The notes under the pieces were generated by a model. It was not told the DNA's origin. It saw only the letters and a list, made by a program, of their open reading frames with translations, and did not search any database. 49,622 nt of DNA from positions 1-49,622 of IMG/VR virus record IMGVR_UViG_3300031784_000050, one strand, 5' to 3'. Position numbers and translations under genes: made by a program. Shown here one piece after another: positions 1 to 49,622 of the stretch. Each line of letters opens with the position of its first letter. Position 1 is the stretch's first letter. The stretch is from a virus.

Positions 1-591
1 CCAACAAAGGATATCTTTGATGCAGAGATTAGTTCCCCGCTCAAGGTAAGCTTTTATAATGGGAGTAAAGTAATTGATGCTCTTACTCATTTTAACGGAG
101 ATGTTAAAGGACGTATCAGATATACTGAATACGATGGAGAATTAATGGCAAGTGATTTTATCTTAGAAAATGATGATCTTCAAATCAGTCTTGCTTGTAC
201 CGATCCTTCACTTTCTTTTATGGAAATGAGTAAAGAAGAAACTGATCGTGCCTTTGGTACCGATAACAAAATGTTTGAATTTGATCTTCTTACTACTCAT
301 GTAGATAAAATGAAATCATTGTTTAACCTTGATAAGGATGAAGATACTTTTACTATTTACACAAGTAATAAAGGAATCTGTATCAAAGGTTCTTCATACG
401 ATGCTACACTTTGTCATACATTTGAAAGTAATGTTGATAGCGGTGCAAAGGTGGTTATTTACAAAAAGTATTTGAACCTTCTAGATAAGGAAAATTACAA
501 GGTAATGGTATGCGAGAATAAAGTAGTATTTCGTTCATTAGATACTAATACGCATCTTACTGTAGCCGTTGCTATTACTGATGAAGAATAA
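1..591 (+). CDS. 45: DNA polymerase sliding clamp (gp45-like), 5' end outside window
   Basis: The frame is open from the first base, so 196 C-terminal residues are visible and the true start lies upstream. The family forms the ring that tethers the replicative polymerase and, in T4, also activates late transcription with gp55 and gp33. The tail of the protein (YKVMVCENKVVFRSLD, then alternating hydrophobic strands) has the beta-rich pattern of the C-terminal clamp domain. The polymerase fragment follows, and the clamp loader gp44 is at 23.7 kb. An ATG at 145 is in frame but lies inside the conserved fold, so I do not take it as the start. Assignment rests on pattern and context; moderately sure. 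Confidence 0.7.
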   Translation, partial: PTKDIFDAEISSPLKVSFYNGSKVIDALTHFNGDVKGRIRYTEYDGELMASDFILENDDLQISLACTDPSLSFMEMSKEETDRAFGTDNKMFEFDLLTTHVDKMKSLFNLDKDEDTFTIYTSNKGICIKGSSYDATLCHTFESNVDSGAKVVIYKKYLNLLDKENYKVMVCENKVVFRSLDTNTHLTVAVAITDEE

Positions 592-710
592 TCTCATAAT
601 CTATTAACTTAGATTCTCAAGCGGAGAGGAATGAAAATTCCTTTCCGTTACGAGTAATAACGGAATATTAAAGTTAAACCTTTTACAAAGGTTTCATATA
701 AAAATAAAAT
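592..710 (+). other. Structured spacer between clamp and polymerase fragment
   Basis: The 119-base gap holds three hairpins in a row. Positions 622-632 pair with 637-647 (11 bp, one G-U) around a GAAA tetraloop. Positions 646-650 pair with 658-662. Positions 676-683 pair perfectly with 687-694 (8 bp). No T-run follows, so these are not ordinary terminators. They sit exactly where the polymerase gene is broken and may be the remnant of an inserted element or a processing or attenuation structure. Confidence 0.5.
695..708 (+). promoter_or_regulatory. CATATAAAAATAAA start-proximal element
   Basis: Matches the GCATATAAAAATAAA element also found before uvsX, gp44 and the topoisomerase gene. It ends two bases before the ATG at 711. 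It may be a promoter -10 region giving an almost leaderless mRNA, or an A-rich translation enhancer. Confidence 0.45.
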
Positions 711-1829
711 ATGACTGAAGAGATACAACAGATTAAAGAAGAGGCTTCCAAATATTATAACTATGAACAGGCTGTTAAGCTAATGCTTAACTCTATTTAT
801 GGTGCATTTGGTAATCCTTACTTCTATTTCTTTAATGTTGATATTGCGGAAACTATTACTCTTCAGGGAAAGGATGCAATTCTCTACACTGAAAAACTAA
901 TTAATAAATACTTCCGTGAATTTTGGCATAAAGATTTAGAAACCCATAAACAAATGGGTATTACTGTCACTGGTAAAATTGAAAAACCAGTAGGTATTTA
1001 TATTGATACGGATTCAATCTATGTTAAGTTTGATGAAGTTATTGAAAAATCTGATTGGTCTGGCAACGAAAAGGAGTTTATTCTTAACCTCTATAAAACT
1101 AGGTTAGCAGATTATATTGAAAAGATTCTTCAGAAATATGCTGATGATAATAATGCTGAAAACTTCTTAAGCTTTGAATTGGAGAGTATTGCTAAAAATG
1201 CAATATGGCTTGCCAAGAAAAAGTATATGCAAAACATTGTATGGAAAGATCCTGATATTCATTATGATGAACTAAGTAAAATTAGTGCCAAGGGGTTTGA
1301 GATTATTCAATCATCAACCCCACAGTTTGCAAGAGAGAAACTAAAGGAACTGTTAACCTATATCTTTTCAAATAACCAACTAAATATGAAAGAGTTTGCC
1401 GCTTTATTAAAAGATATTAAGAGGCAGTTTAAACTTGCAAATATTGATCAAATTAGTTTCTCTAAAAAGGTTAATAACTATCAAAACTACATTATTAATG
1501 ATTATGATCAATTTGAAATTGGTTCTAAATGCCCAATAGGTGTAAGGGCTGCAGGTTATCATAATTACCTTTTGAATAATAACAATAAACTTAAAGGAAA
1601 GTATAAGCCTTTAGGAAACGGTGAAAAATTAAAAATGTACTTTTCTACTGATAAATCATGTGATGTATTTGCATATACTCCGGGCGAATATCCTTATGAA
1701 TTTTCACCTCAAGTAGATTATGATGTACAATTTGAAAAGACAATTTTAGATCCAATAAATAGAGTAGTAACTGCAATGGGATTTAAGGGATTTAATAGAA
1801 ATCTTATTTATACAACGAGTTTATTCTAA
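711..1829 (+). CDS. 43: DNA polymerase, C-terminal fragment of a split family B enzyme (gp43 C-part)
   Basis: This 372-residue protein begins just before motif B of family B polymerases (KLMLNSIYGAFGN, near residues 23-35) and contains motif C (YIDTDSIYV, near residue 103), then palm and thumb sequence. It ends in TTSLF, resembling the C-terminal clamp-binding peptide of T4-type gp43. The exonuclease domain and palm motif A are absent and are not elsewhere in the window, so the N-terminal half must be encoded separately. T4 gp43 is about 900 residues. It has its own start codon and upstream A-rich element, so it is likely translated independently and assembles with the other half. Split gene 43 is known in some T4-like phages. 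Confidence 0.88.
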   Translation: MTEEIQQIKEEASKYYNYEQAVKLMLNSIYGAFGNPYFYFFNVDIAETITLQGKDAILYTEKLINKYFREFWHKDLETHKQMGITVTGKIEKPVGIYIDTDSIYVKFDEVIEKSDWSGNEKEFILNLYKTRLADYIEKILQKYADDNNAENFLSFELESIAKNAIWLAKKKYMQNIVWKDPDIHYDELSKISAKGFEIIQSSTPQFAREKLKELLTYIFSNNQLNMKEFAALLKDIKRQFKLANIDQISFSKKVNNYQNYIINDYDQFEIGSKCPIGVRAAGYHNYLLNNNNKLKGKYKPLGNGEKLKMYFSTDKSCDVFAYTPGEYPYEFSPQVDYDVQFEKTILDPINRVVTAMGFKGFNRNLIYTTSLF

Positions 1830-1842
1830 AAATAAATAAAAT

Positions 1843-3024
1843 ATGGAAAAAGACAAAAAGTTCAGAATACACGTTTTAGGTTTACCTCATACTAAAACAA
1901 CTAAAGATTTTACTGCTTGTGCCTATACACAAAAGGCATGGAAGTTTTGTAAAATGATGAAATCACGAGGACATTACTTAATGCATTATGGTCATGAAGA
2001 TTCTAACCCGGATGCAAATGAAAACATCACAGTAATTACAAATGATGTTTGGGAAAAGGTTTATGGAAGTCATGATTATAAGACTCATTTATTTAAGTAT
2101 GATACACAGGATGAAGCATATCAAACATTTTATAAAAATGCTATTCAAGAAATAGAAAAGAGAAAACAACCCGGTGATATTATTTTGCCTTTCTGGGGAT
2201 CTGGTGTTCGTCCTATCTGTGATGCCCACCCTGATTTATGTATTATTGAACCAGGCATTGGATATGCAGGTGGTATGTGGTCAGTATTTAAGATCTTTGA
2301 ATCATATGCAATTTACCATGCGTACTGCGGTTTAGGTAATGTAAGTATGTGTCGTCAGAGCTGGTATGACCAGGTTATTCCTAATTATTTTGATCTTGAC
2401 GAATTTGAATATTCAACAAAGAAAGAAGACTACTTCCTTTATGTAGGCCGTGTATATGATGGTAAAGGTGTTAATATTGCAATCCAGGCAACCGAGGCAA
2501 TTGGAGCAAAGCTTAAAATAGCCGGACAAATTGGTGATGAATTTTATACAAAGAATCCGTGGCCTAAACACGTTGAATTCATTGGATATGTTGATGCAGA
2601 ACAGAGAAAGAATTTAATGAAAGGCGCAATTGCATCATTCTTACCTTCAATGTATGTTGAACCTTTTGGTGGAGTTCAAATTGAAAACCTATTATGTGGT
2701 ACTCCAACAATTACGACTGATTGGGGTGCATTTGCTGAAAATAATATTCATGGTGTAACTGGATATCGCTGCCGTTCTTTTGAAGATTTTGTTAAAGCCG
2801 CTCGCGATTGCCAAGCTGGTAAAATTAAATCTATCGATTGCCGTAAGCATGGCGAAAACTTCTCTCTTGAGGCAATTGCTCCAAAATATGAAAAATATTT
2901 TAGAGAAGCCTTATATGTAACACTAGATAAAGGTTGGTACACAATAGAAGATCCAGAATTATATACTAAAAAATGGGTTGAAAAAATGTATTCTACTAAT
3001 AGAGGGAAAAAAAAACCAGAATAG
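1843..3024 (+). CDS. Glycosyltransferase, GT-B fold, GT4-like (first domain of a probable frameshift fusion)
   Basis: A 393-residue protein with a C-terminal nucleotide-sugar binding half: YFLYVGRVYDGKGVNIAI, then an E-x7-E motif of retaining GT4 enzymes (E273 and E281, in EPFGGVQIEN), then LLCGTPTITT. It probably transfers a sugar to phage DNA, a virion protein or a host glycan; the substrate cannot be told from the sequence. It starts 13 bases after the polymerase fragment. The 3' end contains nine consecutive A (3007-3015) just before the stop, and a second glycosyltransferase frame with no start codon follows in the -1 frame. Confidence 0.88.
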   Translation: MEKDKKFRIHVLGLPHTKTTKDFTACAYTQKAWKFCKMMKSRGHYLMHYGHEDSNPDANENITVITNDVWEKVYGSHDYKTHLFKYDTQDEAYQTFYKNAIQEIEKRKQPGDIILPFWGSGVRPICDAHPDLCIIEPGIGYAGGMWSVFKIFESYAIYHAYCGLGNVSMCRQSWYDQVIPNYFDLDEFEYSTKKEDYFLYVGRVYDGKGVNIAIQATEAIGAKLKIAGQIGDEFYTKNPWPKHVEFIGYVDAEQRKNLMKGAIASFLPSMYVEPFGGVQIENLLCGTPTITTDWGAFAENNIHGVTGYRCRSFEDFVKAARDCQAGKIKSIDCRKHGENFSLEAIAPKYEKYFREALYVTLDKGWYTIEDPELYTKKWVEKMYSTNRGKKKPE

Positions 3025-3908
3025 CAACATATAATGAGCCCGGTTGGGCTATAGGACGAATTCATACTGGTCTAGGTAATGCTTTATCTGACGAGTATGA
3101 ATTTGTTCATTTTAACTGGTCTAATTCAGACCATGTTAATTATCTTTGGAGAGATGGTGGGTGGAAAGAATTTGATATTATATTAGGTAATGGCACACTA
3201 TCTGCTATAGAAGGACTTCCTAAAGAAGCATATCAAAAAATGGTATGTGCAATATGGTCTATCCCAAATCTTAGTTCTCATTTTAGAGAAAATATTATAC
3301 CTAGAGAAGGTATTACCTGGTGTTCTGCTGGCGAAGACTTGCAAAAAGTACTTAAAGAACAGTATAATCTGGACTCCTCTCTTATAATAGCTGGCGTTGA
3401 TTCCAAAGAATTTATTCCTAATCGCAAAGTAACAAAGATTAATAAAGTAGGTCTTAATGGAGCCCCTTTCATAAATCCTGGTTGGGATCAGATAAAAAGA
3501 CCTCATATGTTAGTTAACATTGCAAAAGGTATTGGTGGTGATGCGGTATTTATTCATGGTAAAGACTTAGGCGAATCTCGGACTATGTATAATGATATTG
3601 ATATGTATATTTGTACAAGTACTAATGATAGAGGACCTTATGGAATAGCTGAAGCCGCATTTTGTAAAATTCCTGTATTATCAACTAAAACAGGATTTGC
3701 AAATAAATTTAAGAGTATTAAAACATTTGAAACCGTTGAAGAAGCGGTAAGTATCATAAAAGATTTTAATCTTAATCCAGATAAACTTAAAAAATATACA
3801 GAAGAAGTATATGATGAAATAACTAAGGAACTTAATTGGGATAATGTTGTTAATCAATATTGGAAGACTATCTTTAAGGATAAATTTTTATTAAACAATA
3901 GTAAGTAA
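3015..3908 (+). CDS. Second glycosyltransferase domain, no start codon, read by likely -1 frameshift
   Basis: The frame is open from 3003 to 3908. Its N-terminus, TRIATYNEPGWAIGRIHTGL, looks like the natural first strand of a GT-B glycosyltransferase, and the C-terminal half has GIAEAAFCKIPVLSTKTGFA. No ATG, GTG or TTG occurs in frame before 3240, which would cut off about 75 conserved residues. The upstream gene overlaps it across an A9 run containing the heptamer A AAA AAA in the correct phase (3009-3015). A -1 slip there gives one protein of about 688 residues with two GT domains. Alternatives are a homopolymer sequencing error or a real mutation that split the gene. Confidence 0.75.
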   Translation, partial: TRIATYNEPGWAIGRIHTGLGNALSDEYEFVHFNWSNSDHVNYLWRDGGWKEFDIILGNGTLSAIEGLPKEAYQKMVCAIWSIPNLSSHFRENIIPREGITWCSAGEDLQKVLKEQYNLDSSLIIAGVDSKEFIPNRKVTKINKVGLNGAPFINPGWDQIKRPHMLVNIAKGIGGDAVFIHGKDLGESRTMYNDIDMYICTSTNDRGPYGIAEAAFCKIPVLSTKTGFANKFKSIKTFETVEEAVSIIKDFNLNPDKLKKYTEEVYDEITKELNWDNVVNQYWKTIFKDKFLLNNSK

Positions 3909-3911
3909 TTT

Positions 3912-3926
3912 GCATATAAAAATAAA
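3912..3926 (+). promoter_or_regulatory. GCATATAAAAATAAA element before uvsX
   Basis: Exact copy of the 15-base element also found at 23634 and 48163. It ends five bases before the uvsX start. Confidence 0.55.
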
Positions 3927-3931
3927 AGAAT

Positions 3932-5131
3932 ATGAGTAAAGAATTTTCATTCGACGATTTAAACAAGGAAATGTCAAAACACTCTCAGTATGGAGACACT
4001 CTTGATAAATCAACAGTATCAGAAATTGATCACTTCATCCCAACTGGCAATTTTAATCTTAATGCATGTTTAACCGGCTCCTTTAGTGGCGGATATCCTA
4101 ATAACAGAGCAGTTGCATTAGCCGGACCATCAGGAACTGGAAAAACATTCCTTCTTCTTAATGCAATTAAACAGGCTCAACTTATGGGTTATAGTATTGT
4201 ATTTTACGATTCTGAAAATGCAGTAGATCGTGACCTAGTTGAAAAGTTTGGAATTGATCCTTCAAAATTCCGCTATGAACCGTGTAATACTGTTCAAGAA
4301 TTTAGAAGTTCGGTAACTGCATTAACTGACCTATTAATTGAACAAAAAAGTAAAGGAGTAGAATTACCAAAGATTCTTATTGCATTGGATTCTGCCGGTA
4401 ACCTTGCTACACAAAAAGAAATTGATGATGCCAAGAGTGGATCTGATAAAGCAGATATGACCCGTGCTAAATTATTGAAATCTGCATTTCGTATTCTTAT
4501 GACTAAATTAGGTATCTGTAAGATTCCTTTCTTATTCACTAACCACACATACCAAACACAAGACCTATTTTCACAAACGGTTTCAGGTGGTGGTACCGGT
4601 CCGGAATATGCTGCATCAATCATTCTTTTCTTAGGTAAGGCAAAACTTAAAGAAGGTACAGAACAAACTGGTATTGTTGTAACTGCTAAACCTAATAAGA
4701 ACCGTTTTGCAAAACCTTCTCCAATTAAATTCCACATTTCATTTAGTAAAGGAATGAATCCTTATATTGGATTAGAGGAATATATTAGTTGGGATAATTG
4801 CGGTATTGAAAAAGGAAGATTCATTACAGAAGGTCAATATGAAAAACTAACTGAAGCAGGTAAAACTGAATGTCGTCAACATATTTATAACAGAGACGGT
4901 AAAGAAGTAACCGTTTATTTTCAACCTTCAGCAACCGCTCGTAAATTAGCAGTTGCCCATCTTAATGACCTAGTTGAACTAAATGAATTATTTACGCCTA
5001 GAGTAATCACACAAGATGTTCTTGATCGTTTAGAACCTATTGTTAATGCTAAGTTCTGTTATGGAACTGATGATGTAGATCTTGGTAACCTAACTGAAAT
5101 TCTTTCTGAACATGCTGAAGAAAACGCTTAA
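3932..5131 (+). CDS. uvsX: UvsX RecA-like recombinase
   Basis: A 399-residue RecA/RAD51-type strand-exchange ATPase, the same size as T4 UvsX (391). Walker A is GPSGTGKT at residues 65-72. Walker B is ILIALDSAG with D153. A RecA-like segment SGGGTGPEYAAS follows. In T4, UvsX works with UvsY, gp32, gp41 and the gp46/47 nuclease in recombination-dependent replication, and gp41, gp47 and gp46 are all encoded just downstream. The start is fixed by the upstream element and the full-length N-terminus. The C-terminus is acidic, as is common for the family. Confidence 0.93.
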   Translation: MSKEFSFDDLNKEMSKHSQYGDTLDKSTVSEIDHFIPTGNFNLNACLTGSFSGGYPNNRAVALAGPSGTGKTFLLLNAIKQAQLMGYSIVFYDSENAVDRDLVEKFGIDPSKFRYEPCNTVQEFRSSVTALTDLLIEQKSKGVELPKILIALDSAGNLATQKEIDDAKSGSDKADMTRAKLLKSAFRILMTKLGICKIPFLFTNHTYQTQDLFSQTVSGGGTGPEYAASIILFLGKAKLKEGTEQTGIVVTAKPNKNRFAKPSPIKFHISFSKGMNPYIGLEEYISWDNCGIEKGRFITEGQYEKLTEAGKTECRQHIYNRDGKEVTVYFQPSATARKLAVAHLNDLVELNELFTPRVITQDVLDRLEPIVNAKFCYGTDDVDLGNLTEILSEHAEENA

Positions 5132-5411
5132 TACTGCTAAACTTAAGGTTAAGTATGTATTAGGCAATCACACGGCATTATCAGGATATCCCGATCCTGA
5201 AGATGTAATCTTTGAATTAATTAGAGATTATTGTGGTAAAGTTGCAAAGGAGATTAAATTCACTAATGTTTCTTTACAAAAGAAATACAGTTTAACCGAA
5301 GAACAGACCTCCACTATAATAGAGAGATTAGTTGCAGATAAAATTTTAGGAGAAGTTAATTCCACCTCGGCATATGTAACATACGAGGTACTTAAAAATC
5401 CTTATGAATAA
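5112..5411 (+). CDS. Hypothetical protein between uvsX and helicase gene
   Basis: A 99-residue protein that overlaps the end of uvsX by 20 bases in another frame, suggesting coupled translation. In T4 the small gene 40 occupies this place, but I see no sequence feature that proves homology. The C-terminal half (VSLQKKYSLTEEQTSTIIERL, then VADKILGEV) could be a small winged-helix or helix-turn-helix. Function unknown. Confidence 0.7.
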   Translation: MLKKTLNTAKLKVKYVLGNHTALSGYPDPEDVIFELIRDYCGKVAKEIKFTNVSLQKKYSLTEEQTSTIIERLVADKILGEVNSTSAYVTYEVLKNPYE

Positions 5412-5429
5412 AACTAAGTCAACTATTTT

Positions 5430-5443
5430 CATAAAAAAATAAA
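5430..5443 (+). promoter_or_regulatory. CATAAAAAAATAAA start-proximal element before gp41
   Basis: Degenerate copy of the element seen before uvsX and gp44, ending one base before the ATG at 5445. Confidence 0.3.
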
Positions 5444-5444
5444 C

Positions 5445-6731
5445 ATGTATTCAGGCGTAGATCACGAAAAAATATTCTTTAACTATTTTATAAATAAGCC
5501 TCATTACCTTAAGTCGGTAAAACCAGGTTTCTTTTCTAATAGTGATGTAGATCATCTTGCAAAATTAGCAAAAGATTTTCATACCAAATTTGGAGAAAGT
5601 CCATCAAAGGATCAAATGAAAGCTTTAGTTAAAGATGATCCTAATGAAATTTCCGATGAAATCGTTTCTGCGGTTTATTCAATAAACATTAATGAGTATG
5701 ATCAGGATTGGATAAAAAGAACCAGTGAATCATGGATTAAATGGAAACATTTTGATAAGCAATTGGTTAAAACAATTGAATATGTAAAAACACAAGATGT
5801 ATCACCTGATAATGTTGAAGATATTGTAACCAGAGCAATTGGTATGATATCAGGAGAAGGTTCATTAAGTTTTGATTCTGATATAGGTTTAGACTTCTTT
5901 AATCCTGAACATCACATACAGCGAAAGAATAAGAAACTAGAAACAGGTTGGACTTTTATTGATAATGTATCAGGTGGTGGTTATGATCCTAAATCATTAG
6001 TAATATATGCAGGTGAACAAAACGTAGGTAAGTCTATTTGGTTGGCAAATGATGCTGCTAACTTTGTAAGGATGGGTCATAATGTAGTATTCATTACTGC
6101 TGAAATGTCTGCACAAAAAGTTCTTAAAAGAATTGGTGCTAACCTTTTAGATATTCCTATGATGGAGTATGATCAAAAATCAGTTAATCGTGATTTTATG
6201 AAACGCCGATTAGAAAAGATATCTCGCGGTTTATTACCACCAGGAAAACTTTTTATTAAGGAATTTCCAACATCACAAGGTTCTGTTCTTGATATAGAAG
6301 CCTATCTTAAAGAATTACAAGAATCACAAGATCATAAAGTTAATGTTTTGGTAGTTGACTACATTAACATTTTATCTAACTATCGCAATCCTAATACTGA
6401 AAATACCTATATGAAGATTAAGCAAATCGCTGAAGATCTTAGGGCATTGGCAGTAAAGAGAGATATGTTAGTAATCTCTGCAACACAGCTTAATCGTGGT
6501 GCCTGGGATTCAACTGAAATTAAAATGGAAAACATTGCTGAATCTGCAGGTCTTGCCCATACCGCCGATGTAATGTATGCTCTTATTCAAGATAGTATGA
6601 TGCATGCAAATCGTGAGTATTGGTTAAAGGTTCTAAAAATTCGTGATGGTCAAGGAAAAGGCAGCCGATGCAGATTTAATATAAACTATGATAACATGCG
6701 CCTTACCGAAACTGATGATATAACACATTAA
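5445..6731 (+). CDS. 41: Replicative DNA helicase, DnaB family (gp41)
   Basis: A 428-residue protein (T4 gp41 is 475) with the RecA-like core of hexameric helicases. Walker A is GEQNVGKS at residues 190-197. Walker B is VLVVDYINI with D305. The DnaB H3 motif is MLVISATQLNRG. The N-terminal 150 residues are helical, as expected for the collar domain. It unwinds the lagging-strand template and recruits primase. It lies 33 bases downstream of the preceding small gene. Confidence 0.92.
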   Translation: MYSGVDHEKIFFNYFINKPHYLKSVKPGFFSNSDVDHLAKLAKDFHTKFGESPSKDQMKALVKDDPNEISDEIVSAVYSININEYDQDWIKRTSESWIKWKHFDKQLVKTIEYVKTQDVSPDNVEDIVTRAIGMISGEGSLSFDSDIGLDFFNPEHHIQRKNKKLETGWTFIDNVSGGGYDPKSLVIYAGEQNVGKSIWLANDAANFVRMGHNVVFITAEMSAQKVLKRIGANLLDIPMMEYDQKSVNRDFMKRRLEKISRGLLPPGKLFIKEFPTSQGSVLDIEAYLKELQESQDHKVNVLVVDYINILSNYRNPNTENTYMKIKQIAEDLRALAVKRDMLVISATQLNRGAWDSTEIKMENIAESAGLAHTADVMYALIQDSMMHANREYWLKVLKIRDGQGKGSRCRFNINYDNMRLTETDDITH

Positions 6732-6736
6732 CATTT

Positions 6737-7171
6737 ATGCAACACGACAAGATTTTCAATAATTCATACGGCGAACAGGATCCGTCTGAAAATAAGATAA
6801 CATTTAATGTTTCTAATACCTATGGTGATAACATGGACCCTGATGATAAGATGCATTATAATATGCTATTTTCAAAAGTGGATTCCTTAATTCGTGGTAG
6901 TGAATTCGAACATCTTAATATGGTAACTAAAGATGGCGTAATTAAGAAACTTAATAAGGTTCAGATTAATAAGATCTATTTTCATATCATTGAACATTTA
7001 GGTACTTCATATACCAGAGTTGATCTATTTAGTGTTATATCAGATTACTTTGATGTTTTTCCTAATAAGTTCTATAACTCATTATCAAATAAATTCAAGG
7101 ATGAATTAATTAAGGAACTTGATGATAAGTATAATATTTTAGAAAAACGAAAGATAAGAAAATTATTTTAA
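6737..7171 (+). CDS. Hypothetical protein between gp41 and gp47
   Basis: A 144-residue protein rich in Asp, Asn and Lys, with no family I recognise. It is tightly packed between the helicase (5 bases upstream) and the gp47 nuclease (1 base downstream), so it probably belongs to the replication/recombination operon. Predicted mainly helical; no membrane segment or cysteine motif. A primase or helicase-loader accessory is conceivable, but nothing in the sequence proves it. Confidence 0.75.
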   Translation: MQHDKIFNNSYGEQDPSENKITFNVSNTYGDNMDPDDKMHYNMLFSKVDSLIRGSEFEHLNMVTKDGVIKKLNKVQINKIYFHIIEHLGTSYTRVDLFSVISDYFDVFPNKFYNSLSNKFKDELIKELDDKYNILEKRKIRKLF

Positions 7172-7172
7172 T

Positions 7173-8261
7173 ATGAGTAGAGTTTGGATGATAAGTGATA
7201 CACACCTTGGCTGCAGATCTAATTCTGTTCTGTGGCTTGGTATCATTGAAGATTATTTCTTTAACTTTTTTATTCCTCTTGTAAAGAAAGAGTATAAACA
7301 GGGCGATGTTCTTTTTCACTTAGGTGATGTATTTGATAACCGCCAAAGTTTAAACCTAGCTGCTCAAGATTTAGGCATACGAGTTTTTGAAGAACTCTCA
7401 AAAATATTCCCAGAAATACATATCATAGTTGGTAATCATGATATCATGAGAAAGAATTCAAATGATATATCTTCTGTTGATTGCCTTAAGTATATTCCTA
7501 ATGTTACTGTACATAAAGAACCTAAGATTTTGGAATATGACGGTGCTACTTGTCTTCTAATGCCTTGGCGTAGAAATGCTGAACATGAAAAAGAAACTCT
7601 ATCTTCAATTAAGAAGAAGATTGATTATATGTTTTGTCATACGGAAACCCAAGGGGTACAAACTAGCCCTAGCACAAAACATCTCCACGAAGGTGGAAAT
7701 GATCTAAGTACATTTAAAAGATTTAAGAGGGTTTATTCTGGTCATATTCATTATCGTCAAGAAAAAGAAAACTTTATTTTGGTAGGTAATCCATATCAAA
7801 TGACAAGATCCGACCGTGGAAATATTAAAGGAATATATCTACTAGATCTTAAGACTGGTAATCATGAATTTATCCAGAATGAGAGATCACCTATCTTTAT
7901 TCGGTATTATATAAATGATATTCTAGAGAGGCGTATGGAGGATATACTTAATGAAATTAAAGATAATTTTGTTGATATTAATATTCCATCCAACGTTCTA
8001 GGTAAGTATAATATTAATAAGTTTATGGATTTTATGGATGGATATGCCAAGAATCTAGAACCTAAGATATACGATGAAGAAAATCCAATCGAATTAGATG
8101 ACGATGTACAGTCTTCTGACTTTAATGGAGAATTTAATTTAATGACAATTGCTGCTGACTTTATAAATGGTTTAGGTTATGATGATGACCTAAAAGAAAG
8201 ACTTATTAAGTCAGTATCTGAATTGTATAAACAAACATTAGCACCTTCTTATGAGGATTAA
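7173..8261 (+). CDS. 47: Recombination nuclease subunit gp47 (SbcD/Mre11-like)
   Basis: A 362-residue calcineurin-like phosphoesterase. Metal-binding motifs are ISDTHLG (D9, H11), HLGDVFDNR (residues 49-57), GNHD (residues 87-90) and the late SGHIHYRQ. It partners with gp46 to resect DNA ends for recombination-dependent replication. The gp46 gene overlaps its end by 11 bases, as expected for subunits made together. Confidence 0.93.
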   Translation: MSRVWMISDTHLGCRSNSVLWLGIIEDYFFNFFIPLVKKEYKQGDVLFHLGDVFDNRQSLNLAAQDLGIRVFEELSKIFPEIHIIVGNHDIMRKNSNDISSVDCLKYIPNVTVHKEPKILEYDGATCLLMPWRRNAEHEKETLSSIKKKIDYMFCHTETQGVQTSPSTKHLHEGGNDLSTFKRFKRVYSGHIHYRQEKENFILVGNPYQMTRSDRGNIKGIYLLDLKTGNHEFIQNERSPIFIRYYINDILERRMEDILNEIKDNFVDINIPSNVLGKYNINKFMDFMDGYAKNLEPKIYDEENPIELDDDVQSSDFNGEFNLMTIAADFINGLGYDDDLKERLIKSVSELYKQTLAPSYED

Positions 8262-9918
8262 TAAAGTAGAGTTTAAGAATTTTGCAAGTTACGGTAATAG
8301 AAAGCAGGTAATTGAATTTGATAAAGAACAAAGCGATCTTTATCTAGTATTAGGCGGTAACGGTGCTGGAAAGAGTACCTTAGCCAAAGTAATTACCTAT
8401 CTATGTTATGGTAGAGTTGAAGGGGCAAATCTTAAAGACCTTCCTAATCGTGTTAACGGAAATCTTTGGGGAAAAATCTGGATTGAAAGTAAAGGAAATC
8501 AAATTGAGATTGAAAGAGGAGTATCTCCAGGAATATTTAATGTTTCAATAAATGGAACCGAATATGATGTTGCAGGTAAGTCCAATTTACAAGAGTTTTT
8601 AGAATCCGAGATTTATGAAATTCCTTATCATGTATTTAAGAATGTTATCATCTTATCTGTAAATGATTTTAAGTCTTTTATTACAATGTCTCCATTTGAT
8701 AAGAAACAGATCATTGATAGGATATTTGGTTTCTCTGTAATCAATCAGATGAGAGAATTGGTAAAGAATAAGAGAAAGTTAATCATAGATGAAATTAGAA
8801 CCTTTGATGATGAAATCAGAACACTTGAAGAATCTATCCAATCTGTCTTACTTAAAATAGAACAATACGAAGAAGCATCAAAAGAAAAAGATGCCAATAA
8901 AGTAGCTGAACTTAAAAAGAAATTAGTTTCTCTTAATGAAATGAGAAAGAAACTAAAGGATGCCAATGATAAGACCAAGGTAAGAATTGATGAAAACGAT
9001 AAAAAATATAAAACTAAATCTTCAAAAGAAACTGAATTAAAATCTGAGATTAATGCGGTTAAAAAAGGATTAGAGCTTTATGAAAATAATACATGCCCAA
9101 CATGTAACTCTCCTCTTGATTCAGAATTTCATCAACATATTAAAAAGGAAAAGCAGGATCTTTTAGAAACATTAAATGCTAAGTATCAAAAGATACAAGA
9201 TGAGGTTGCAAAAATTGATGATTCTTTAACCACACTCAGGGAACAGGGTAGACAAATCCATGTAAAGGTTGGTCAATTGGAATCCCAAATGAATACCTTA
9301 AAGAATGAGATTATTGAATTAGCCGAAAAGGATGATTCATCTTCTGGGCATCTTAAAGAACTTATAAAAGAATTTAAGGAAAAGAAAGAAGAAAAGGGTC
9401 AGGTAAAACTTAAGAGCGAAGGCGAAGACTATTACTTAAGTATTCTTGAAACTCTTATGGGTGATGATGGAATTAAAAACTTGGCAGTTAGGTCCATTCT
9501 ACCATCCTTTAACAATAATATCCTTGTTATGGCAAAGGAAATGGGTATACCGTTTGGGATCCGTTTTGACGATAAATTTAATTGTACTATCCATCATTTA
9601 GGTCAGGAGATTAGTCCTAAAACCTTAAGTACTGGAGAAAAGAAAAAAGTTGATTTTGTAATTATCATGGCTTTAATTAAAATGATTAAGGTTAGATTCT
9701 CTAGTCTTAACATCTTATTCCTGGATGAAATCTTTTCTTCAATTGATGCTGATGGTGTTTATCATATCGTAAATATTCTTCATGAAACGATACAAGAGAT
9801 TGGGTTAAACACATTTGTTATTAATCATACCGTCCTGCCAAGTGAATATTTTGATAAGAAGTTGGAAATTACAAAGGATGGCGGCTTTTCTGAGTTTACA
9901 ATTGAAAGCATTAAATAA
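8251..9918 (+). CDS. 46: Recombination nuclease subunit gp46 (SbcC/Rad50-like ATPase)
   Basis: A 555-residue SMC-like ATPase. Walker A is GGNGAGKS at residues 35-42. Charged coiled coils flank a zinc hook, CPTC at residues 282-285. The ABC signature region LSTGEKKK is near residue 459, and Walker B is LFLDEIF with D492. T4 gp46 is of similar length (560). It forms the ATP-driven half of the gp46/47 end-resection complex. Confidence 0.93.
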   Translation: MRINKVEFKNFASYGNRKQVIEFDKEQSDLYLVLGGNGAGKSTLAKVITYLCYGRVEGANLKDLPNRVNGNLWGKIWIESKGNQIEIERGVSPGIFNVSINGTEYDVAGKSNLQEFLESEIYEIPYHVFKNVIILSVNDFKSFITMSPFDKKQIIDRIFGFSVINQMRELVKNKRKLIIDEIRTFDDEIRTLEESIQSVLLKIEQYEEASKEKDANKVAELKKKLVSLNEMRKKLKDANDKTKVRIDENDKKYKTKSSKETELKSEINAVKKGLELYENNTCPTCNSPLDSEFHQHIKKEKQDLLETLNAKYQKIQDEVAKIDDSLTTLREQGRQIHVKVGQLESQMNTLKNEIIELAEKDDSSSGHLKELIKEFKEKKEEKGQVKLKSEGEDYYLSILETLMGDDGIKNLAVRSILPSFNNNILVMAKEMGIPFGIRFDDKFNCTIHHLGQEISPKTLSTGEKKKVDFVIIMALIKMIKVRFSSLNILFLDEIFSSIDADGVYHIVNILHETIQEIGLNTFVINHTVLPSEYFDKKLEITKDGGFSEFTIESIK

Positions 9919-9942
9919 ATAATAGTAAATAATCACTACTAA

Positions 9943-10923
9943 ATGTCTGCTTATAACCAGGAATTTAATAAAGACAACACAATATTACGATATGTAACTG
10001 TAGCTACTCTTGCTGAATTAAGAAATAAAGTTTACTATTATAATCAGATTGATGAGGATACTGTACAAAAGGTAAATGTACCTTTCTATTATTCTGTTAC
10101 GGGTGATGATCGGTTTCTGGCAGATAACTTCTTATATGATGCTATTGCAGAAGGTAAAGCTATAGGAGATTATGAAGTTGTACCAAGAGGTGTACTTCAA
10201 TTAAATTCTCTTTCAATTGATTCAGGCGCCCAGACAAATAAATTTATTAGAGGTGAATTTGTCAGAGAGTGGAACGGCGTCTTAAAAAGATTTTCACTAG
10301 AGACAAACTTTTTACCTCTTACTATGACATTTGGAGTAACTGTTGTTTGTTCCAATAATCTTGAAATGTTAAAGGTTACCGAATCAATTTTATCAAAACT
10401 CTATAAGACAACTCTTTATAGTGTTGATTTAGGTATGACAAGAGTTCAGGCTGGTATGTCAGTTCCTGAAGACTATAGCCAAGATCGTCTCTTTGAATTT
10501 GCCCTTAACGATAAGAAAGAATTTAATGTAACCTTTGATTTGGAAGTTAAATCATTTATGCCATGTTTTGAAAATGGTGTTCTCTTATCAGAGGTTGATC
10601 TAATAGCCAGAGATTCAATTCAGAGTAACCCTGATGCCGAAGGTGTTGGTCTATTTAGAACTGGACCAAATGGAGATATTGGAATATCATTTGGTGGTGT
10701 ATTCCAGAAATTTGAATACACAATTGATAACATTGCAAAGATTGCTCCAGAAAATGTATTATCCAATAAGCAGTATGTTAATCCTTCTGATATTAATCGT
10801 GGAGGACCTTATATAGAAACTGAAACGACTTCTGCCAACTTTGACTTTGATGCTAAAAAATATGATGATTTAGAGGCACCAGAGAGTAAAGAATACAGAA
10901 ATGCAGAAGATGACGAAGGATAA
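9943..10923 (+). CDS. 15: Tail sheath stabiliser / tail completion protein (gp15-like)
   Basis: A 326-residue protein. The order of features follows T4 gp15: an N-terminal ILRYVTVATLAELRNKV segment, a central MTFGVTVVCSNNLEMLKVTESIL segment resembling the IYELSIFTRYEDDMFQIVEQIL region of T4 gp15, and a following EFNVTFDLEVKSFMPC strand like the T4 SLTFEVNGWMYPP region. gp15 caps the tail and joins it to the neck. It is longer than T4 gp15 (272), with an acidic tail. The match is by eye and not proven. No TATATAAA element is seen upstream. Confidence 0.6.
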   Translation: MSAYNQEFNKDNTILRYVTVATLAELRNKVYYYNQIDEDTVQKVNVPFYYSVTGDDRFLADNFLYDAIAEGKAIGDYEVVPRGVLQLNSLSIDSGAQTNKFIRGEFVREWNGVLKRFSLETNFLPLTMTFGVTVVCSNNLEMLKVTESILSKLYKTTLYSVDLGMTRVQAGMSVPEDYSQDRLFEFALNDKKEFNVTFDLEVKSFMPCFENGVLLSEVDLIARDSIQSNPDAEGVGLFRTGPNGDIGISFGGVFQKFEYTIDNIAKIAPENVLSNKQYVNPSDINRGGPYIETETTSANFDFDAKKYDDLEAPESKEYRNAEDDEG

Positions 10924-10942
10924 TAACTTTAGGATCTTAGAA

Positions 10943-10950
10943 TATATAAA
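10943..10950 (+). promoter_or_regulatory. Late promoter TATATAAA
   Basis: In the context AGAATATATAAA, 19 bases before the ATG at 10970. It decides the start of the downstream gene against the earlier in-frame ATG at 10901. Confidence 0.65.
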
Positions 10951-10969
10951 ACAAATAAAATCATCAAAT

Positions 10970-12799
10970 ATGAGTAAAGCAGTTAATGAAGGACAAACTC
11001 AAGTCTATGCGAATGGTACTATTGAGCCTCAATATGGTGTAAACACTGATGCTCCGTATCTAAATAATCCCCCAAAGCAATTGATTGATCTTATTACCGC
11101 ATTTTATAAAAGTGGTAAATCAGATAGTCAAGTTTTAGCTATTCTTGTAGGAATGGGTACTCCACAACAATTAGCATTATCTGGTATTAATGCATATAAA
11201 GCCGCTGCTCAAACATTCACAACCGAAAACAATCAAAAAAATCATAATAATATGAAATTTACACTTGCAGGCTTGTATGAAAACGTTATGAAAGCCATTA
11301 ATGCATTAAATACGATGGGAGAAGATCAATCACGAGTATCTTATTCCGCAAAAAATGCACTTAACATTTTAGAAAATTCTTTAGGTAATTTTCCAATGAG
11401 ATTCTCTAGCGGAGATATTTCAATAATTAGTGAAGATATTGAAAACAACGTAAACCCCGCTCTTAAATTTAAGATTGCAAAAAATCTTCACAGAGATCTT
11501 GCTGCATCTGAATGGTTAAACCCAGTTAGAGAATTAAGAAGCTATATCATGGCTGCATATGATTCTTCTAAATGGTCATTTAGAATTGCTGAAGCAATCG
11601 ATAGATCAAATTCACAAAAAGGTAAACTATACGAAAGTCTAACCAATCAATTTGAAATTCTTTTAAAAGAATCTTCTGAAGACATTAAATCTAAATTTGC
11701 TATTATTGCTGCAAAGAACCCATGGTCTGCTGAATGTAAAAACATTCTAAACGAAATGGCTTCCTCTGAGCAAAAGGCCTATTCAAATCATGGTGGTAAG
11801 GTTTCTAAAATTCTTTCACCCGTGTTGGAGTCTGAAGAAGGATTAACATTCCACTTACATGGTAAGAACTATATCTTTACCGAAGGTAAGATTTCTGAAA
11901 CTGAAGTAACTGATTCTCGTTTCTTTGATGTTTTAGAAGGTATTAAAATGTTTAAACTTGACGGTAATTCATTAGTTACTTTTTCTGAAAATGGAAAAAC
12001 TTTAGAATATAACCTTACTGAAGGTACATTAAGCTTAGGTGGAGTAGATCTTACCAATGCAAGTATCGTAGAATTAAAGGAATCCCTTATTGCAACAAGA
12101 TTCTTTGGTTATAGAGATCAGTGGAAATCTGATACTGTATGTAAATTCTTTGAGAATGTAGATCTTTTACATGAAATGGATAATTTCACTGGAATTACTT
12201 CTACTGAATTCTTAAATCTTTTCTTAACTGTAATTGCTGTTGAGGAAGGTGTATGGGTTAATAAAGTTAACTTTGGAATGCAGGTAAATGAAATGAAATT
12301 CTATTCATCTGCAACTGAAGCTGTTAAGATGATTAAAGAATTCATTAATTATGATGCATCATCTATTCTTTCTGAAAGATTAGTGGCTGAAGGTAATCAA
12401 AAAGCAGTTGCTGATAAAAAGAGAAATGAAATCAATGATAAAATTTCTTTCTTAGAAGAGAAGAAGAATAAGGTATCTGAAGCAATCAAATCATTAGGAG
12501 ATTCTGAAGAATTACAGGAAGCATTAAAATTAATCAATACCGAAATCATTAAGTTTGAAAAAGAACTTCAAGAAACTTATTCTATAGTTGAAAAAAAAAG
12601 TAAAGACCAATATCTAAACGACGGTTATGTTGAAGCAAAAGTTCAAGATAACGTAAATGGATTAAAGAAAGGTCAAACTGTTTTTGTTAATGCAGAAGAA
12701 TATACTTCTTTAGGTGATACTGATTTACTTAATATCATCGTCCCTGAAACCGATAAATCTAAAATCGTAAAGAAGGCAAGCCTTAAGGTTGAAATTTAA
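10970..12799 (+). CDS. Large late protein of unknown function, probably virion component
   Basis: A 609-residue protein from the ATG at 10970; an in-frame ATG at 10901 lies inside the previous gene and upstream of the late promoter, so I reject it. No known family. The N-terminus is Gln/Asn-rich. The middle is helical. A charged coiled coil covers roughly residues 485-555 (KKRNEINDKISFLEEKKNK and following), and the C-terminal 60 residues look like a small beta domain. A strong terminator follows at 12817. The late promoter and position in the head/tail block suggest a structural or internal head protein. Confidence 0.7.
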   Translation: MSKAVNEGQTQVYANGTIEPQYGVNTDAPYLNNPPKQLIDLITAFYKSGKSDSQVLAILVGMGTPQQLALSGINAYKAAAQTFTTENNQKNHNNMKFTLAGLYENVMKAINALNTMGEDQSRVSYSAKNALNILENSLGNFPMRFSSGDISIISEDIENNVNPALKFKIAKNLHRDLAASEWLNPVRELRSYIMAAYDSSKWSFRIAEAIDRSNSQKGKLYESLTNQFEILLKESSEDIKSKFAIIAAKNPWSAECKNILNEMASSEQKAYSNHGGKVSKILSPVLESEEGLTFHLHGKNYIFTEGKISETEVTDSRFFDVLEGIKMFKLDGNSLVTFSENGKTLEYNLTEGTLSLGGVDLTNASIVELKESLIATRFFGYRDQWKSDTVCKFFENVDLLHEMDNFTGITSTEFLNLFLTVIAVEEGVWVNKVNFGMQVNEMKFYSSATEAVKMIKEFINYDASSILSERLVAEGNQKAVADKKRNEINDKISFLEEKKNKVSEAIKSLGDSEELQEALKLINTEIIKFEKELQETYSIVEKKSKDQYLNDGYVEAKVQDNVNGLKKGQTVFVNAEEYTSLGDTDLLNIIVPETDKSKIVKKASLKVEI

Positions 12800-12816
12800 T
12801 CGCTAACCTTTATATA

Positions 12817-12848
12817 AAAAGCTGACAGGTAAACTGTCGGCTTTTTTT
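12817..12848 (+). terminator. Rho-independent terminator
   Basis: Positions 12820-12828 pair with 12834-12842 (9 bp, one G-U), with a five-base loop and a T7 run at 12842-12848. Confidence 0.85.
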
Positions 12849-12860
12849 GCATATAATAAA
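12849..12860 (+). promoter_or_regulatory. GCATATAATAAA element before late sigma gene
   Basis: Variant of the GCATATAAAAATAAA element, directly after the terminator and 15 bases before the ATG at 12876. Confidence 0.4.
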
Positions 12861-12875
12861 AAAACAGTTCAGGTT

Positions 12876-13241
12876 ATGCCTAGAAAAAGGAATTACTTAA
12901 ATAATAGAGATCTTTTAGACGAAATACGTAAATCAAAAGAACTCGATGAATTAACACCAAAGGCTTTAGAGTTCTTAATGTTATTAGCAGATAAATGTTC
13001 AACCAAGCTTACATATCGCGATCCTGCTGATAGAGAAGATTGTATAGCATTTGCTTATATGGATCTCTACCGCTATTGGAGAAACTTTAATCCAGATAAA
13101 AGTGAAAATGCATTTGCATATTTTACAGAGATCGCAAAAAGAGGATTTGCAAAAGGTTGGAATAAATTACATCCAAAGAAATATGCAGGAACCGTTTCAA
13201 TAGACGGTAGTTCTGACGGGGAAGGAATTTATACCATTTAG
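12876..13241 (+). CDS. 55: Late transcription sigma factor (gp55-like, short form)
   Basis: A 121-residue protein whose N-terminus (RNYLNNRDLLDEI) resembles T4 gp55 (YNYVNNKELLQAI). The region-2-like segment RNFNPDKSENAFAYFTEIAKRG resembles T4 [22 protein letters not shown]. gp55 directs host RNA polymerase to late promoters by reading the extended -10 box, which fits the many TATATAAA sites here. T4 gp55 is 185 residues and ends in a hydrophobic clamp-binding peptide. This version is much shorter and ends DGEGIYTI, without an obvious equivalent. Confidence 0.7.
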   Translation: MPRKRNYLNNRDLLDEIRKSKELDELTPKALEFLMLLADKCSTKLTYRDPADREDCIAFAYMDLYRYWRNFNPDKSENAFAYFTEIAKRGFAKGWNKLHPKKYAGTVSIDGSSDGEGIYTI

Positions 13242-13251
13242 AATAATACCA

Positions 13252-13728
13252 ATGAGTATAAAGAATGTCAAACCTACGGCTAAATCAGGATTTAAACAAG
13301 GTTATTATAAACCACACAATCCTCATAAGTATATAGGACCAGGGCCTATCATATACAGAAGCTCGTGGGAAAGAAAATTCTGTCATTGGTGTGATCATAA
13401 TGAAAATGTAATTAGCTGGGTGTCTGAACCTTTTTCAATAAAATACTTTAATGTTTTGGATAATAAGTTTCATAACTATTATCCAGACTTTTATGTAAAA
13501 ATGAATAAAGAGGGTTTGGTTGAAGAATATGTGGTAGAGATAAAGCCAAAAGAACAATTAAAGAAACCATCTCCACCAAAAAGAAATACCAAAAAAGCAA
13601 TAGATAACTTTAAGTATGCCTATGAAACGTATGTTAGAAATCTTTGCAAAACAGATGCTCTTAATAAAGCTGCAACTCAAAGAAATTTTAAGGTTATGTT
13701 ATTAACCGAAGACTCAAATCTTTTTTAG
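13252..13728 (+). CDS. 4: Head completion protein (gp4-like)
   Basis: A 158-residue protein strongly resembling T4 gp4 (150 residues): KQGYYKPHNPHKY, IIYRSSWERKFCHWCD, YYPDFYVKM and VVEIKPKEQ in the same order and spacing. The ERKF...PDF...EIKPK pattern is that of the TnsA-like/restriction endonuclease fold. gp4 acts on filled heads before tail joining. It begins 10 bases after the sigma gene and ends one base before the next gene. Confidence 0.87.
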   Translation: MSIKNVKPTAKSGFKQGYYKPHNPHKYIGPGPIIYRSSWERKFCHWCDHNENVISWVSEPFSIKYFNVLDNKFHNYYPDFYVKMNKEGLVEEYVVEIKPKEQLKKPSPPKRNTKKAIDNFKYAYETYVRNLCKTDALNKAATQRNFKVMLLTEDSNLF

Positions 13729-13729
13729 T

Positions 13730-14305
13730 ATGATAATAGGTAGTTTTACAGATGATTTAGATTTATACATTGCTGAGAATAAAGGTCAGTCTAAGGCCTC
13801 TAAAGCATCCTCTAAGGATTTATTATTAATGGGTGTTAAGGGAACTGGCGTTTTAGATCAAGGTAGGATGTATACATTTAGGTATTTTACTGAAGATGAA
13901 ACTTTTTATGATACCTTTCCTATTGTTATAGGATTAGGTGCTGTTCCTGGATCAATGACAAATCAATTAGGAATTAATTTACATTACATTCCTTATGATG
14001 CAAGAATACCTTTTATGGAAGATATCATAAAATCGTTTAGTGGTTTCTTTGAAAGACAATTTAATAATGCTGGAGAAGTTGCAAAACAAACATTTAATAA
14101 AGACTTTACATATGAAGCCGTTAAAAAGTCATTAGGTAGAAAATATAACTTAACATATGCAATTAGGCAATATAGATTAGATCGTATGAAAGATCCAAAG
14201 ATAATTGGTTATGAAGACTGGTACCTTGGTGCTGTTAATGATGATAACTTTTTCTTTGGTGGATCAATTTTACAGGCGCAAGATTTATATTACCAGAATA
14301 TATAA
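13730..14305 (+). CDS. Late hypothetical protein between gp4 and portal
   Basis: A 191-residue protein. The recognisable stretch is MYTFRYFTEDETFYDTFPIV followed by GINLHYIPYDAR, a pattern I associate with uncharacterised T4-like head or baseplate proteins. In T4 gene 4 is followed by gene 53 (baseplate wedge) and preceded by gene 2 (DNA end protector); either role is possible by position, but neither is shown. Its stop codon lies inside the portal's late promoter (14299-14306). Confidence 0.72.
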   Translation: MIIGSFTDDLDLYIAENKGQSKASKASSKDLLLMGVKGTGVLDQGRMYTFRYFTEDETFYDTFPIVIGLGAVPGSMTNQLGINLHYIPYDARIPFMEDIIKSFSGFFERQFNNAGEVAKQTFNKDFTYEAVKKSLGRKYNLTYAIRQYRLDRMKDPKIIGYEDWYLGAVNDDNFFFGGSILQAQDLYYQNI

Positions 14306-14306
14306 A
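14299..14306 (+). promoter_or_regulatory. Late promoter TATATAAA before portal
   Basis: AGAATATATAAA, overlapping the upstream stop codon and ending 17 bases before the ATG at 14324. Confidence 0.65.
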
Positions 14307-14323
14307 ACAATAAATGATAAAAC

Positions 14324-15973
14324 ATGGCAGGATTTACAAATAGAAGAGGTCCTCTTACAGACTCCAATCCAGTAAGAAAGATTCTAAAAGATCTTTCTAA
14401 CCTTGGGATGGCATATGATGATATGATCATTCGTAATTCCAGAGCAATCGGTTTTACCGAAAATGCAATGGGTTATACAATGAATCCAATGGGATCCGAT
14501 GCAGATGATATGTATGCTGCATTTGCTGCCTTATCATTAACCGATACGAGTCTTAAAAAGAACATCTCATTCTTTGATAGAGATTATGAAAAGAAGAGAG
14601 ATCAATTAAGAACCTTTGCGGTACAAGATGAAATTGAAGATATCCTTGATGTAGTTACCGATGAGGCAATAGTATTTGATAAGAGTAACTATTTTGCTTA
14701 TGCAGAATTTAACGGAGAAATAAGTAATTCTATTGAAGAAGAAATTGGAGATATCTATAATAACATTTACAATTATTTTGGGTTTAATGATGCTATCCAA
14801 CCTTGGAACTATTTTAGAAAATGGTTGGTTGATGGATATCTTGCATTTGAAATTGTTTATAATGATAAGCAAACCGAAATCATAGGCTTTAAAGAACTAG
14901 ATCCTATTTCTTTAATGCCAGGTTTAGATACTGAAACTGGAAAGAAAATGTGGGTTCAGTATAAAGGTGGCGGATCTAAGGAAAGAAAGCTTTGGGATTC
15001 TCAAATTCTTTATCTTTCATATTCACAAGTTAATTCACCACAGAGAATCTCTTATGTTGAGAGACTTATCCGCTCTTTTAACCTTTTAAGAATTATGGAA
15101 ACTACCAGAATTATCTGGGCTGTTTCTAATGCTTCGTTTAAGACACAGTTTATTATTCCGGTCGGTGGAAAATCTAAAACGAGGGCAAAACAATCCCTTG
15201 CCCAATTAATGAATTCTTATCGTGAAGTAGTAGACTTCAATTATGAAAGTGGAGAAATTCAAACAAACGGAAAACCAATGATGCCTTTTAATAAGGAATA
15301 CTGGTTACCTTCTAAAGATGGCGAACAACCTGAGATTAGTACAATCGGAGGAGATGGTCCTGATTTAGGAGACACCGAATCATTAAAATACTTTGCTGAT
15401 AAACTTAAACTTGCCTCAAAAATTCCATTCTCACGTTTCGATAAAGAAGGTGGTAATACCTACGATATGGATGCAAGTGGTATGTTAAGAGATGAAATTA
15501 AGTTTTCTAAATTTATTGATCGCTTAAGATCAATTTTCCAGGAAATCTTAATCAAACCTGTTTATCTTCAAATGTGTCTTAACCATCCAGAACTTAAAAA
15601 TGATATTGCATTTAAGGCTGGATTGGCATTAAGGTATATGAAGGACAACGTATTTGAAGAAATGAAAGAAATGGAACTTCAAACCAAGAGAGTAGACTTT
15701 ATTGGTAATATGAAGACCCAATTAAGTATAATGGATGAAAATATGACCGAAATACCGTATTTTGACTTAGGATGGTTAATTAAGAGGTATGGAGGATTTA
15801 CACAAGATGACCTTAAAGCCAATCAACGTGCTAAGGATAGATCTGATCTAAAGGCCCAAGGTTACACTGAGGAAGATATTGAAAAGATTCTTTTAGGCGC
15901 CGATAAGAAACTTTTTAAGCCAGAAAAGCCTGCAGGCGGTATTGAAGAAGATCCATTGGCGGGTTTAGGATAA
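14324..15973 (+). CDS. 20: Portal vertex protein (gp20)
   Basis: A 549-residue protein (T4 gp20 is 524). The portal-type segment LRTFAVQDEIEDILDVVTDE occurs near residue 90. A clip/stem-like region (YVERLIRSFNLLRIMETTRI) and a C-terminal FSKFIDRLRSIFQEILIKPV helix match the family layout. The dodecamer forms the DNA channel at one head vertex, nucleates prohead assembly and binds the terminase. It is followed by protease/scaffold and capsid genes, the usual order. Confidence 0.88.
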   Translation: MAGFTNRRGPLTDSNPVRKILKDLSNLGMAYDDMIIRNSRAIGFTENAMGYTMNPMGSDADDMYAAFAALSLTDTSLKKNISFFDRDYEKKRDQLRTFAVQDEIEDILDVVTDEAIVFDKSNYFAYAEFNGEISNSIEEEIGDIYNNIYNYFGFNDAIQPWNYFRKWLVDGYLAFEIVYNDKQTEIIGFKELDPISLMPGLDTETGKKMWVQYKGGGSKERKLWDSQILYLSYSQVNSPQRISYVERLIRSFNLLRIMETTRIIWAVSNASFKTQFIIPVGGKSKTRAKQSLAQLMNSYREVVDFNYESGEIQTNGKPMMPFNKEYWLPSKDGEQPEISTIGGDGPDLGDTESLKYFADKLKLASKIPFSRFDKEGGNTYDMDASGMLRDEIKFSKFIDRLRSIFQEILIKPVYLQMCLNHPELKNDIAFKAGLALRYMKDNVFEEMKEMELQTKRVDFIGNMKTQLSIMDENMTEIPYFDLGWLIKRYGGFTQDDLKANQRAKDRSDLKAQGYTEEDIEKILLGADKKLFKPEKPAGGIEEDPLAGLG

Positions 15974-15992
15974 AAACTTTATAAGTTGATAA

Positions 15993-16000
15993 TATATAAA
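15993..16000 (+). promoter_or_regulatory. Late promoter TATATAAA before gp21
   Basis: ATAATATATAAA, 18 bases before the ATG at 16019. Confidence 0.65.
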
Positions 16001-16018
16001 TCAAATAACAAGTAGAAG

Positions 16019-17749
16019 ATGTCAGGAAAAAAACTATTAATTCTTGAGAGATCACAGTCTAATTTATCATTTAAGACAGATGATGATGGCGCCGTCGTAT
16101 TAGAAGGCGTTTTTACTGAGTTCGGTGTTCGTAATAAGAATAACAGAATTTATGAGGAAAAGGAAGTTTTACCTCATATTAATGAACTCCAAGAAAAGGT
16201 AAAGACAAACAAACTTTTAGGTGAATTAGACCACCCAAAAGATTTTGATATTAGTCTCTCTAACGTATCCCATGTAATAGAATCTTTAAAGTACGATTCC
16301 GAAAACAAACAAGTTGTTGGAAGAGTTCGTTTATTAAATACTACAAAGGGTAAAGAAGCACAGGCTTTAATTAAGGACGGTATTCCTCTTCATATTTCAA
16401 GTCGTGCCGCTGGAACTGTTGATGAAAACGGTAAAGTAAAGATTAAGAAGTTTTTTACATATGACCTAGTTGCAGATCCTGGATTTGAAAATGCAGAATT
16501 ATCAAGGGTTAACGAATCTTACGGATTTGATGCCGACCCTACTTTATTCATTTATGAAATGGAAGAAACTAAAAATACAGAAGATAAAAAAGAACCAACA
16601 ATGGAAAATCAAAATTTTGTAACCGTTGAGGATTTTCAAAAATACACCGAATATGTTCAAGGCGTATTAAATAATGTAAAAGAATCCGCAAATTCAGACA
16701 ATACTGAAATCGTTGAAAAACTTATTAAGTACAGTGAACATATTGGAGAAAAGGTAAATCAGTTAAGCGATTATGCCGAGTATCTTTCTGAAAACCTTGA
16801 TAAGAGTATTTCTTATTCTGACTATCTAGCTGAAAATGTAGATAAGATTAAGAATTATACGACATACCTTGCTGAAGAATTGGATAACTCAATTCAATAT
16901 GCTGAACATGTTGCTGAAAAAGCTGATAAGGGAATTCAATATGCAAACTATTTAGGAGAGAACCTTGAAAAAGGAATTGAGTATTCCGAATATGTTGCTG
17001 AAAAGGTTGATCAAAACATTGCATACTCTGAACACCTTGCTGAAGGTTTAAGAAAGAGTATTAAATATGCTGAATACATTGCAGAAAATGTAAACACGGT
17101 TGAAGGTTCTGCTATTAATGAATCCGAAGTATCTGAAGAAGCTACTTGTGAAAAATGCGGTGAAGTTCATGAAGGATCTTGTGGATCTAAGAATGAAGAA
17201 AAAGAATCCGATAAGAAAGAATATAAAGATTCAATAGAAGAAGCCTTAAATAAATTAATTGCAAAGGCTGAAGCCAAAACTAAGGTTGTTACTGAAATGC
17301 ATTTTATGAACTTCCTTTCTGAATCTAAGAAAAATGAATTTAATTCACTTTCTGAAGAAAAGCAGAAAATGATTGTTGAATCAATGAATGCTAAACCAAT
17401 TATGTCAACTGTTCAGGCTGAAAATATATGGGAATCTTCATTTATTGAAAAGAAGAGAGAATTGAATTTTATTGCTGATATGCCTGAGAAATTCTCTGCT
17501 AAATGGGAAGCTTTATCAGAATCTCGTAAGAATCAAATTATTGCAGAATCTAAGTTCTATACCTTAACTACTCCTTACGCCATTAATAACTTCTGGGGAA
17601 CCAGAGATCTAAGACCATCTCAAATGGAATTAGAACAAATTAATGAAAGTAAAACAGCTGCTGAGGCCGCTGCACCTAAGGAGCCTTTAGTAAATGAATC
17701 TTTTGCTAATGACCTAGTTAATAGAGTAAAATTCAACTTAGGACGATAA
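16019..17749 (+). CDS. 21: Prohead protease (gp21) fused to a repeat-rich scaffold-like region
   Basis: A 576-residue protein; T4 gp21 is 212. Residues 1-170 are the protease: GELDHP with H72, HISSRAAG with S127/S128, and a following YDLVADPGF like the family. Residues 238-363 are nine perfect 14-residue repeats beginning at Y238, Y252, Y266 and so on to Y350, consensus YxEYLAEnldksIx, two heptads per unit and thus a long coiled coil. C377, C380, H384 and C388 form a C-x2-C-x3-H-x3-C motif like a zinc knuckle. A helical C-terminal domain follows. No separate gp22 scaffold gene is present nearby, so this protein probably combines protease and core scaffold. Confidence 0.85.
   Translation: MSGKKLLILERSQSNLSFKTDDDGAVVLEGVFTEFGVRNKNNRIYEEKEVLPHINELQEKVKTNKLLGELDHPKDFDISLSNVSHVIESLKYDSENKQVVGRVRLLNTTKGKEAQALIKDGIPLHISSRAAGTVDENGKVKIKKFFTYDLVADPGFENAELSRVNESYGFDADPTLFIYEMEETKNTEDKKEPTMENQNFVTVEDFQKYTEYVQGVLNNVKESANSDNTEIVEKLIKYSEHIGEKVNQLSDYAEYLSENLDKSISYSDYLAENVDKIKNYTTYLAEELDNSIQYAEHVAEKADKGIQYANYLGENLEKGIEYSEYVAEKVDQNIAYSEHLAEGLRKSIKYAEYIAENVNTVEGSAINESEVSEEATCEKCGEVHEGSCGSKNEEKESDKKEYKDSIEEALNKLIAKAEAKTKVVTEMHFMNFLSESKKNEFNSLSEEKQKMIVESMNAKPIMSTVQAENIWESSFIEKKRELNFIADMPEKFSAKWEALSESRKNQIIAESKFYTLTTPYAINNFWGTRDLRPSQMELEQINESKTAAEAAAPKEPLVNESFANDLVNRVKFNLGR
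16730..17107 (+). repeat. Nine tandem 42-bp units coding 14-residue repeats
   Basis: The units encode residues 238-363 of the gp21 fusion in strict 14-residue register without a single insertion or deletion. The DNA of the units has diverged while the Tyr and the AEN/AEK core are kept. Confidence 0.85.
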
Positions 17750-17757
17750 TATATAAA
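17750..17757 (+). promoter_or_regulatory. Late promoter TATATAAA before major capsid gene
   Basis: CGATAATATATAAA. It overlaps the end of the protease gene and leaves a long leader of 75 bases before the ATG at 17833. Confidence 0.65.
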
Positions 17758-17763
17758 AAATAT

Positions 17764-17797
17764 AATCTAATAGCTAAGAAGCAAAGAGCTACAGATT
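17764..17797 (+). promoter_or_regulatory. 5' leader stem-loop of capsid mRNA
   Basis: AATCT (17764-17768) pairs with AGATT (17793-17797) and TAGCT (17771-17775) with AGCTA (17787-17791): ten pairs with a small internal loop. No other late gene here has so long a leader. It may stabilise the mRNA. Confidence 0.45.
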
Positions 17798-17832
17798 GAT
17801 TAATAAAAACAAATAAAAAAACAAAAAACAAA

Positions 17833-19548
17833 ATGTACGCAAATCATTTAATTAATGAGGCTGAAGTACAAAAGACGTGGGCACCTATCATTGAGGAGGC
17901 TACTGGTATCACTGAGAAGTCTAAGTTATCTTGGATGTCTAAGTATTGCCATTACCATAACCTTAATGAAAGTGTTTACAATACTGTACACCTCAATCCA
18001 AACATGAACGTTCAATCAATGGGCGCTCCTACTTTCCCTGGAGATCCTACTACATTGAACGCTTTCTATTCTCAGGCCCCAGGTTCTGGTGATAGACCAT
18101 TCTCTTTGTTGCCACTTGCTATGCAAGTAGCTGCTCAGACTGTAGGTCTTGATCTTGTACCTGTAGTTCCTATGCAAGGTCCTATGGGAGTTCTTACTTA
18201 CCTAGACTTTGTATATGGTGGTGGTCGTGTAACTACTGCTGGTGGTATTAACGGTAACTCTGCTCCTTTAATGATCAAAGTTCCTTTAACTATCGCTACT
18301 GGTGGTGACTTAGCAGTTAACGATCTTCTTTACGTTGGTACTGGTAGCTTCGGTGCATACGAATTAACTTTCGTTGGTAAGTCTCGTATCGATGGTTATC
18401 CTATTTTCCGCGTAAGAGGTAAAGGAACTGACCAAGCTCAAGGTGCTGATCCTTTTGCACAAGGTGAAGAAGGTTATCAGCCAATCTATACTGCAATCAC
18501 TGCAGCTACTGATGGTTATTCTGATGATCCTCTAACTGTAGTTCGTGTTAACTTTGACGGAGCTCCTGAATTAGTTAAAGCTTTAGAAGACCACATCGTT
18601 GGTTTCTCTGGTAATGCATTCGCTGAGAACAACCCTGCTACAGGTGTTCCTTCTTTCGCTGAATCTATTAACAGTACTGATCCTTATCAAAGAGGAGATG
18701 GAGAATCTACTCCAGATAACATCATGGGTCTATCATTGTTCAACAAATCAGTTGCCGCTAAAACTTATCAAGTTGCTGCCGCTGTAACTCGCGAACAAGT
18801 ACAAGATCTTAAGCAATTCGGTATCGATGCAGTTGCTCAAGTAGAAGCTGTATTGGTTAATGAATTAACTCAATCTATCAACAAGTATATCTTGGATAGA
18901 ATCTTCAAGAATGGCGTAACTAACGCTTACCAAGTATCTCAAGTAGACGCTACTGTTCTTTCAGCTGCATTTACTACTGGTGCTACCGGTGCTGTTACTA
19001 TTCCTCTTGGAACTGACAATACTGGCGTTAACCGCTCTGTAACTGTTACTTCTGTATCAGTTGGTGGTGGTGGCGAAACTCAAGGTACATTGCAACGTAG
19101 AATCCTTACTAAGGTTCTTGCTGCTTCTAACTTGATCGCTACTCGTGGCCGTAGAGGACCTGCTACTTTCGCTGTAACTGGCGGTAAGATGGCATCTGCT
19201 CTTCAGGACATCGCTGGATTCGTTGCTTATCCTCTTTCTAACACAGTTAACCAAGCTGGTGGTTCTCTTTACCCAATCGGAGCTATCGCAGGTGTTACTG
19301 TTTATGTAGATCCAAACAGAGACTTTAACGATGTTAAGATCGCTGTAGGTCGTAAAGGTGATGGTAACTCTCCTGGTTTAGTATTCATGCCTTACTTAAT
19401 GGCTGAATCTGTTGAGACAATCGCAGAAGGAACTATGGCTCCTAAAATCGCGGTTAAATCTAGATTCGACTTAGTAGACGCTGGATTCCACCCACAAACT
19501 ATGTACTATGTATTGAACTTCAACTTCAACGGAGTTGATATTATCTAA
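17833..19548 (+). CDS. 23: Major capsid protein (gp23)
   Basis: A 571-residue protein (T4 gp23 is 521). It carries the VPMQGPMGVLTYLDFVYG segment typical of gp23 (T4: VQPMNSPTGQVFALRAVYG), and its C-terminal half matches the HK97-fold P-domain pattern (GVTVYVDPNRDFNDVKIAVGRKG). The N-terminus contains IIEE and other candidate gp21 cleavage sites. Codon use differs from neighbours: many C-ending codons (AAC, TTC, ATC) and CGT, as expected for very high expression. It has its own late promoter, a structured leader and a strong terminator. Confidence 0.92.
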   Translation: MYANHLINEAEVQKTWAPIIEEATGITEKSKLSWMSKYCHYHNLNESVYNTVHLNPNMNVQSMGAPTFPGDPTTLNAFYSQAPGSGDRPFSLLPLAMQVAAQTVGLDLVPVVPMQGPMGVLTYLDFVYGGGRVTTAGGINGNSAPLMIKVPLTIATGGDLAVNDLLYVGTGSFGAYELTFVGKSRIDGYPIFRVRGKGTDQAQGADPFAQGEEGYQPIYTAITAATDGYSDDPLTVVRVNFDGAPELVKALEDHIVGFSGNAFAENNPATGVPSFAESINSTDPYQRGDGESTPDNIMGLSLFNKSVAAKTYQVAAAVTREQVQDLKQFGIDAVAQVEAVLVNELTQSINKYILDRIFKNGVTNAYQVSQVDATVLSAAFTTGATGAVTIPLGTDNTGVNRSVTVTSVSVGGGGETQGTLQRRILTKVLAASNLIATRGRRGPATFAVTGGKMASALQDIAGFVAYPLSNTVNQAGGSLYPIGAIAGVTVYVDPNRDFNDVKIAVGRKGDGNSPGLVFMPYLMAESVETIAEGTMAPKIAVKSRFDLVDAGFHPQTMYYVLNFNFNGVDII

Positions 19549-19570
19549 TCAATAGTAATCATACTGTTTG

Positions 19571-19602
19571 AAAAGGTCCGCTTCGGCGGACCTTTTTTTT
19601 TT
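19571..19602 (+). terminator. Rho-independent terminator after capsid gene
   Basis: AGGTCCGC (19574-19581) pairs with GCGGACCT (19586-19593) around a stable TTCG tetraloop, followed by a run of T. Confidence 0.93.
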
Positions 19603-19607
19603 CTTAA

Positions 19608-19615
19608 TATATAAA
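19608..19615 (+). promoter_or_regulatory. Late promoter TATATAAA
   Basis: CTTAATATATAAA, directly after the capsid terminator and 14 bases before the ATG at 19630. Confidence 0.65.
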
Positions 19616-19629
19616 ACAAAAATAACAAT

Positions 19630-19878
19630 ATGTCACAAGGAGTTTACCGCGCAGCTGTTCTTTATAATTTTAGCCAAGATAAATACATTGCAATAGATCC
19701 TGGCACCATTGGTGGTGATCCTTCGGCGGTTACTTGGACATGGGTTACGAATCCTAATGGTGCTACTAAATGGGTTAACATCGTGGAACTTCAATACTAT
19801 TTAACTGATACACCTATTGGTGATCCTACTATAAATGCATACCCTTGGGAAATCCAATGGCTATACTTTGCAGCATAA
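19630..19878 (+). CDS. Small late protein, single copy of a decoration-like module
   Basis: An 82-residue protein rich in Trp, Tyr and Pro. RAAVLYNFSQDKYIAIDPG and ATKWVNIVELQYYL match module 2 of the next protein (RTAILYSFDLGAYIYVINPG, ATRFDDLLDVATWL). Having its own late promoter immediately after the capsid gene suggests an abundant head-surface or whisker-type protein. No known family recognised. Confidence 0.72.
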   Translation: MSQGVYRAAVLYNFSQDKYIAIDPGTIGGDPSAVTWTWVTNPNGATKWVNIVELQYYLTDTPIGDPTINAYPWEIQWLYFAA

Positions 19879-19907
19879 TCCTCTTTAAAATTTTTACTCC
19901 TAAAAGA

Positions 19908-19915
19908 TATATAAA
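19908..19915 (+). promoter_or_regulatory. Late promoter TATATAAA
   Basis: AAAGATATATAAA, 15 bases before the ATG at 19931. Confidence 0.6.
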
Positions 19916-19930
19916 AATAAAAATTAGATT

Positions 19931-21046
19931 ATGGCAGTAAATAGAGCAGCCGTTATAAAAGCAAAAGACGCTGGAAGATGGCTTAAAGTAGACAATACCG
20001 TATTAGGTGTTAGGGGTGATACTGTTGAAATTGCTGATAACGCAACAAGATACACAAATCTTAATACACTCGATGCACAGATACCTTCTACATACTGGTA
20101 TCCTAACCAATGGGGTGATGAATCAAAGACACTTTTTGATGCAGCAAATGGATATGAAATTAAGGATAAGTTCTTTTCTGATCCGGTTGGATCTACTTCA
20201 TTTGGGGCTGCACCCACACCGAATGTTGCAGGTGGTGCAAAATCATCAAATACATTAGATAGAACAGCTATCCTATATTCATTTGATCTAGGCGCCTACA
20301 TTTATGTGATAAATCCTGGTGCTGCTCCAGCATCCTGGGAAGTTTACCTTGTTTCTAATGAAAATCAGGCAACTAGGTTTGATGATCTTCTTGATGTAGC
20401 TACATGGTTAAATGCCACATCTTATGGCAATGTCCCTTTTGGTTATGGTATTCAACAATATACATTTACTAAAGCACCACAAACCCCATTTTATTCTATA
20501 GGTAACTGGCCTACTACTGCAACCAAAACAATTGTTAGATCATATGTTCCATACTCTAATCAGGAAGGCGCATATCTTCGTGTTGAGGATACCGGTGTTC
20601 CTATTCCTAATATGACATTATCTTATGTTCCAAATGCATGGGAAGGCACTAGATTTGTAAACACTAATGACATTAAAGCCATTATAGATGGAAGACCTGA
20701 TTTCTTTGGCACAACCACTAAAGCAGGTTGGGAACTCCCACAGTTTTTCTTTACTCAGACCGTAAAAACACCTAGCGATAGTAATTTTAAGCAATTCTTT
20801 GACGGTTCGAATCCTTGTGGGGTAACTGATAATAGATACGGAAGTACCCTTGACTGGTTTAATGCATTAGCACAACAATACTGCTTTGACTTTCAAGCAT
20901 TCTATTCCACTATAGTTGATGGTATATTCCAGGACTCTAGCGTTTGGGTTGATTATAAATGTTTTCTTAACTGGTGGGATGCTCAAGATCATGCTGCATT
21001 CCAAGACTGGTTATACAATGACATCTGGTCACCAGTTATGTGTTAA
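19931..21046 (+). CDS. Three-module late structural protein, candidate capsid decoration
   Basis: A 371-residue protein with three diverged copies of the module seen alone in the preceding gene. Copies begin near R5 (RAAVIKAKDAGRWLKV), R111 (RTAILYSFDLGAYIYV) and about K199 (KTIVRSYVPYSNQEGAYLRV). Each is followed by an ATRY/ATRF/GTRF motif (residues 38-41, 147-150, 239-242). A distinct C-terminal domain of about 90 residues is rich in Trp and Asp. It has its own promoter and terminator. Hoc-like head decoration is a guess from the position and repeat architecture. Confidence 0.72.
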   Translation: MAVNRAAVIKAKDAGRWLKVDNTVLGVRGDTVEIADNATRYTNLNTLDAQIPSTYWYPNQWGDESKTLFDAANGYEIKDKFFSDPVGSTSFGAAPTPNVAGGAKSSNTLDRTAILYSFDLGAYIYVINPGAAPASWEVYLVSNENQATRFDDLLDVATWLNATSYGNVPFGYGIQQYTFTKAPQTPFYSIGNWPTTATKTIVRSYVPYSNQEGAYLRVEDTGVPIPNMTLSYVPNAWEGTRFVNTNDIKAIIDGRPDFFGTTTKAGWELPQFFFTQTVKTPSDSNFKQFFDGSNPCGVTDNRYGSTLDWFNALAQQYCFDFQAFYSTIVDGIFQDSSVWVDYKCFLNWWDAQDHAAFQDWLYNDIWSPVMC

Positions 21047-21068
21047 TAATCGTAAAATTAAATACTCT

Positions 21069-21097
21069 AAAGGTTCGCTTCGGCGAACCTTTTTTTT
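21069..21097 (+). terminator. Rho-independent terminator
   Basis: AGGTTCGC (21071-21078) pairs with GCGAACCT (21083-21090) around TTCG, followed by T8. Similar in design to the capsid gene terminator. Confidence 0.93.
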
Positions 21098-21113
21098 GCT
21101 CTAGACCCTGGAA

Positions 21114-21121
21114 TATATAAA
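21114..21121 (+). promoter_or_regulatory. Late promoter TATATAAA
   Basis: TGGAATATATAAA, 21 bases before the ATG at 21143. Confidence 0.6.
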
Positions 21122-21142
21122 TTACTAAAAAAATAATAAGAA

Positions 21143-22300
21143 ATGAAAGAACTTGTCAATTTTGAACATTTTAGAATAATTAAGGAAGCTGAGACTAGAT
21201 TAGAGGCTCATCTTGACCGCGTGGTTGAACAGGCTATTAATGAAGCTGCGCCTAAACCTGCACAAACTAGAGCAGGTGCCCTTTTTCAAAATCCTGTTAA
21301 ATTTTTAAAGATTAAGAACAATGCAAAGAAGTACCAACAAGCATTGGTACAAAAGGCTCTTAATAATGTAGACTATGAAAAGAAAATACAGGCATCTGGT
21401 GGAGAAGTAGATGCAGATAAAAAGGAGGTTCTTAGACAGGCTAATGCTGCAAAGAACCAGGCACTTACCGATAAGGCCAGCGCTATTTCTGACCGTATGA
21501 CTACTCTTGCAACGAGTCCAGGTTTACAGGCCGTTAAATCTCTTGCTATGTCAAAGGCTAAAGTTGCCGCTGCTGAAACTGCTCTTAAAGCTGCTGATGC
21601 CGAAGAAACTAAACAACTTAAGATCCAAATAAAGAAACTTAATGCACAAGCTGCTAAGGCAGAGCAAGATATTAAGGATTATGAAAAGGCCGAAGAACCT
21701 AAAGCAGAAGAACCACAGGCTCAAGAGCAACCACAGCAGCAAGAAATGCCTAAAGTAAAGGATAATAAACCTGCAGCTGAGACTAAGCCCGAAGGAGAGA
21801 CTAAGCCCGAAGGCGAGGATAATACTGAAAAGATAAACGTTATAGATTCTAAGATCAATAAATTAAAGGCAGATAAACAGTCTAAAGAAGATTCGCTTGG
21901 ATCTAAAAAACACCCTGATGTTTTAGCTATTGAAAGACAGATTAAAGCAGAAGAATTAGAAAAAGCAAAATTAGGAGGTAATTCTGATGACATTGCCGCT
22001 GCACAATCTGCTCTTAATGTTGCACAGGATGATCTAAAGGCTGCTGTTGCAACCGAGGAGGATCCTCTTGATAAAGAAATAGCAGATCAGGAAGATAAGA
22101 TAGCTGCAATTAAGAATAAAGCAAAGGATAAAAATAGTCCTCTTGCAAGTCCTGAAGTTTTAGCAAAGGCTCTTGAACCAGAAGAAAATAAACTAAAGGA
22201 TCTTAAAGATAAGAAGGCAGGTAAAAATGAATCTGCTGGTTATATTGGTGAATCTTTTACTGATAAATTTAGAAGATTAAGTAAAAATGTAAATGTATAA
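21143..22300 (+). CDS. Ala/Lys/Glu-rich coiled-coil late protein
   Basis: A 385-residue, highly charged, mostly helical protein with long heptad-like stretches (roughly residues 55-190 and 230-365). They are separated by a low-complexity Pro/Glu/Gln linker that includes a short direct repeat (KPEGETKPEGE). Near the C-terminus is NESAGYIGESF. It has no known family. Composition and late promoter suggest an internal head, scaffold-like or core protein. It overlaps the next gene by 8 bases. Confidence 0.7.
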   Translation: MKELVNFEHFRIIKEAETRLEAHLDRVVEQAINEAAPKPAQTRAGALFQNPVKFLKIKNNAKKYQQALVQKALNNVDYEKKIQASGGEVDADKKEVLRQANAAKNQALTDKASAISDRMTTLATSPGLQAVKSLAMSKAKVAAAETALKAADAEETKQLKIQIKKLNAQAAKAEQDIKDYEKAEEPKAEEPQAQEQPQQQEMPKVKDNKPAAETKPEGETKPEGEDNTEKINVIDSKINKLKADKQSKEDSLGSKKHPDVLAIERQIKAEELEKAKLGGNSDDIAAAQSALNVAQDDLKAAVATEEDPLDKEIADQEDKIAAIKNKAKDKNSPLASPEVLAKALEPEENKLKDLKDKKAGKNESAGYIGESFTDKFRRLSKNVNV

Positions 22301-22784
22301 AGTTCGTAAAATAAACTTTGGATGGTATAGAAGGCGGCATGGTATTCTTTTGGAGAACCTGCCGCCTTCAAAGCAACGATTTATGGCAGAGAATGACTAC
22401 CTTAAGTGGTTAGATCCAGACCCGCAAACATATGAAATCATTTTTAAGGTTGAGGATATGAATGACCATGAAAAGAATCCTAATAAGATTCTTTGGAATC
22501 CCTTTAGAGAAACCTTTACCACAATAAAGGAAGTAGAATCAGACTCAAATGTTATAGACTGGAACTGTGCAATCTGTTCTGTAGAGATTAAGGCAAGAAT
22601 GGATTCAAAGAAGATTGAAAACTTTGTATGTAGCAAATGTTCTGAGGCTCATAACTCACGGAATAAAAGGGTTGATCAACGAGTAATAGATTCATCTGTT
22701 AACTTTACTAAACACTGTAAATCTCTTCTAAAAGGTGAACAAAGGGAGTTTATCACACATATTAGAAGATCATTTAAAAGTTAA
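22293..22784 (+). CDS. Hypothetical protein with zinc-ribbon-like cysteines
   Basis: A 163-residue protein with CAICSVEI and, about 30 residues later, CSKCSEAH: two C-x2-C pairs that could bind one zinc ion. The N-terminus is basic (KINFGWYRRRHG). Family unknown. Its 3' end overlaps that of the convergent minus-strand gene by 15 bases. Confidence 0.7.
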   Translation: MYKVRKINFGWYRRRHGILLENLPPSKQRFMAENDYLKWLDPDPQTYEIIFKVEDMNDHEKNPNKILWNPFRETFTTIKEVESDSNVIDWNCAICSVEIKARMDSKKIENFVCSKCSEAHNSRNKRVDQRVIDSSVNFTKHCKSLLKGEQREFITHIRRSFKS

Positions 22785-23579
22785 AGCTTTTTCTAATGTA
22801 ATCTTAGGCCAGGTATTTAATAAACTATTTGGAGATGCATTATAGACTTCAATTCCTTTTGTCTTAAGTAGATCTGCAAGTATCTTAAATCCTGGGATAA
22901 ATTGATCCCTGTAAATATTATCACCTGTTACCGGAACTGGATATCCATCATGATGATGTCCTCTTTTACCATCATTACCCATATCATATCCTAAAAGAAT
23001 AATTCGTTTTGCTCCTAAATGGTATGCAAGATTAATAGCAGCATATCCGCTATTATTACCATGTGATAGCGTATCTTTGGCTTCTTCTAAACCAAACTTA
23101 TTACCTTTTCTTAAAATCTTAATGTCGCCTATATATGATGGGTGATCTCGTATTGTATATTTAGGGCCTTTGAAATTATCAATGTCGGCTTTCATCCAGG
23201 AATAAACCCTAGAATCTGTCCAATAAAGAACATTTGCTTGAGGAAACGAAAGTAGTGATTTATTGATTGCAATGGTTTTCTTACCATAAAGACCAGACCA
23301 ATTAAAATCTTGAAGAGATGGCCCACCCCCTATAATGAAAACGGTTTCACCTAACCAAATAGGTTCAATTTTACTTATTGGTCTTTTTGTTACTTCAGCC
23401 GATGTTGTAATACTAAGATTTCTTCGCTGTATTGTTGGTATATTATCATTAGCAACAACTACTCTTCCTAACCTATTACTAGATTGCCCTTTCTTAATTA
23501 CAGTTGGAGGTAATCCCTTATTCTCTTTTATGACAGGAACTCTTCTGTCATTACCAAGTAATTTTCTTACTCTTCTCAT
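22770..23579 (-). CDS. DUF115/glycosyltransferase-like Rossmann protein
   Basis: A 269-residue protein and the only minus-strand gene in the window. FIIGGGPSLQDFNW (from residue 81), INKSLLSFPQANVLYWTDSR, SHGNNSGYAAINLAYHLGAK, IILLGYDMG and the final NASPNSLLNTWPK are typical of the DUF115/MptE-like and sialyltransferase-like family often found in phage and cell-wall glycan loci. A glycan or nucleotide-sugar role is likely but the substrate is unknown. The first 70 residues are basic and disordered. Opposite orientation suggests separate acquisition. Confidence 0.7.
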   Translation of the reverse strand: MRRVRKLLGNDRRVPVIKENKGLPPTVIKKGQSSNRLGRVVVANDNIPTIQRRNLSITTSAEVTKRPISKIEPIWLGETVFIIGGGPSLQDFNWSGLYGKKTIAINKSLLSFPQANVLYWTDSRVYSWMKADIDNFKGPKYTIRDHPSYIGDIKILRKGNKFGLEEAKDTLSHGNNSGYAAINLAYHLGAKRIILLGYDMGNDGKRGHHHDGYPVPVTGDNIYRDQFIPGFKILADLLKTKGIEVYNASPNSLLNTWPKITLEKALTFK

Positions 23580-23633
23580 TGATGTCTTATATGATTTTTT
23601 TATTTATCCTTAGTAAAACTATCACTCAGGTTT

Positions 23634-23648
23634 GCATATAAAAATAAA
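23634..23648 (+). promoter_or_regulatory. GCATATAAAAATAAA element before gp44
   Basis: Exact copy of the uvsX element, ending 16 bases before the ATG at 23665. The in-frame TTG at 23632 lies within it and is not a start. Confidence 0.55.
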
Positions 23649-23664
23649 CAATAGTATCTTAATT

Positions 23665-24627
23665 ATGAGAAATGTACAGAATATTCTTTTAACTGAAAAG
23701 TACCGGCCACAAAACTTAGATGATCTTATTACACCTAAACGAGTAGGTGATAAATTATCAAAGGGTGTTTATCAACATCTTCTTTTACATGGTAGTCCAG
23801 GTACAGGTAAAACATCCGCTGCTAAAGCATTGGTTAAACATTTTAAGCATCCATATCTTTATATTAATGCATCAACAGATACCTCGGTTGATATTGTTAG
23901 AAATCGTATTACTGACTTCTGCGCAAACCGTTCCATTATGGATGAACCTGGTAAACTTAAGGTTATTATCCTAGATGAGATTGATGGTGTATCTGATCAA
24001 TTTTTTAAAGCCCTTCGTGCAACAATGGATCAATTTGCATCCAATGCCAGATTTATTGCAACATGTAATTACATTAATAAGGTTCCAGATCCAATTCAAT
24101 CAAGATTTGAAATGATTGATTTTGATTTTACGAAGGAGGAGGAAATGGAAATTATGAAAGGTTACATAATGAGAATTTTACAAATCTGTAAAGAAGAAGG
24201 AATTGGAATTGATAAACATGCAGCTGTTGAATTGGTAAAAAGAAAATTTCCGGATCTTCGTAATATGCTTAATCAACTTCAAGGGTTTAAATCCCAAGGT
24301 AAGGAAACTATTACTGTTGAAGATATTAAGAAGTTTAGTTCGGTTTACAAAGATGTTTATGATCTTATTATTGATAACACTGACCCGGTAAAAAATTACC
24401 AATATATGTTATCAAATTATGCAAACCGAGTAGATGATGTACTCTCTTCCTTAGGCGCTGAATTTATTGAATACATACAACAGGAAAGACCTTCTTATAT
24501 TCAATTCATACCGCAAACAATTGTAACGGTTTCAAAGTATCAATCGCAAAGACAACTTGTAATTGATCCTGCTGTATCAATGCTCGCTTGTATTTATGAA
24601 TTGCAATCAATATTAAATGGTGCATAA
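23665..24627 (+). CDS. 44: Sliding clamp loader large subunit (gp44)
   Basis: A 320-residue AAA+ ATPase (T4 gp44 is 319) that opens and loads gp45 on primer junctions. It begins LLTEKYRPQNLDDLI, the usual clamp-loader N-terminus. Walker A is GSPGTGKT at residues 43-50, Walker B VIILDEIDG with D104, and the SRC motif appears as SRF. I choose the ATG at 23665, because that gives family length and a normal distance to the upstream element. Confidence 0.92.
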   Translation: MRNVQNILLTEKYRPQNLDDLITPKRVGDKLSKGVYQHLLLHGSPGTGKTSAAKALVKHFKHPYLYINASTDTSVDIVRNRITDFCANRSIMDEPGKLKVIILDEIDGVSDQFFKALRATMDQFASNARFIATCNYINKVPDPIQSRFEMIDFDFTKEEEMEIMKGYIMRILQICKEEGIGIDKHAAVELVKRKFPDLRNMLNQLQGFKSQGKETITVEDIKKFSSVYKDVYDLIIDNTDPVKNYQYMLSNYANRVDDVLSSLGAEFIEYIQQERPSYIQFIPQTIVTVSKYQSQRQLVIDPAVSMLACIYELQSILNGA

Positions 24628-24628
24628 T

Positions 24629-24793
24629 ATGTCAGATAATTTACTAAATGAATTAATTAAGAGATATCCTAATCATTTTGCATTAGGTGAAGCAGTAAAA
24701 AGATTTTGGGAGTTTAAGAGAGAAAGATCTAATCAATCACAAGAACAGATTGAAAAAGAATTCCTTATTATAAACTTTCAGTTTAATTCTTGA
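24629..24793 (+). CDS. Small hypothetical protein downstream of gp44
   Basis: A 54-residue frame starting one base after the gp44 stop: begins MSDNLLNELIKRYPNHF, ends INFQFNS. In T4 the clamp loader small subunit gp62 follows gp44, but this protein is far too short to be it. Helical, charged, with no known family. The promoter for the next gene lies inside its 3' end. Confidence 0.55.
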   Translation: MSDNLLNELIKRYPNHFALGEAVKRFWEFKRERSNQSQEQIEKEFLIINFQFNS

Positions 24794-24806
24794 CCTGTTA
24801 TATTTT
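24775..24806 (+). promoter_or_regulatory. CTTTCA-N18-TATATTTT promoter before FEN/RNase H gene
   Basis: CTTTCAGTTT, 14 bases, then TATATTTT, 18 bases before the ATG at 24825. Same spacing as the sites at 43514, 45086 and 47901. The -7 box resembles the Bacteroidota consensus TAnnTTTG. Confidence 0.55.
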
Positions 24807-24824
24807 AATAAATTACAAAAATAG

Positions 24825-26039
24825 ATGAAAAAAACAGGTAGACACACACTAGTTGTGGATGGAAATTATTTTCTATTCAGAACATTATATGTCTTGCCTC
24901 GTCTAGGTAAGTCTAAAGAATTACTAGGTTCTTCTGAAGAGTCTCAATCCTTTATGGCAAAACTCGCAACTGATTTTGCATACCAGGTTAGATTATTTGA
25001 AGGTCTTATTGATAAAATTGTATGGACGGTAGATTCTCGTTCATGGCGTAAGGACTTTTACCCAGAGGCAGATTATAAAGGAAATCGTAAACAAGATTCC
25101 ACTATTAACTGGGAAAACTTTTCTAAAGTATCAGAAGACTTTATTGGTCTCTTGGTTCGTCAGGGTGTAATTGTTTCAAAAATTGATGGAGCCGAAGGTG
25201 ACGATTTAATGTATGCATGGAATACTGAATCTTTAGCCAATAACAAATCAGTAATTATGTTTACTGGTGACCGTGATATTGTTCAATTAGTTTGTAAAAA
25301 TAATGATACTCATACTATCCTATTTTCACCGGCTCATAAGAAACTCTATACCTATCAAGGCTTCTCTGAATGGATGAATACTGAAGAACAAGAAACATCA
25401 ACAGATATCTTTGATCTTATGAAGGTTTCAGTTTCACCAGAAAATCAAGCAAAGAAGCTATTACAAACTTTGGTAAAAAAGAAAAAGGTTGATATCATAG
25501 AGGTTGACCCCGAAGAGTTTCGTTTTAGAAAAGTTCTTACCGGTGATGCTGGTGATAATGTTACTCCTGCATATTGGTATGTATCTAAAGATCGCCGTTA
25601 TGGAATCAGCGAAAAGAAGGCAGAAGAAATTGTTTCTGAATTCAAACAGAAGCATGGCGTCCTTTCTCATATGTATCTTTATAATGATGAGTTGGTAACT
25701 GACCTTGCCAATATCATTATTCGTGTTATGAAGGCTAAACATATGACCAGGGAACAGATCATTGCCAATATTAAATCAAACGTAAACTTAATGGTTCTTT
25801 CTGCCGAATCTATCCCAGAGGGTATCCTAGACGAAATGTTTCGCTCTATTGAGTCTAAGATTAGTTTAAATACTTTAAAGATTAATGGTGTTTCTTCAAT
25901 GAAATCAATTTTAGAAAATAGCCCATATAAGACAGAAGATACCTCAATAGCAGTTTCATCTAAGATCTTTAAAGATGATGAAGATGACTCTGATTTTTCT
26001 TTCATATCAGATCGTAAACAAAAGGGAAAAATATTTTAA
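24825..26039 (+). CDS. rnh: RNase H / 5'-3' exonuclease of the FEN family
   Basis: A 404-residue FEN-type nuclease that removes RNA primers and flaps during lagging-strand synthesis. Metal-site motifs are LVVDGNYFLFR (D12), KIDGAEGDDLMYAW, FTGDRDIVQLV and TGDAGDNVTP, followed by the helix-hairpin-helix region GISEKKAEEIVSEF. T4 RNase H is 305 residues. This one has an insert around residues 195-230 and an acidic-then-basic C-terminal tail (KDDEDDSDF to QKGKIF) that may contact single-strand binding protein. Confidence 0.87.
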   Translation: MKKTGRHTLVVDGNYFLFRTLYVLPRLGKSKELLGSSEESQSFMAKLATDFAYQVRLFEGLIDKIVWTVDSRSWRKDFYPEADYKGNRKQDSTINWENFSKVSEDFIGLLVRQGVIVSKIDGAEGDDLMYAWNTESLANNKSVIMFTGDRDIVQLVCKNNDTHTILFSPAHKKLYTYQGFSEWMNTEEQETSTDIFDLMKVSVSPENQAKKLLQTLVKKKKVDIIEVDPEEFRFRKVLTGDAGDNVTPAYWYVSKDRRYGISEKKAEEIVSEFKQKHGVLSHMYLYNDELVTDLANIIIRVMKAKHMTREQIIANIKSNVNLMVLSAESIPEGILDEMFRSIESKISLNTLKINGVSSMKSILENSPYKTEDTSIAVSSKIFKDDEDDSDFSFISDRKQKGKIF

Positions 26040-26040
26040 T

Positions 26041-26331
26041 ATGACGTCAAGAATGCAAAAAAGAGTAGATGATGCGATGATGGAATGTTATCGTCGTCTT
26101 TTTAGAGAATCAACTCCTAGTGGCAATTTTGACTATTTAGTTGAAACTGCTTCTTTAAATGACAGAGGTCAAAAAGAGATACCTTTTTTAGATTATGAAT
26201 TAGAAGAAAGTAAATGGGAACCTATTTTTAAAGAAATTTATAAAGAATATAAGATCCCTAAATATCTTAGACAATCATTTAGAATATCTATTGTTTTAGG
26301 ATGTTCCCCTAAAACAAAAATGAACTGTTAA
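26041..26331 (+). CDS. Hypothetical protein downstream of RNase H
   Basis: A 96-residue protein starting one base after the RNase H stop. It begins RMQKRVDDAMMECYRRLFRE, with EIPFLDYEL in the middle and RISIVLGCSPKT at the end. In T4, dsbA and gene 33 follow rnh in the same order and size range, so this could be an analogue of one of them, but I see no sequence proof. Probably helical. Confidence 0.65.
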   Translation: MTSRMQKRVDDAMMECYRRLFRESTPSGNFDYLVETASLNDRGQKEIPFLDYELEESKWEPIFKEIYKEYKIPKYLRQSFRISIVLGCSPKTKMNC

Positions 26332-26350
26332 AGTATAATAAAAAAGGAGT

Positions 26351-26767
26351 ATGCAATTATTTGACTACATAAAGGTTTTATTTGGTAAAGACGCACAATG
26401 GGATAAAGTTTCTAGTTATGATAAGTCTCGTAATTCTTTTATGACCAATCGTTTTATGAGTATTAAATTTCCTATCCAGGCAAATCTGTTTAATACTCTT
26501 AAAATTGATCCAGTAGGACAGGCAGAAGCATGGAGAATGGTTGCTTCAAAGTTTAATAAAGTTCCAGGTTTTATTTACACAAAGGTAAAGAAACAAGAAA
26601 AAGAAAAGCAATGGTCACCAGATCCAAAGGCCGTTGAACTTTATATGAAATTTAATGAAATTGGTCATAGAGAGTTTAAAGAATGCCTAAAATATAACCC
26701 ATCAGAAGTCCGAACCGCGATAGATATATTAGAAAAACAGATGGGAAATGATGCTAATAGACAATAA
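26351..26767 (+). CDS. Possible clamp loader small subunit (gp62-like)
   Basis: A 138-residue protein. SFMTNRFMSIKFPIQANLFN followed by a conserved-looking aromatic/basic segment (VPGFIYTKVKK), and the C-terminal helix FKECLKYNPSEVRTAIDIL, follow the order I expect in gp62-type proteins (FIVNR.LS...., then KRF..W.K, then ..YS..KA.EAL.IL). If right, gp62 is displaced about 1.7 kb from its partner gp44. Low sequence identity to T4, so tentative; T4 gp62 is longer (187). Confidence 0.4.
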   Translation: MQLFDYIKVLFGKDAQWDKVSSYDKSRNSFMTNRFMSIKFPIQANLFNTLKIDPVGQAEAWRMVASKFNKVPGFIYTKVKKQEKEKQWSPDPKAVELYMKFNEIGHREFKECLKYNPSEVRTAIDILEKQMGNDANRQ

Positions 26768-27419
26768 GTTTGAGTTAGGTATTCCAACTCACATTTACTT
26801 TACTCTTTATAAGTTTGATCTCATTGATAGTATTATCATATCAAGAGTCATAAAAGAGTGTAAAAACTGGAATGAATCCGGTGATGAAAATCTTTTCACC
26901 GTTGATGTAGAATCTTTTAAGTCTGCTATTAGAGGTAATAAAAGACTGGATCATGAGATCACAAAAGCCGAGGTAGATGGTCTTGCTGCAATGCCTGGTA
27001 ATAAACCTAATTCGGTTACCTTTCTTTGGTCAATTATAGAAAGGCTAGAAAATCTAGAGTGGATGACATTTAGTATTTCTTATGATAAAAAATTCTCAAG
27101 AGTTGTTAAGATTGAGAATAAGGAAATTATGAGCTTTTATTTTAAGATAGAAGAAGGTATTTTTGACTTAACTCAAGTATTCCAAAGAAGCCAACTCGAT
27201 ATTATTAATAAAAAGATTATTGAGTACAAAATAATGCCTAACAAGTATTTAGAAAGATCTTCATATTTTTATATGAAAGCTTCACTTTTATTTGAAATTT
27301 TAGGCCAACTTGAAATTGATGGTACTCTTGGAACATTTGATCTTCTTGATCATATTGATCAAAAACTAGAAGAAGATGATCCTACCCTTTTGGTTAAGAC
27401 AGACTATACTCCTTATTAA
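26748..27419 (+). CDS. Hypothetical protein, replication-region neighbour
   Basis: A 223-residue acidic protein overlapping the previous gene by 20 bases, so probably co-translated. HEITKAEVDGLAAMPGNKPN is the most distinctive segment, and the C-terminus (KASLLFEILGQLEIDGTLG) looks helical. Position and size recall T4 gene 59 (helicase loader), but the sequence does not visibly match it. Function unknown. Confidence 0.65.
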   Translation: MMLIDNKFELGIPTHIYFTLYKFDLIDSIIISRVIKECKNWNESGDENLFTVDVESFKSAIRGNKRLDHEITKAEVDGLAAMPGNKPNSVTFLWSIIERLENLEWMTFSISYDKKFSRVVKIENKEIMSFYFKIEEGIFDLTQVFQRSQLDIINKKIIEYKIMPNKYLERSSYFYMKASLLFEILGQLEIDGTLGTFDLLDHIDQKLEEDDPTLLVKTDYTPY

Positions 27420-27423
27420 GGAA

Positions 27424-27431
27424 TATATAAA
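27424..27431 (+). promoter_or_regulatory. Late promoter TATATAAA
   Basis: GGAATATATAAA, 12 bases before the ATG at 27444 and only 4 bases after the previous stop. Confidence 0.62.
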
Positions 27432-27443
27432 CAAAAAGGTCTT

Positions 27444-27872
27444 ATGAAAAGTTTTTTAAGGAGATGTTGCGAATCTAAGCGTGAATGCGTAACATATCTT
27501 GTGGTACTTTTATGGTTAGCTGTAGGTATTACTGCAACATATTTTGAAACCGATTTTACTGCTTTGGCTGCATATTTTGTTTCTTTAACAGGTTTCGTTG
27601 CTTCATATATATTTGGTGAAAGCGTTCGTAGAAGTAAAAATTCTTCAATATTTTTGCCAGGCCCTAACAGTAGAAGAGAAGTAATGATGTACATTACAAT
27701 TGGATTATGGCTAGCCGTAGGTTTATGGGTAATCGTAAATGGTTCAGATCTTATTGGAGTAAGCGCATATTTTGCAGCATTAACACCGTTTGTAGGTTCA
27801 TATATTTTAGGTGAAACTTTCAAAAAGGAAGTGGTTGAAGTTGAAGAAATAGAACAACAAATAAATTCTTAA
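27444..27872 (+). CDS. Four-helix membrane protein with internal duplication
   Basis: A 142-residue protein. Residues 13-63 and 78-128 are copies of each other: RECVTYLVVLLWLAVGI / REVMMYITIGLWLAVGL, AAYFVSLTGFVASYIFGE / SAYFAALTPFVGSYILGE. Each copy has two hydrophobic helices, so four in all (about 16-33, 38-57, 81-98, 103-122), with basic flanks after each copy and an acidic tail. Expressed from a late promoter. A holin or other envelope protein is possible; nothing in the sequence decides it. Confidence 0.72.
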   Translation: MKSFLRRCCESKRECVTYLVVLLWLAVGITATYFETDFTALAAYFVSLTGFVASYIFGESVRRSKNSSIFLPGPNSRREVMMYITIGLWLAVGLWVIVNGSDLIGVSAYFAALTPFVGSYILGETFKKEVVEVEEIEQQINS

Positions 27873-27875
27873 TAC

Positions 27876-29834
27876 ATGGCCGTTATAGGAACAACAACAA
27901 ATGAAAATGGCGATGCTATTTTAATAAGTCTTCAAGAGCCTTACAAGAATGTTGTTGAGGTATTAAGTTATAGTGATCAAACCGAAGGTGAATCTACATC
28001 AGTTTATTTTAGTAAATCTTTTAGATGGGGTATTGATGGAGTTACCTATTCTGATTGGATCTCATTAACTAATGCGAATCTAGACGGTTTGTTACTCAAT
28101 CCGATTAATCCATTTTGGGTGCAGTATAAGTATGAACAGGTGGGCGATGGCACACTAGAATTTAAGTCTATATCACTCGAAATAGTTACAGATGGTGGAA
28201 TGATTTGTAAAATTCCACAAATTAATTGTTGTGATAGCGGTTCATTATCAGGTGCGCAAAACCTTGTTATTGATTGCTGTGGTTCATCCTGGAACCCGTA
28301 TGATTTGTCCAGGGCATCACAGATGTATAACCAACTTTCTGCTGTTGCATCAAATTTATTTGGTTTTTGTGTTAAGTACTTTAAGACTGCTGCAGATCAA
28401 AGAAGTAAAGATGTTATCCTAAAAGAATATTCTTTATTTAATGTTATCTCAACTGCAGAAGTTAAGATAATGTTTCCTGATAACCAATTACCAACAAGGG
28501 ACATTCAGTATAATCCTCTTATGATGGATTTTCCTGTACAGTTTGAGGTGCATATTGTTAAATCAGCATTTGAACAAGTATTTGGTGTTGGTGCAAGACC
28601 ACAGATGAGAGACTATTTGTATTTTGAACAATATATGAACAGAATGTATGAAGTTGATGCTGTTACTGAAGCGGATGACTTTTTATATACCGGATCATAT
28701 TGGAGAGTAAGTCTTGTACCTTATCAACAAAGAACGGCTGTTCTCTATCCTAATAAAAACATTGAAGCTGAAAAGAATGCATTGGTAAGTGACCTTGAAT
28801 CTAAGTTTGGTGAAGAGGCTAATAAAGAATACGATGATGTAAGAAAGCCTAATCAATATAACACTATAGGTACTTTATCAAATGATTATGTTAGAAGAAT
28901 ACTTGATAAGAGACTTTTAATTAAAGAGGAGAATGTTTATAATAACTGGACTATTATTTCCAAATATCACTATCAGTTGTCCTCAATGGAAACAGGCATA
29001 GAAGGTGTTGAGTACAGATATAATAAAGGATGGAAAGAAACCGATGATAGAGCATTTACTTTTTGGGTAAGACCAAAATACACAAATCCTATTGGGATAA
29101 ATGTGGCAATCACAGGCATAACTAATAGCGGAGGAAAGGTAAAACTTAATACTTCAGGTTTACCTACCCTGTCACAAACCCTCTCTGTTGGAAATTGGGT
29201 TAAGGTTGCTGGTACCGCATCATATAACGGTATTCATAAAATAACCGCAATAGGATCTACTAGTATTAATATTGATGTAGACTATATTGATAATACATTC
29301 CAAGGTACTCCTAGATTTAACAGAGAGGCAAGTAATACCTTTATGGTTTATGAAACGTCTCTTTTACCACCTGCTCAACTTGTAGAATTCACATACACAC
29401 CAAATTGGTTTATAGTAAAGTTGGATGGTAACTATTTTAAGTATAATTTACAATCACAAGGTCTATCTCTTATTGAGAATAATTGGTATGCATTCGTAAT
29501 TAATCTTAATTCTATTGCAAAACAATTAAGCCTGTTTGGATATGAAACTCTTGATAAAACAGGTGCAATTAATCCAAAAAATAGCGCTCAATTAACAAAG
29601 ATATTTTCTGAGACCAAATTGTATACACCGATTGAAATACCAGATTTTAATTCATGGAAACTATTAGGGTGTAAAACAGACCTAACTAACCTTCGTATTT
29701 GGAGTAAACCTATTGAAGAAGAATTACAGGAATTGATATTATCACAATATGTAGTAAAAGATACTCATTTAACTTTACTACTGGATAATGCTGCACCACA
29801 ACTATTACTACAGAAAGAAACCAATCCTAGATAA
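27876..29834 (+). CDS. Large virion structural protein
   Basis: A 652-residue protein, three bases after the membrane protein. The middle part (FPVQFEVHIVKSAFEQVFGV, then DYLYFEQYMNRMYEVDAV) has the pattern of neck/tail connector proteins in T4-like phages. Residues from about 390 onward (AFTFWVRPKY, NWFIVKLDGNYFKYNL, NNWYAFVINLNS, LTNLRIWSKPI) resemble a concanavalin/laminin-G-like beta sandwich. Two CC pairs (INCC, IDCC) lie near residue 120-135. A neck or head-tail joining role is plausible by position before the terminase genes. Confidence 0.68.
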   Translation: MAVIGTTTNENGDAILISLQEPYKNVVEVLSYSDQTEGESTSVYFSKSFRWGIDGVTYSDWISLTNANLDGLLLNPINPFWVQYKYEQVGDGTLEFKSISLEIVTDGGMICKIPQINCCDSGSLSGAQNLVIDCCGSSWNPYDLSRASQMYNQLSAVASNLFGFCVKYFKTAADQRSKDVILKEYSLFNVISTAEVKIMFPDNQLPTRDIQYNPLMMDFPVQFEVHIVKSAFEQVFGVGARPQMRDYLYFEQYMNRMYEVDAVTEADDFLYTGSYWRVSLVPYQQRTAVLYPNKNIEAEKNALVSDLESKFGEEANKEYDDVRKPNQYNTIGTLSNDYVRRILDKRLLIKEENVYNNWTIISKYHYQLSSMETGIEGVEYRYNKGWKETDDRAFTFWVRPKYTNPIGINVAITGITNSGGKVKLNTSGLPTLSQTLSVGNWVKVAGTASYNGIHKITAIGSTSINIDVDYIDNTFQGTPRFNREASNTFMVYETSLLPPAQLVEFTYTPNWFIVKLDGNYFKYNLQSQGLSLIENNWYAFVINLNSIAKQLSLFGYETLDKTGAINPKNSAQLTKIFSETKLYTPIEIPDFNSWKLLGCKTDLTNLRIWSKPIEEELQELILSQYVVKDTHLTLLLDNAAPQLLLQKETNPR

Positions 29835-29841
29835 GCTAGAA

Positions 29842-29849
29842 TATATAAT
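29842..29849 (+). promoter_or_regulatory. Late promoter TATATAAT before terminase operon
   Basis: TAGAATATATAAT, 15 bases before the ATG at 29865. Confidence 0.58.
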
Positions 29850-29864
29850 CTAAATTAAGGATTA

Positions 29865-30482
29865 ATGAAAGAAGATTCTAAACATAAATTTAGAGATAGC
29901 CTTGGAGACTTATTAAATGATTTACCTGATGAGGTACCTGGTTTAGAAGATACCCCACAATTACCAAAGGTTAGAGCAGAAGGAACACAAGCTGTTGCAT
30001 TACAAACCGCAAAGAATAAGGCCCAGCGGGTTATGAATAATCTTCTTAAGTTCTATTTAAGTGAAGAGATTATTGAGGAGCATGAATACATTAAGGTTAA
30101 AGCAGAGCTAGATGAATATGCATTAGGTATGCTTATTCGCCAAATGCAAAATAGTGAAACTGCAATTTCAACATTAATGGATACTATTAATGAAGGTGAC
30201 GTTTCGCCTAGAATGTTTGAAGTACTTAGCGACCTACAGAGAACACTTTTAGATATCATTAAAAGTCAAACCATGTATATGGTTGCAATTGAAGAGAATG
30301 CTAAAAAGCTTTCCAGGGATATTGATGTTTATCATGGGGGTGCTAATACTGATACTGCTCAAAAGAAATCCGGTAACACTGGTGTTAAGGCAAGAGGAAC
30401 TAAGGATCTTATGAGAGCCTTACAAGATAGTATTAACGAAGAAGATATACAAGATGTCGATGCAGATCAAACTGAAGAATAA
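29865..30482 (+). CDS. 16: Terminase small subunit (gp16-like)
   Basis: A 205-residue protein (T4 gp16 is 164). The helical core FEVLSDLQRTLLDIIKSQTMYMVAIEENAKKL resembles T4 [25 protein letters not shown], and both ends are acidic and disordered as in T4. It recognises viral DNA and regulates the gp17 motor, which is encoded downstream. Its 3' end overlaps the GroES-like gene by 29 bases. Confidence 0.72.
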   Translation: MKEDSKHKFRDSLGDLLNDLPDEVPGLEDTPQLPKVRAEGTQAVALQTAKNKAQRVMNNLLKFYLSEEIIEEHEYIKVKAELDEYALGMLIRQMQNSETAISTLMDTINEGDVSPRMFEVLSDLQRTLLDIIKSQTMYMVAIEENAKKLSRDIDVYHGGANTDTAQKKSGNTGVKARGTKDLMRALQDSINEEDIQDVDADQTEE

Positions 30483-30726
30483 CTATGTTCTTACAAAAGA
30501 GATCATAGAAGAAAAAGTAACCGAAGGTGGAATTATACTTCCAACCGAAAAGTATAATCGTAAATGTATTGTAATTAAGTCCTCATCCGAAGATGTTAGA
30601 GATGGGCATACAATCATAAAAACAATTGGTAAGGGTACGATTTTTAATATAGACGGAGAAGAATACGAAGCTCTACATGAAAATCATATCTTAGCTATAA
30701 TAGAAGAAGATGGCACAGAAACCTAG
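30454..30726 (+). CDS. GroES-like co-chaperonin (gp31-like)
   Basis: A 90-residue protein with the GroES layout: an N-terminal strand (NNYVLTKEII), a mobile-loop-like segment (EEKVTEGGIILPTE), then beta strands and the closing EYEALHENHILAIIEED, close to the GroES ending (EYLVMSESDILAIVE-type). In T4 the gp31 co-chaperonin replaces GroES for folding gp23. Here the gene overlaps both terminase genes (29 bases upstream, 17 downstream), so it is made with late packaging proteins. An alternative start at 30460 removes two residues. Confidence 0.7.
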   Translation: MSMQIKLKNNYVLTKEIIEEKVTEGGIILPTEKYNRKCIVIKSSSEDVRDGHTIIKTIGKGTIFNIDGEEYEALHENHILAIIEEDGTET

Positions 30727-32527
30727 AGCAGAAAGCGCAGGATTTGAGTTTAAGATTGGCGCTGCAGAAGAATCCTTTTCATGGACATCAGAAAAGGTTG
30801 AACAACTTATGCTTGCATTAGAGGAAGGGTATAAACCTAAAGCAACTCCTTTCTATGAAGGTAATTCTAATCTTAGGAAGGGAAACATAGTTTTTAATTA
30901 TACACCGCATGAGATTAGAGAAATAAAGAAATGCGCAACTGATATTGTTTATTTTGCAAATACTTATTGTACCGTAATGACCGATCATGGTCTTCAGACA
31001 ATTAAGTTAAGAGGATATCAGGAAGAGATGTTAAGACAATTTCAAAAGGAAAGATTTAATTGTTGTTTAGCATCTCGTCAGATTGGTAAAACAATTTGCT
31101 CATCAATTTTTATTGCATGGTACTCTTTATTTAATTTTGATAAGAATTCTCTTGTACTTTCAAACAAAGGGGCTACCACTCGTGAAATTATTGATAAAGG
31201 AAAAACGATTCTTGAACACTTACCGTTTTTCTTAAAGCCTGGTGTTATTAAATGGGATGTATTTAATTCCAAGTTTGATAATGGCTGTCGTATTATTGGT
31301 CAAACCACTACAAAGAAAGCCGCAATTGGTTTTACAATTCACTTACTGTTTATGGATGAGTTCGCTCACATCCCACAGAACTTCGTGGAAACATTTTATG
31401 AAAACGTTTATCCTACTGTATCTGCTTCTTCAAATTCAAAGGTAATTATTACAAGTACACCGAACGGATTTAATAAGTTTTATGATATTTACTCATCTGC
31501 AGAAAAAGGATTAAATGAATATTCACCGTTTAGGGTTGACTGGTGGGATGTTCCTGGTAGAGACGAGGCATGGATGAGGCAAGAAGTTGCTAACCTTGGT
31601 TCAGAGGAGGCTTTTAATAGACAATACGGAAATCAGTTTATAGCAAGTTCTTCTCTCTTATTAGGCGCAGATAGTCTTAAAAAGCTTCAACAAAACCAAA
31701 AAGAATTTATTCATAAAGAGATTCCTGAATTTGAGGATGAGAACATTGAGTATGCAGGCTTATTATGGGATCCTGATTTTAATCTTGATGAAATTGAAGA
31801 AGATACAAATTATTGGGTCTTTTCAATTGATATTGCAGAAGGAAATGGTGGTGACTATTCAATTATAAATATCTTTAAGATTGAAATCATGGATGAGCAG
31901 GACTGGAAAAAGATAACCTCGCCTGGGTCGTTTGTAGACTTTTTTAGACTTAGACAAATAGGAAGATTTAGAAGTAATGAACATACTATAGAAGAATTTG
32001 CAAAAGCTGTTTATATTTTATCATTTGATATGTTTCATTCAGAAAACGTAAAACTAATAATCGAGTGGAATATGTTTGGCGGTGAATTAATTAAGAGACT
32101 GGAAACTGTCTTTCCACAGAGAAATGAATTTGATGAAGAAATGGTTGTTAAGTTTAAACATCGTATTGATGCAAGAACTAAAAACTTTGGTCTTAAAATC
32201 AAAAAAGATAATAAACCTATCTTTTGTCAAAACTTTAAGAAATATATAACCCAGAATAGAATTGTAATTAAAGATAAGAAAACTGTGTATGAAGCCTCTA
32301 CGTTTGGAAAGATGCCTAATGGAACATATGCAGGACAATTAGGTCATGACGATCTTATAATGACCAGCATAAATAGTTCAGAATTTTTCTTTACTTTAGA
32401 CTTTTCCGACTTTGTTGAAGAGATTTATGATACCGTAGAAGAATCTCTACAAACTAAGATTGATGAGATCTTAGAAAAGGATTCTAAGGGAGGAAATCTC
32501 AATTACGATATTTATGATCTTGTGTAG
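30710..32527 (+). CDS. 17: Terminase large subunit (gp17)
   Basis: A 605-residue packaging motor and nuclease (T4 gp17 is 610). Walker A-type SRQIGKT at residues 122-128, Walker B LLFMDEFAH with D216/E217, the coupling motif IITSTPNG, and the C-terminal RNase H-fold nuclease with FSIDIAEGNGGDYS (first catalytic Asp) and a later GHDDLIM. It translocates DNA through portal gp20 and cuts the concatemer. Confidence 0.94.
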   Translation: MAQKPRAESAGFEFKIGAAEESFSWTSEKVEQLMLALEEGYKPKATPFYEGNSNLRKGNIVFNYTPHEIREIKKCATDIVYFANTYCTVMTDHGLQTIKLRGYQEEMLRQFQKERFNCCLASRQIGKTICSSIFIAWYSLFNFDKNSLVLSNKGATTREIIDKGKTILEHLPFFLKPGVIKWDVFNSKFDNGCRIIGQTTTKKAAIGFTIHLLFMDEFAHIPQNFVETFYENVYPTVSASSNSKVIITSTPNGFNKFYDIYSSAEKGLNEYSPFRVDWWDVPGRDEAWMRQEVANLGSEEAFNRQYGNQFIASSSLLLGADSLKKLQQNQKEFIHKEIPEFEDENIEYAGLLWDPDFNLDEIEEDTNYWVFSIDIAEGNGGDYSIINIFKIEIMDEQDWKKITSPGSFVDFFRLRQIGRFRSNEHTIEEFAKAVYILSFDMFHSENVKLIIEWNMFGGELIKRLETVFPQRNEFDEEMVVKFKHRIDARTKNFGLKIKKDNKPIFCQNFKKYITQNRIVIKDKKTVYEASTFGKMPNGTYAGQLGHDDLIMTSINSSEFFFTLDFSDFVEEIYDTVEESLQTKIDEILEKDSKGGNLNYDIYDLV

Positions 32528-32547
32528 AAAAGTGGCTATGCCGTGGA

Positions 32548-32555
32548 TATATAAA
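32548..32555 (+). promoter_or_regulatory. Late promoter TATATAAA before sheath gene
   Basis: TGGATATATAAA, 28 bases before the ATG at 32584. Confidence 0.6.
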
Positions 32556-32583
32556 AAAAGCAATAAAAAAAATATAATACAAG

Positions 32584-35500
32584 ATGGCACTAGATCCAAG
32601 AATCGCTTCTCTTAAAGCCGCAGGTACATACCGCTTCGAATTTGATAAGAGTCAAGTTGTTAGCATTCCTGCAAACCAAACAAGATTAATTGTTGGTTTT
32701 TCTAAGAAAGGTCCTTTTAATACCCCAGTTTTTGTACCGGATACTGCATTTTTTAAGCAAGTATTTGGAGATATTGACAGAAACCTCGAAAGAAAGGATT
32801 CATACTTTCATAGAAGCTGCTTAGCTGCATTAGAAAGAGGACCAATTTTAGCCCTTAACCTTTTAGCATTAGACTCAAACGACGATGTAGACTACATTAA
32901 GTTAGGTACTGCTGCTACACCGGAAGCTCAAAATAATGCAGGTGCTTCTGGAGAATATCAAAAATTTTACAACAGGGATAAATTCTTTTTCCCTGATAGT
33001 GATGCATTCCTAGATAACGTTGGAGCAAACAGAAATGTATTAAGCTCTCTAACTACTAATGATCTTTTAGATTTTGTTAACTTAGGTCAAAATCCAATAT
33101 CAATAATTGTTAGAAAAGCTGCAAACGATAATGTTGCAAGCTTTAATGTTACTGTTGAAGAATGGTACGGAACTGCAAATGTTCCTGGTTTCTTAGATAA
33201 AGACAGTTTAATCTCTGACTTTATGGTAGATGTATTTGTCATTGAAGGTAACTTTGGTGGAAACTTCGGTTCTGCTACACCTTATGACAGATTTACTGCC
33301 GATCCTACATTCCAACAATATTTTAATCCAACTAAAGGTATTGAGAGAAAGAAATTTGCATCTGACACAACCGATACTAAATTACAAGAATTCTTTAATG
33401 AATCAGAAGTAAACCTAATTGCAACTTACACTGCATGTTTAATTCCTGATTTTGTAGATTTACTTGGTAATAACTTATTCATTGAGAAATTAATCAATGC
33501 TGATACTGCTACAACCGGATTATTCTGCGCTGTGAATGAAGATCTCTTCAGTGGAGATTTTCTAATCGATGGTGTAAAAGGTGGTATTGACCTAATTGGA
33601 CATAACATCGAATATACTCAGGCTACTGGTATTCAGGATGATGTTAATTTCCTTTCATATAGCGAAGCAATTGTGGCTGACCTTCCTTATGCAAGAGCTG
33701 CACAAGGTGTAAACCTAGCAACTATTGCAACAGGTGACATAGTATCTGTTAATACTTTAACAGGAGGAAATATTCAGATCTCAGTAATTGGATCTGCGGG
33801 TAATCCTTTATATGATGCATTCGCAAGTATGTCTGCTAACTCTCCTACAACAGTAGGTTCTTACATTAAAGGTGCAATTAGCAATAAGTATGTTCCTGTA
33901 CTTTCTGTGAATGTTACCAATACCGTTGTTACTGTTGTTTTATCAGGAGTAGGTGGAATTGTATCTGGTGATTTTCCAACATCATTAGGAACTACATATA
34001 CTTATGTAAATGAAGAAGACTTAGGTTTTACCGTTCATGAATTTGAAACTTCAAATACTAATGCTAATATCATTGGTTCTTACGGAAGTGCTCTTTACAG
34101 TTCATTCTCTAACGGAACTCTTACTGATGGTGATGAAGCAGTATGGGAAATCTCTGGTAATGAATATACATCTTACCTAGTATTTAATGCTACTAGTTAC
34201 GGATTTATTCATACTGGTGTACCTGCTACTGTAAGTACTAAGTTTGCAATCTCTGACCCTGCATATTACATACCAGGTGTTAGAATAACTCCTTATCAAC
34301 AAGATACTTTTGTAAACGTTACTCCAAGATCTCAGTTTAATATGGATAGCGGTACAGGATACTTCTTAAATTCAAACGGAGGCTCTGTTGGATTAAACAC
34401 GTTAGATATCCAAACACTTAAAGGATCTCTTAATCGTTCAATCGATATTATATCAGATTCTTCAACTGAACCACTTCTTAAACCTAACCAGGTACTTATT
34501 GCATCAACTAACCCTGATGCTTCTACTGTGGTTGTAGGAAATTATCTTTTACATTTTGAAGGTAATGTTTCAGTACCTCACTCTAGATTAACTAGAATTA
34601 ATCAAGTTCAAGGTGGTAAAACGAATAATGAATTCCCTACTATCCCAGTAGGAACTACTGCATTACTTGTGACATGTCAATCTGAAATTAACGTTACTAC
34701 TGTAAATTCTATTAAGAAGGTTGAACTTTATTACCCAATTGATACTTGGGTTGATTACCTAAACATCTTTACTCTTGACGGATTTGTATTGGATGTTAAT
34801 AAACACGTACCTAACGGAACCAATGATCGTCAGAATGCTATTCTTAATGGAACATTAAGTGGAACAAATTTATTTAAAGCATTAACTGATAGAGAAACTA
34901 TTAACTTCCGTTACTTAATTGATACTTTTGGAAACGGTATTGAAAGTGGATCTAAGTCAATCTATACTAACTTATGTCAAACTAGAAAGAATGCATTTGC
35001 AATTATTAATGCACCTTCTGCAAAAGACTTTAAGGCTAACGTAGACCCTTCATTCGTGGATGCAACTGGAGCCTTATCATCTAGATTTATTTCTACAGGT
35101 GGTGATCTTTCTAAGAACCCAACAGTTAGATACTCATTGCCTGCATCTACTCAAGGTGGAAGCTGGGGTGGATTCTATTATCCTTTTATTACTGTAAGGG
35201 ATTTAGGAAAGAACATTAACGTTCCTCCTGCTGCTTATGTATCAAATAACTTTATTGCAAAGTATGAAAATGCATTACCTTGGTCTTTGGTTGCAGGTGT
35301 TCGTAGAGGTGTTGTAGGTGGAACTGGTGTGGTAGGATTAGAAATTAATCTTGACCTATCAGATAGAGAATACTTAGAACCATTTGGATTGAATCCAATC
35401 ATTTTCCAAAGTGGAACTGGTCCAACTATCTTTGCAAATAAAACTGCTCAACAAACTCCTAAATCTGCATTAAGTTCAATTAATGTGAGAGAGGTTGTTA

Positions 35501-35799
35501 TTTACATCCAGGATGGTATTGAGGCAATTCTTAAGAATTACTTATTTGAGTTCAATACTGCTCAAACAAGATTGGAAATTAAAACTCTTGCTGATAACTT
35601 CTTATCAACGGTCCAAAACGATGATGGTGTATATGACTTCAGAAACGTAATGGATGAAACTAATAATACGCCGGAAGTTATTGATCAAAATGTTGGTATC
35701 CTAGATACTTATATTGAACCAGTAAGAGGAATGGAAATTTTGGTTCAAAGAACCACTATTTTAAGAACTGGAGCAATTAGTTCAGGAAACTTCCAATAA
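32584..35799 (+). CDS. 18: Tail sheath protein (gp18)
   Basis: A 1071-residue contractile sheath subunit. The N-terminus (RLIVGFSKKGPFNTPVFVPD, then FGDIDRNLERKDSYFHRSC) and C-terminal domain (AQTRLEIKTLADNFLSTVQN and the final beta strands) match the family. T4 gp18 is 659 residues, so about 400 extra residues lie in the middle. The region about 350-700 is Ser/Thr/Val-rich and beta-like, and probably forms outward-facing domains. The tube gene follows without its own late box, so the two are likely co-transcribed. Confidence 0.88.
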   Translation: MALDPRIASLKAAGTYRFEFDKSQVVSIPANQTRLIVGFSKKGPFNTPVFVPDTAFFKQVFGDIDRNLERKDSYFHRSCLAALERGPILALNLLALDSNDDVDYIKLGTAATPEAQNNAGASGEYQKFYNRDKFFFPDSDAFLDNVGANRNVLSSLTTNDLLDFVNLGQNPISIIVRKAANDNVASFNVTVEEWYGTANVPGFLDKDSLISDFMVDVFVIEGNFGGNFGSATPYDRFTADPTFQQYFNPTKGIERKKFASDTTDTKLQEFFNESEVNLIATYTACLIPDFVDLLGNNLFIEKLINADTATTGLFCAVNEDLFSGDFLIDGVKGGIDLIGHNIEYTQATGIQDDVNFLSYSEAIVADLPYARAAQGVNLATIATGDIVSVNTLTGGNIQISVIGSAGNPLYDAFASMSANSPTTVGSYIKGAISNKYVPVLSVNVTNTVVTVVLSGVGGIVSGDFPTSLGTTYTYVNEEDLGFTVHEFETSNTNANIIGSYGSALYSSFSNGTLTDGDEAVWEISGNEYTSYLVFNATSYGFIHTGVPATVSTKFAISDPAYYIPGVRITPYQQDTFVNVTPRSQFNMDSGTGYFLNSNGGSVGLNTLDIQTLKGSLNRSIDIISDSSTEPLLKPNQVLIASTNPDASTVVVGNYLLHFEGNVSVPHSRLTRINQVQGGKTNNEFPTIPVGTTALLVTCQSEINVTTVNSIKKVELYYPIDTWVDYLNIFTLDGFVLDVNKHVPNGTNDRQNAILNGTLSGTNLFKALTDRETINFRYLIDTFGNGIESGSKSIYTNLCQTRKNAFAIINAPSAKDFKANVDPSFVDATGALSSRFISTGGDLSKNPTVRYSLPASTQGGSWGGFYYPFITVRDLGKNINVPPAAYVSNNFIAKYENALPWSLVAGVRRGVVGGTGVVGLEINLDLSDREYLEPFGLNPIIFQSGTGPTIFANKTAQQTPKSALSSINVREVVIYIQDGIEAILKNYLFEFNTAQTRLEIKTLADNFLSTVQNDDGVYDFRNVMDETNNTPEVIDQNVGILDTYIEPVRGMEILVQRTTILRTGAISSGNFQ

Positions 35800-35839
35800 A
35801 AGAAATAAAGAAAGAATAAATAAAAAAATAAGTTAAACT

Positions 35840-36403
35840 ATGCCATTACCACATTACACTCAATCAAGGGCAAGTAATAACAGATACGAACCTATTCAGC
35901 CTAACCTATTTGAGGTAACACTCTTTACCCCAAATGGTGATGATACTGGTTTGATCCTTGAACATGTTATATCTGTTGGAGGTTTAAATGCATTAAATCC
36001 TTCAGTAGATGCAATTGGTCAAAAATATAAATTTGCAGATCGTTCTTTTGCAGGTATGCCTGGTCAGACTTTCGTAGATCTTACTATCGCGTTTACACTG
36101 AATCTAAATGATGCAAATGAAAACTACATTTACAATACCATGAGAAACTGGTATAAATTAATCTACGATCCATTGACTGGTGAAATGGGATTAAAGAAAG
36201 ACTATGTAGGAAGCATGATCATTGTTCAATATAACCGTGCAGGGGATATCTTCAGAAAGATTACTTGTAAGGACATCTTCCCAACTGGTGCACCTGATTT
36301 TATTGATGCACTTGATTATGGAACAGCCGATGCTGCCCAGTTATCAATGACTTATCGTTGTGACCATTGGGTTGAAGAAAACGTTGGAGCTCCAAATAAC
36401 TAA
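35840..36403 (+). CDS. 19: Tail tube protein (gp19)
   Basis: A 187-residue protein (T4 gp19 is 163). Contains NLFEVTLFTPNG, ADRSFAGMPGQTFVDLTIAF and DFIDALDYGTADAAQLSMTY, the usual tube-protein strands. It polymerises inside the sheath and its length is set by the tape measure protein. A strong terminator follows at 36420. Its upstream region is A-rich, without a TATATAAA box. Confidence 0.9.
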   Translation: MPLPHYTQSRASNNRYEPIQPNLFEVTLFTPNGDDTGLILEHVISVGGLNALNPSVDAIGQKYKFADRSFAGMPGQTFVDLTIAFTLNLNDANENYIYNTMRNWYKLIYDPLTGEMGLKKDYVGSMIIVQYNRAGDIFRKITCKDIFPTGAPDFIDALDYGTADAAQLSMTYRCDHWVEENVGAPNN

Positions 36404-36419
36404 ATCTAAACATTTAACA

Positions 36420-36447
36420 AAAACTGGCCTTAGGGCCAGTTTTTTTG
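36420..36447 (+). terminator. Rho-independent terminator after tail tube
   Basis: ACTGGCC (36423-36429) pairs with GGCCAGT (36434-36440), loop TTAG, extended by A-T pairs into a T7 run. Confidence 0.92.
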
Positions 36448-36459
36448 TCTTATCTCTAA

Positions 36460-36467
36460 TATATAAT
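36460..36467 (+). promoter_or_regulatory. Late promoter TATATAAT
   Basis: TCTAATATATAAT, 23 bases before the ATG at 36491. Confidence 0.55.
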
Positions 36468-36490
36468 ATAGAATACATAATCTATAGATC

Positions 36491-36961
36491 ATGATTATAT
36501 TTAAAGTAGAAAATATATCCAATGGGAAAACCTATGTGGGATATGCAGTTAATGATAATCCTAATAATTTAGGTACCGGAAAATACATTAAGAGAGCCGT
36601 AAAGGATTTTGGCACAACATCCTTTAAGAGAGATGTGTTAGAAAGATTTGATGAAGAAGAATCTTTAGGTATTGTAATGGACCGGGTTGAATTTTGGATT
36701 AAAAAATTCAAATCTGACAATCCTAAATTTGGATATAATGAAAGCGTACAGGAAATGATTCCTCAAAAAAAGAAATTGACAAAAAAATTACAAGTTCTTT
36801 TAACACCTGAGGATGAAGATAACTTAAATACTATTATCATTCAAAAATCAATGGAATCTGGTATTAGGCCAATTCCTATCTCAAGATATGTTAGAAACAT
36901 TATTGTTGAACATATTGTAGAAGAAACTACACCAGAAAAACAATTAACAAAAAACAAATAA
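36491..36961 (+). CDS. GIY-YIG-like nuclease with C-terminal DNA-binding segment
   Basis: A 156-residue protein. The N-terminal 85 residues follow the GIY-YIG pattern: IIFKVENISNGKTYVGYA, GTGKYIKRAVKDFG, a glutamate in RVEFWIKKF, and a closing GYN. The first motif is degenerate (no GIY). Residues about 100-145 (LQVLLTPEDEDNLNTIIIQK, then ISRYVRNIIVEHI) resemble a ribbon-helix-helix domain. Such proteins are often free-standing homing endonucleases in T4-like genomes. It sits between tail genes with its own late promoter. Confidence 0.65.
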   Translation: MIIFKVENISNGKTYVGYAVNDNPNNLGTGKYIKRAVKDFGTTSFKRDVLERFDEEESLGIVMDRVEFWIKKFKSDNPKFGYNESVQEMIPQKKKLTKKLQVLLTPEDEDNLNTIIIQKSMESGIRPIPISRYVRNIIVEHIVEETTPEKQLTKNK

Positions 36962-36962
36962 C

Positions 36963-37955
36963 ATGAGTAATCACGAAGAAAATATCAAAAAAGAGTTTGA
37001 AGCAGCAGAAGGCATTCAACCAGCAACAGTAGTTAATGATGGTAAAATTACAAATTTAGGTAAAGTTGATCCAACCAAAGGGATGGGACTTACTTCACCA
37101 GACGATCCTGAGATTAGAAGAATTCAGGAGTTAACCGGTTATATGAAGTTAGATTTAGGAAATCTTCCTTCTGCTGGTAAATTTTATCGTGAAGATTTTG
37201 AAATTCATATTAGAGCTGCAAGAGTTGGTGAGATTAGAGATTTCTCTACAATCGATGAAGAAAACATTAGAGACGTAGATGAAAAACTAAATTCTATTCT
37301 TGTAGGCTGTACTAAAATTATGTACGGTAACCAAAGAGGATCATATCGTGATATTCTTGAAGAAGACCGTATTTATGTTTTACTTTCAATCAGAGAGCTT
37401 ACATTCAAAAATGGTGAAGCTAAATTAATGATGCCAGTAGGTAAAAAGAAATGTACTTCAGGTTCATGTAAGTCACAGGATAGTGTAGAATTAAAAACAG
37501 CCAATCTTCAGTTTAATGAAGTAGATGATCTTATTGAAAAGTATTATGATTCTGTAAATAAATGCTACACTATTCCAACCAAAAGCCACGGTGAATTAGT
37601 ATTAGCACCACCTACAATTGGTGTTATGAGAGCTATTACTGATTGGGCAAGAAAGAGAGAGGAAGAAAATAAATCGTGGGATAAATCTTCTCTTGGTATA
37701 CTTCCTTATGTGCAAAGAGAATGGCGAGGATTTGATGAAAAGCAAATCTTCTCTGCTATGACATCATTCCAAGGATGGGATTCTGGTAAATATTCAATAA
37801 TTTTTAGATTGGTGGAAAAAATGAAAATAGGTATTAAGCCTGAATTTGTTTACCCATGTCAATCTTGTGGCGCGGAGGTCACAGTTCCGCTTTCCTTTCC
37901 CGGCGGAATCAAATCTCTGTTCATTATTCAAGATATCTCTTCTGAACTTCTATAA
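36963..37955 (+). CDS. 26: Baseplate hub / tail assembly protein (gp26-like)
   Basis: A 330-residue protein. GNLPSAGKFYREDFEIHIRAARVGEI and NSILVGCTKIMYGN...ILEEDRIYVLLSIREL are the hallmark pattern of the T4 gp26-type baseplate/hub family. Two cysteine pairs (KKCTSGSC and YPCQSCG) probably bind zinc. T4 gp26 is shorter (208). The following small gene and the tape measure are consistent with a tail-assembly role. Confidence 0.68.
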   Translation: MSNHEENIKKEFEAAEGIQPATVVNDGKITNLGKVDPTKGMGLTSPDDPEIRRIQELTGYMKLDLGNLPSAGKFYREDFEIHIRAARVGEIRDFSTIDEENIRDVDEKLNSILVGCTKIMYGNQRGSYRDILEEDRIYVLLSIRELTFKNGEAKLMMPVGKKKCTSGSCKSQDSVELKTANLQFNEVDDLIEKYYDSVNKCYTIPTKSHGELVLAPPTIGVMRAITDWARKREEENKSWDKSSLGILPYVQREWRGFDEKQIFSAMTSFQGWDSGKYSIIFRLVEKMKIGIKPEFVYPCQSCGAEVTVPLSFPGGIKSLFIIQDISSELL

Positions 37956-37971
37956 GATCAGGGTATTACTT

Positions 37972-38214
37972 ATGGAAAAATTGCATGTTCAGCCTACCGA
38001 GCTGGACATGCTTCCATATTATGAATTTGAGTATACTCTTGAAATCTATAATGACATCATTAAAGAACGTAATGATGAAGAAAAGAAACAAAATCAAGAT
38101 GCTGAAGATAAGTATAACATAGCTGGAATGCAGAAAAATGCTACCAATATGAATAAAAATATGTCTAGTTATAAGCAACCTTCTATGCCTAAGATAAGTA
38201 TGCCAAGATTCTAA
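37972..38214 (+). CDS. Small tail assembly protein, candidate chaperone
   Basis: An 80-residue protein: PTELDMLPYYEFEYTLEIYN then an acidic/basic helix and a Met/Asn/Pro-rich tail. The LPYYEFEY segment is reminiscent of small tail assembly chaperones encoded before tape measure genes. I use the ATG at 37972; the frame is open further upstream inside the previous gene but that part looks non-coding. T4 gene 51 is a positional candidate only. Confidence 0.6.
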   Translation: MEKLHVQPTELDMLPYYEFEYTLEIYNDIIKERNDEEKKQNQDAEDKYNIAGMQKNATNMNKNMSSYKQPSMPKISMPRF

Positions 38215-38215
38215 A

Positions 38216-38223
38216 TATATAAA
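38216..38223 (+). promoter_or_regulatory. Late promoter TATATAAA
   Basis: TAAATATATAAA, 15 bases before the ATG at 38239. Confidence 0.6.
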
Positions 38224-38238
38224 TAAAGACAAAAGATA

Positions 38239-39231
38239 ATGGATAGACAACAAATTCTTAAAGATATTCAGGCAAAGAGCCAGGCTGCTTTTTCTGAAAT
38301 TAGAACACAGGCATTACAAGAAGCGGTTAGAAATATGTCAGCTGTTGCTGCAACCGGAGACTCAAGTAGCGGTGGGGGTGGTAGAACACCTTCATTGGAA
38401 TTTGTAGTAAATACCTTTGACAGTACTTACTTTGAATTTGATTTTACTTCTACTGGTGAACCTATTGAATTTACAATTGAATGGGGTGATGGTAATGTAC
38501 ATGTGGATTCAGGTGGTGGTGGCTATTACAGCGAAAACCATACATATGATGAGATTGGCGATTACACAGTTAAAGTATACTTTGATGATCCTCTAAAAAT
38601 CTTACAATTAAATTTTCCTGGTGATGGTGATGCACCTATTAAGTCAATATCACGTTTACAAACCCTTGCTAATTTACAAGAATTTAGGGCAGACTATAAT
38701 GCGTTAGAAAGTGTAGATTTTTCTGGTTTAACAAACCTTACATATATTGATATAAGTGACTGTGATCTTGTTGATACAAACACACCATCATTAACTTCTG
38801 TTAATTTATCAGGTTGCTATAATTTAATTGAGCTTCGTGTAGACGATAGTGATTTTTCAGGTGGATTCCCAGATCTTGTAGGATTAGTTAATCTTGAATT
38901 TTTTGATGCTGACCAATCTCTTATTGCAGGTAGTCTTGACATATCAATGTTACCTTCATTAACTGGATTTGATCTTAATGGAAATACAGATTTAACCGAG
39001 ATAATTATTGATAGCAGTCAACCTCTAGGTAATGGCGGCTATGATGTAAATGCATATAACTGTGACCTAACGGAAGAAGCGGTAGATAACATCTTAGTTG
39101 CTCTTTCTACAAACGGTGTATCAGGTGGATATGTTGAGTTAAACGGAGGAACTAATGCTACTCCTAGCGCAACTGGTCTTGCTGCTAAAGCGGTCCTAGA
39201 AGGTAACGGCTGGACGGTTGACGTTAACTAA
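38239..39231 (+). CDS. PKD-domain and leucine-rich-repeat late protein
   Basis: A 330-residue protein. The N-terminal helix (residues 1-40) leads into a Ser/Gly linker. A PKD-like beta domain follows, with FTIEWGDGN and the closing ENHTYDEIGDYTVKV. Then come leucine-rich repeats (LANLQEFRADYNALESVDFS, LTNLTYIDISDC, LTSVNLSGCYNLIELRV and later units). It ends with a cap-like segment. It has a late promoter and precedes the tape measure gene. A surface-binding or tail-tip role is plausible; this combination is unusual inside a T4-like tail module. Confidence 0.72.
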   Translation: MDRQQILKDIQAKSQAAFSEIRTQALQEAVRNMSAVAATGDSSSGGGGRTPSLEFVVNTFDSTYFEFDFTSTGEPIEFTIEWGDGNVHVDSGGGGYYSENHTYDEIGDYTVKVYFDDPLKILQLNFPGDGDAPIKSISRLQTLANLQEFRADYNALESVDFSGLTNLTYIDISDCDLVDTNTPSLTSVNLSGCYNLIELRVDDSDFSGGFPDLVGLVNLEFFDADQSLIAGSLDISMLPSLTGFDLNGNTDLTEIIIDSSQPLGNGGYDVNAYNCDLTEEAVDNILVALSTNGVSGGYVELNGGTNATPSATGLAAKAVLEGNGWTVDVN

Positions 39232-39247
39232 TAAAATAACTCCATGA

Positions 39248-42200
39248 ATGGCAGTAGTAACCTTAAAGGATCTTATGGATCCTCTAACCAAGATAGCAAA
39301 GTCGACTGAAGAAACTGCATCAAAATTAGATGCTGTGGTTGCTGCTGTTGCCGGTGGAAGTAGTGGGCAGTTAAGTCAAGCAATTGTAGCCGAATTACAA
39401 GTACAGACAGATTTATTAAAACAGATTGCTACAAATACGAAAAATGGTGCAATATCCGTAGGAGGTAAACCTATGGATAAAGATAAACTTAAAGAAGGAG
39501 CAGAAGCCATCAAAATGTTAGGTGGTGGTGCTTCTTCTTTAGCGTTCGGTCTATTAACTTTTATGCTAGTACCTAAAGGTGCTATTAGAAAATTTTCATC
39601 AACCATTAAGGAAATAATGGCTGTCTTTGATGATTTAGATACAAAAAAGATTAAAGAAGGGTCAGAAGCATTTGAAAAAATAGCAGCAAACATAGGTAAA
39701 TTTGCAAGAGGGCTGGCTGCGGCTGCATTCTTACTTATACCAGGATATGTAGGTGCTCTTTTACTTAAAGCTACATTAAAGATATTACTTCCTACATTTG
39801 AAATGATAGGAAAGAAAAGTAAAGTGATAAGTAAAGGCGCCGATGCATTAGGCCTAATGGGTGACTCATTAATTAAATTTGCAAAAGGGCTTGTAGTAGT
39901 TGCAATTGCTTCTATTATAGGTATTGTTATGGCTCCTGTTATATTACTGACCGTAGTATTATTTGCAGGAGCATTTGCACTATTAGGTAAATTTGATAGA
40001 CCAATCAGACAGGGTGCCCGAGCTCTTTTATTAATGGGAAGATCATTAGTTTTCTTTAGTGCCGGATTAGTTCTATTTGCTTTAGCTTCTCTATTTATCT
40101 TATTAAACCCAATCATTCTGCTAGCAATGGTAGGAACTCTTGTTCTTATAAGTGGAGCATTTGCTCTTATAGGATTATTTGATAAGCAAATCAGAAAGGG
40201 TGCGGTTGGTTTATTAATTATGGGATTGAGCTTAATAGTATTTTCTGTTGGGTACCTAGTGTTTGCAATGGTAACAAAAGATATAACTCTTGAAAGATTA
40301 GGTATACAATCAGCAATTTTAATTGGTGTCGGAGCTGCTGTTGCTGCGGCTGGATTACTTGCTAGTCAATTAATTAAAGGGGCTATAGGGGTTGCTGCTA
40401 TGGGACTTGGATTACTTGTATTTAGTCTTGGATATTTACCGTTTGCCAAGGTAACAGAGGATATGACTCTGAAAGATGTAGGTGTACAATCAGGTATCCT
40501 ATTAGCATTAGGTTTAGAATTTGCTGCGGCTGGTGCTGGGGCATTATTTATATTAGCTGGGTCTGCAGCATTTGCTGCAGTTGGAATATCTTTAGCTGTA
40601 TTATCTGGTGGTTTGGCTTTATTTAAAGCAGTAGGTTTTACTGAGGATGATGCTTCTGCTATGACAACTACTTTAGTTGGTATTAAATCAGCATTCTTAG
40701 GTAATGCCGATGCAGATGAAGGATTTTTTGCTAAATTAGGCGGAGCTATTACTGGCGCAGTCGATGCTGTTAGGATGGTTGAAGCCGCTGCTGGTTTTAC
40801 TGCTGCTGGTATTGCATTAACAACATTATCATTTGGTCTTAATAAGTTTAAAGAAGTTGGATGGAATGATGAGTTATCTAAAGAATTGGTAACAATGTTA
40901 AATGGTGTTACTACTGCATTTGCATTAGCAGGATCAAGCGAACAGGTACCTAGTTCATCTTTCTTTGGTCAAATGTTTGGATTTAAGAGAACTGCGGTTG
41001 AAGAAGGTATTAATTCAGTGCTAGGCGCCGGTAGAGCATTAAAAGATATTGCCAAAGGCCTAAAAGAATTCCAATCTCTTATTGATAGCGGAGTTAGTTT
41101 TGGCCAACCTGATGGTAATGGTAATTATGAAGAAGGTACATTAGGTTATGCTGTTACAAACACAGTAGGATTTATTAGAACTGCTTTTGCCGCCGTAGCC
41201 AATGAAGGAAATGTCCAAGGTGGTGGTTTCTTTGATACTTTATTTAATGTTAAACAGAATAAGGTACAGGAAGGTATCCAATCAGTTATGGGAACCGGTA
41301 AAGCGCTTAAAGACATCGCAGAGGGTCTTAAATCATTCCAGGCATTAATTGATGGTGGTGTTCAATTTGGACAACCTGATGCAAACGGAAGATATGCTCC
41401 TGGTACATTAGGTTATGCTGTTACAAATACCGTAGGTTTTGTTAGCGAAGCTTTTGCTGCGGTTGCAAGTCAAGGTAATGTACAGGCAGGTGGAATTATG
41501 GGATCTCTTTTTGGAATTGAAAAGAATAAAGTTGCTGAAGGTATTGATTCTGTAAAGGGTGCAGGTCAAGAACTTACTAATATTGCAACAGGTCTTAAAA
41601 CATTCCAAGACATGGTTGATCAAAATATTAACTGGGATACATTAGCAGGTGCTGTTAAAAAATCAATTACCTTTGTAGGAGAAGCCTTTGCTTCAATAGG
41701 TGGAATGGAACAAGAGGATGGGTGGTTTATTTTTAGCTGGGATGAAAACCTTGTCCAAAAGGGTGTCGAGAGTGTAAAGGGTGCTGGTGAGCAACTTAAT
41801 TTAATTGCAAATGGTCTTAAGTCTTTTCAAGATATGATTTCTAATAATGTTGATTTTGAAAAGTTAGGATATACGATTAAAAATACCCTTATGTTTGTAG
41901 GTGATGCATTTATGGCAATAGGTGGAAAAGAACAGGAAGATTCAACTGGATTAAGTTCTCTGTTTGGTATAAGCTGGGATGAAAACCTTGTTCAAAAAGG
42001 TATTGAGAATGTAAAGGGTGCAGGTAAAGAATTAGAAAATATTGCAAAAGGTTTACAGGCATTTACGGATCTTAAGAATCCACAAGCAATTGCAAAAAGC
42101 ATTAAAGAGATCTTTACATCAATAGGTGATACATTTACATATTACTATGAGAAACCTAAATTTAAGTCCCAGGTCGATCATATGCAAGGATTTATTTCTG

Positions 42201-42586
42201 AAATATCTAAGAATGCTGGAAAAGGACTTATTCATAAAGCTGCTGAAGGTATGGATAAAATGGCTGCCGCTATTAATAAGATAGATGCAGATAAAGCAGA
42301 ATCATTTGCAAATCTATTTAAGGGCGCAGGTGAATTAAGTAACAATGCAGCTGCATATGCTCAATTACTTAGTGCCGTCGAAGACATTAGAGATGCGTTA
42401 AATCAAAGTAATACTTCTACTGCTACCACCACAACAACATCTGATGGTAATGCTGGCGGTGGAGGCGGAGATAAAGGTCTTTCAGTAACTCTTAGAAGTA
42501 TTAATACTACTTTAGGTAACCTAAATTCTACAATGAGTGGTTTACCTGGAAAAATTGCCGTACTCATTCCTACCGAAGGTAATTAA
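39248..42586 (+). CDS. Tape measure protein
   Basis: An 1112-residue protein, the expected length class for a tail ruler. Residues 1-65 are amphipathic helices. Residues about 150-460 are strongly hydrophobic, with repeated GLxxFSxG-type segments as seen in membrane-inserting tape measures. Five repeats begin at V584, V673, V762, V836 and V915 (consensus VxxGIxSVxGAGxxLxxIAxGLxxFQ), 74-89 residues apart. The tail holds helices and a Thr/Gly-rich linker. In T4, gp29 fills this role; homology is by function and position, not by clear sequence. Confidence 0.78.
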   Translation: MAVVTLKDLMDPLTKIAKSTEETASKLDAVVAAVAGGSSGQLSQAIVAELQVQTDLLKQIATNTKNGAISVGGKPMDKDKLKEGAEAIKMLGGGASSLAFGLLTFMLVPKGAIRKFSSTIKEIMAVFDDLDTKKIKEGSEAFEKIAANIGKFARGLAAAAFLLIPGYVGALLLKATLKILLPTFEMIGKKSKVISKGADALGLMGDSLIKFAKGLVVVAIASIIGIVMAPVILLTVVLFAGAFALLGKFDRPIRQGARALLLMGRSLVFFSAGLVLFALASLFILLNPIILLAMVGTLVLISGAFALIGLFDKQIRKGAVGLLIMGLSLIVFSVGYLVFAMVTKDITLERLGIQSAILIGVGAAVAAAGLLASQLIKGAIGVAAMGLGLLVFSLGYLPFAKVTEDMTLKDVGVQSGILLALGLEFAAAGAGALFILAGSAAFAAVGISLAVLSGGLALFKAVGFTEDDASAMTTTLVGIKSAFLGNADADEGFFAKLGGAITGAVDAVRMVEAAAGFTAAGIALTTLSFGLNKFKEVGWNDELSKELVTMLNGVTTAFALAGSSEQVPSSSFFGQMFGFKRTAVEEGINSVLGAGRALKDIAKGLKEFQSLIDSGVSFGQPDGNGNYEEGTLGYAVTNTVGFIRTAFAAVANEGNVQGGGFFDTLFNVKQNKVQEGIQSVMGTGKALKDIAEGLKSFQALIDGGVQFGQPDANGRYAPGTLGYAVTNTVGFVSEAFAAVASQGNVQAGGIMGSLFGIEKNKVAEGIDSVKGAGQELTNIATGLKTFQDMVDQNINWDTLAGAVKKSITFVGEAFASIGGMEQEDGWFIFSWDENLVQKGVESVKGAGEQLNLIANGLKSFQDMISNNVDFEKLGYTIKNTLMFVGDAFMAIGGKEQEDSTGLSSLFGISWDENLVQKGIENVKGAGKELENIAKGLQAFTDLKNPQAIAKSIKEIFTSIGDTFTYYYEKPKFKSQVDHMQGFISEISKNAGKGLIHKAAEGMDKMAAAINKIDADKAESFANLFKGAGELSNNAAAYAQLLSAVEDIRDALNQSNTSTATTTTTSDGNAGGGGGDKGLSVTLRSINTTLGNLNSTMSGLPGKIAVLIPTEGN

Positions 42587-42629
42587 TAAATCTTTTTCTT
42601 AGAAACCTAAAACTAAGTTATCTGGTTAC

Positions 42630-42637
42630 TATATAAA
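42630..42637 (+). promoter_or_regulatory. TATATAAA element before exonuclease gene
   Basis: Continues as TATATAAAATTAACGG, nearly identical to TATATAAAATTAAACGG at 43544. It is 34 bases before the ATG at 42672. Confidence 0.5.
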
Positions 42638-42671
42638 ATTAACGGATTGTTCCACTAAAAGTATAGTAATT

Positions 42672-43466
42672 ATGGATAAGAGTATTGTTTGGTTTGATTT
42701 AGAAACTACTGGTGTTAACACAGCAACAGATAGGATTATTGAGATCTGTATGATCAAAACTGATTTTGAAGGTAATGAGATCTCATCTTTTTATACACTC
42801 GTAAATCCTGGGCCTGGTATTGAATGGCGCCAAGAAGCGATTGATAAACATGGAATCACACCAGATATGCTCGAAGACCAGGATAGGTTTGAATATATTG
42901 CCAAAGAAGTTATGGACTTTATAGGTGATAGCGACCTCGGTGGTTATAATGCACTTTACTTTGATATCCCAATGCTTACTGAAGAATTTATGCGAGCTGG
43001 TCTTGTATTTAATCCTCGCGGTAAGGCCGTTATTGATCCGTTCCTAATCTATTCTAAATACGAAAGACGAGATCTTAGTACTGCATATACCAAGTACACA
43101 GGTAAAACTTTAGATGGTGCACACCGTGCAGAAGCAGATATTCGTGCAACAATGGAAATCTTCCAGGCACAACGTAAACTATATGATATGCCAGGATCTG
43201 CTGCCGAAATTGACCAAGCGGTTAATGAGTCTCGTCAAACGCAAGTTGACCTAAGCGGTAAGTTTAAGTTTGCCGAAATTAACGGGAAAAAAGAAATCAT
43301 CTTTAATTTTGGAAAATGGGCAGGTAAACCTTTTAAAGAAGTTTATGAAGCAGATTCCAGATATATTGAATGGATGATTGATAAAGGTGAATTTGCAAAA
43401 GAAACCAAAATCATTGCAAGAAAGCTTATAGAAAAGTTAAAGGCAGAGTCTCCAATGCCATTCTAA
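42672..43466 (+). CDS. 3'-5' exonuclease, DEDDh family
   Basis: A 264-residue protein. Exo I is WFDLETTG (D9, E11), Exo II GGYNALYFDIPML, and Exo III HRAEAD (H151, D156), the layout of DNA polymerase III epsilon and RNase T. A separate C-terminal segment (IIFNFGKWAGKPFKEVYEAD, then IEWMIDKGEF) matches the small domain found at the end of ExoX-like nucleases. It could serve as proofreading help for the split polymerase or as DNA degradation enzyme, like T4 DexA. Confidence 0.87.
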   Translation: MDKSIVWFDLETTGVNTATDRIIEICMIKTDFEGNEISSFYTLVNPGPGIEWRQEAIDKHGITPDMLEDQDRFEYIAKEVMDFIGDSDLGGYNALYFDIPMLTEEFMRAGLVFNPRGKAVIDPFLIYSKYERRDLSTAYTKYTGKTLDGAHRAEADIRATMEIFQAQRKLYDMPGSAAEIDQAVNESRQTQVDLSGKFKFAEINGKKEIIFNFGKWAGKPFKEVYEADSRYIEWMIDKGEFAKETKIIARKLIEKLKAESPMPF

Positions 43467-43513
43467 ATTGTTAATAACTTTTTTCATCTGGAGAGAAAAA
43501 AGTCTCCCAAATA

Positions 43514-43551
43514 TTTTCAAATCCCAAAAATTTGTTTTATATTTATATAAA
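43514..43551 (+). promoter_or_regulatory. Overlapping promoters: TTTTCAAATC-N14-TATATTTA and TATATAAA
   Basis: The first element spans 43514-43545 with the same spacing as three other CTTTCA-type sites. The late-type TATATAAA occupies 43544-43551, 11 bases before the ATG at 43563. The small genes downstream may thus be used early and late. Confidence 0.5.
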
Positions 43552-43562
43552 ATTAAACGGAT

Positions 43563-43769
43563 ATGGAAAATCAAATTAACAAAGGATCAATCGTAACATA
43601 CCAAGGTGGATTCTACCGGGTATCAAACTGCACAAAGAATACGGTCAATCTAAAGTCTGTCTTTGGAAACCGAGTCTACTTCAAAAGTATTAAGCTTACT
43701 GAAGTTACAGAATCTGCTGCCGCATTCTATGAATACTGGTCTAAGTCTGAAACTTATCAATGCATGTAA
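43563..43769 (+). CDS. Small hypothetical protein
   Basis: A 68-residue protein, beta-rich at the N-terminus (KGSIVTYQGGFYRVSNCTKN, TVNLKSVFGNRVYFKSI), recalling small SH3/KOW-like barrels. No known family. First of three tightly packed small genes. Confidence 0.65.
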   Translation: MENQINKGSIVTYQGGFYRVSNCTKNTVNLKSVFGNRVYFKSIKLTEVTESAAAFYEYWSKSETYQCM

Positions 43770-43770
43770 T

Positions 43771-43998
43771 ATGATACGAGAAAAACACGAAAGAACTGGC
43801 CCTATAGTAATTGATCTTACAGGCCCTGATGGAAATGCATTCGCACTAATTGGTCTTGCACAAAACTTAGCAAAGCAATTAGGGTATCAACCGAATAGGC
43901 GCGGAGAACTTACCACTGAAATGATGAGTGGTGATTATGAACATCTCCTTCAAGTATTTGATCGCGAATTTGGTAACTTTGTAATTTTAGAAAGATGA
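43771..43998 (+). CDS. Small hypothetical protein
   Basis: A 75-residue protein starting one base after the previous stop: TGPIVIDLTGPDGNAFALIG, then NLAKQLGYQPN. The DLTGPDGNAFALIG phrase is one I associate with uncharacterised phage proteins. An upstream in-frame ATG at 43663 lies inside the preceding gene and is less likely. Confidence 0.68.
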   Translation: MIREKHERTGPIVIDLTGPDGNAFALIGLAQNLAKQLGYQPNRRGELTTEMMSGDYEHLLQVFDREFGNFVILER

Positions 43999-44297
43999 AA
44001 ATAGAAATTGAAAAACTCAAACAGATTGAAAATGCCTTAGGGCAATTCGAGGTATGCCGTATCTTTGGTGGCGGTAATCATAATTACCTTCGCTTTGGGT
44101 ATTGGAGACCAACAGATTGGAAAACTCTTCAAGAAATCCTTGGTCATTCTATTGTGGTAGAAGAAGATTCTGACTATGATGATGACTGTGGGTGGAAGTA
44201 TTCCTATGTTCTATATGATCGTATGGAATGGGATATGATTCAAAAGAATCGCCGCGAACAAATGGAATCTTGGAGAGCTCCAGTAAACAATCGTTAA
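43995..44297 (+). CDS. Small hypothetical protein
   Basis: A 100-residue acidic protein overlapping the previous gene by four bases (ATGA), which implies coupled translation. IFGGGNHNYLRFGYW and EEDSDYDDDCGWKYSY are distinctive. No family recognised. It is the last protein gene before the stable-RNA island. Confidence 0.65.
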   Translation: MKIEIEKLKQIENALGQFEVCRIFGGGNHNYLRFGYWRPTDWKTLQEILGHSIVVEEDSDYDDDCGWKYSYVLYDRMEWDMIQKNRREQMESWRAPVNNR

Positions 44298-44304
44298 CCG
44301 CGAT

Positions 44305-44312
44305 TATATAAA
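44305..44312 (+). promoter_or_regulatory. TATATAAA promoter of the tmRNA transcript
   Basis: GATTATATAAATAAAG, nine bases upstream of the boxA-like element and 24 bases before the tmRNA 5' end. Confidence 0.5.
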
Positions 44313-44320
44313 TAAAGGTA

Positions 44321-44337
44321 CGTTCTTTAACATATTG
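44321..44337 (+). promoter_or_regulatory. boxA-like antitermination element before tmRNA
   Basis: CGTTCTTTAACATATTG; the core GTTCTTTAACA resembles the boxA of bacterial rRNA leaders (E. coli GCTCTTTAACA). It matches 16 of 17 bases of the element at 45139. Confidence 0.6.
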
Positions 44338-44718
44338 GGGGTGACCAGGTTTTGACGATTAAGCTGAAATTAGGTTACTGATGCAAGCAGGGTTAGATGG
44401 AAACCCTTAAACACCTATCGCACAATAAAAGGCGAAGAGAAATCTTCATTCACCTGGGAAGACGCAATGGCTTTCATTGGTGCTGATTACGCTGTAGCAG
44501 CCTAATCAGTCTCGCACTCATCGTGAGATATTAAAAAGAATGAGAATTCAAGGTCTCGTTCAGAGTACTACCTTATAAGTGAACTCGACATAGTTATTGG
44601 TAACGATGTCAAAATAGGAACCATTTATTTTGGCCATTAAGAAAAATGGCCTAAGCTTGTGAATGAGGGATTTAGGTTCCTTAGTCGGACATGGGTTCGA
44701 ATCCCATCACCTCCACCA
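44337..44718 (+). ncRNA. ssrA: Transfer-messenger RNA (tmRNA)
   Basis: The 5' end GGGGGTG (44337-44343) pairs with CACCTCC (44708-44714). A T-arm with ATGGG-TTCGAAT-CCCAT precedes it, followed by A and an encoded CCA. The tag frame begins at GGC 44431 (Gly-Glu) and ends ADYAVAA, stop TAA at 44503. That gives 24 residues against about 9 to 12 in typical bacterial tags. The rest forms the pseudoknot region. tmRNA rescues stalled ribosomes; phage copies are known but uncommon. Resume point is inferred from the Gly-Glu start common in Bacteroidota tags. Confidence 0.92.
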
Positions 44719-44721
44719 AAA

Positions 44722-44776
44722 AGGATGCATACAGCAACTTTGGACTAGACTTGTAAACTACAACCCAATGCATCCT
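44722..44776 (+). ncRNA. 55-nt structured element, copy 1
   Basis: AGGATGCAT (44722-44730) pairs perfectly with ATGCATCCT (44768-44776). The 5' arm continues ACAGCAACTTT. It is shared with copy 2 at 45411, which has the same length. Located between tmRNA and tRNA-Gly. Confidence 0.6.
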
Positions 44777-44782
44777 GTTTCT

Positions 44783-44855
<73 letters not shown>

Positions 44856-44893
44856 CAAATTCTCACACATGTGAAACAAACACAATGTGAGTA

Positions 44894-44901
44894 TATATAA
44901 A
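44894..44901 (+). promoter_or_regulatory. Late-type promoter TATATAAA in RNA island
   Basis: GTATATATAAATAA, 20 bases before an ATG at 44922, the spacing seen for structural genes. A hairpin (44862-44867 with 44886-44891) lies just upstream. Confidence 0.5.
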
Positions 44902-44921
44902 TAACAAATAAAACAATTTCA

Positions 44922-45017
44922 ATGCAACTGCACGGATGTACATATTGGATTCTTAGTAATGTGGAAAAGAATTTTCCGCAGGCGGATTCAATTACACCAA
45001 GTCCAGGCAGGAGCTGA
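44922..45017 (+). CDS. Micro-ORF with late promoter and terminator (31 residues), or small RNA
   Basis: The frame starts MQLHGCTYWILSNVEKNF and ends PSPGRS. The unit has a TATATAAA promoter at 44894 with normal leader length and a strong terminator at 45041. The transcript also contains a hairpin, GTGGAAAA paired with TTTTCCGC near 44960-44980, so a non-coding role is equally possible. No known family. Confidence 0.42.
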   Translation: MQLHGCTYWILSNVEKNFPQADSITPSPGRS

Positions 45018-45040
45018 TAAGATAAAACACTTATAATACT

Positions 45041-45077
45041 AAGCCTCCTGGATAAAAAATTCCGGGAGGCTTTTTTT
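45041..45077 (+). terminator. Rho-independent terminator in RNA island
   Basis: AAGCCTCCTGG (45041-45051) pairs with CCGGGAGGCTT (45062-45072), one G-U, followed by T7. It separates the tmRNA and micro-ORF units from the main tRNA array. Confidence 0.92.
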
Positions 45078-45085
45078 ATGGGTCT

Positions 45086-45117
45086 CTTTCAGAAAAAGAT
45101 TGAATGAGTTATATTTG
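45086..45117 (+). promoter_or_regulatory. CTTTCAGAAA-N14-TATATTTG promoter of tRNA array
   Basis: The -7 box TATATTTG fits the Bacteroidota consensus TAnnTTTG exactly. The same upstream box and spacing occur at 47901. A start near 45124 would place boxA in the leader. Confidence 0.65.
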
Positions 45118-45138
45118 TTTAGAATAGAATTTCAAATT

Positions 45139-45155
45139 CGTTCTTTGACATATTG
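45139..45155 (+). promoter_or_regulatory. boxA-like antitermination element before tRNA array
   Basis: CGTTCTTTGACATATTG, ten bases upstream of the first tRNA of the array and 22 bases after the -7 box. One base differs from the tmRNA copy. Confidence 0.6.
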
Positions 45156-45165
45156 AGGTACCAAC

Positions 45166-45251
45166 GGAAAGATGGTAGAGTTGGTTGATTACACCGGTCT
45201 TGAAAACCGGCATACCGCGAGGTATCGGGGGTTCGAATCCCTCTCTTTCCG
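45166..45251 (+). tRNA. tRNA-Ser (TGA)
   Basis: Acceptor GGAAAGA/TCTTTCC, discriminator G as expected for Ser; anticodon loop CTTGAAA; long variable arm. Confidence 0.93.
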
Positions 45252-45259
45252 CTTTAAAT

Positions 45260-45330
45260 TGCCCTCTCGTCTAATGGCAGGACATGTGGTTTTGGTCCAC
45301 AGTGTAGAGGTTCGAATCCTTTGGGGGCAA
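45260..45330 (+). tRNA. tRNA-Gln (TTG)
   Basis: Acceptor TGCCCTC/GGGGGCA (one G-U); anticodon loop TTTTGGT; T-loop TTCGAAT. Confidence 0.93.
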
Positions 45331-45335
45331 CATAT

Positions 45336-45408
45336 AGGGAAGTAGCGCAGTTGGTAGCGCACCTGGTTTGGGACCAGGGGGTCGCAGGTTCGAGCCCTGT
45401 CTTCCCTA
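45336..45408 (+). tRNA. tRNA-Pro (TGG)
   Basis: Acceptor AGGGAAG/CTTCCCT; anticodon loop TTTGGGA; T-loop TTCGAGC. Confidence 0.95.
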
Positions 45409-45410
45409 CA

Positions 45411-45465
45411 AGGATACATACAGCAAATTTTATCAAACTGCAACTTTGAAGCCAAAACGTATCCT
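45411..45465 (+). ncRNA. 55-nt structured element, copy 2
   Basis: AGGATAC (45411-45417) pairs with GTATCCT (45459-45465). It shares AGGATxCATACAGCAA with copy 1. The one difference in the 5' arm (G to A at base 6) is compensated by C to T in the 3' arm, so the stem is kept. It sits between tRNA-Pro and tRNA-Thr. Confidence 0.6.
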
Positions 45466-45472
45466 GTATTTT

Positions 45473-45545
45473 GCCTCTGTAGCTCAGTTGGTAGAGCTAC
45501 TGATTTGTAATCAGTGGGTCGTAGGTTCGAATCCTATCGGAGGCT
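45473..45545 (+). tRNA. tRNA-Thr (TGT)
   Basis: Acceptor GCCTCTG/CGGAGGC; anticodon loop TTTGTAA. Confidence 0.95.
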
Positions 45546-45557
45546 CAAACATTATTT

Positions 45558-45631
45558 GGTCCGTTCGTCTAATTGGTTAGGACATCTCCCTTTCACGGAG
45601 AAGCTTACGGGTTCGATCCCCGTACGGACTA
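45558..45631 (+). tRNA. tRNA-Glu (TTC)
   Basis: Acceptor GGTCCGT/ACGGACT (one G-U); anticodon loop CTTTCAC; T-loop TTCGATC. Confidence 0.94.
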
Positions 45632-45637
45632 CAACAT

Positions 45638-45712
45638 TGCGGGGTGGACTGGAGATGGTTCCAGCTCGGTCTCATAAGCCGAACCACATGGGTTCGATTC
45701 CCATCCCCGCAA
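45638..45712 (+). tRNA. tRNA-Met (CAT), probably initiator
   Basis: Acceptor TGCGGGG/CCCCGCA; anticodon loop CTCATAA in stem TCGGT/GCCGA. The GCGGGGTGGA start and CAGCTCGG segment resemble bacterial initiator tRNA. The G-C run of the anticodon stem is partly changed (last pair U-G). Confidence 0.9.
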
Positions 45713-45715
45713 CAA

Positions 45716-45812
45716 AGGTGGTATCTAGACGAAAATGAAATTCCTGCTGTGAAGTCGACTTAATCAGCATATTCAGAAGTAGAAATGAAGGATCGCAAAT
45801 CTTTCGCCACCC
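45716..45812 (+). ncRNA. Unassigned structured RNA in tRNA array (about 97 nt)
   Basis: GGTGG (45717-45721) pairs with CCACC (45807-45811). Inside are a TGCTG...CAGCA hairpin and a GAAGGAT/ATCTTTC hairpin (45787-45805). It is tRNA-sized but lacks a TTCGA-type T-loop and an anticodon arm. Confidence 0.5.
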
Positions 45813-45819
45813 TCTTATT

Positions 45820-45893
45820 GGCTCGTTAGTAGAGATGGTTACAATGTCGCCCTGTCACGGCGAAGGTCACGGGTTCGAGTCCCGTACGGGCCG
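45820..45893 (+). tRNA. tRNA-Asp (GTC)
   Basis: Acceptor GGCTCGT/ACGGGCC (one wobble), discriminator G; anticodon loop CTGTCAC. CCA follows directly in the DNA (45894-45896). Confidence 0.95.
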
Positions 45894-45906
45894 CCAAAAA
45901 ATGCCG

Positions 45907-45963
45907 AGGTTAATGCATAACCTAAAGTAACACGTACGGTTACACAGTAGGAAGGCTACCTAC
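45907..45963 (+). ncRNA. Unassigned RNA: three consecutive hairpins
   Basis: AGGTTA/TAACCT (45907-45912, 45918-45923), GTAAC/GTTAC (45927-45931, 45939-45943) and GTAGG/CCTAC (45947-45951, 45959-45963), all perfect, filling the gap between tRNA-Asp and tRNA-Ala. Confidence 0.5.
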
Positions 45964-45968
45964 ACTTT

Positions 45969-46042
45969 GGGGGTATAGCTCAGTTGGCTAGAGCATCTGC
46001 CTTGCACGCAGAGGGTCGTGGGTTCGAATCCCTCTACCTCCA
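45969..46042 (+). tRNA. tRNA-Ala (TGC)
   Basis: Acceptor GGGGGTA/TACCTCC (one G-U); anticodon loop CTTGCAC. Confidence 0.95.
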
Positions 46043-46046
46043 CTAA

Positions 46047-46119
46047 GATCTCGTAGCTCAGTTGGTAGAGCAATACACTTTTAATGTATGGGCCGCGCGT
46101 TCGAGCCGCGCCGGGATCA
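46047..46119 (+). tRNA. tRNA-Lys (TTT)
   Basis: Acceptor GATCTCG/CGGGATC (one wobble); anticodon loop CTTTTAA; T-loop TTCGAGC. Confidence 0.94.
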
Positions 46120-46129
46120 CAAAAAAATC

Positions 46130-46216
46130 GTACATCATAGTTTTCCCGTTTAGGATGTAGCTATAAGATGTAAATGTGAAAGGCGCAATCACAGTAGGTT
46201 AAGCGATATCCTACAA
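46130..46216 (+). ncRNA. Unassigned structured RNA between tRNA-Lys and tRNA-Leu
   Basis: TACATC (46131-46136) pairs with GATGTA (46154-46159) and GTAGG (46194-46198) with CCTAC (46210-46214). The GTAGG/CCTAC stem recurs in the element at 45947. Confidence 0.42.
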
Positions 46217-46219
46217 CTT

Positions 46220-46300
46220 GCCGAAGTGGTGGAATGGTATACACGCTGGTCTTAGGAACCAGTGCCTAACGGCTTAAGGGTTCGAGTCCCTTCTTCGGTA
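46220..46300 (+). tRNA. tRNA-Leu (TAG)
   Basis: Acceptor GCCGAAG/CTTCGGT (terminal G-U); anticodon loop CTTAGGA; long variable arm. Confidence 0.94.
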
Positions 46301-46305
46301 CTAAT

Positions 46306-46380
46306 GCACCCTTAGCTCAGTGGGAGAGCATCTGCCTTACATGCAGAGGGTCGGTGGTTCGAAACCATCAGGGTGCACCA
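46306..46380 (+). tRNA. tRNA-Val (TAC), CCA encoded
   Basis: Acceptor GCACCCT/AGGGTGC, then A and CCA; anticodon loop CTTACAT. Confidence 0.95.
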
Positions 46381-46497
46381 AGAGAGATAGTGAAGCTGTA
46401 TGATATGGTCTTAATCCCGCTGACTGTCAAAAAGGCATTAGGAGATTCAGATGTGTTGATTATATCACAGAATGCCCGAAAGACCCGAAGTCTCTCT
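46381..46497 (+). ncRNA. Unassigned 117-nt RNA with nested long-range stems
   Basis: AGAGAGA (46381-46387) pairs with TCTCTCT (46491-46497), GGTCTT (46407-46412) with AAGACC (46480-46485), GGCATT (46434-46439) with AATGCC (46471-46476), and TGTG with CACA inside that. All are nested in one axis. It starts directly after the CCA of tRNA-Val. Confidence 0.6.
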
Positions 46498-46502
46498 TTT
46501 AT

Positions 46503-46585
46503 TGGAAGGTGGGTGAGTGGTTAAAACCGGCAGACTGTAAATCTGCTCTCTTCGGAGTACGGCGGTTCGAATCCGTCCCTTCCAA
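46503..46585 (+). tRNA. tRNA-Tyr (GTA)
   Basis: Acceptor TGGAAGG/CCTTCCA; anticodon loop CTGTAAA; long variable arm with TTCG loop. Confidence 0.95.
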
Positions 46586-46590
46586 CATTT

Positions 46591-46664
46591 GGACCTTTAG
46601 CTCAGTTGGTTAGAGCATCGGACTCATAATCCGCAGGTCGCAGGTTCGAGCCCTGCAAGGTCCA
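46591..46664 (+). tRNA. tRNA-Met (CAT), elongator type
   Basis: Acceptor GGACCTT/AAGGTCC; anticodon loop CTCATAA. An Ile-CAT (lysidine) identity cannot be excluded by eye. Confidence 0.92.
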
Positions 46665-46669
46665 CATTT

Positions 46670-46742
46670 AGTCGATTAGTTCAATTGGATAGAACACTTG
46701 ACTACGGATCAAGAGATAAGGGTTCGAGTCCTTTATTGACTA
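46670..46742 (+). tRNA. tRNA-Arg (ACG)
   Basis: Acceptor AGTCGAT/ATTGACT (one G-U); anticodon loop CTACGGA, needing adenosine-to-inosine editing to read CGN. Confidence 0.92.
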
Positions 46743-46747
46743 CTAAT

Positions 46748-46820
46748 GGTGATGTAGCTCAGTTGGTAGAGCAAAGGACTGAAAATCCTTGTGTCGGCGG
46801 TTCGATTCCGTCCATCACCA
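46748..46820 (+). tRNA. tRNA-Phe (GAA)
   Basis: Acceptor GGTGATG/CATCACC; anticodon loop CTGAAAA. Confidence 0.95.
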
Positions 46821-46822
46821 CT

Positions 46823-46899
46823 AAGTAATAGGTAAGCATCTAAGGGGTCTCCTATGTAATATTAGGGCGTGTCTAACCCAAAGCCTCTGCTTATTACTT
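46823..46899 (+). ncRNA. Unassigned 77-nt structured RNA
   Basis: AAGTAATA (46823-46830) pairs with TATTACTT (46892-46899), continued after a bulge by AGC/GCT. An internal TTAG/CTAA hairpin lies at 46862-46876. Between tRNA-Phe and tRNA-Asn. Confidence 0.52.
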
Positions 46900-46903
46900 T
46901 TAT

Positions 46904-46975
46904 TCCTCGGTAGCTCAGAGGCAGAGCACATGACTGTTAATCATGGGGTCGGGATATCGTAATTCCCCCGGGGAG
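46904..46975 (+). tRNA. tRNA-Asn (GTT), unusual T-arm
   Basis: Acceptor TCCTCGG/CCGGGGA, discriminator G; anticodon loop CTGTTAA. The T-loop reads ATCGTAA instead of TTCGAAT and the stem closes with a T-T opposition. Confidence 0.85.
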
Positions 46976-46990
46976 CAAAAACGCTTAATA

Positions 46991-47028
46991 GAACAAAGTA
47001 CAAGTTCAGAACAGGGTGCGGGTCCTGT
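46991..47028 (+). ncRNA. Short structured spacer
   Basis: GAAC/GTTC (46991-46994, 47004-47007) and ACAGG/CCTGT (47011-47015, 47024-47028) hairpins before tRNA-Ile. Confidence 0.3.
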
Positions 47029-47033
47029 GACAT

Positions 47034-47107
47034 TGGAATATAGCTCAGTTGGTTAGAGCATTCGTCTGATACGCGAAGGGTCGGCAGTTCGAGTCTGCCT
47101 ATTCCAA
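47034..47107 (+). tRNA. tRNA-Ile (GAT)
   Basis: Acceptor TGGAATA/TATTCCA; anticodon loop CTGATAC. Confidence 0.95.
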
Positions 47108-47112
47108 CACAT

Positions 47113-47187
47113 GGTGGTTATAGCTCAGTTGGTTAGAGCATCTGATTGTGGTTCAGAAGGTCGTGGGTTCGACTCCCATTAATCACC
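47113..47187 (+). tRNA. tRNA-His (GTG)
   Basis: Acceptor GTGGTTA/TAATCAC with an encoded extra G(-1) at 47113 opposite C73, the His identity pair; anticodon loop TTGTGGT. Confidence 0.94.
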
Positions 47188-47193
47188 CATAAT

Positions 47194-47264
47194 GGCACTA
47201 TGGCCGAGTGGTTAGGTGGAGGTCTGCAAAACCTTTCACACAGGTTCGATTCCTGTTGGTGCCT
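47194..47264 (+). tRNA. tRNA-Cys (GCA)
   Basis: Acceptor GGCACTA/TGGTGCC (one wobble), discriminator T as expected for Cys; anticodon loop CTGCAAA. Confidence 0.94.
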
Positions 47265-47272
47265 CAATAAAT

Positions 47273-47345
47273 GCGTCTGTAGCTCAGTTGGTAGAGCACT
47301 GGTCTCCAAAACCAGGTGTCGGTGGTTCGAACCCATCCAGGCGTG
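47273..47345 (+). tRNA. tRNA-Trp (CCA)
   Basis: Acceptor GCGTCTG/CAGGCGT (two wobbles), discriminator G; anticodon loop CTCCAAA. Confidence 0.94.
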
Positions 47346-47362
47346 CGAAATACATAAAATGA

Positions 47363-47812
47363 ATGAAGGTGTTTAGAAAGACAAATGGAGTCAAGGTTAA
47401 TGTGATAGATCACACCCTCGAGCAGTTAAAGAATTATCCTCATGCATCGATTCACATTGGAACCGATTCACAAAATCATGGTGATGTAACTATGTATAGC
47501 ACAGTGATAGCATATCGCTTTGGATCATCAGGTGTACATTATATTTTTACTAAACATAAAATGCCAAAGATCACTGATATGTGGACACGTCTTTGGAAAG
47601 AAGCCGAGATGAGTATTGAAACCGCTGAATGGCTTACACAACAGATTAATGTTAAGGTTCAAATTGATATGGACTATAACGGAGATGAAGAACACAAATC
47701 ATATAGAATTATTTCTGCGGCTAAAGGGTGGGCAAATTCTCTGGGCTATAAAGTAAATGTAAAACCTAACGAGCAAATTGCAACTCGTGCAGCTGATTAT
47801 TGCTGTAGATAA
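47363..47812 (+). CDS. RNase H-like nuclease (DUF458/YkuK-like) inside tRNA array
   Basis: A 149-residue protein with IHIGTDSQNHGDVTMYSTVIAY, the opening strand and Asp of the YkuK/DUF458 RNase H-like family, a central QIDMDYN and a closing ATRAADYCCR, giving candidate metal ligands in each. It begins 17 bases after tRNA-Trp and ends one base before tRNA-Ser, so it belongs to the tRNA transcript. A role in RNA processing or turnover is possible but unproven. An ATG at 47359 in another frame is not used. Confidence 0.72.
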   Translation: MKVFRKTNGVKVNVIDHTLEQLKNYPHASIHIGTDSQNHGDVTMYSTVIAYRFGSSGVHYIFTKHKMPKITDMWTRLWKEAEMSIETAEWLTQQINVKVQIDMDYNGDEEHKSYRIISAAKGWANSLGYKVNVKPNEQIATRAADYCCR

Positions 47813-47813
47813 A

Positions 47814-47898
47814 GGAAGGTTACCCAAGTGGTGAAGGGGGCAGTTTGCTAAACTGTTAGGTCGGCAACGGCGCGAGGGTTCGATCCCCTCACCTTCCG
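47814..47898 (+). tRNA. tRNA-Ser (GCT)
   Basis: Acceptor GGAAGGT/ACCTTCC, discriminator G; anticodon loop TTGCTAA; long variable arm. Last tRNA of the array. Confidence 0.94.
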
Positions 47899-47900
47899 CT

Positions 47901-47932
47901 CTTTCAGAAATCATATCTATGTATTATATTTG
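47901..47932 (+). promoter_or_regulatory. CTTTCAGAAA-N14-TATATTTG promoter
   Basis: Identical boxes and spacing to the site at 45086; 16 bases before the ATG at 47949. Confidence 0.62.
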
Positions 47933-47948
47933 AATAAATAGTTTAGGT

Positions 47949-48146
47949 ATGAAAAAGGATTTTATTTGGGTACGCAGGGTTATCCTAAACAAAGACAACA
48001 AGACCGTTCATTACGAGTCTTTGGTTAAACTTATTCATTTGTTTTCAGCAAAATGGAAACATAATGAAAAAGATCCACGATTTAGGGAAGCCTATAATTC
48101 ATATAAAGCCTTTCTGAAACTTACACTTAGACATCAATATAATTAA
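47949..48146 (+). CDS. Small basic hypothetical protein
   Basis: A 65-residue basic protein (KDFIWVRRVILNKDNKTV ... FLKLTLRHQYN) directly behind a host-type promoter, so probably early. Helical, with no known family. Confidence 0.65.
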   Translation: MKKDFIWVRRVILNKDNKTVHYESLVKLIHLFSAKWKHNEKDPRFREAYNSYKAFLKLTLRHQYN

Positions 48147-48162
48147 ACCAAACAGAGTTTTA

Positions 48163-48177
48163 GCATATAAAAATAAA
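48163..48177 (+). promoter_or_regulatory. GCATATAAAAATAAA element before topoisomerase gene
   Basis: Exact copy of the element before uvsX and gp44; ends four bases before the ATG at 48182. Confidence 0.55.
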
Positions 48178-48181
48178 AGGT

Positions 48182-49622
48182 ATGGCCGTAAGTGTAGAAA
48201 AGAGGTATCAAAAACTTACTGACACTGAACACGTTCTCCTTCGTCCAGGTATGTACATCGGTTCAATTAAACCGCATACCGAGGAAGTATTTCTTCTTAA
48301 CGAAAAGAAAGGTAAATTTGAACCTACGGAGATTACTTATAATCCAGGTTTCATAAAACTTTTTGACGAGATCGTATCAAATTCAGTTGATGAACATAAA
48401 AGAAATCCTCAACTTAACCAGATTAAAATTACTATTGATGAAGTATCTGGCAGAATATCAATCTGGGATAATGGAGGAATTCCTGTAGAGATCCATAAAG
48501 AGTACGGAGAATGGGTTCCAGAAATGATCTTTAGTAATCTTAAGACTGGTAGTAATTTTGATGATACTGAAGACCGTACTGTTGTAGGTACTAATGGTGT
48601 AGGTAGTACATTAACCAATATCTTTAGTAAAGAATTCAAAATTGAAACATGTGATGGTAAAAAATCATTTGTGCAGGTATTTTCAGATAACATGTCCAAA
48701 AAGACAGAACCTGTAATTAAATCACATAAGAAAGGCTATACTGAAATTTCTTATATTGCAGATTTTGAAAGATTTGGAATGAAGAAAATTGATAAGTCTT
48801 CTCTGCAAATGATTCAGAAAAGGCTTTATGATATTGCTGCATGTAATACTTTGCTTAAGATCTATCTTAATGATACCTTAATATCGTTTAAGAACTTTAA
48901 AGAATATGCAGATCTTTATACTGATAATGTTTTCTATGAACAGTCTCCTAATTGGAAAATTGGTATAGGACATTCAACATCAGGATTTAAAGCAATATCA
49001 TTCGTCAATTCGGTTGAAACAAAGGATGGTGGCACCCATGTTAATAATGTTACATTTCAAATCATCCAATACCTTAGAGAAAAGATTAAGAAAAAATATC
49101 GGGTTGATGTAAAACCAACCGATCTAAAACAACACATCTTTCTCTTTATTGATTGCACAGTTATTAATCCTGCATTCTCGTCTCAAACTAAGGAGAAACT
49201 CATTACTGAACCTAAAGACTTTGGGAGTATACATGAACTATCAGAAAAGATTCTTAAACAAGTATTTGCATCTGAAATCATCCAATCTGTTCTTGACTGG
49301 ATTGAAAGAAAGCAGGCAGCCGAAGAAAGAGCAAAACTTAGAAAATTAAATAATAACCTCGATAAGTCAAAGGTAATTAAATTAATCGATGCTAAGAAAA
49401 CCGGTGATAGAAAAAATTGTACTCTTGCAATATTTGAAGGTGACTCTGCATCCTCTGCGTTTCGTCGTTACCGTGATCCGCTAACGCAAGGTGCGTTTCC
49501 TCTTCGCGGTAAATTTATTAATGTAAGAGAGATTCCTGATTCAAAGGTGGTACAAAATAAAGAAGTACAATCTCTTATGGCTGCAATAGGATTAAAGATT
49601 GGTCATGAACCAAAGGACTTAA
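48182..49622 (+). CDS. 39: Type II DNA topoisomerase large subunit (gp39-like), 3' end outside window
   Basis: 480 codons are visible and the frame runs off the end. The N-terminus has HVLLRPGMYIGSI, the GHKL ATPase motifs FDEIVSNSVDEHKR, IWDNGGIPV and GTNGVGSTLTNIFS, then the transducer domain, and the TOPRIM start CTLAIFEGDSASSAF with PLRGKFINVRE, as in GyrB/ParE. In T4 the large subunit is split between genes 39 and 60; here ATPase and TOPRIM are in one frame. Confidence 0.93.
   Translation, partial: MAVSVEKRYQKLTDTEHVLLRPGMYIGSIKPHTEEVFLLNEKKGKFEPTEITYNPGFIKLFDEIVSNSVDEHKRNPQLNQIKITIDEVSGRISIWDNGGIPVEIHKEYGEWVPEMIFSNLKTGSNFDDTEDRTVVGTNGVGSTLTNIFSKEFKIETCDGKKSFVQVFSDNMSKKTEPVIKSHKKGYTEISYIADFERFGMKKIDKSSLQMIQKRLYDIAACNTLLKIYLNDTLISFKNFKEYADLYTDNVFYEQSPNWKIGIGHSTSGFKAISFVNSVETKDGGTHVNNVTFQIIQYLREKIKKKYRVDVKPTDLKQHIFLFIDCTVINPAFSSQTKEKLITEPKDFGSIHELSEKILKQVFASEIIQSVLDWIERKQAAEERAKLRKLNNNLDKSKVIKLIDAKKTGDRKNCTLAIFEGDSASSAFRRYRDPLTQGAFPLRGKFINVREIPDSKVVQNKEVQSLMAAIGLKIGHEPKDL

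Follow-up and report, generated by a model that had tools for sequence, protein, structure and literature searches.

Two glycosyltransferase reading frames of an uncultured T4-like phage, here called GT1 and GT2, are very probably joined by recoding at an uninterrupted run of eight to ten A residues (A8-A10), judging from the conservation of the run and of the frames around it. The window, that is, the whole stretch of DNA analysed, is 49,622 nt long (IMG/VR virus record IMGVR_UViG_3300031784_000050), and its junction carries nine A's (A9). We lean toward RNA polymerase as the main machine that slips. The evidence is about evenly balanced for a broader reading of this T4-like phage clade, in which RNA-polymerase slippage on A9 would be a device shared by two genes, producing a glycosyltransferase fusion (gained or lost repeatedly against an ATG-started state) and a truncated tail-adjacent protein, with long A and T runs purged elsewhere in the coding DNA and a host that is probably a member of the Bacteroidota. 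We infer from sequence that slippage occurs, that it is transcriptional and what role the enzyme has.

The GT1-GT2 junction and its relatives

The features of the junction in the window are as follows.

1843..3024, + strand: GT1, GT4-type glycosyltransferase ORF, 393 aa (PHROG phrog_3408, Pfam PF00534)
3003..3908, + strand: GT2 frame, -1 relative to GT1, with a GT-B fold domain from 3015
3007..3015, + strand: A9 run, the candidate slippage site, with an in-phase A AAA AAA at 3009-3015
3022..3024, + strand: zero-frame stop of GT1 (TAG), 6 nt past the A9
3037..3050, + strand: AGCCC/GGGCT hairpin named in the original prediction; not conserved

The context of the run in the GT1 frame is AGA GGG AAA AAA AAA CCA GAA TAG, with AGAGGG (3001-3006) abutting the A9. 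The GT2 frame is open for 301 codons (3003-3905) and the two open frames overlap by 22 nt, in which the A9 is the sole long homopolymer. When the GT2 frame was scanned for ATG, GTG and TTG, none was found upstream of an ATG at 3240 (codon 80), which lies 75 residues inside the domain. A -1 slip on A AAA AAA (3009-3015) would yield a GT1-GT2 product of 688 residues (391 + 297). The original prediction had described this A9, the two frames with their coordinates, the missing GT2 start and the 688-residue product, and all of these are as it stated.

The window junction, including the A9, is identical in five separate IMG/VR assemblies (contigs from other samples); the A9 therefore cannot be put down to faulty assembly. 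All 14 distinct sequences that have this gene arrangement place GT2 in the -1 frame, with an uninterrupted A8-A10 in a short overlap; they share ancestry and are not independent of each other. The claim that two glycosyltransferase domains are joined by a -1 shift at an A run is supported by these sequences, in which related phages do retain overlapping frames at the run. The relatives' GT2 is 36-76% identical to that of the window (36-44% in the most distant), and by this measure the junction site has outlasted much of the GT2 protein sequence. The junctions of the relatives (L numbers denote loci) read as follows in the GT1 frame.

L006/L010, L007, L008/L009: GAG AAA AAA AAA CCA GAA TAG
L022: ACT AAA AAA AAC TAA
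L023, L024: GAG AAA AAA AAA CAA AAA TAG
L025: GAA AAA AAA AGC TAG
L026: GTA AAA AAA AAA TTA GAG TAG
L104: GAA AAA AAA AGC TAA
L109/L110: GGT AAA AAA AAA CTG AAA AAG AAG TAA
L112: AGT AAA AAA AAA CTA GCA CCA AAG AAG TAA
L115: GTA AAA AAA AAA GAA TTG ATA ACC CTT TAA
L188: TCA AAA AAA AAC TAA

Across relatives the zero-frame stop of GT1 lies 0-6 codons 3' of the run. The shortest overlaps of the open frames are 13 nt in L025 and 10 nt in L022, and the latter means that the shift must take place within the A run. ATG, GTG and TTG are absent from the GT2 N-terminus in the 14 distinct sequences, except for a GTG in L025. The coding DNA of these phages (484,623 nt) contains 23 runs of at least eight A's, nine of which are at one other conserved site; given this scarcity, a run is expected by chance in about 1 in 1000 overlaps (of up to 43 nt), and it is seen in 14 of 14. 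Among four close relatives, synonymous-site change in the last interval of GT1 is 0.08 of that expected, a strong constraint over the run alone. Downstream of the run it is 0.59 of expected in the close relatives and 0.91 in all nine, a weak constraint that gives no pointer to a structured stimulator. Between the window and L007, dN is 0.048 and dS 0.79 for GT1, and dN is 0.17 and dS 0.90 for GT2; by these estimates both halves are under purifying selection. Since many distinct relatives conserve the A-run arrangement, it is a product of evolution and not an artefact of sequencing.

A pattern scan of genome contigs for the junction motif gave 55 matches in unrelated bacteria, which were taken as chance. 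Reassignment of TAG was rejected as an escape, as GT1 of several relatives terminates at a TAA and the window encodes no tRNA with a CTA anticodon. A literature search of openly accessible papers found none on a phage glycosyltransferase frameshift.

Other relatives lack a usable A run, and in them the N-terminus of GT2 has an ordinary ATG start (S-CAM7, L105-L108, L111, L113, L117, L142, L179 and L180). The original prediction had held a normal start codon for the second gene in relatives to be evidence against it; such starts are found only in these sister lineages, none of which has a usable run, and this strengthens the case for recoding. In S-CAM7 (KU686213.1), GT1 and GT2 overlap at an ATGA, with the ATG at L092:3568 and GT2 at L092:3568-4470. 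The annotated S-CAM7 protein AOV62207 begins at a TTG 60 nt downstream of the GT1-overlapping ATG, and use of the upstream ATG restores the conserved N-terminus. L111 has an A9 in GT1 (near 5116), upstream of its ATG-started GT2, where a -1 shift hits a TAA; this run may be a relic or a precursor. The GT1 tree, which was made by a quick method and has many weak branches, needs at least three changes of frameshift state, so that this state appears to have been repeatedly gained or lost. The ATG-started GT2 is already in the -1 frame in S-CAM7, L111, L113 and L117, and therefore loss of the ATG and growth of an A run would suffice to convert one state into the other. Several GT1 relatives (L114, L116, L118, L121, L129, L135, L141, L142 and L163) have an in-frame fusion to another domain on the C-terminal side; read by eye, this domain looks like a SAM-dependent methyltransferase.

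RNA polymerase or ribosome as the candidate slipping machine

If RNA polymerase slips, most mRNAs would retain nine A's and give GT1 alone, a 393-aa protein with the C-terminus KKKPE. In some of the transcripts the polymerase would insert one A into the run; the slipping polymerase is presumably the host enzyme, and T4-like phages usually rely on host RNA polymerase. Translation of the A10 mRNA would then pass from GT1 into the GT2 frame and produce the 688-residue two-domain glycosyltransferase, and no free GT2 would be produced in run-bearing lineages.

The same fusion could be made from an unaltered mRNA by programmed -1 ribosomal frameshifting, in which tandem tRNA-Lys would re-pair on A AAA AAA (A AAA AAC in L022) with no strong stimulators. 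We consider this possible but unlikely. An in-phase A_AAA_AAN heptamer (A_AAA_AAA or A_AAA_AAC) is present in each lineage and in 14 of 14 sequences, so ribosomal slippage alone could suffice, and the phage encodes its own tRNA-Lys(UUU) and tRNA-Asn(GUU). In Escherichia coli about 61% of heptamers of the A_AAA_AAN type are prone to shift with no stimulator present, and frameshifting at A_AAA_AAC has been proven for insertion sequences, where no stimulator is established (PMC4066793). Stimulated frameshifting of the dnaX/IS911 type calls for a Shine-Dalgarno (SD)-like element at proper spacing and a conserved downstream structure, and neither was found at the junction. The original prediction had pointed to AGAGGG and the AGCCC/GGGCT hairpin as stimulators; both exist in the window but a stimulatory role is not supported, since they are absent from most relatives. 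An SD-like AGAGGG was sought in the relatives and is missing from most, and the hairpin is lost in L022, L025, L026, L104, L109 and others and probably reflects coding constraint (NEPGWAIG). The 80 nt downstream of the window A9 do not fold significantly better than shuffled sequences (z -1.20). Across relatives the z-scores of this region run from +1.3 to -3.3 with no common structure in pseudoknot-free folding, the unusually stable cases being L025 and L026 (z -2.9 and -3.3).

The length and phase of the runs also count against the ribosome. Seven A's would do for ribosomal slippage, but the junction runs are of 8-10; transcriptional slippage calls for a homopolymer of about nine, with eight at the limit. 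By lineage the runs start at codon position 1, 2 or 3. AAG never interrupts the run, and the efficient motif A_AAA_AAG never occurs at the junction, although 33% of Lys codons are AAG. Relative to synonymous shuffles of the same 484,623 nt of coding DNA, A runs of length 6 occur at 0.86-1.07 of expectation, those of length 7 at 0.44-0.54 and those of length 8 at 0.11-0.45; runs of at least nine are near 0 of expected apart from the second site described below. T runs of at least nine number 0 against 16.9 expected, and A_AAA_AAG is mildly depleted (0.71). Avoidance of A runs thus follows length and hardly depends on codon phase, a pattern that replication slippage or mutation bias would give as well. 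In many bacterial genomes, selection against transcriptional slippage usually appears at length nine (PMC1088944), and the A11 of tssM slips at 20-25% (PMC4256274). This length-dependent and phase-independent avoidance, together with the absence of an AAG break and of a conserved stimulator, favours RNA-polymerase slippage over ribosomal slippage. Ribosomal slippage, as implied in the original prediction, is not supported as the clear mechanism, and the run-length and phase data point toward transcription.

Further support for slippage by RNA polymerase comes from a second A9 that these phages conserve.

10901..12799, + strand: second A9-bearing gene, 632 aa, no Pfam or PHROG family match
12591..12599, + strand: second A9 run, GAA AAA AAA AGT AAA, read as AAA AAA AAG TAA after a -1 shift

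The gene directly follows one for a T4-gp15-like tail sheath stabiliser (9943-10923). Coding runs of at least nine A's number 11 in the 484,623-nt sample, and nine of the 11 are at one orthologous place, window 12591-12599. The only others are an A11 (L213) and an A10 (L215) on one contig, G003, which also has the most A8 runs. In every ortholog read out, to 54% identity and with two opposite-orientation loci (L254 and L257) excluded, the run at the second site is A9 (A10 in L214), and it is present also in lineages whose GT2 has a normal ATG. In the orthologs read out, no more than about two codons separate a -1 shift from a stop; the zero frame continues for 67-69 residues past the run and the -1 product is shorter by those residues. 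The residue after the run varies only among Ser, Thr and Asn codons beginning with A. In a homolog from LR756500.1 (29% identity), which lacks the A run, the C-terminal region is in frame. From these features the second site looks like a programmed truncation of the dnaX type.

GT2 might instead be made as a separate protein, by termination at the GT1 stop and reinitiation close to it, at a non-standard codon such as the AUA at 3021. Sister lineages do have a separate ATG-started GT2, and the ATGA overlap of S-CAM7 is typical of translational coupling; however, the AUA is not kept (GTG in L025, GTA in L026 and L109, CTA in L188), in every lineage the GT2 frame extends upstream across the A run without a stop, and this reading would leave the run unaccounted for, making reinitiation very improbable. 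Slightly less probable still is phase variation, in which the run would be a contingency tract: replication slippage would change its length in the DNA, so that GT2 would be on in some phage individuals and off in others. Some bacteria do use homopolymer tracts within glycosyltransferase genes for phase variation, but an "on" allele, with one more base in the run and the frames joined, is not among the 14 distinct sequences and five identical assemblies, all of which are in the -1 state. Finally, homopolymers are prone to sequencing error, but an error (a possibility that the original prediction had raised) or a decaying pseudogene can practically be dismissed, as the frame relation is constant across many separate assemblies and lineages at 36-76% GT2 identity and both reading frames are under purifying selection.

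The glycosyltransferases, their possible role and the host

GT1 matches the PHROG glycosyltransferase family phrog_3408 (E 1.1e-163) and Pfam PF00534 (Glycos_transf_1; E 3.8e-19), as expected of a GT4-type enzyme with a GT-B fold, and also resembles solved tetrahydrobiopterin glucosyltransferases. Its AlphaFold2 model, from a shallow alignment, has a pLDDT of 35.6. GT2 (~297 aa) matched no PHROG family, reached PF00534 only below the curated cut-off (E 4.5e-4) and gave no tblastn match against the phage collection. The AlphaFold2 model of GT2 has a mean pLDDT of 83.8, its first beta strand being residues 2-7 of the frame read from 3015, and its best Foldseek matches in the PDB are GT4-like GT-B enzymes (E 6.7e-09). 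The T4 glucosyltransferases AGT and BGT are not among the family matches of either domain or the 50 fold matches listed.

In the two end regions compared, of 8905 and 4322 bases, every base of the window agrees with IMG/VR contig 3300008107_000017 (139.8 kb). This contig encodes thymidylate synthase and a second member of that family, closest among solved structures to CMP 5-hydroxymethylase and T4 dCMP hydroxymethylase; the dCMP/CMP-hydroxymethylase-like protein is at L206:8254-9135, on a contig of the same phage. Such a gene suggests that the phage DNA contains hydroxymethylated cytosine. The glycosyltransferase pair is flanked by genes for a B-family DNA polymerase and for RecA/UvsX, which is the position of beta-gt in T4. 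The hydroxymethylase-like gene and this T4-like position make glycosylation of hydroxymethylcytosine the leading idea. We tentatively propose that the tandem enzyme may add one or two sugars to hydroxymethylcytosine in phage DNA; the two linked domains likely add sugars to one acceptor. The chief alternative acceptors are structures of the virion or of the host surface, because the cyanophage GT1 adjoins tail-fibre and 2OG-oxygenase genes. Relatives of the terminase and capsid proteins indicate that the host is probably a member of the Bacteroidota.

The B-family DNA polymerase ORF of the window (711-1829) starts after a sliding-clamp-like gene, and its match to PF00136 is confined to the later part, profile positions 142-379 of 453; a split polymerase is possible. 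The window also carries (44337-47899) a tmRNA gene, with the tag GEEKSSFTWEDAMAFIGADYAVAA, and 22 tRNA genes, which cover most amino acids and include tRNA-Lys(UUU).

Significance and comparison with known systems

Known recoding in tailed phages is mostly ribosomal and mostly in virion genes. If the present reading is true, these phages gain a recoding site that makes an enzyme and is probably transcriptional. The relatives show an ATG-start gene, a frameshift fusion and an in-frame GT1-methyltransferase-like fusion together, making a path from coupled genes to a recoded fusion traceable, and the second conserved A9 offers an independent test of the mechanism within one phage. ORF callers that depend on start codons will miss or shorten GT2 in these genomes.

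The closest counterpart of the pair is in S-CAM7 (KU686213; AOV62206 and AOV62207), where GT1 is 63% identical and a GT2 of similar length has the N-terminus MKRIAFFTYNEWAFGSIH, against TRIATYNEPGWAIGRIH in the window. The S-CAM7 GT2 is taken as a homolog on the basis of synteny, a motif common to the two N-termini and a profile alignment that is weak (hhalign probability 33%, E 4e-4). Unlike those of the window, the S-CAM7 glycosyltransferases are encoded separately, in genes that overlap at an ATGA and carry no A run. The GT4 enzymes PimA, MshA, BshA and BH4-glucosyltransferase share the GT-B fold with GT2 and PF00534 with GT1, whereas GT2 is short (~297 aa) and falls outside PHROG families. 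Like T4 with its alpha-gt and beta-gt, the phage has a dCMP-hydroxymethylase-like gene and has glycosyltransferases between DNA polymerase and UvsX/RecA genes, but the best structural matches are GT4-like enzymes and not the T4 DNA glucosyltransferases.

The junction resembles the -1 frameshift sites of phages (the tail chaperone G-GT and capsid extensions) and of IS911 and IS1 in its A-rich heptamer and in the pairing of a short and an extended product. It differs from them in having no conserved SD-like element, stem-loop or pseudoknot, in joining genes for enzymes and not for virion proteins or a transposase, and in a run longer than the heptamer. Transcriptional slippage at bacterial poly-A is described for the A9 of Thermus thermophilus dnaX, the A11 of Citrobacter rodentium tssM and Shigella mxiE/spa13 (PMC1088944, PMC4256274, PMC5009743). 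Unlike these bacterial cases, the present sites belong to uncultured T4-like phages, the first of them would link two glycosyltransferases, and heterogeneity of their mRNA is a prediction. In common with the bacterial genes, the junction has an unbroken A run close to where the zero frame ends, an early stop and a further domain encoded in the shifted frame, and at the second site, as in dnaX, a shift at A9 reaches an early stop.
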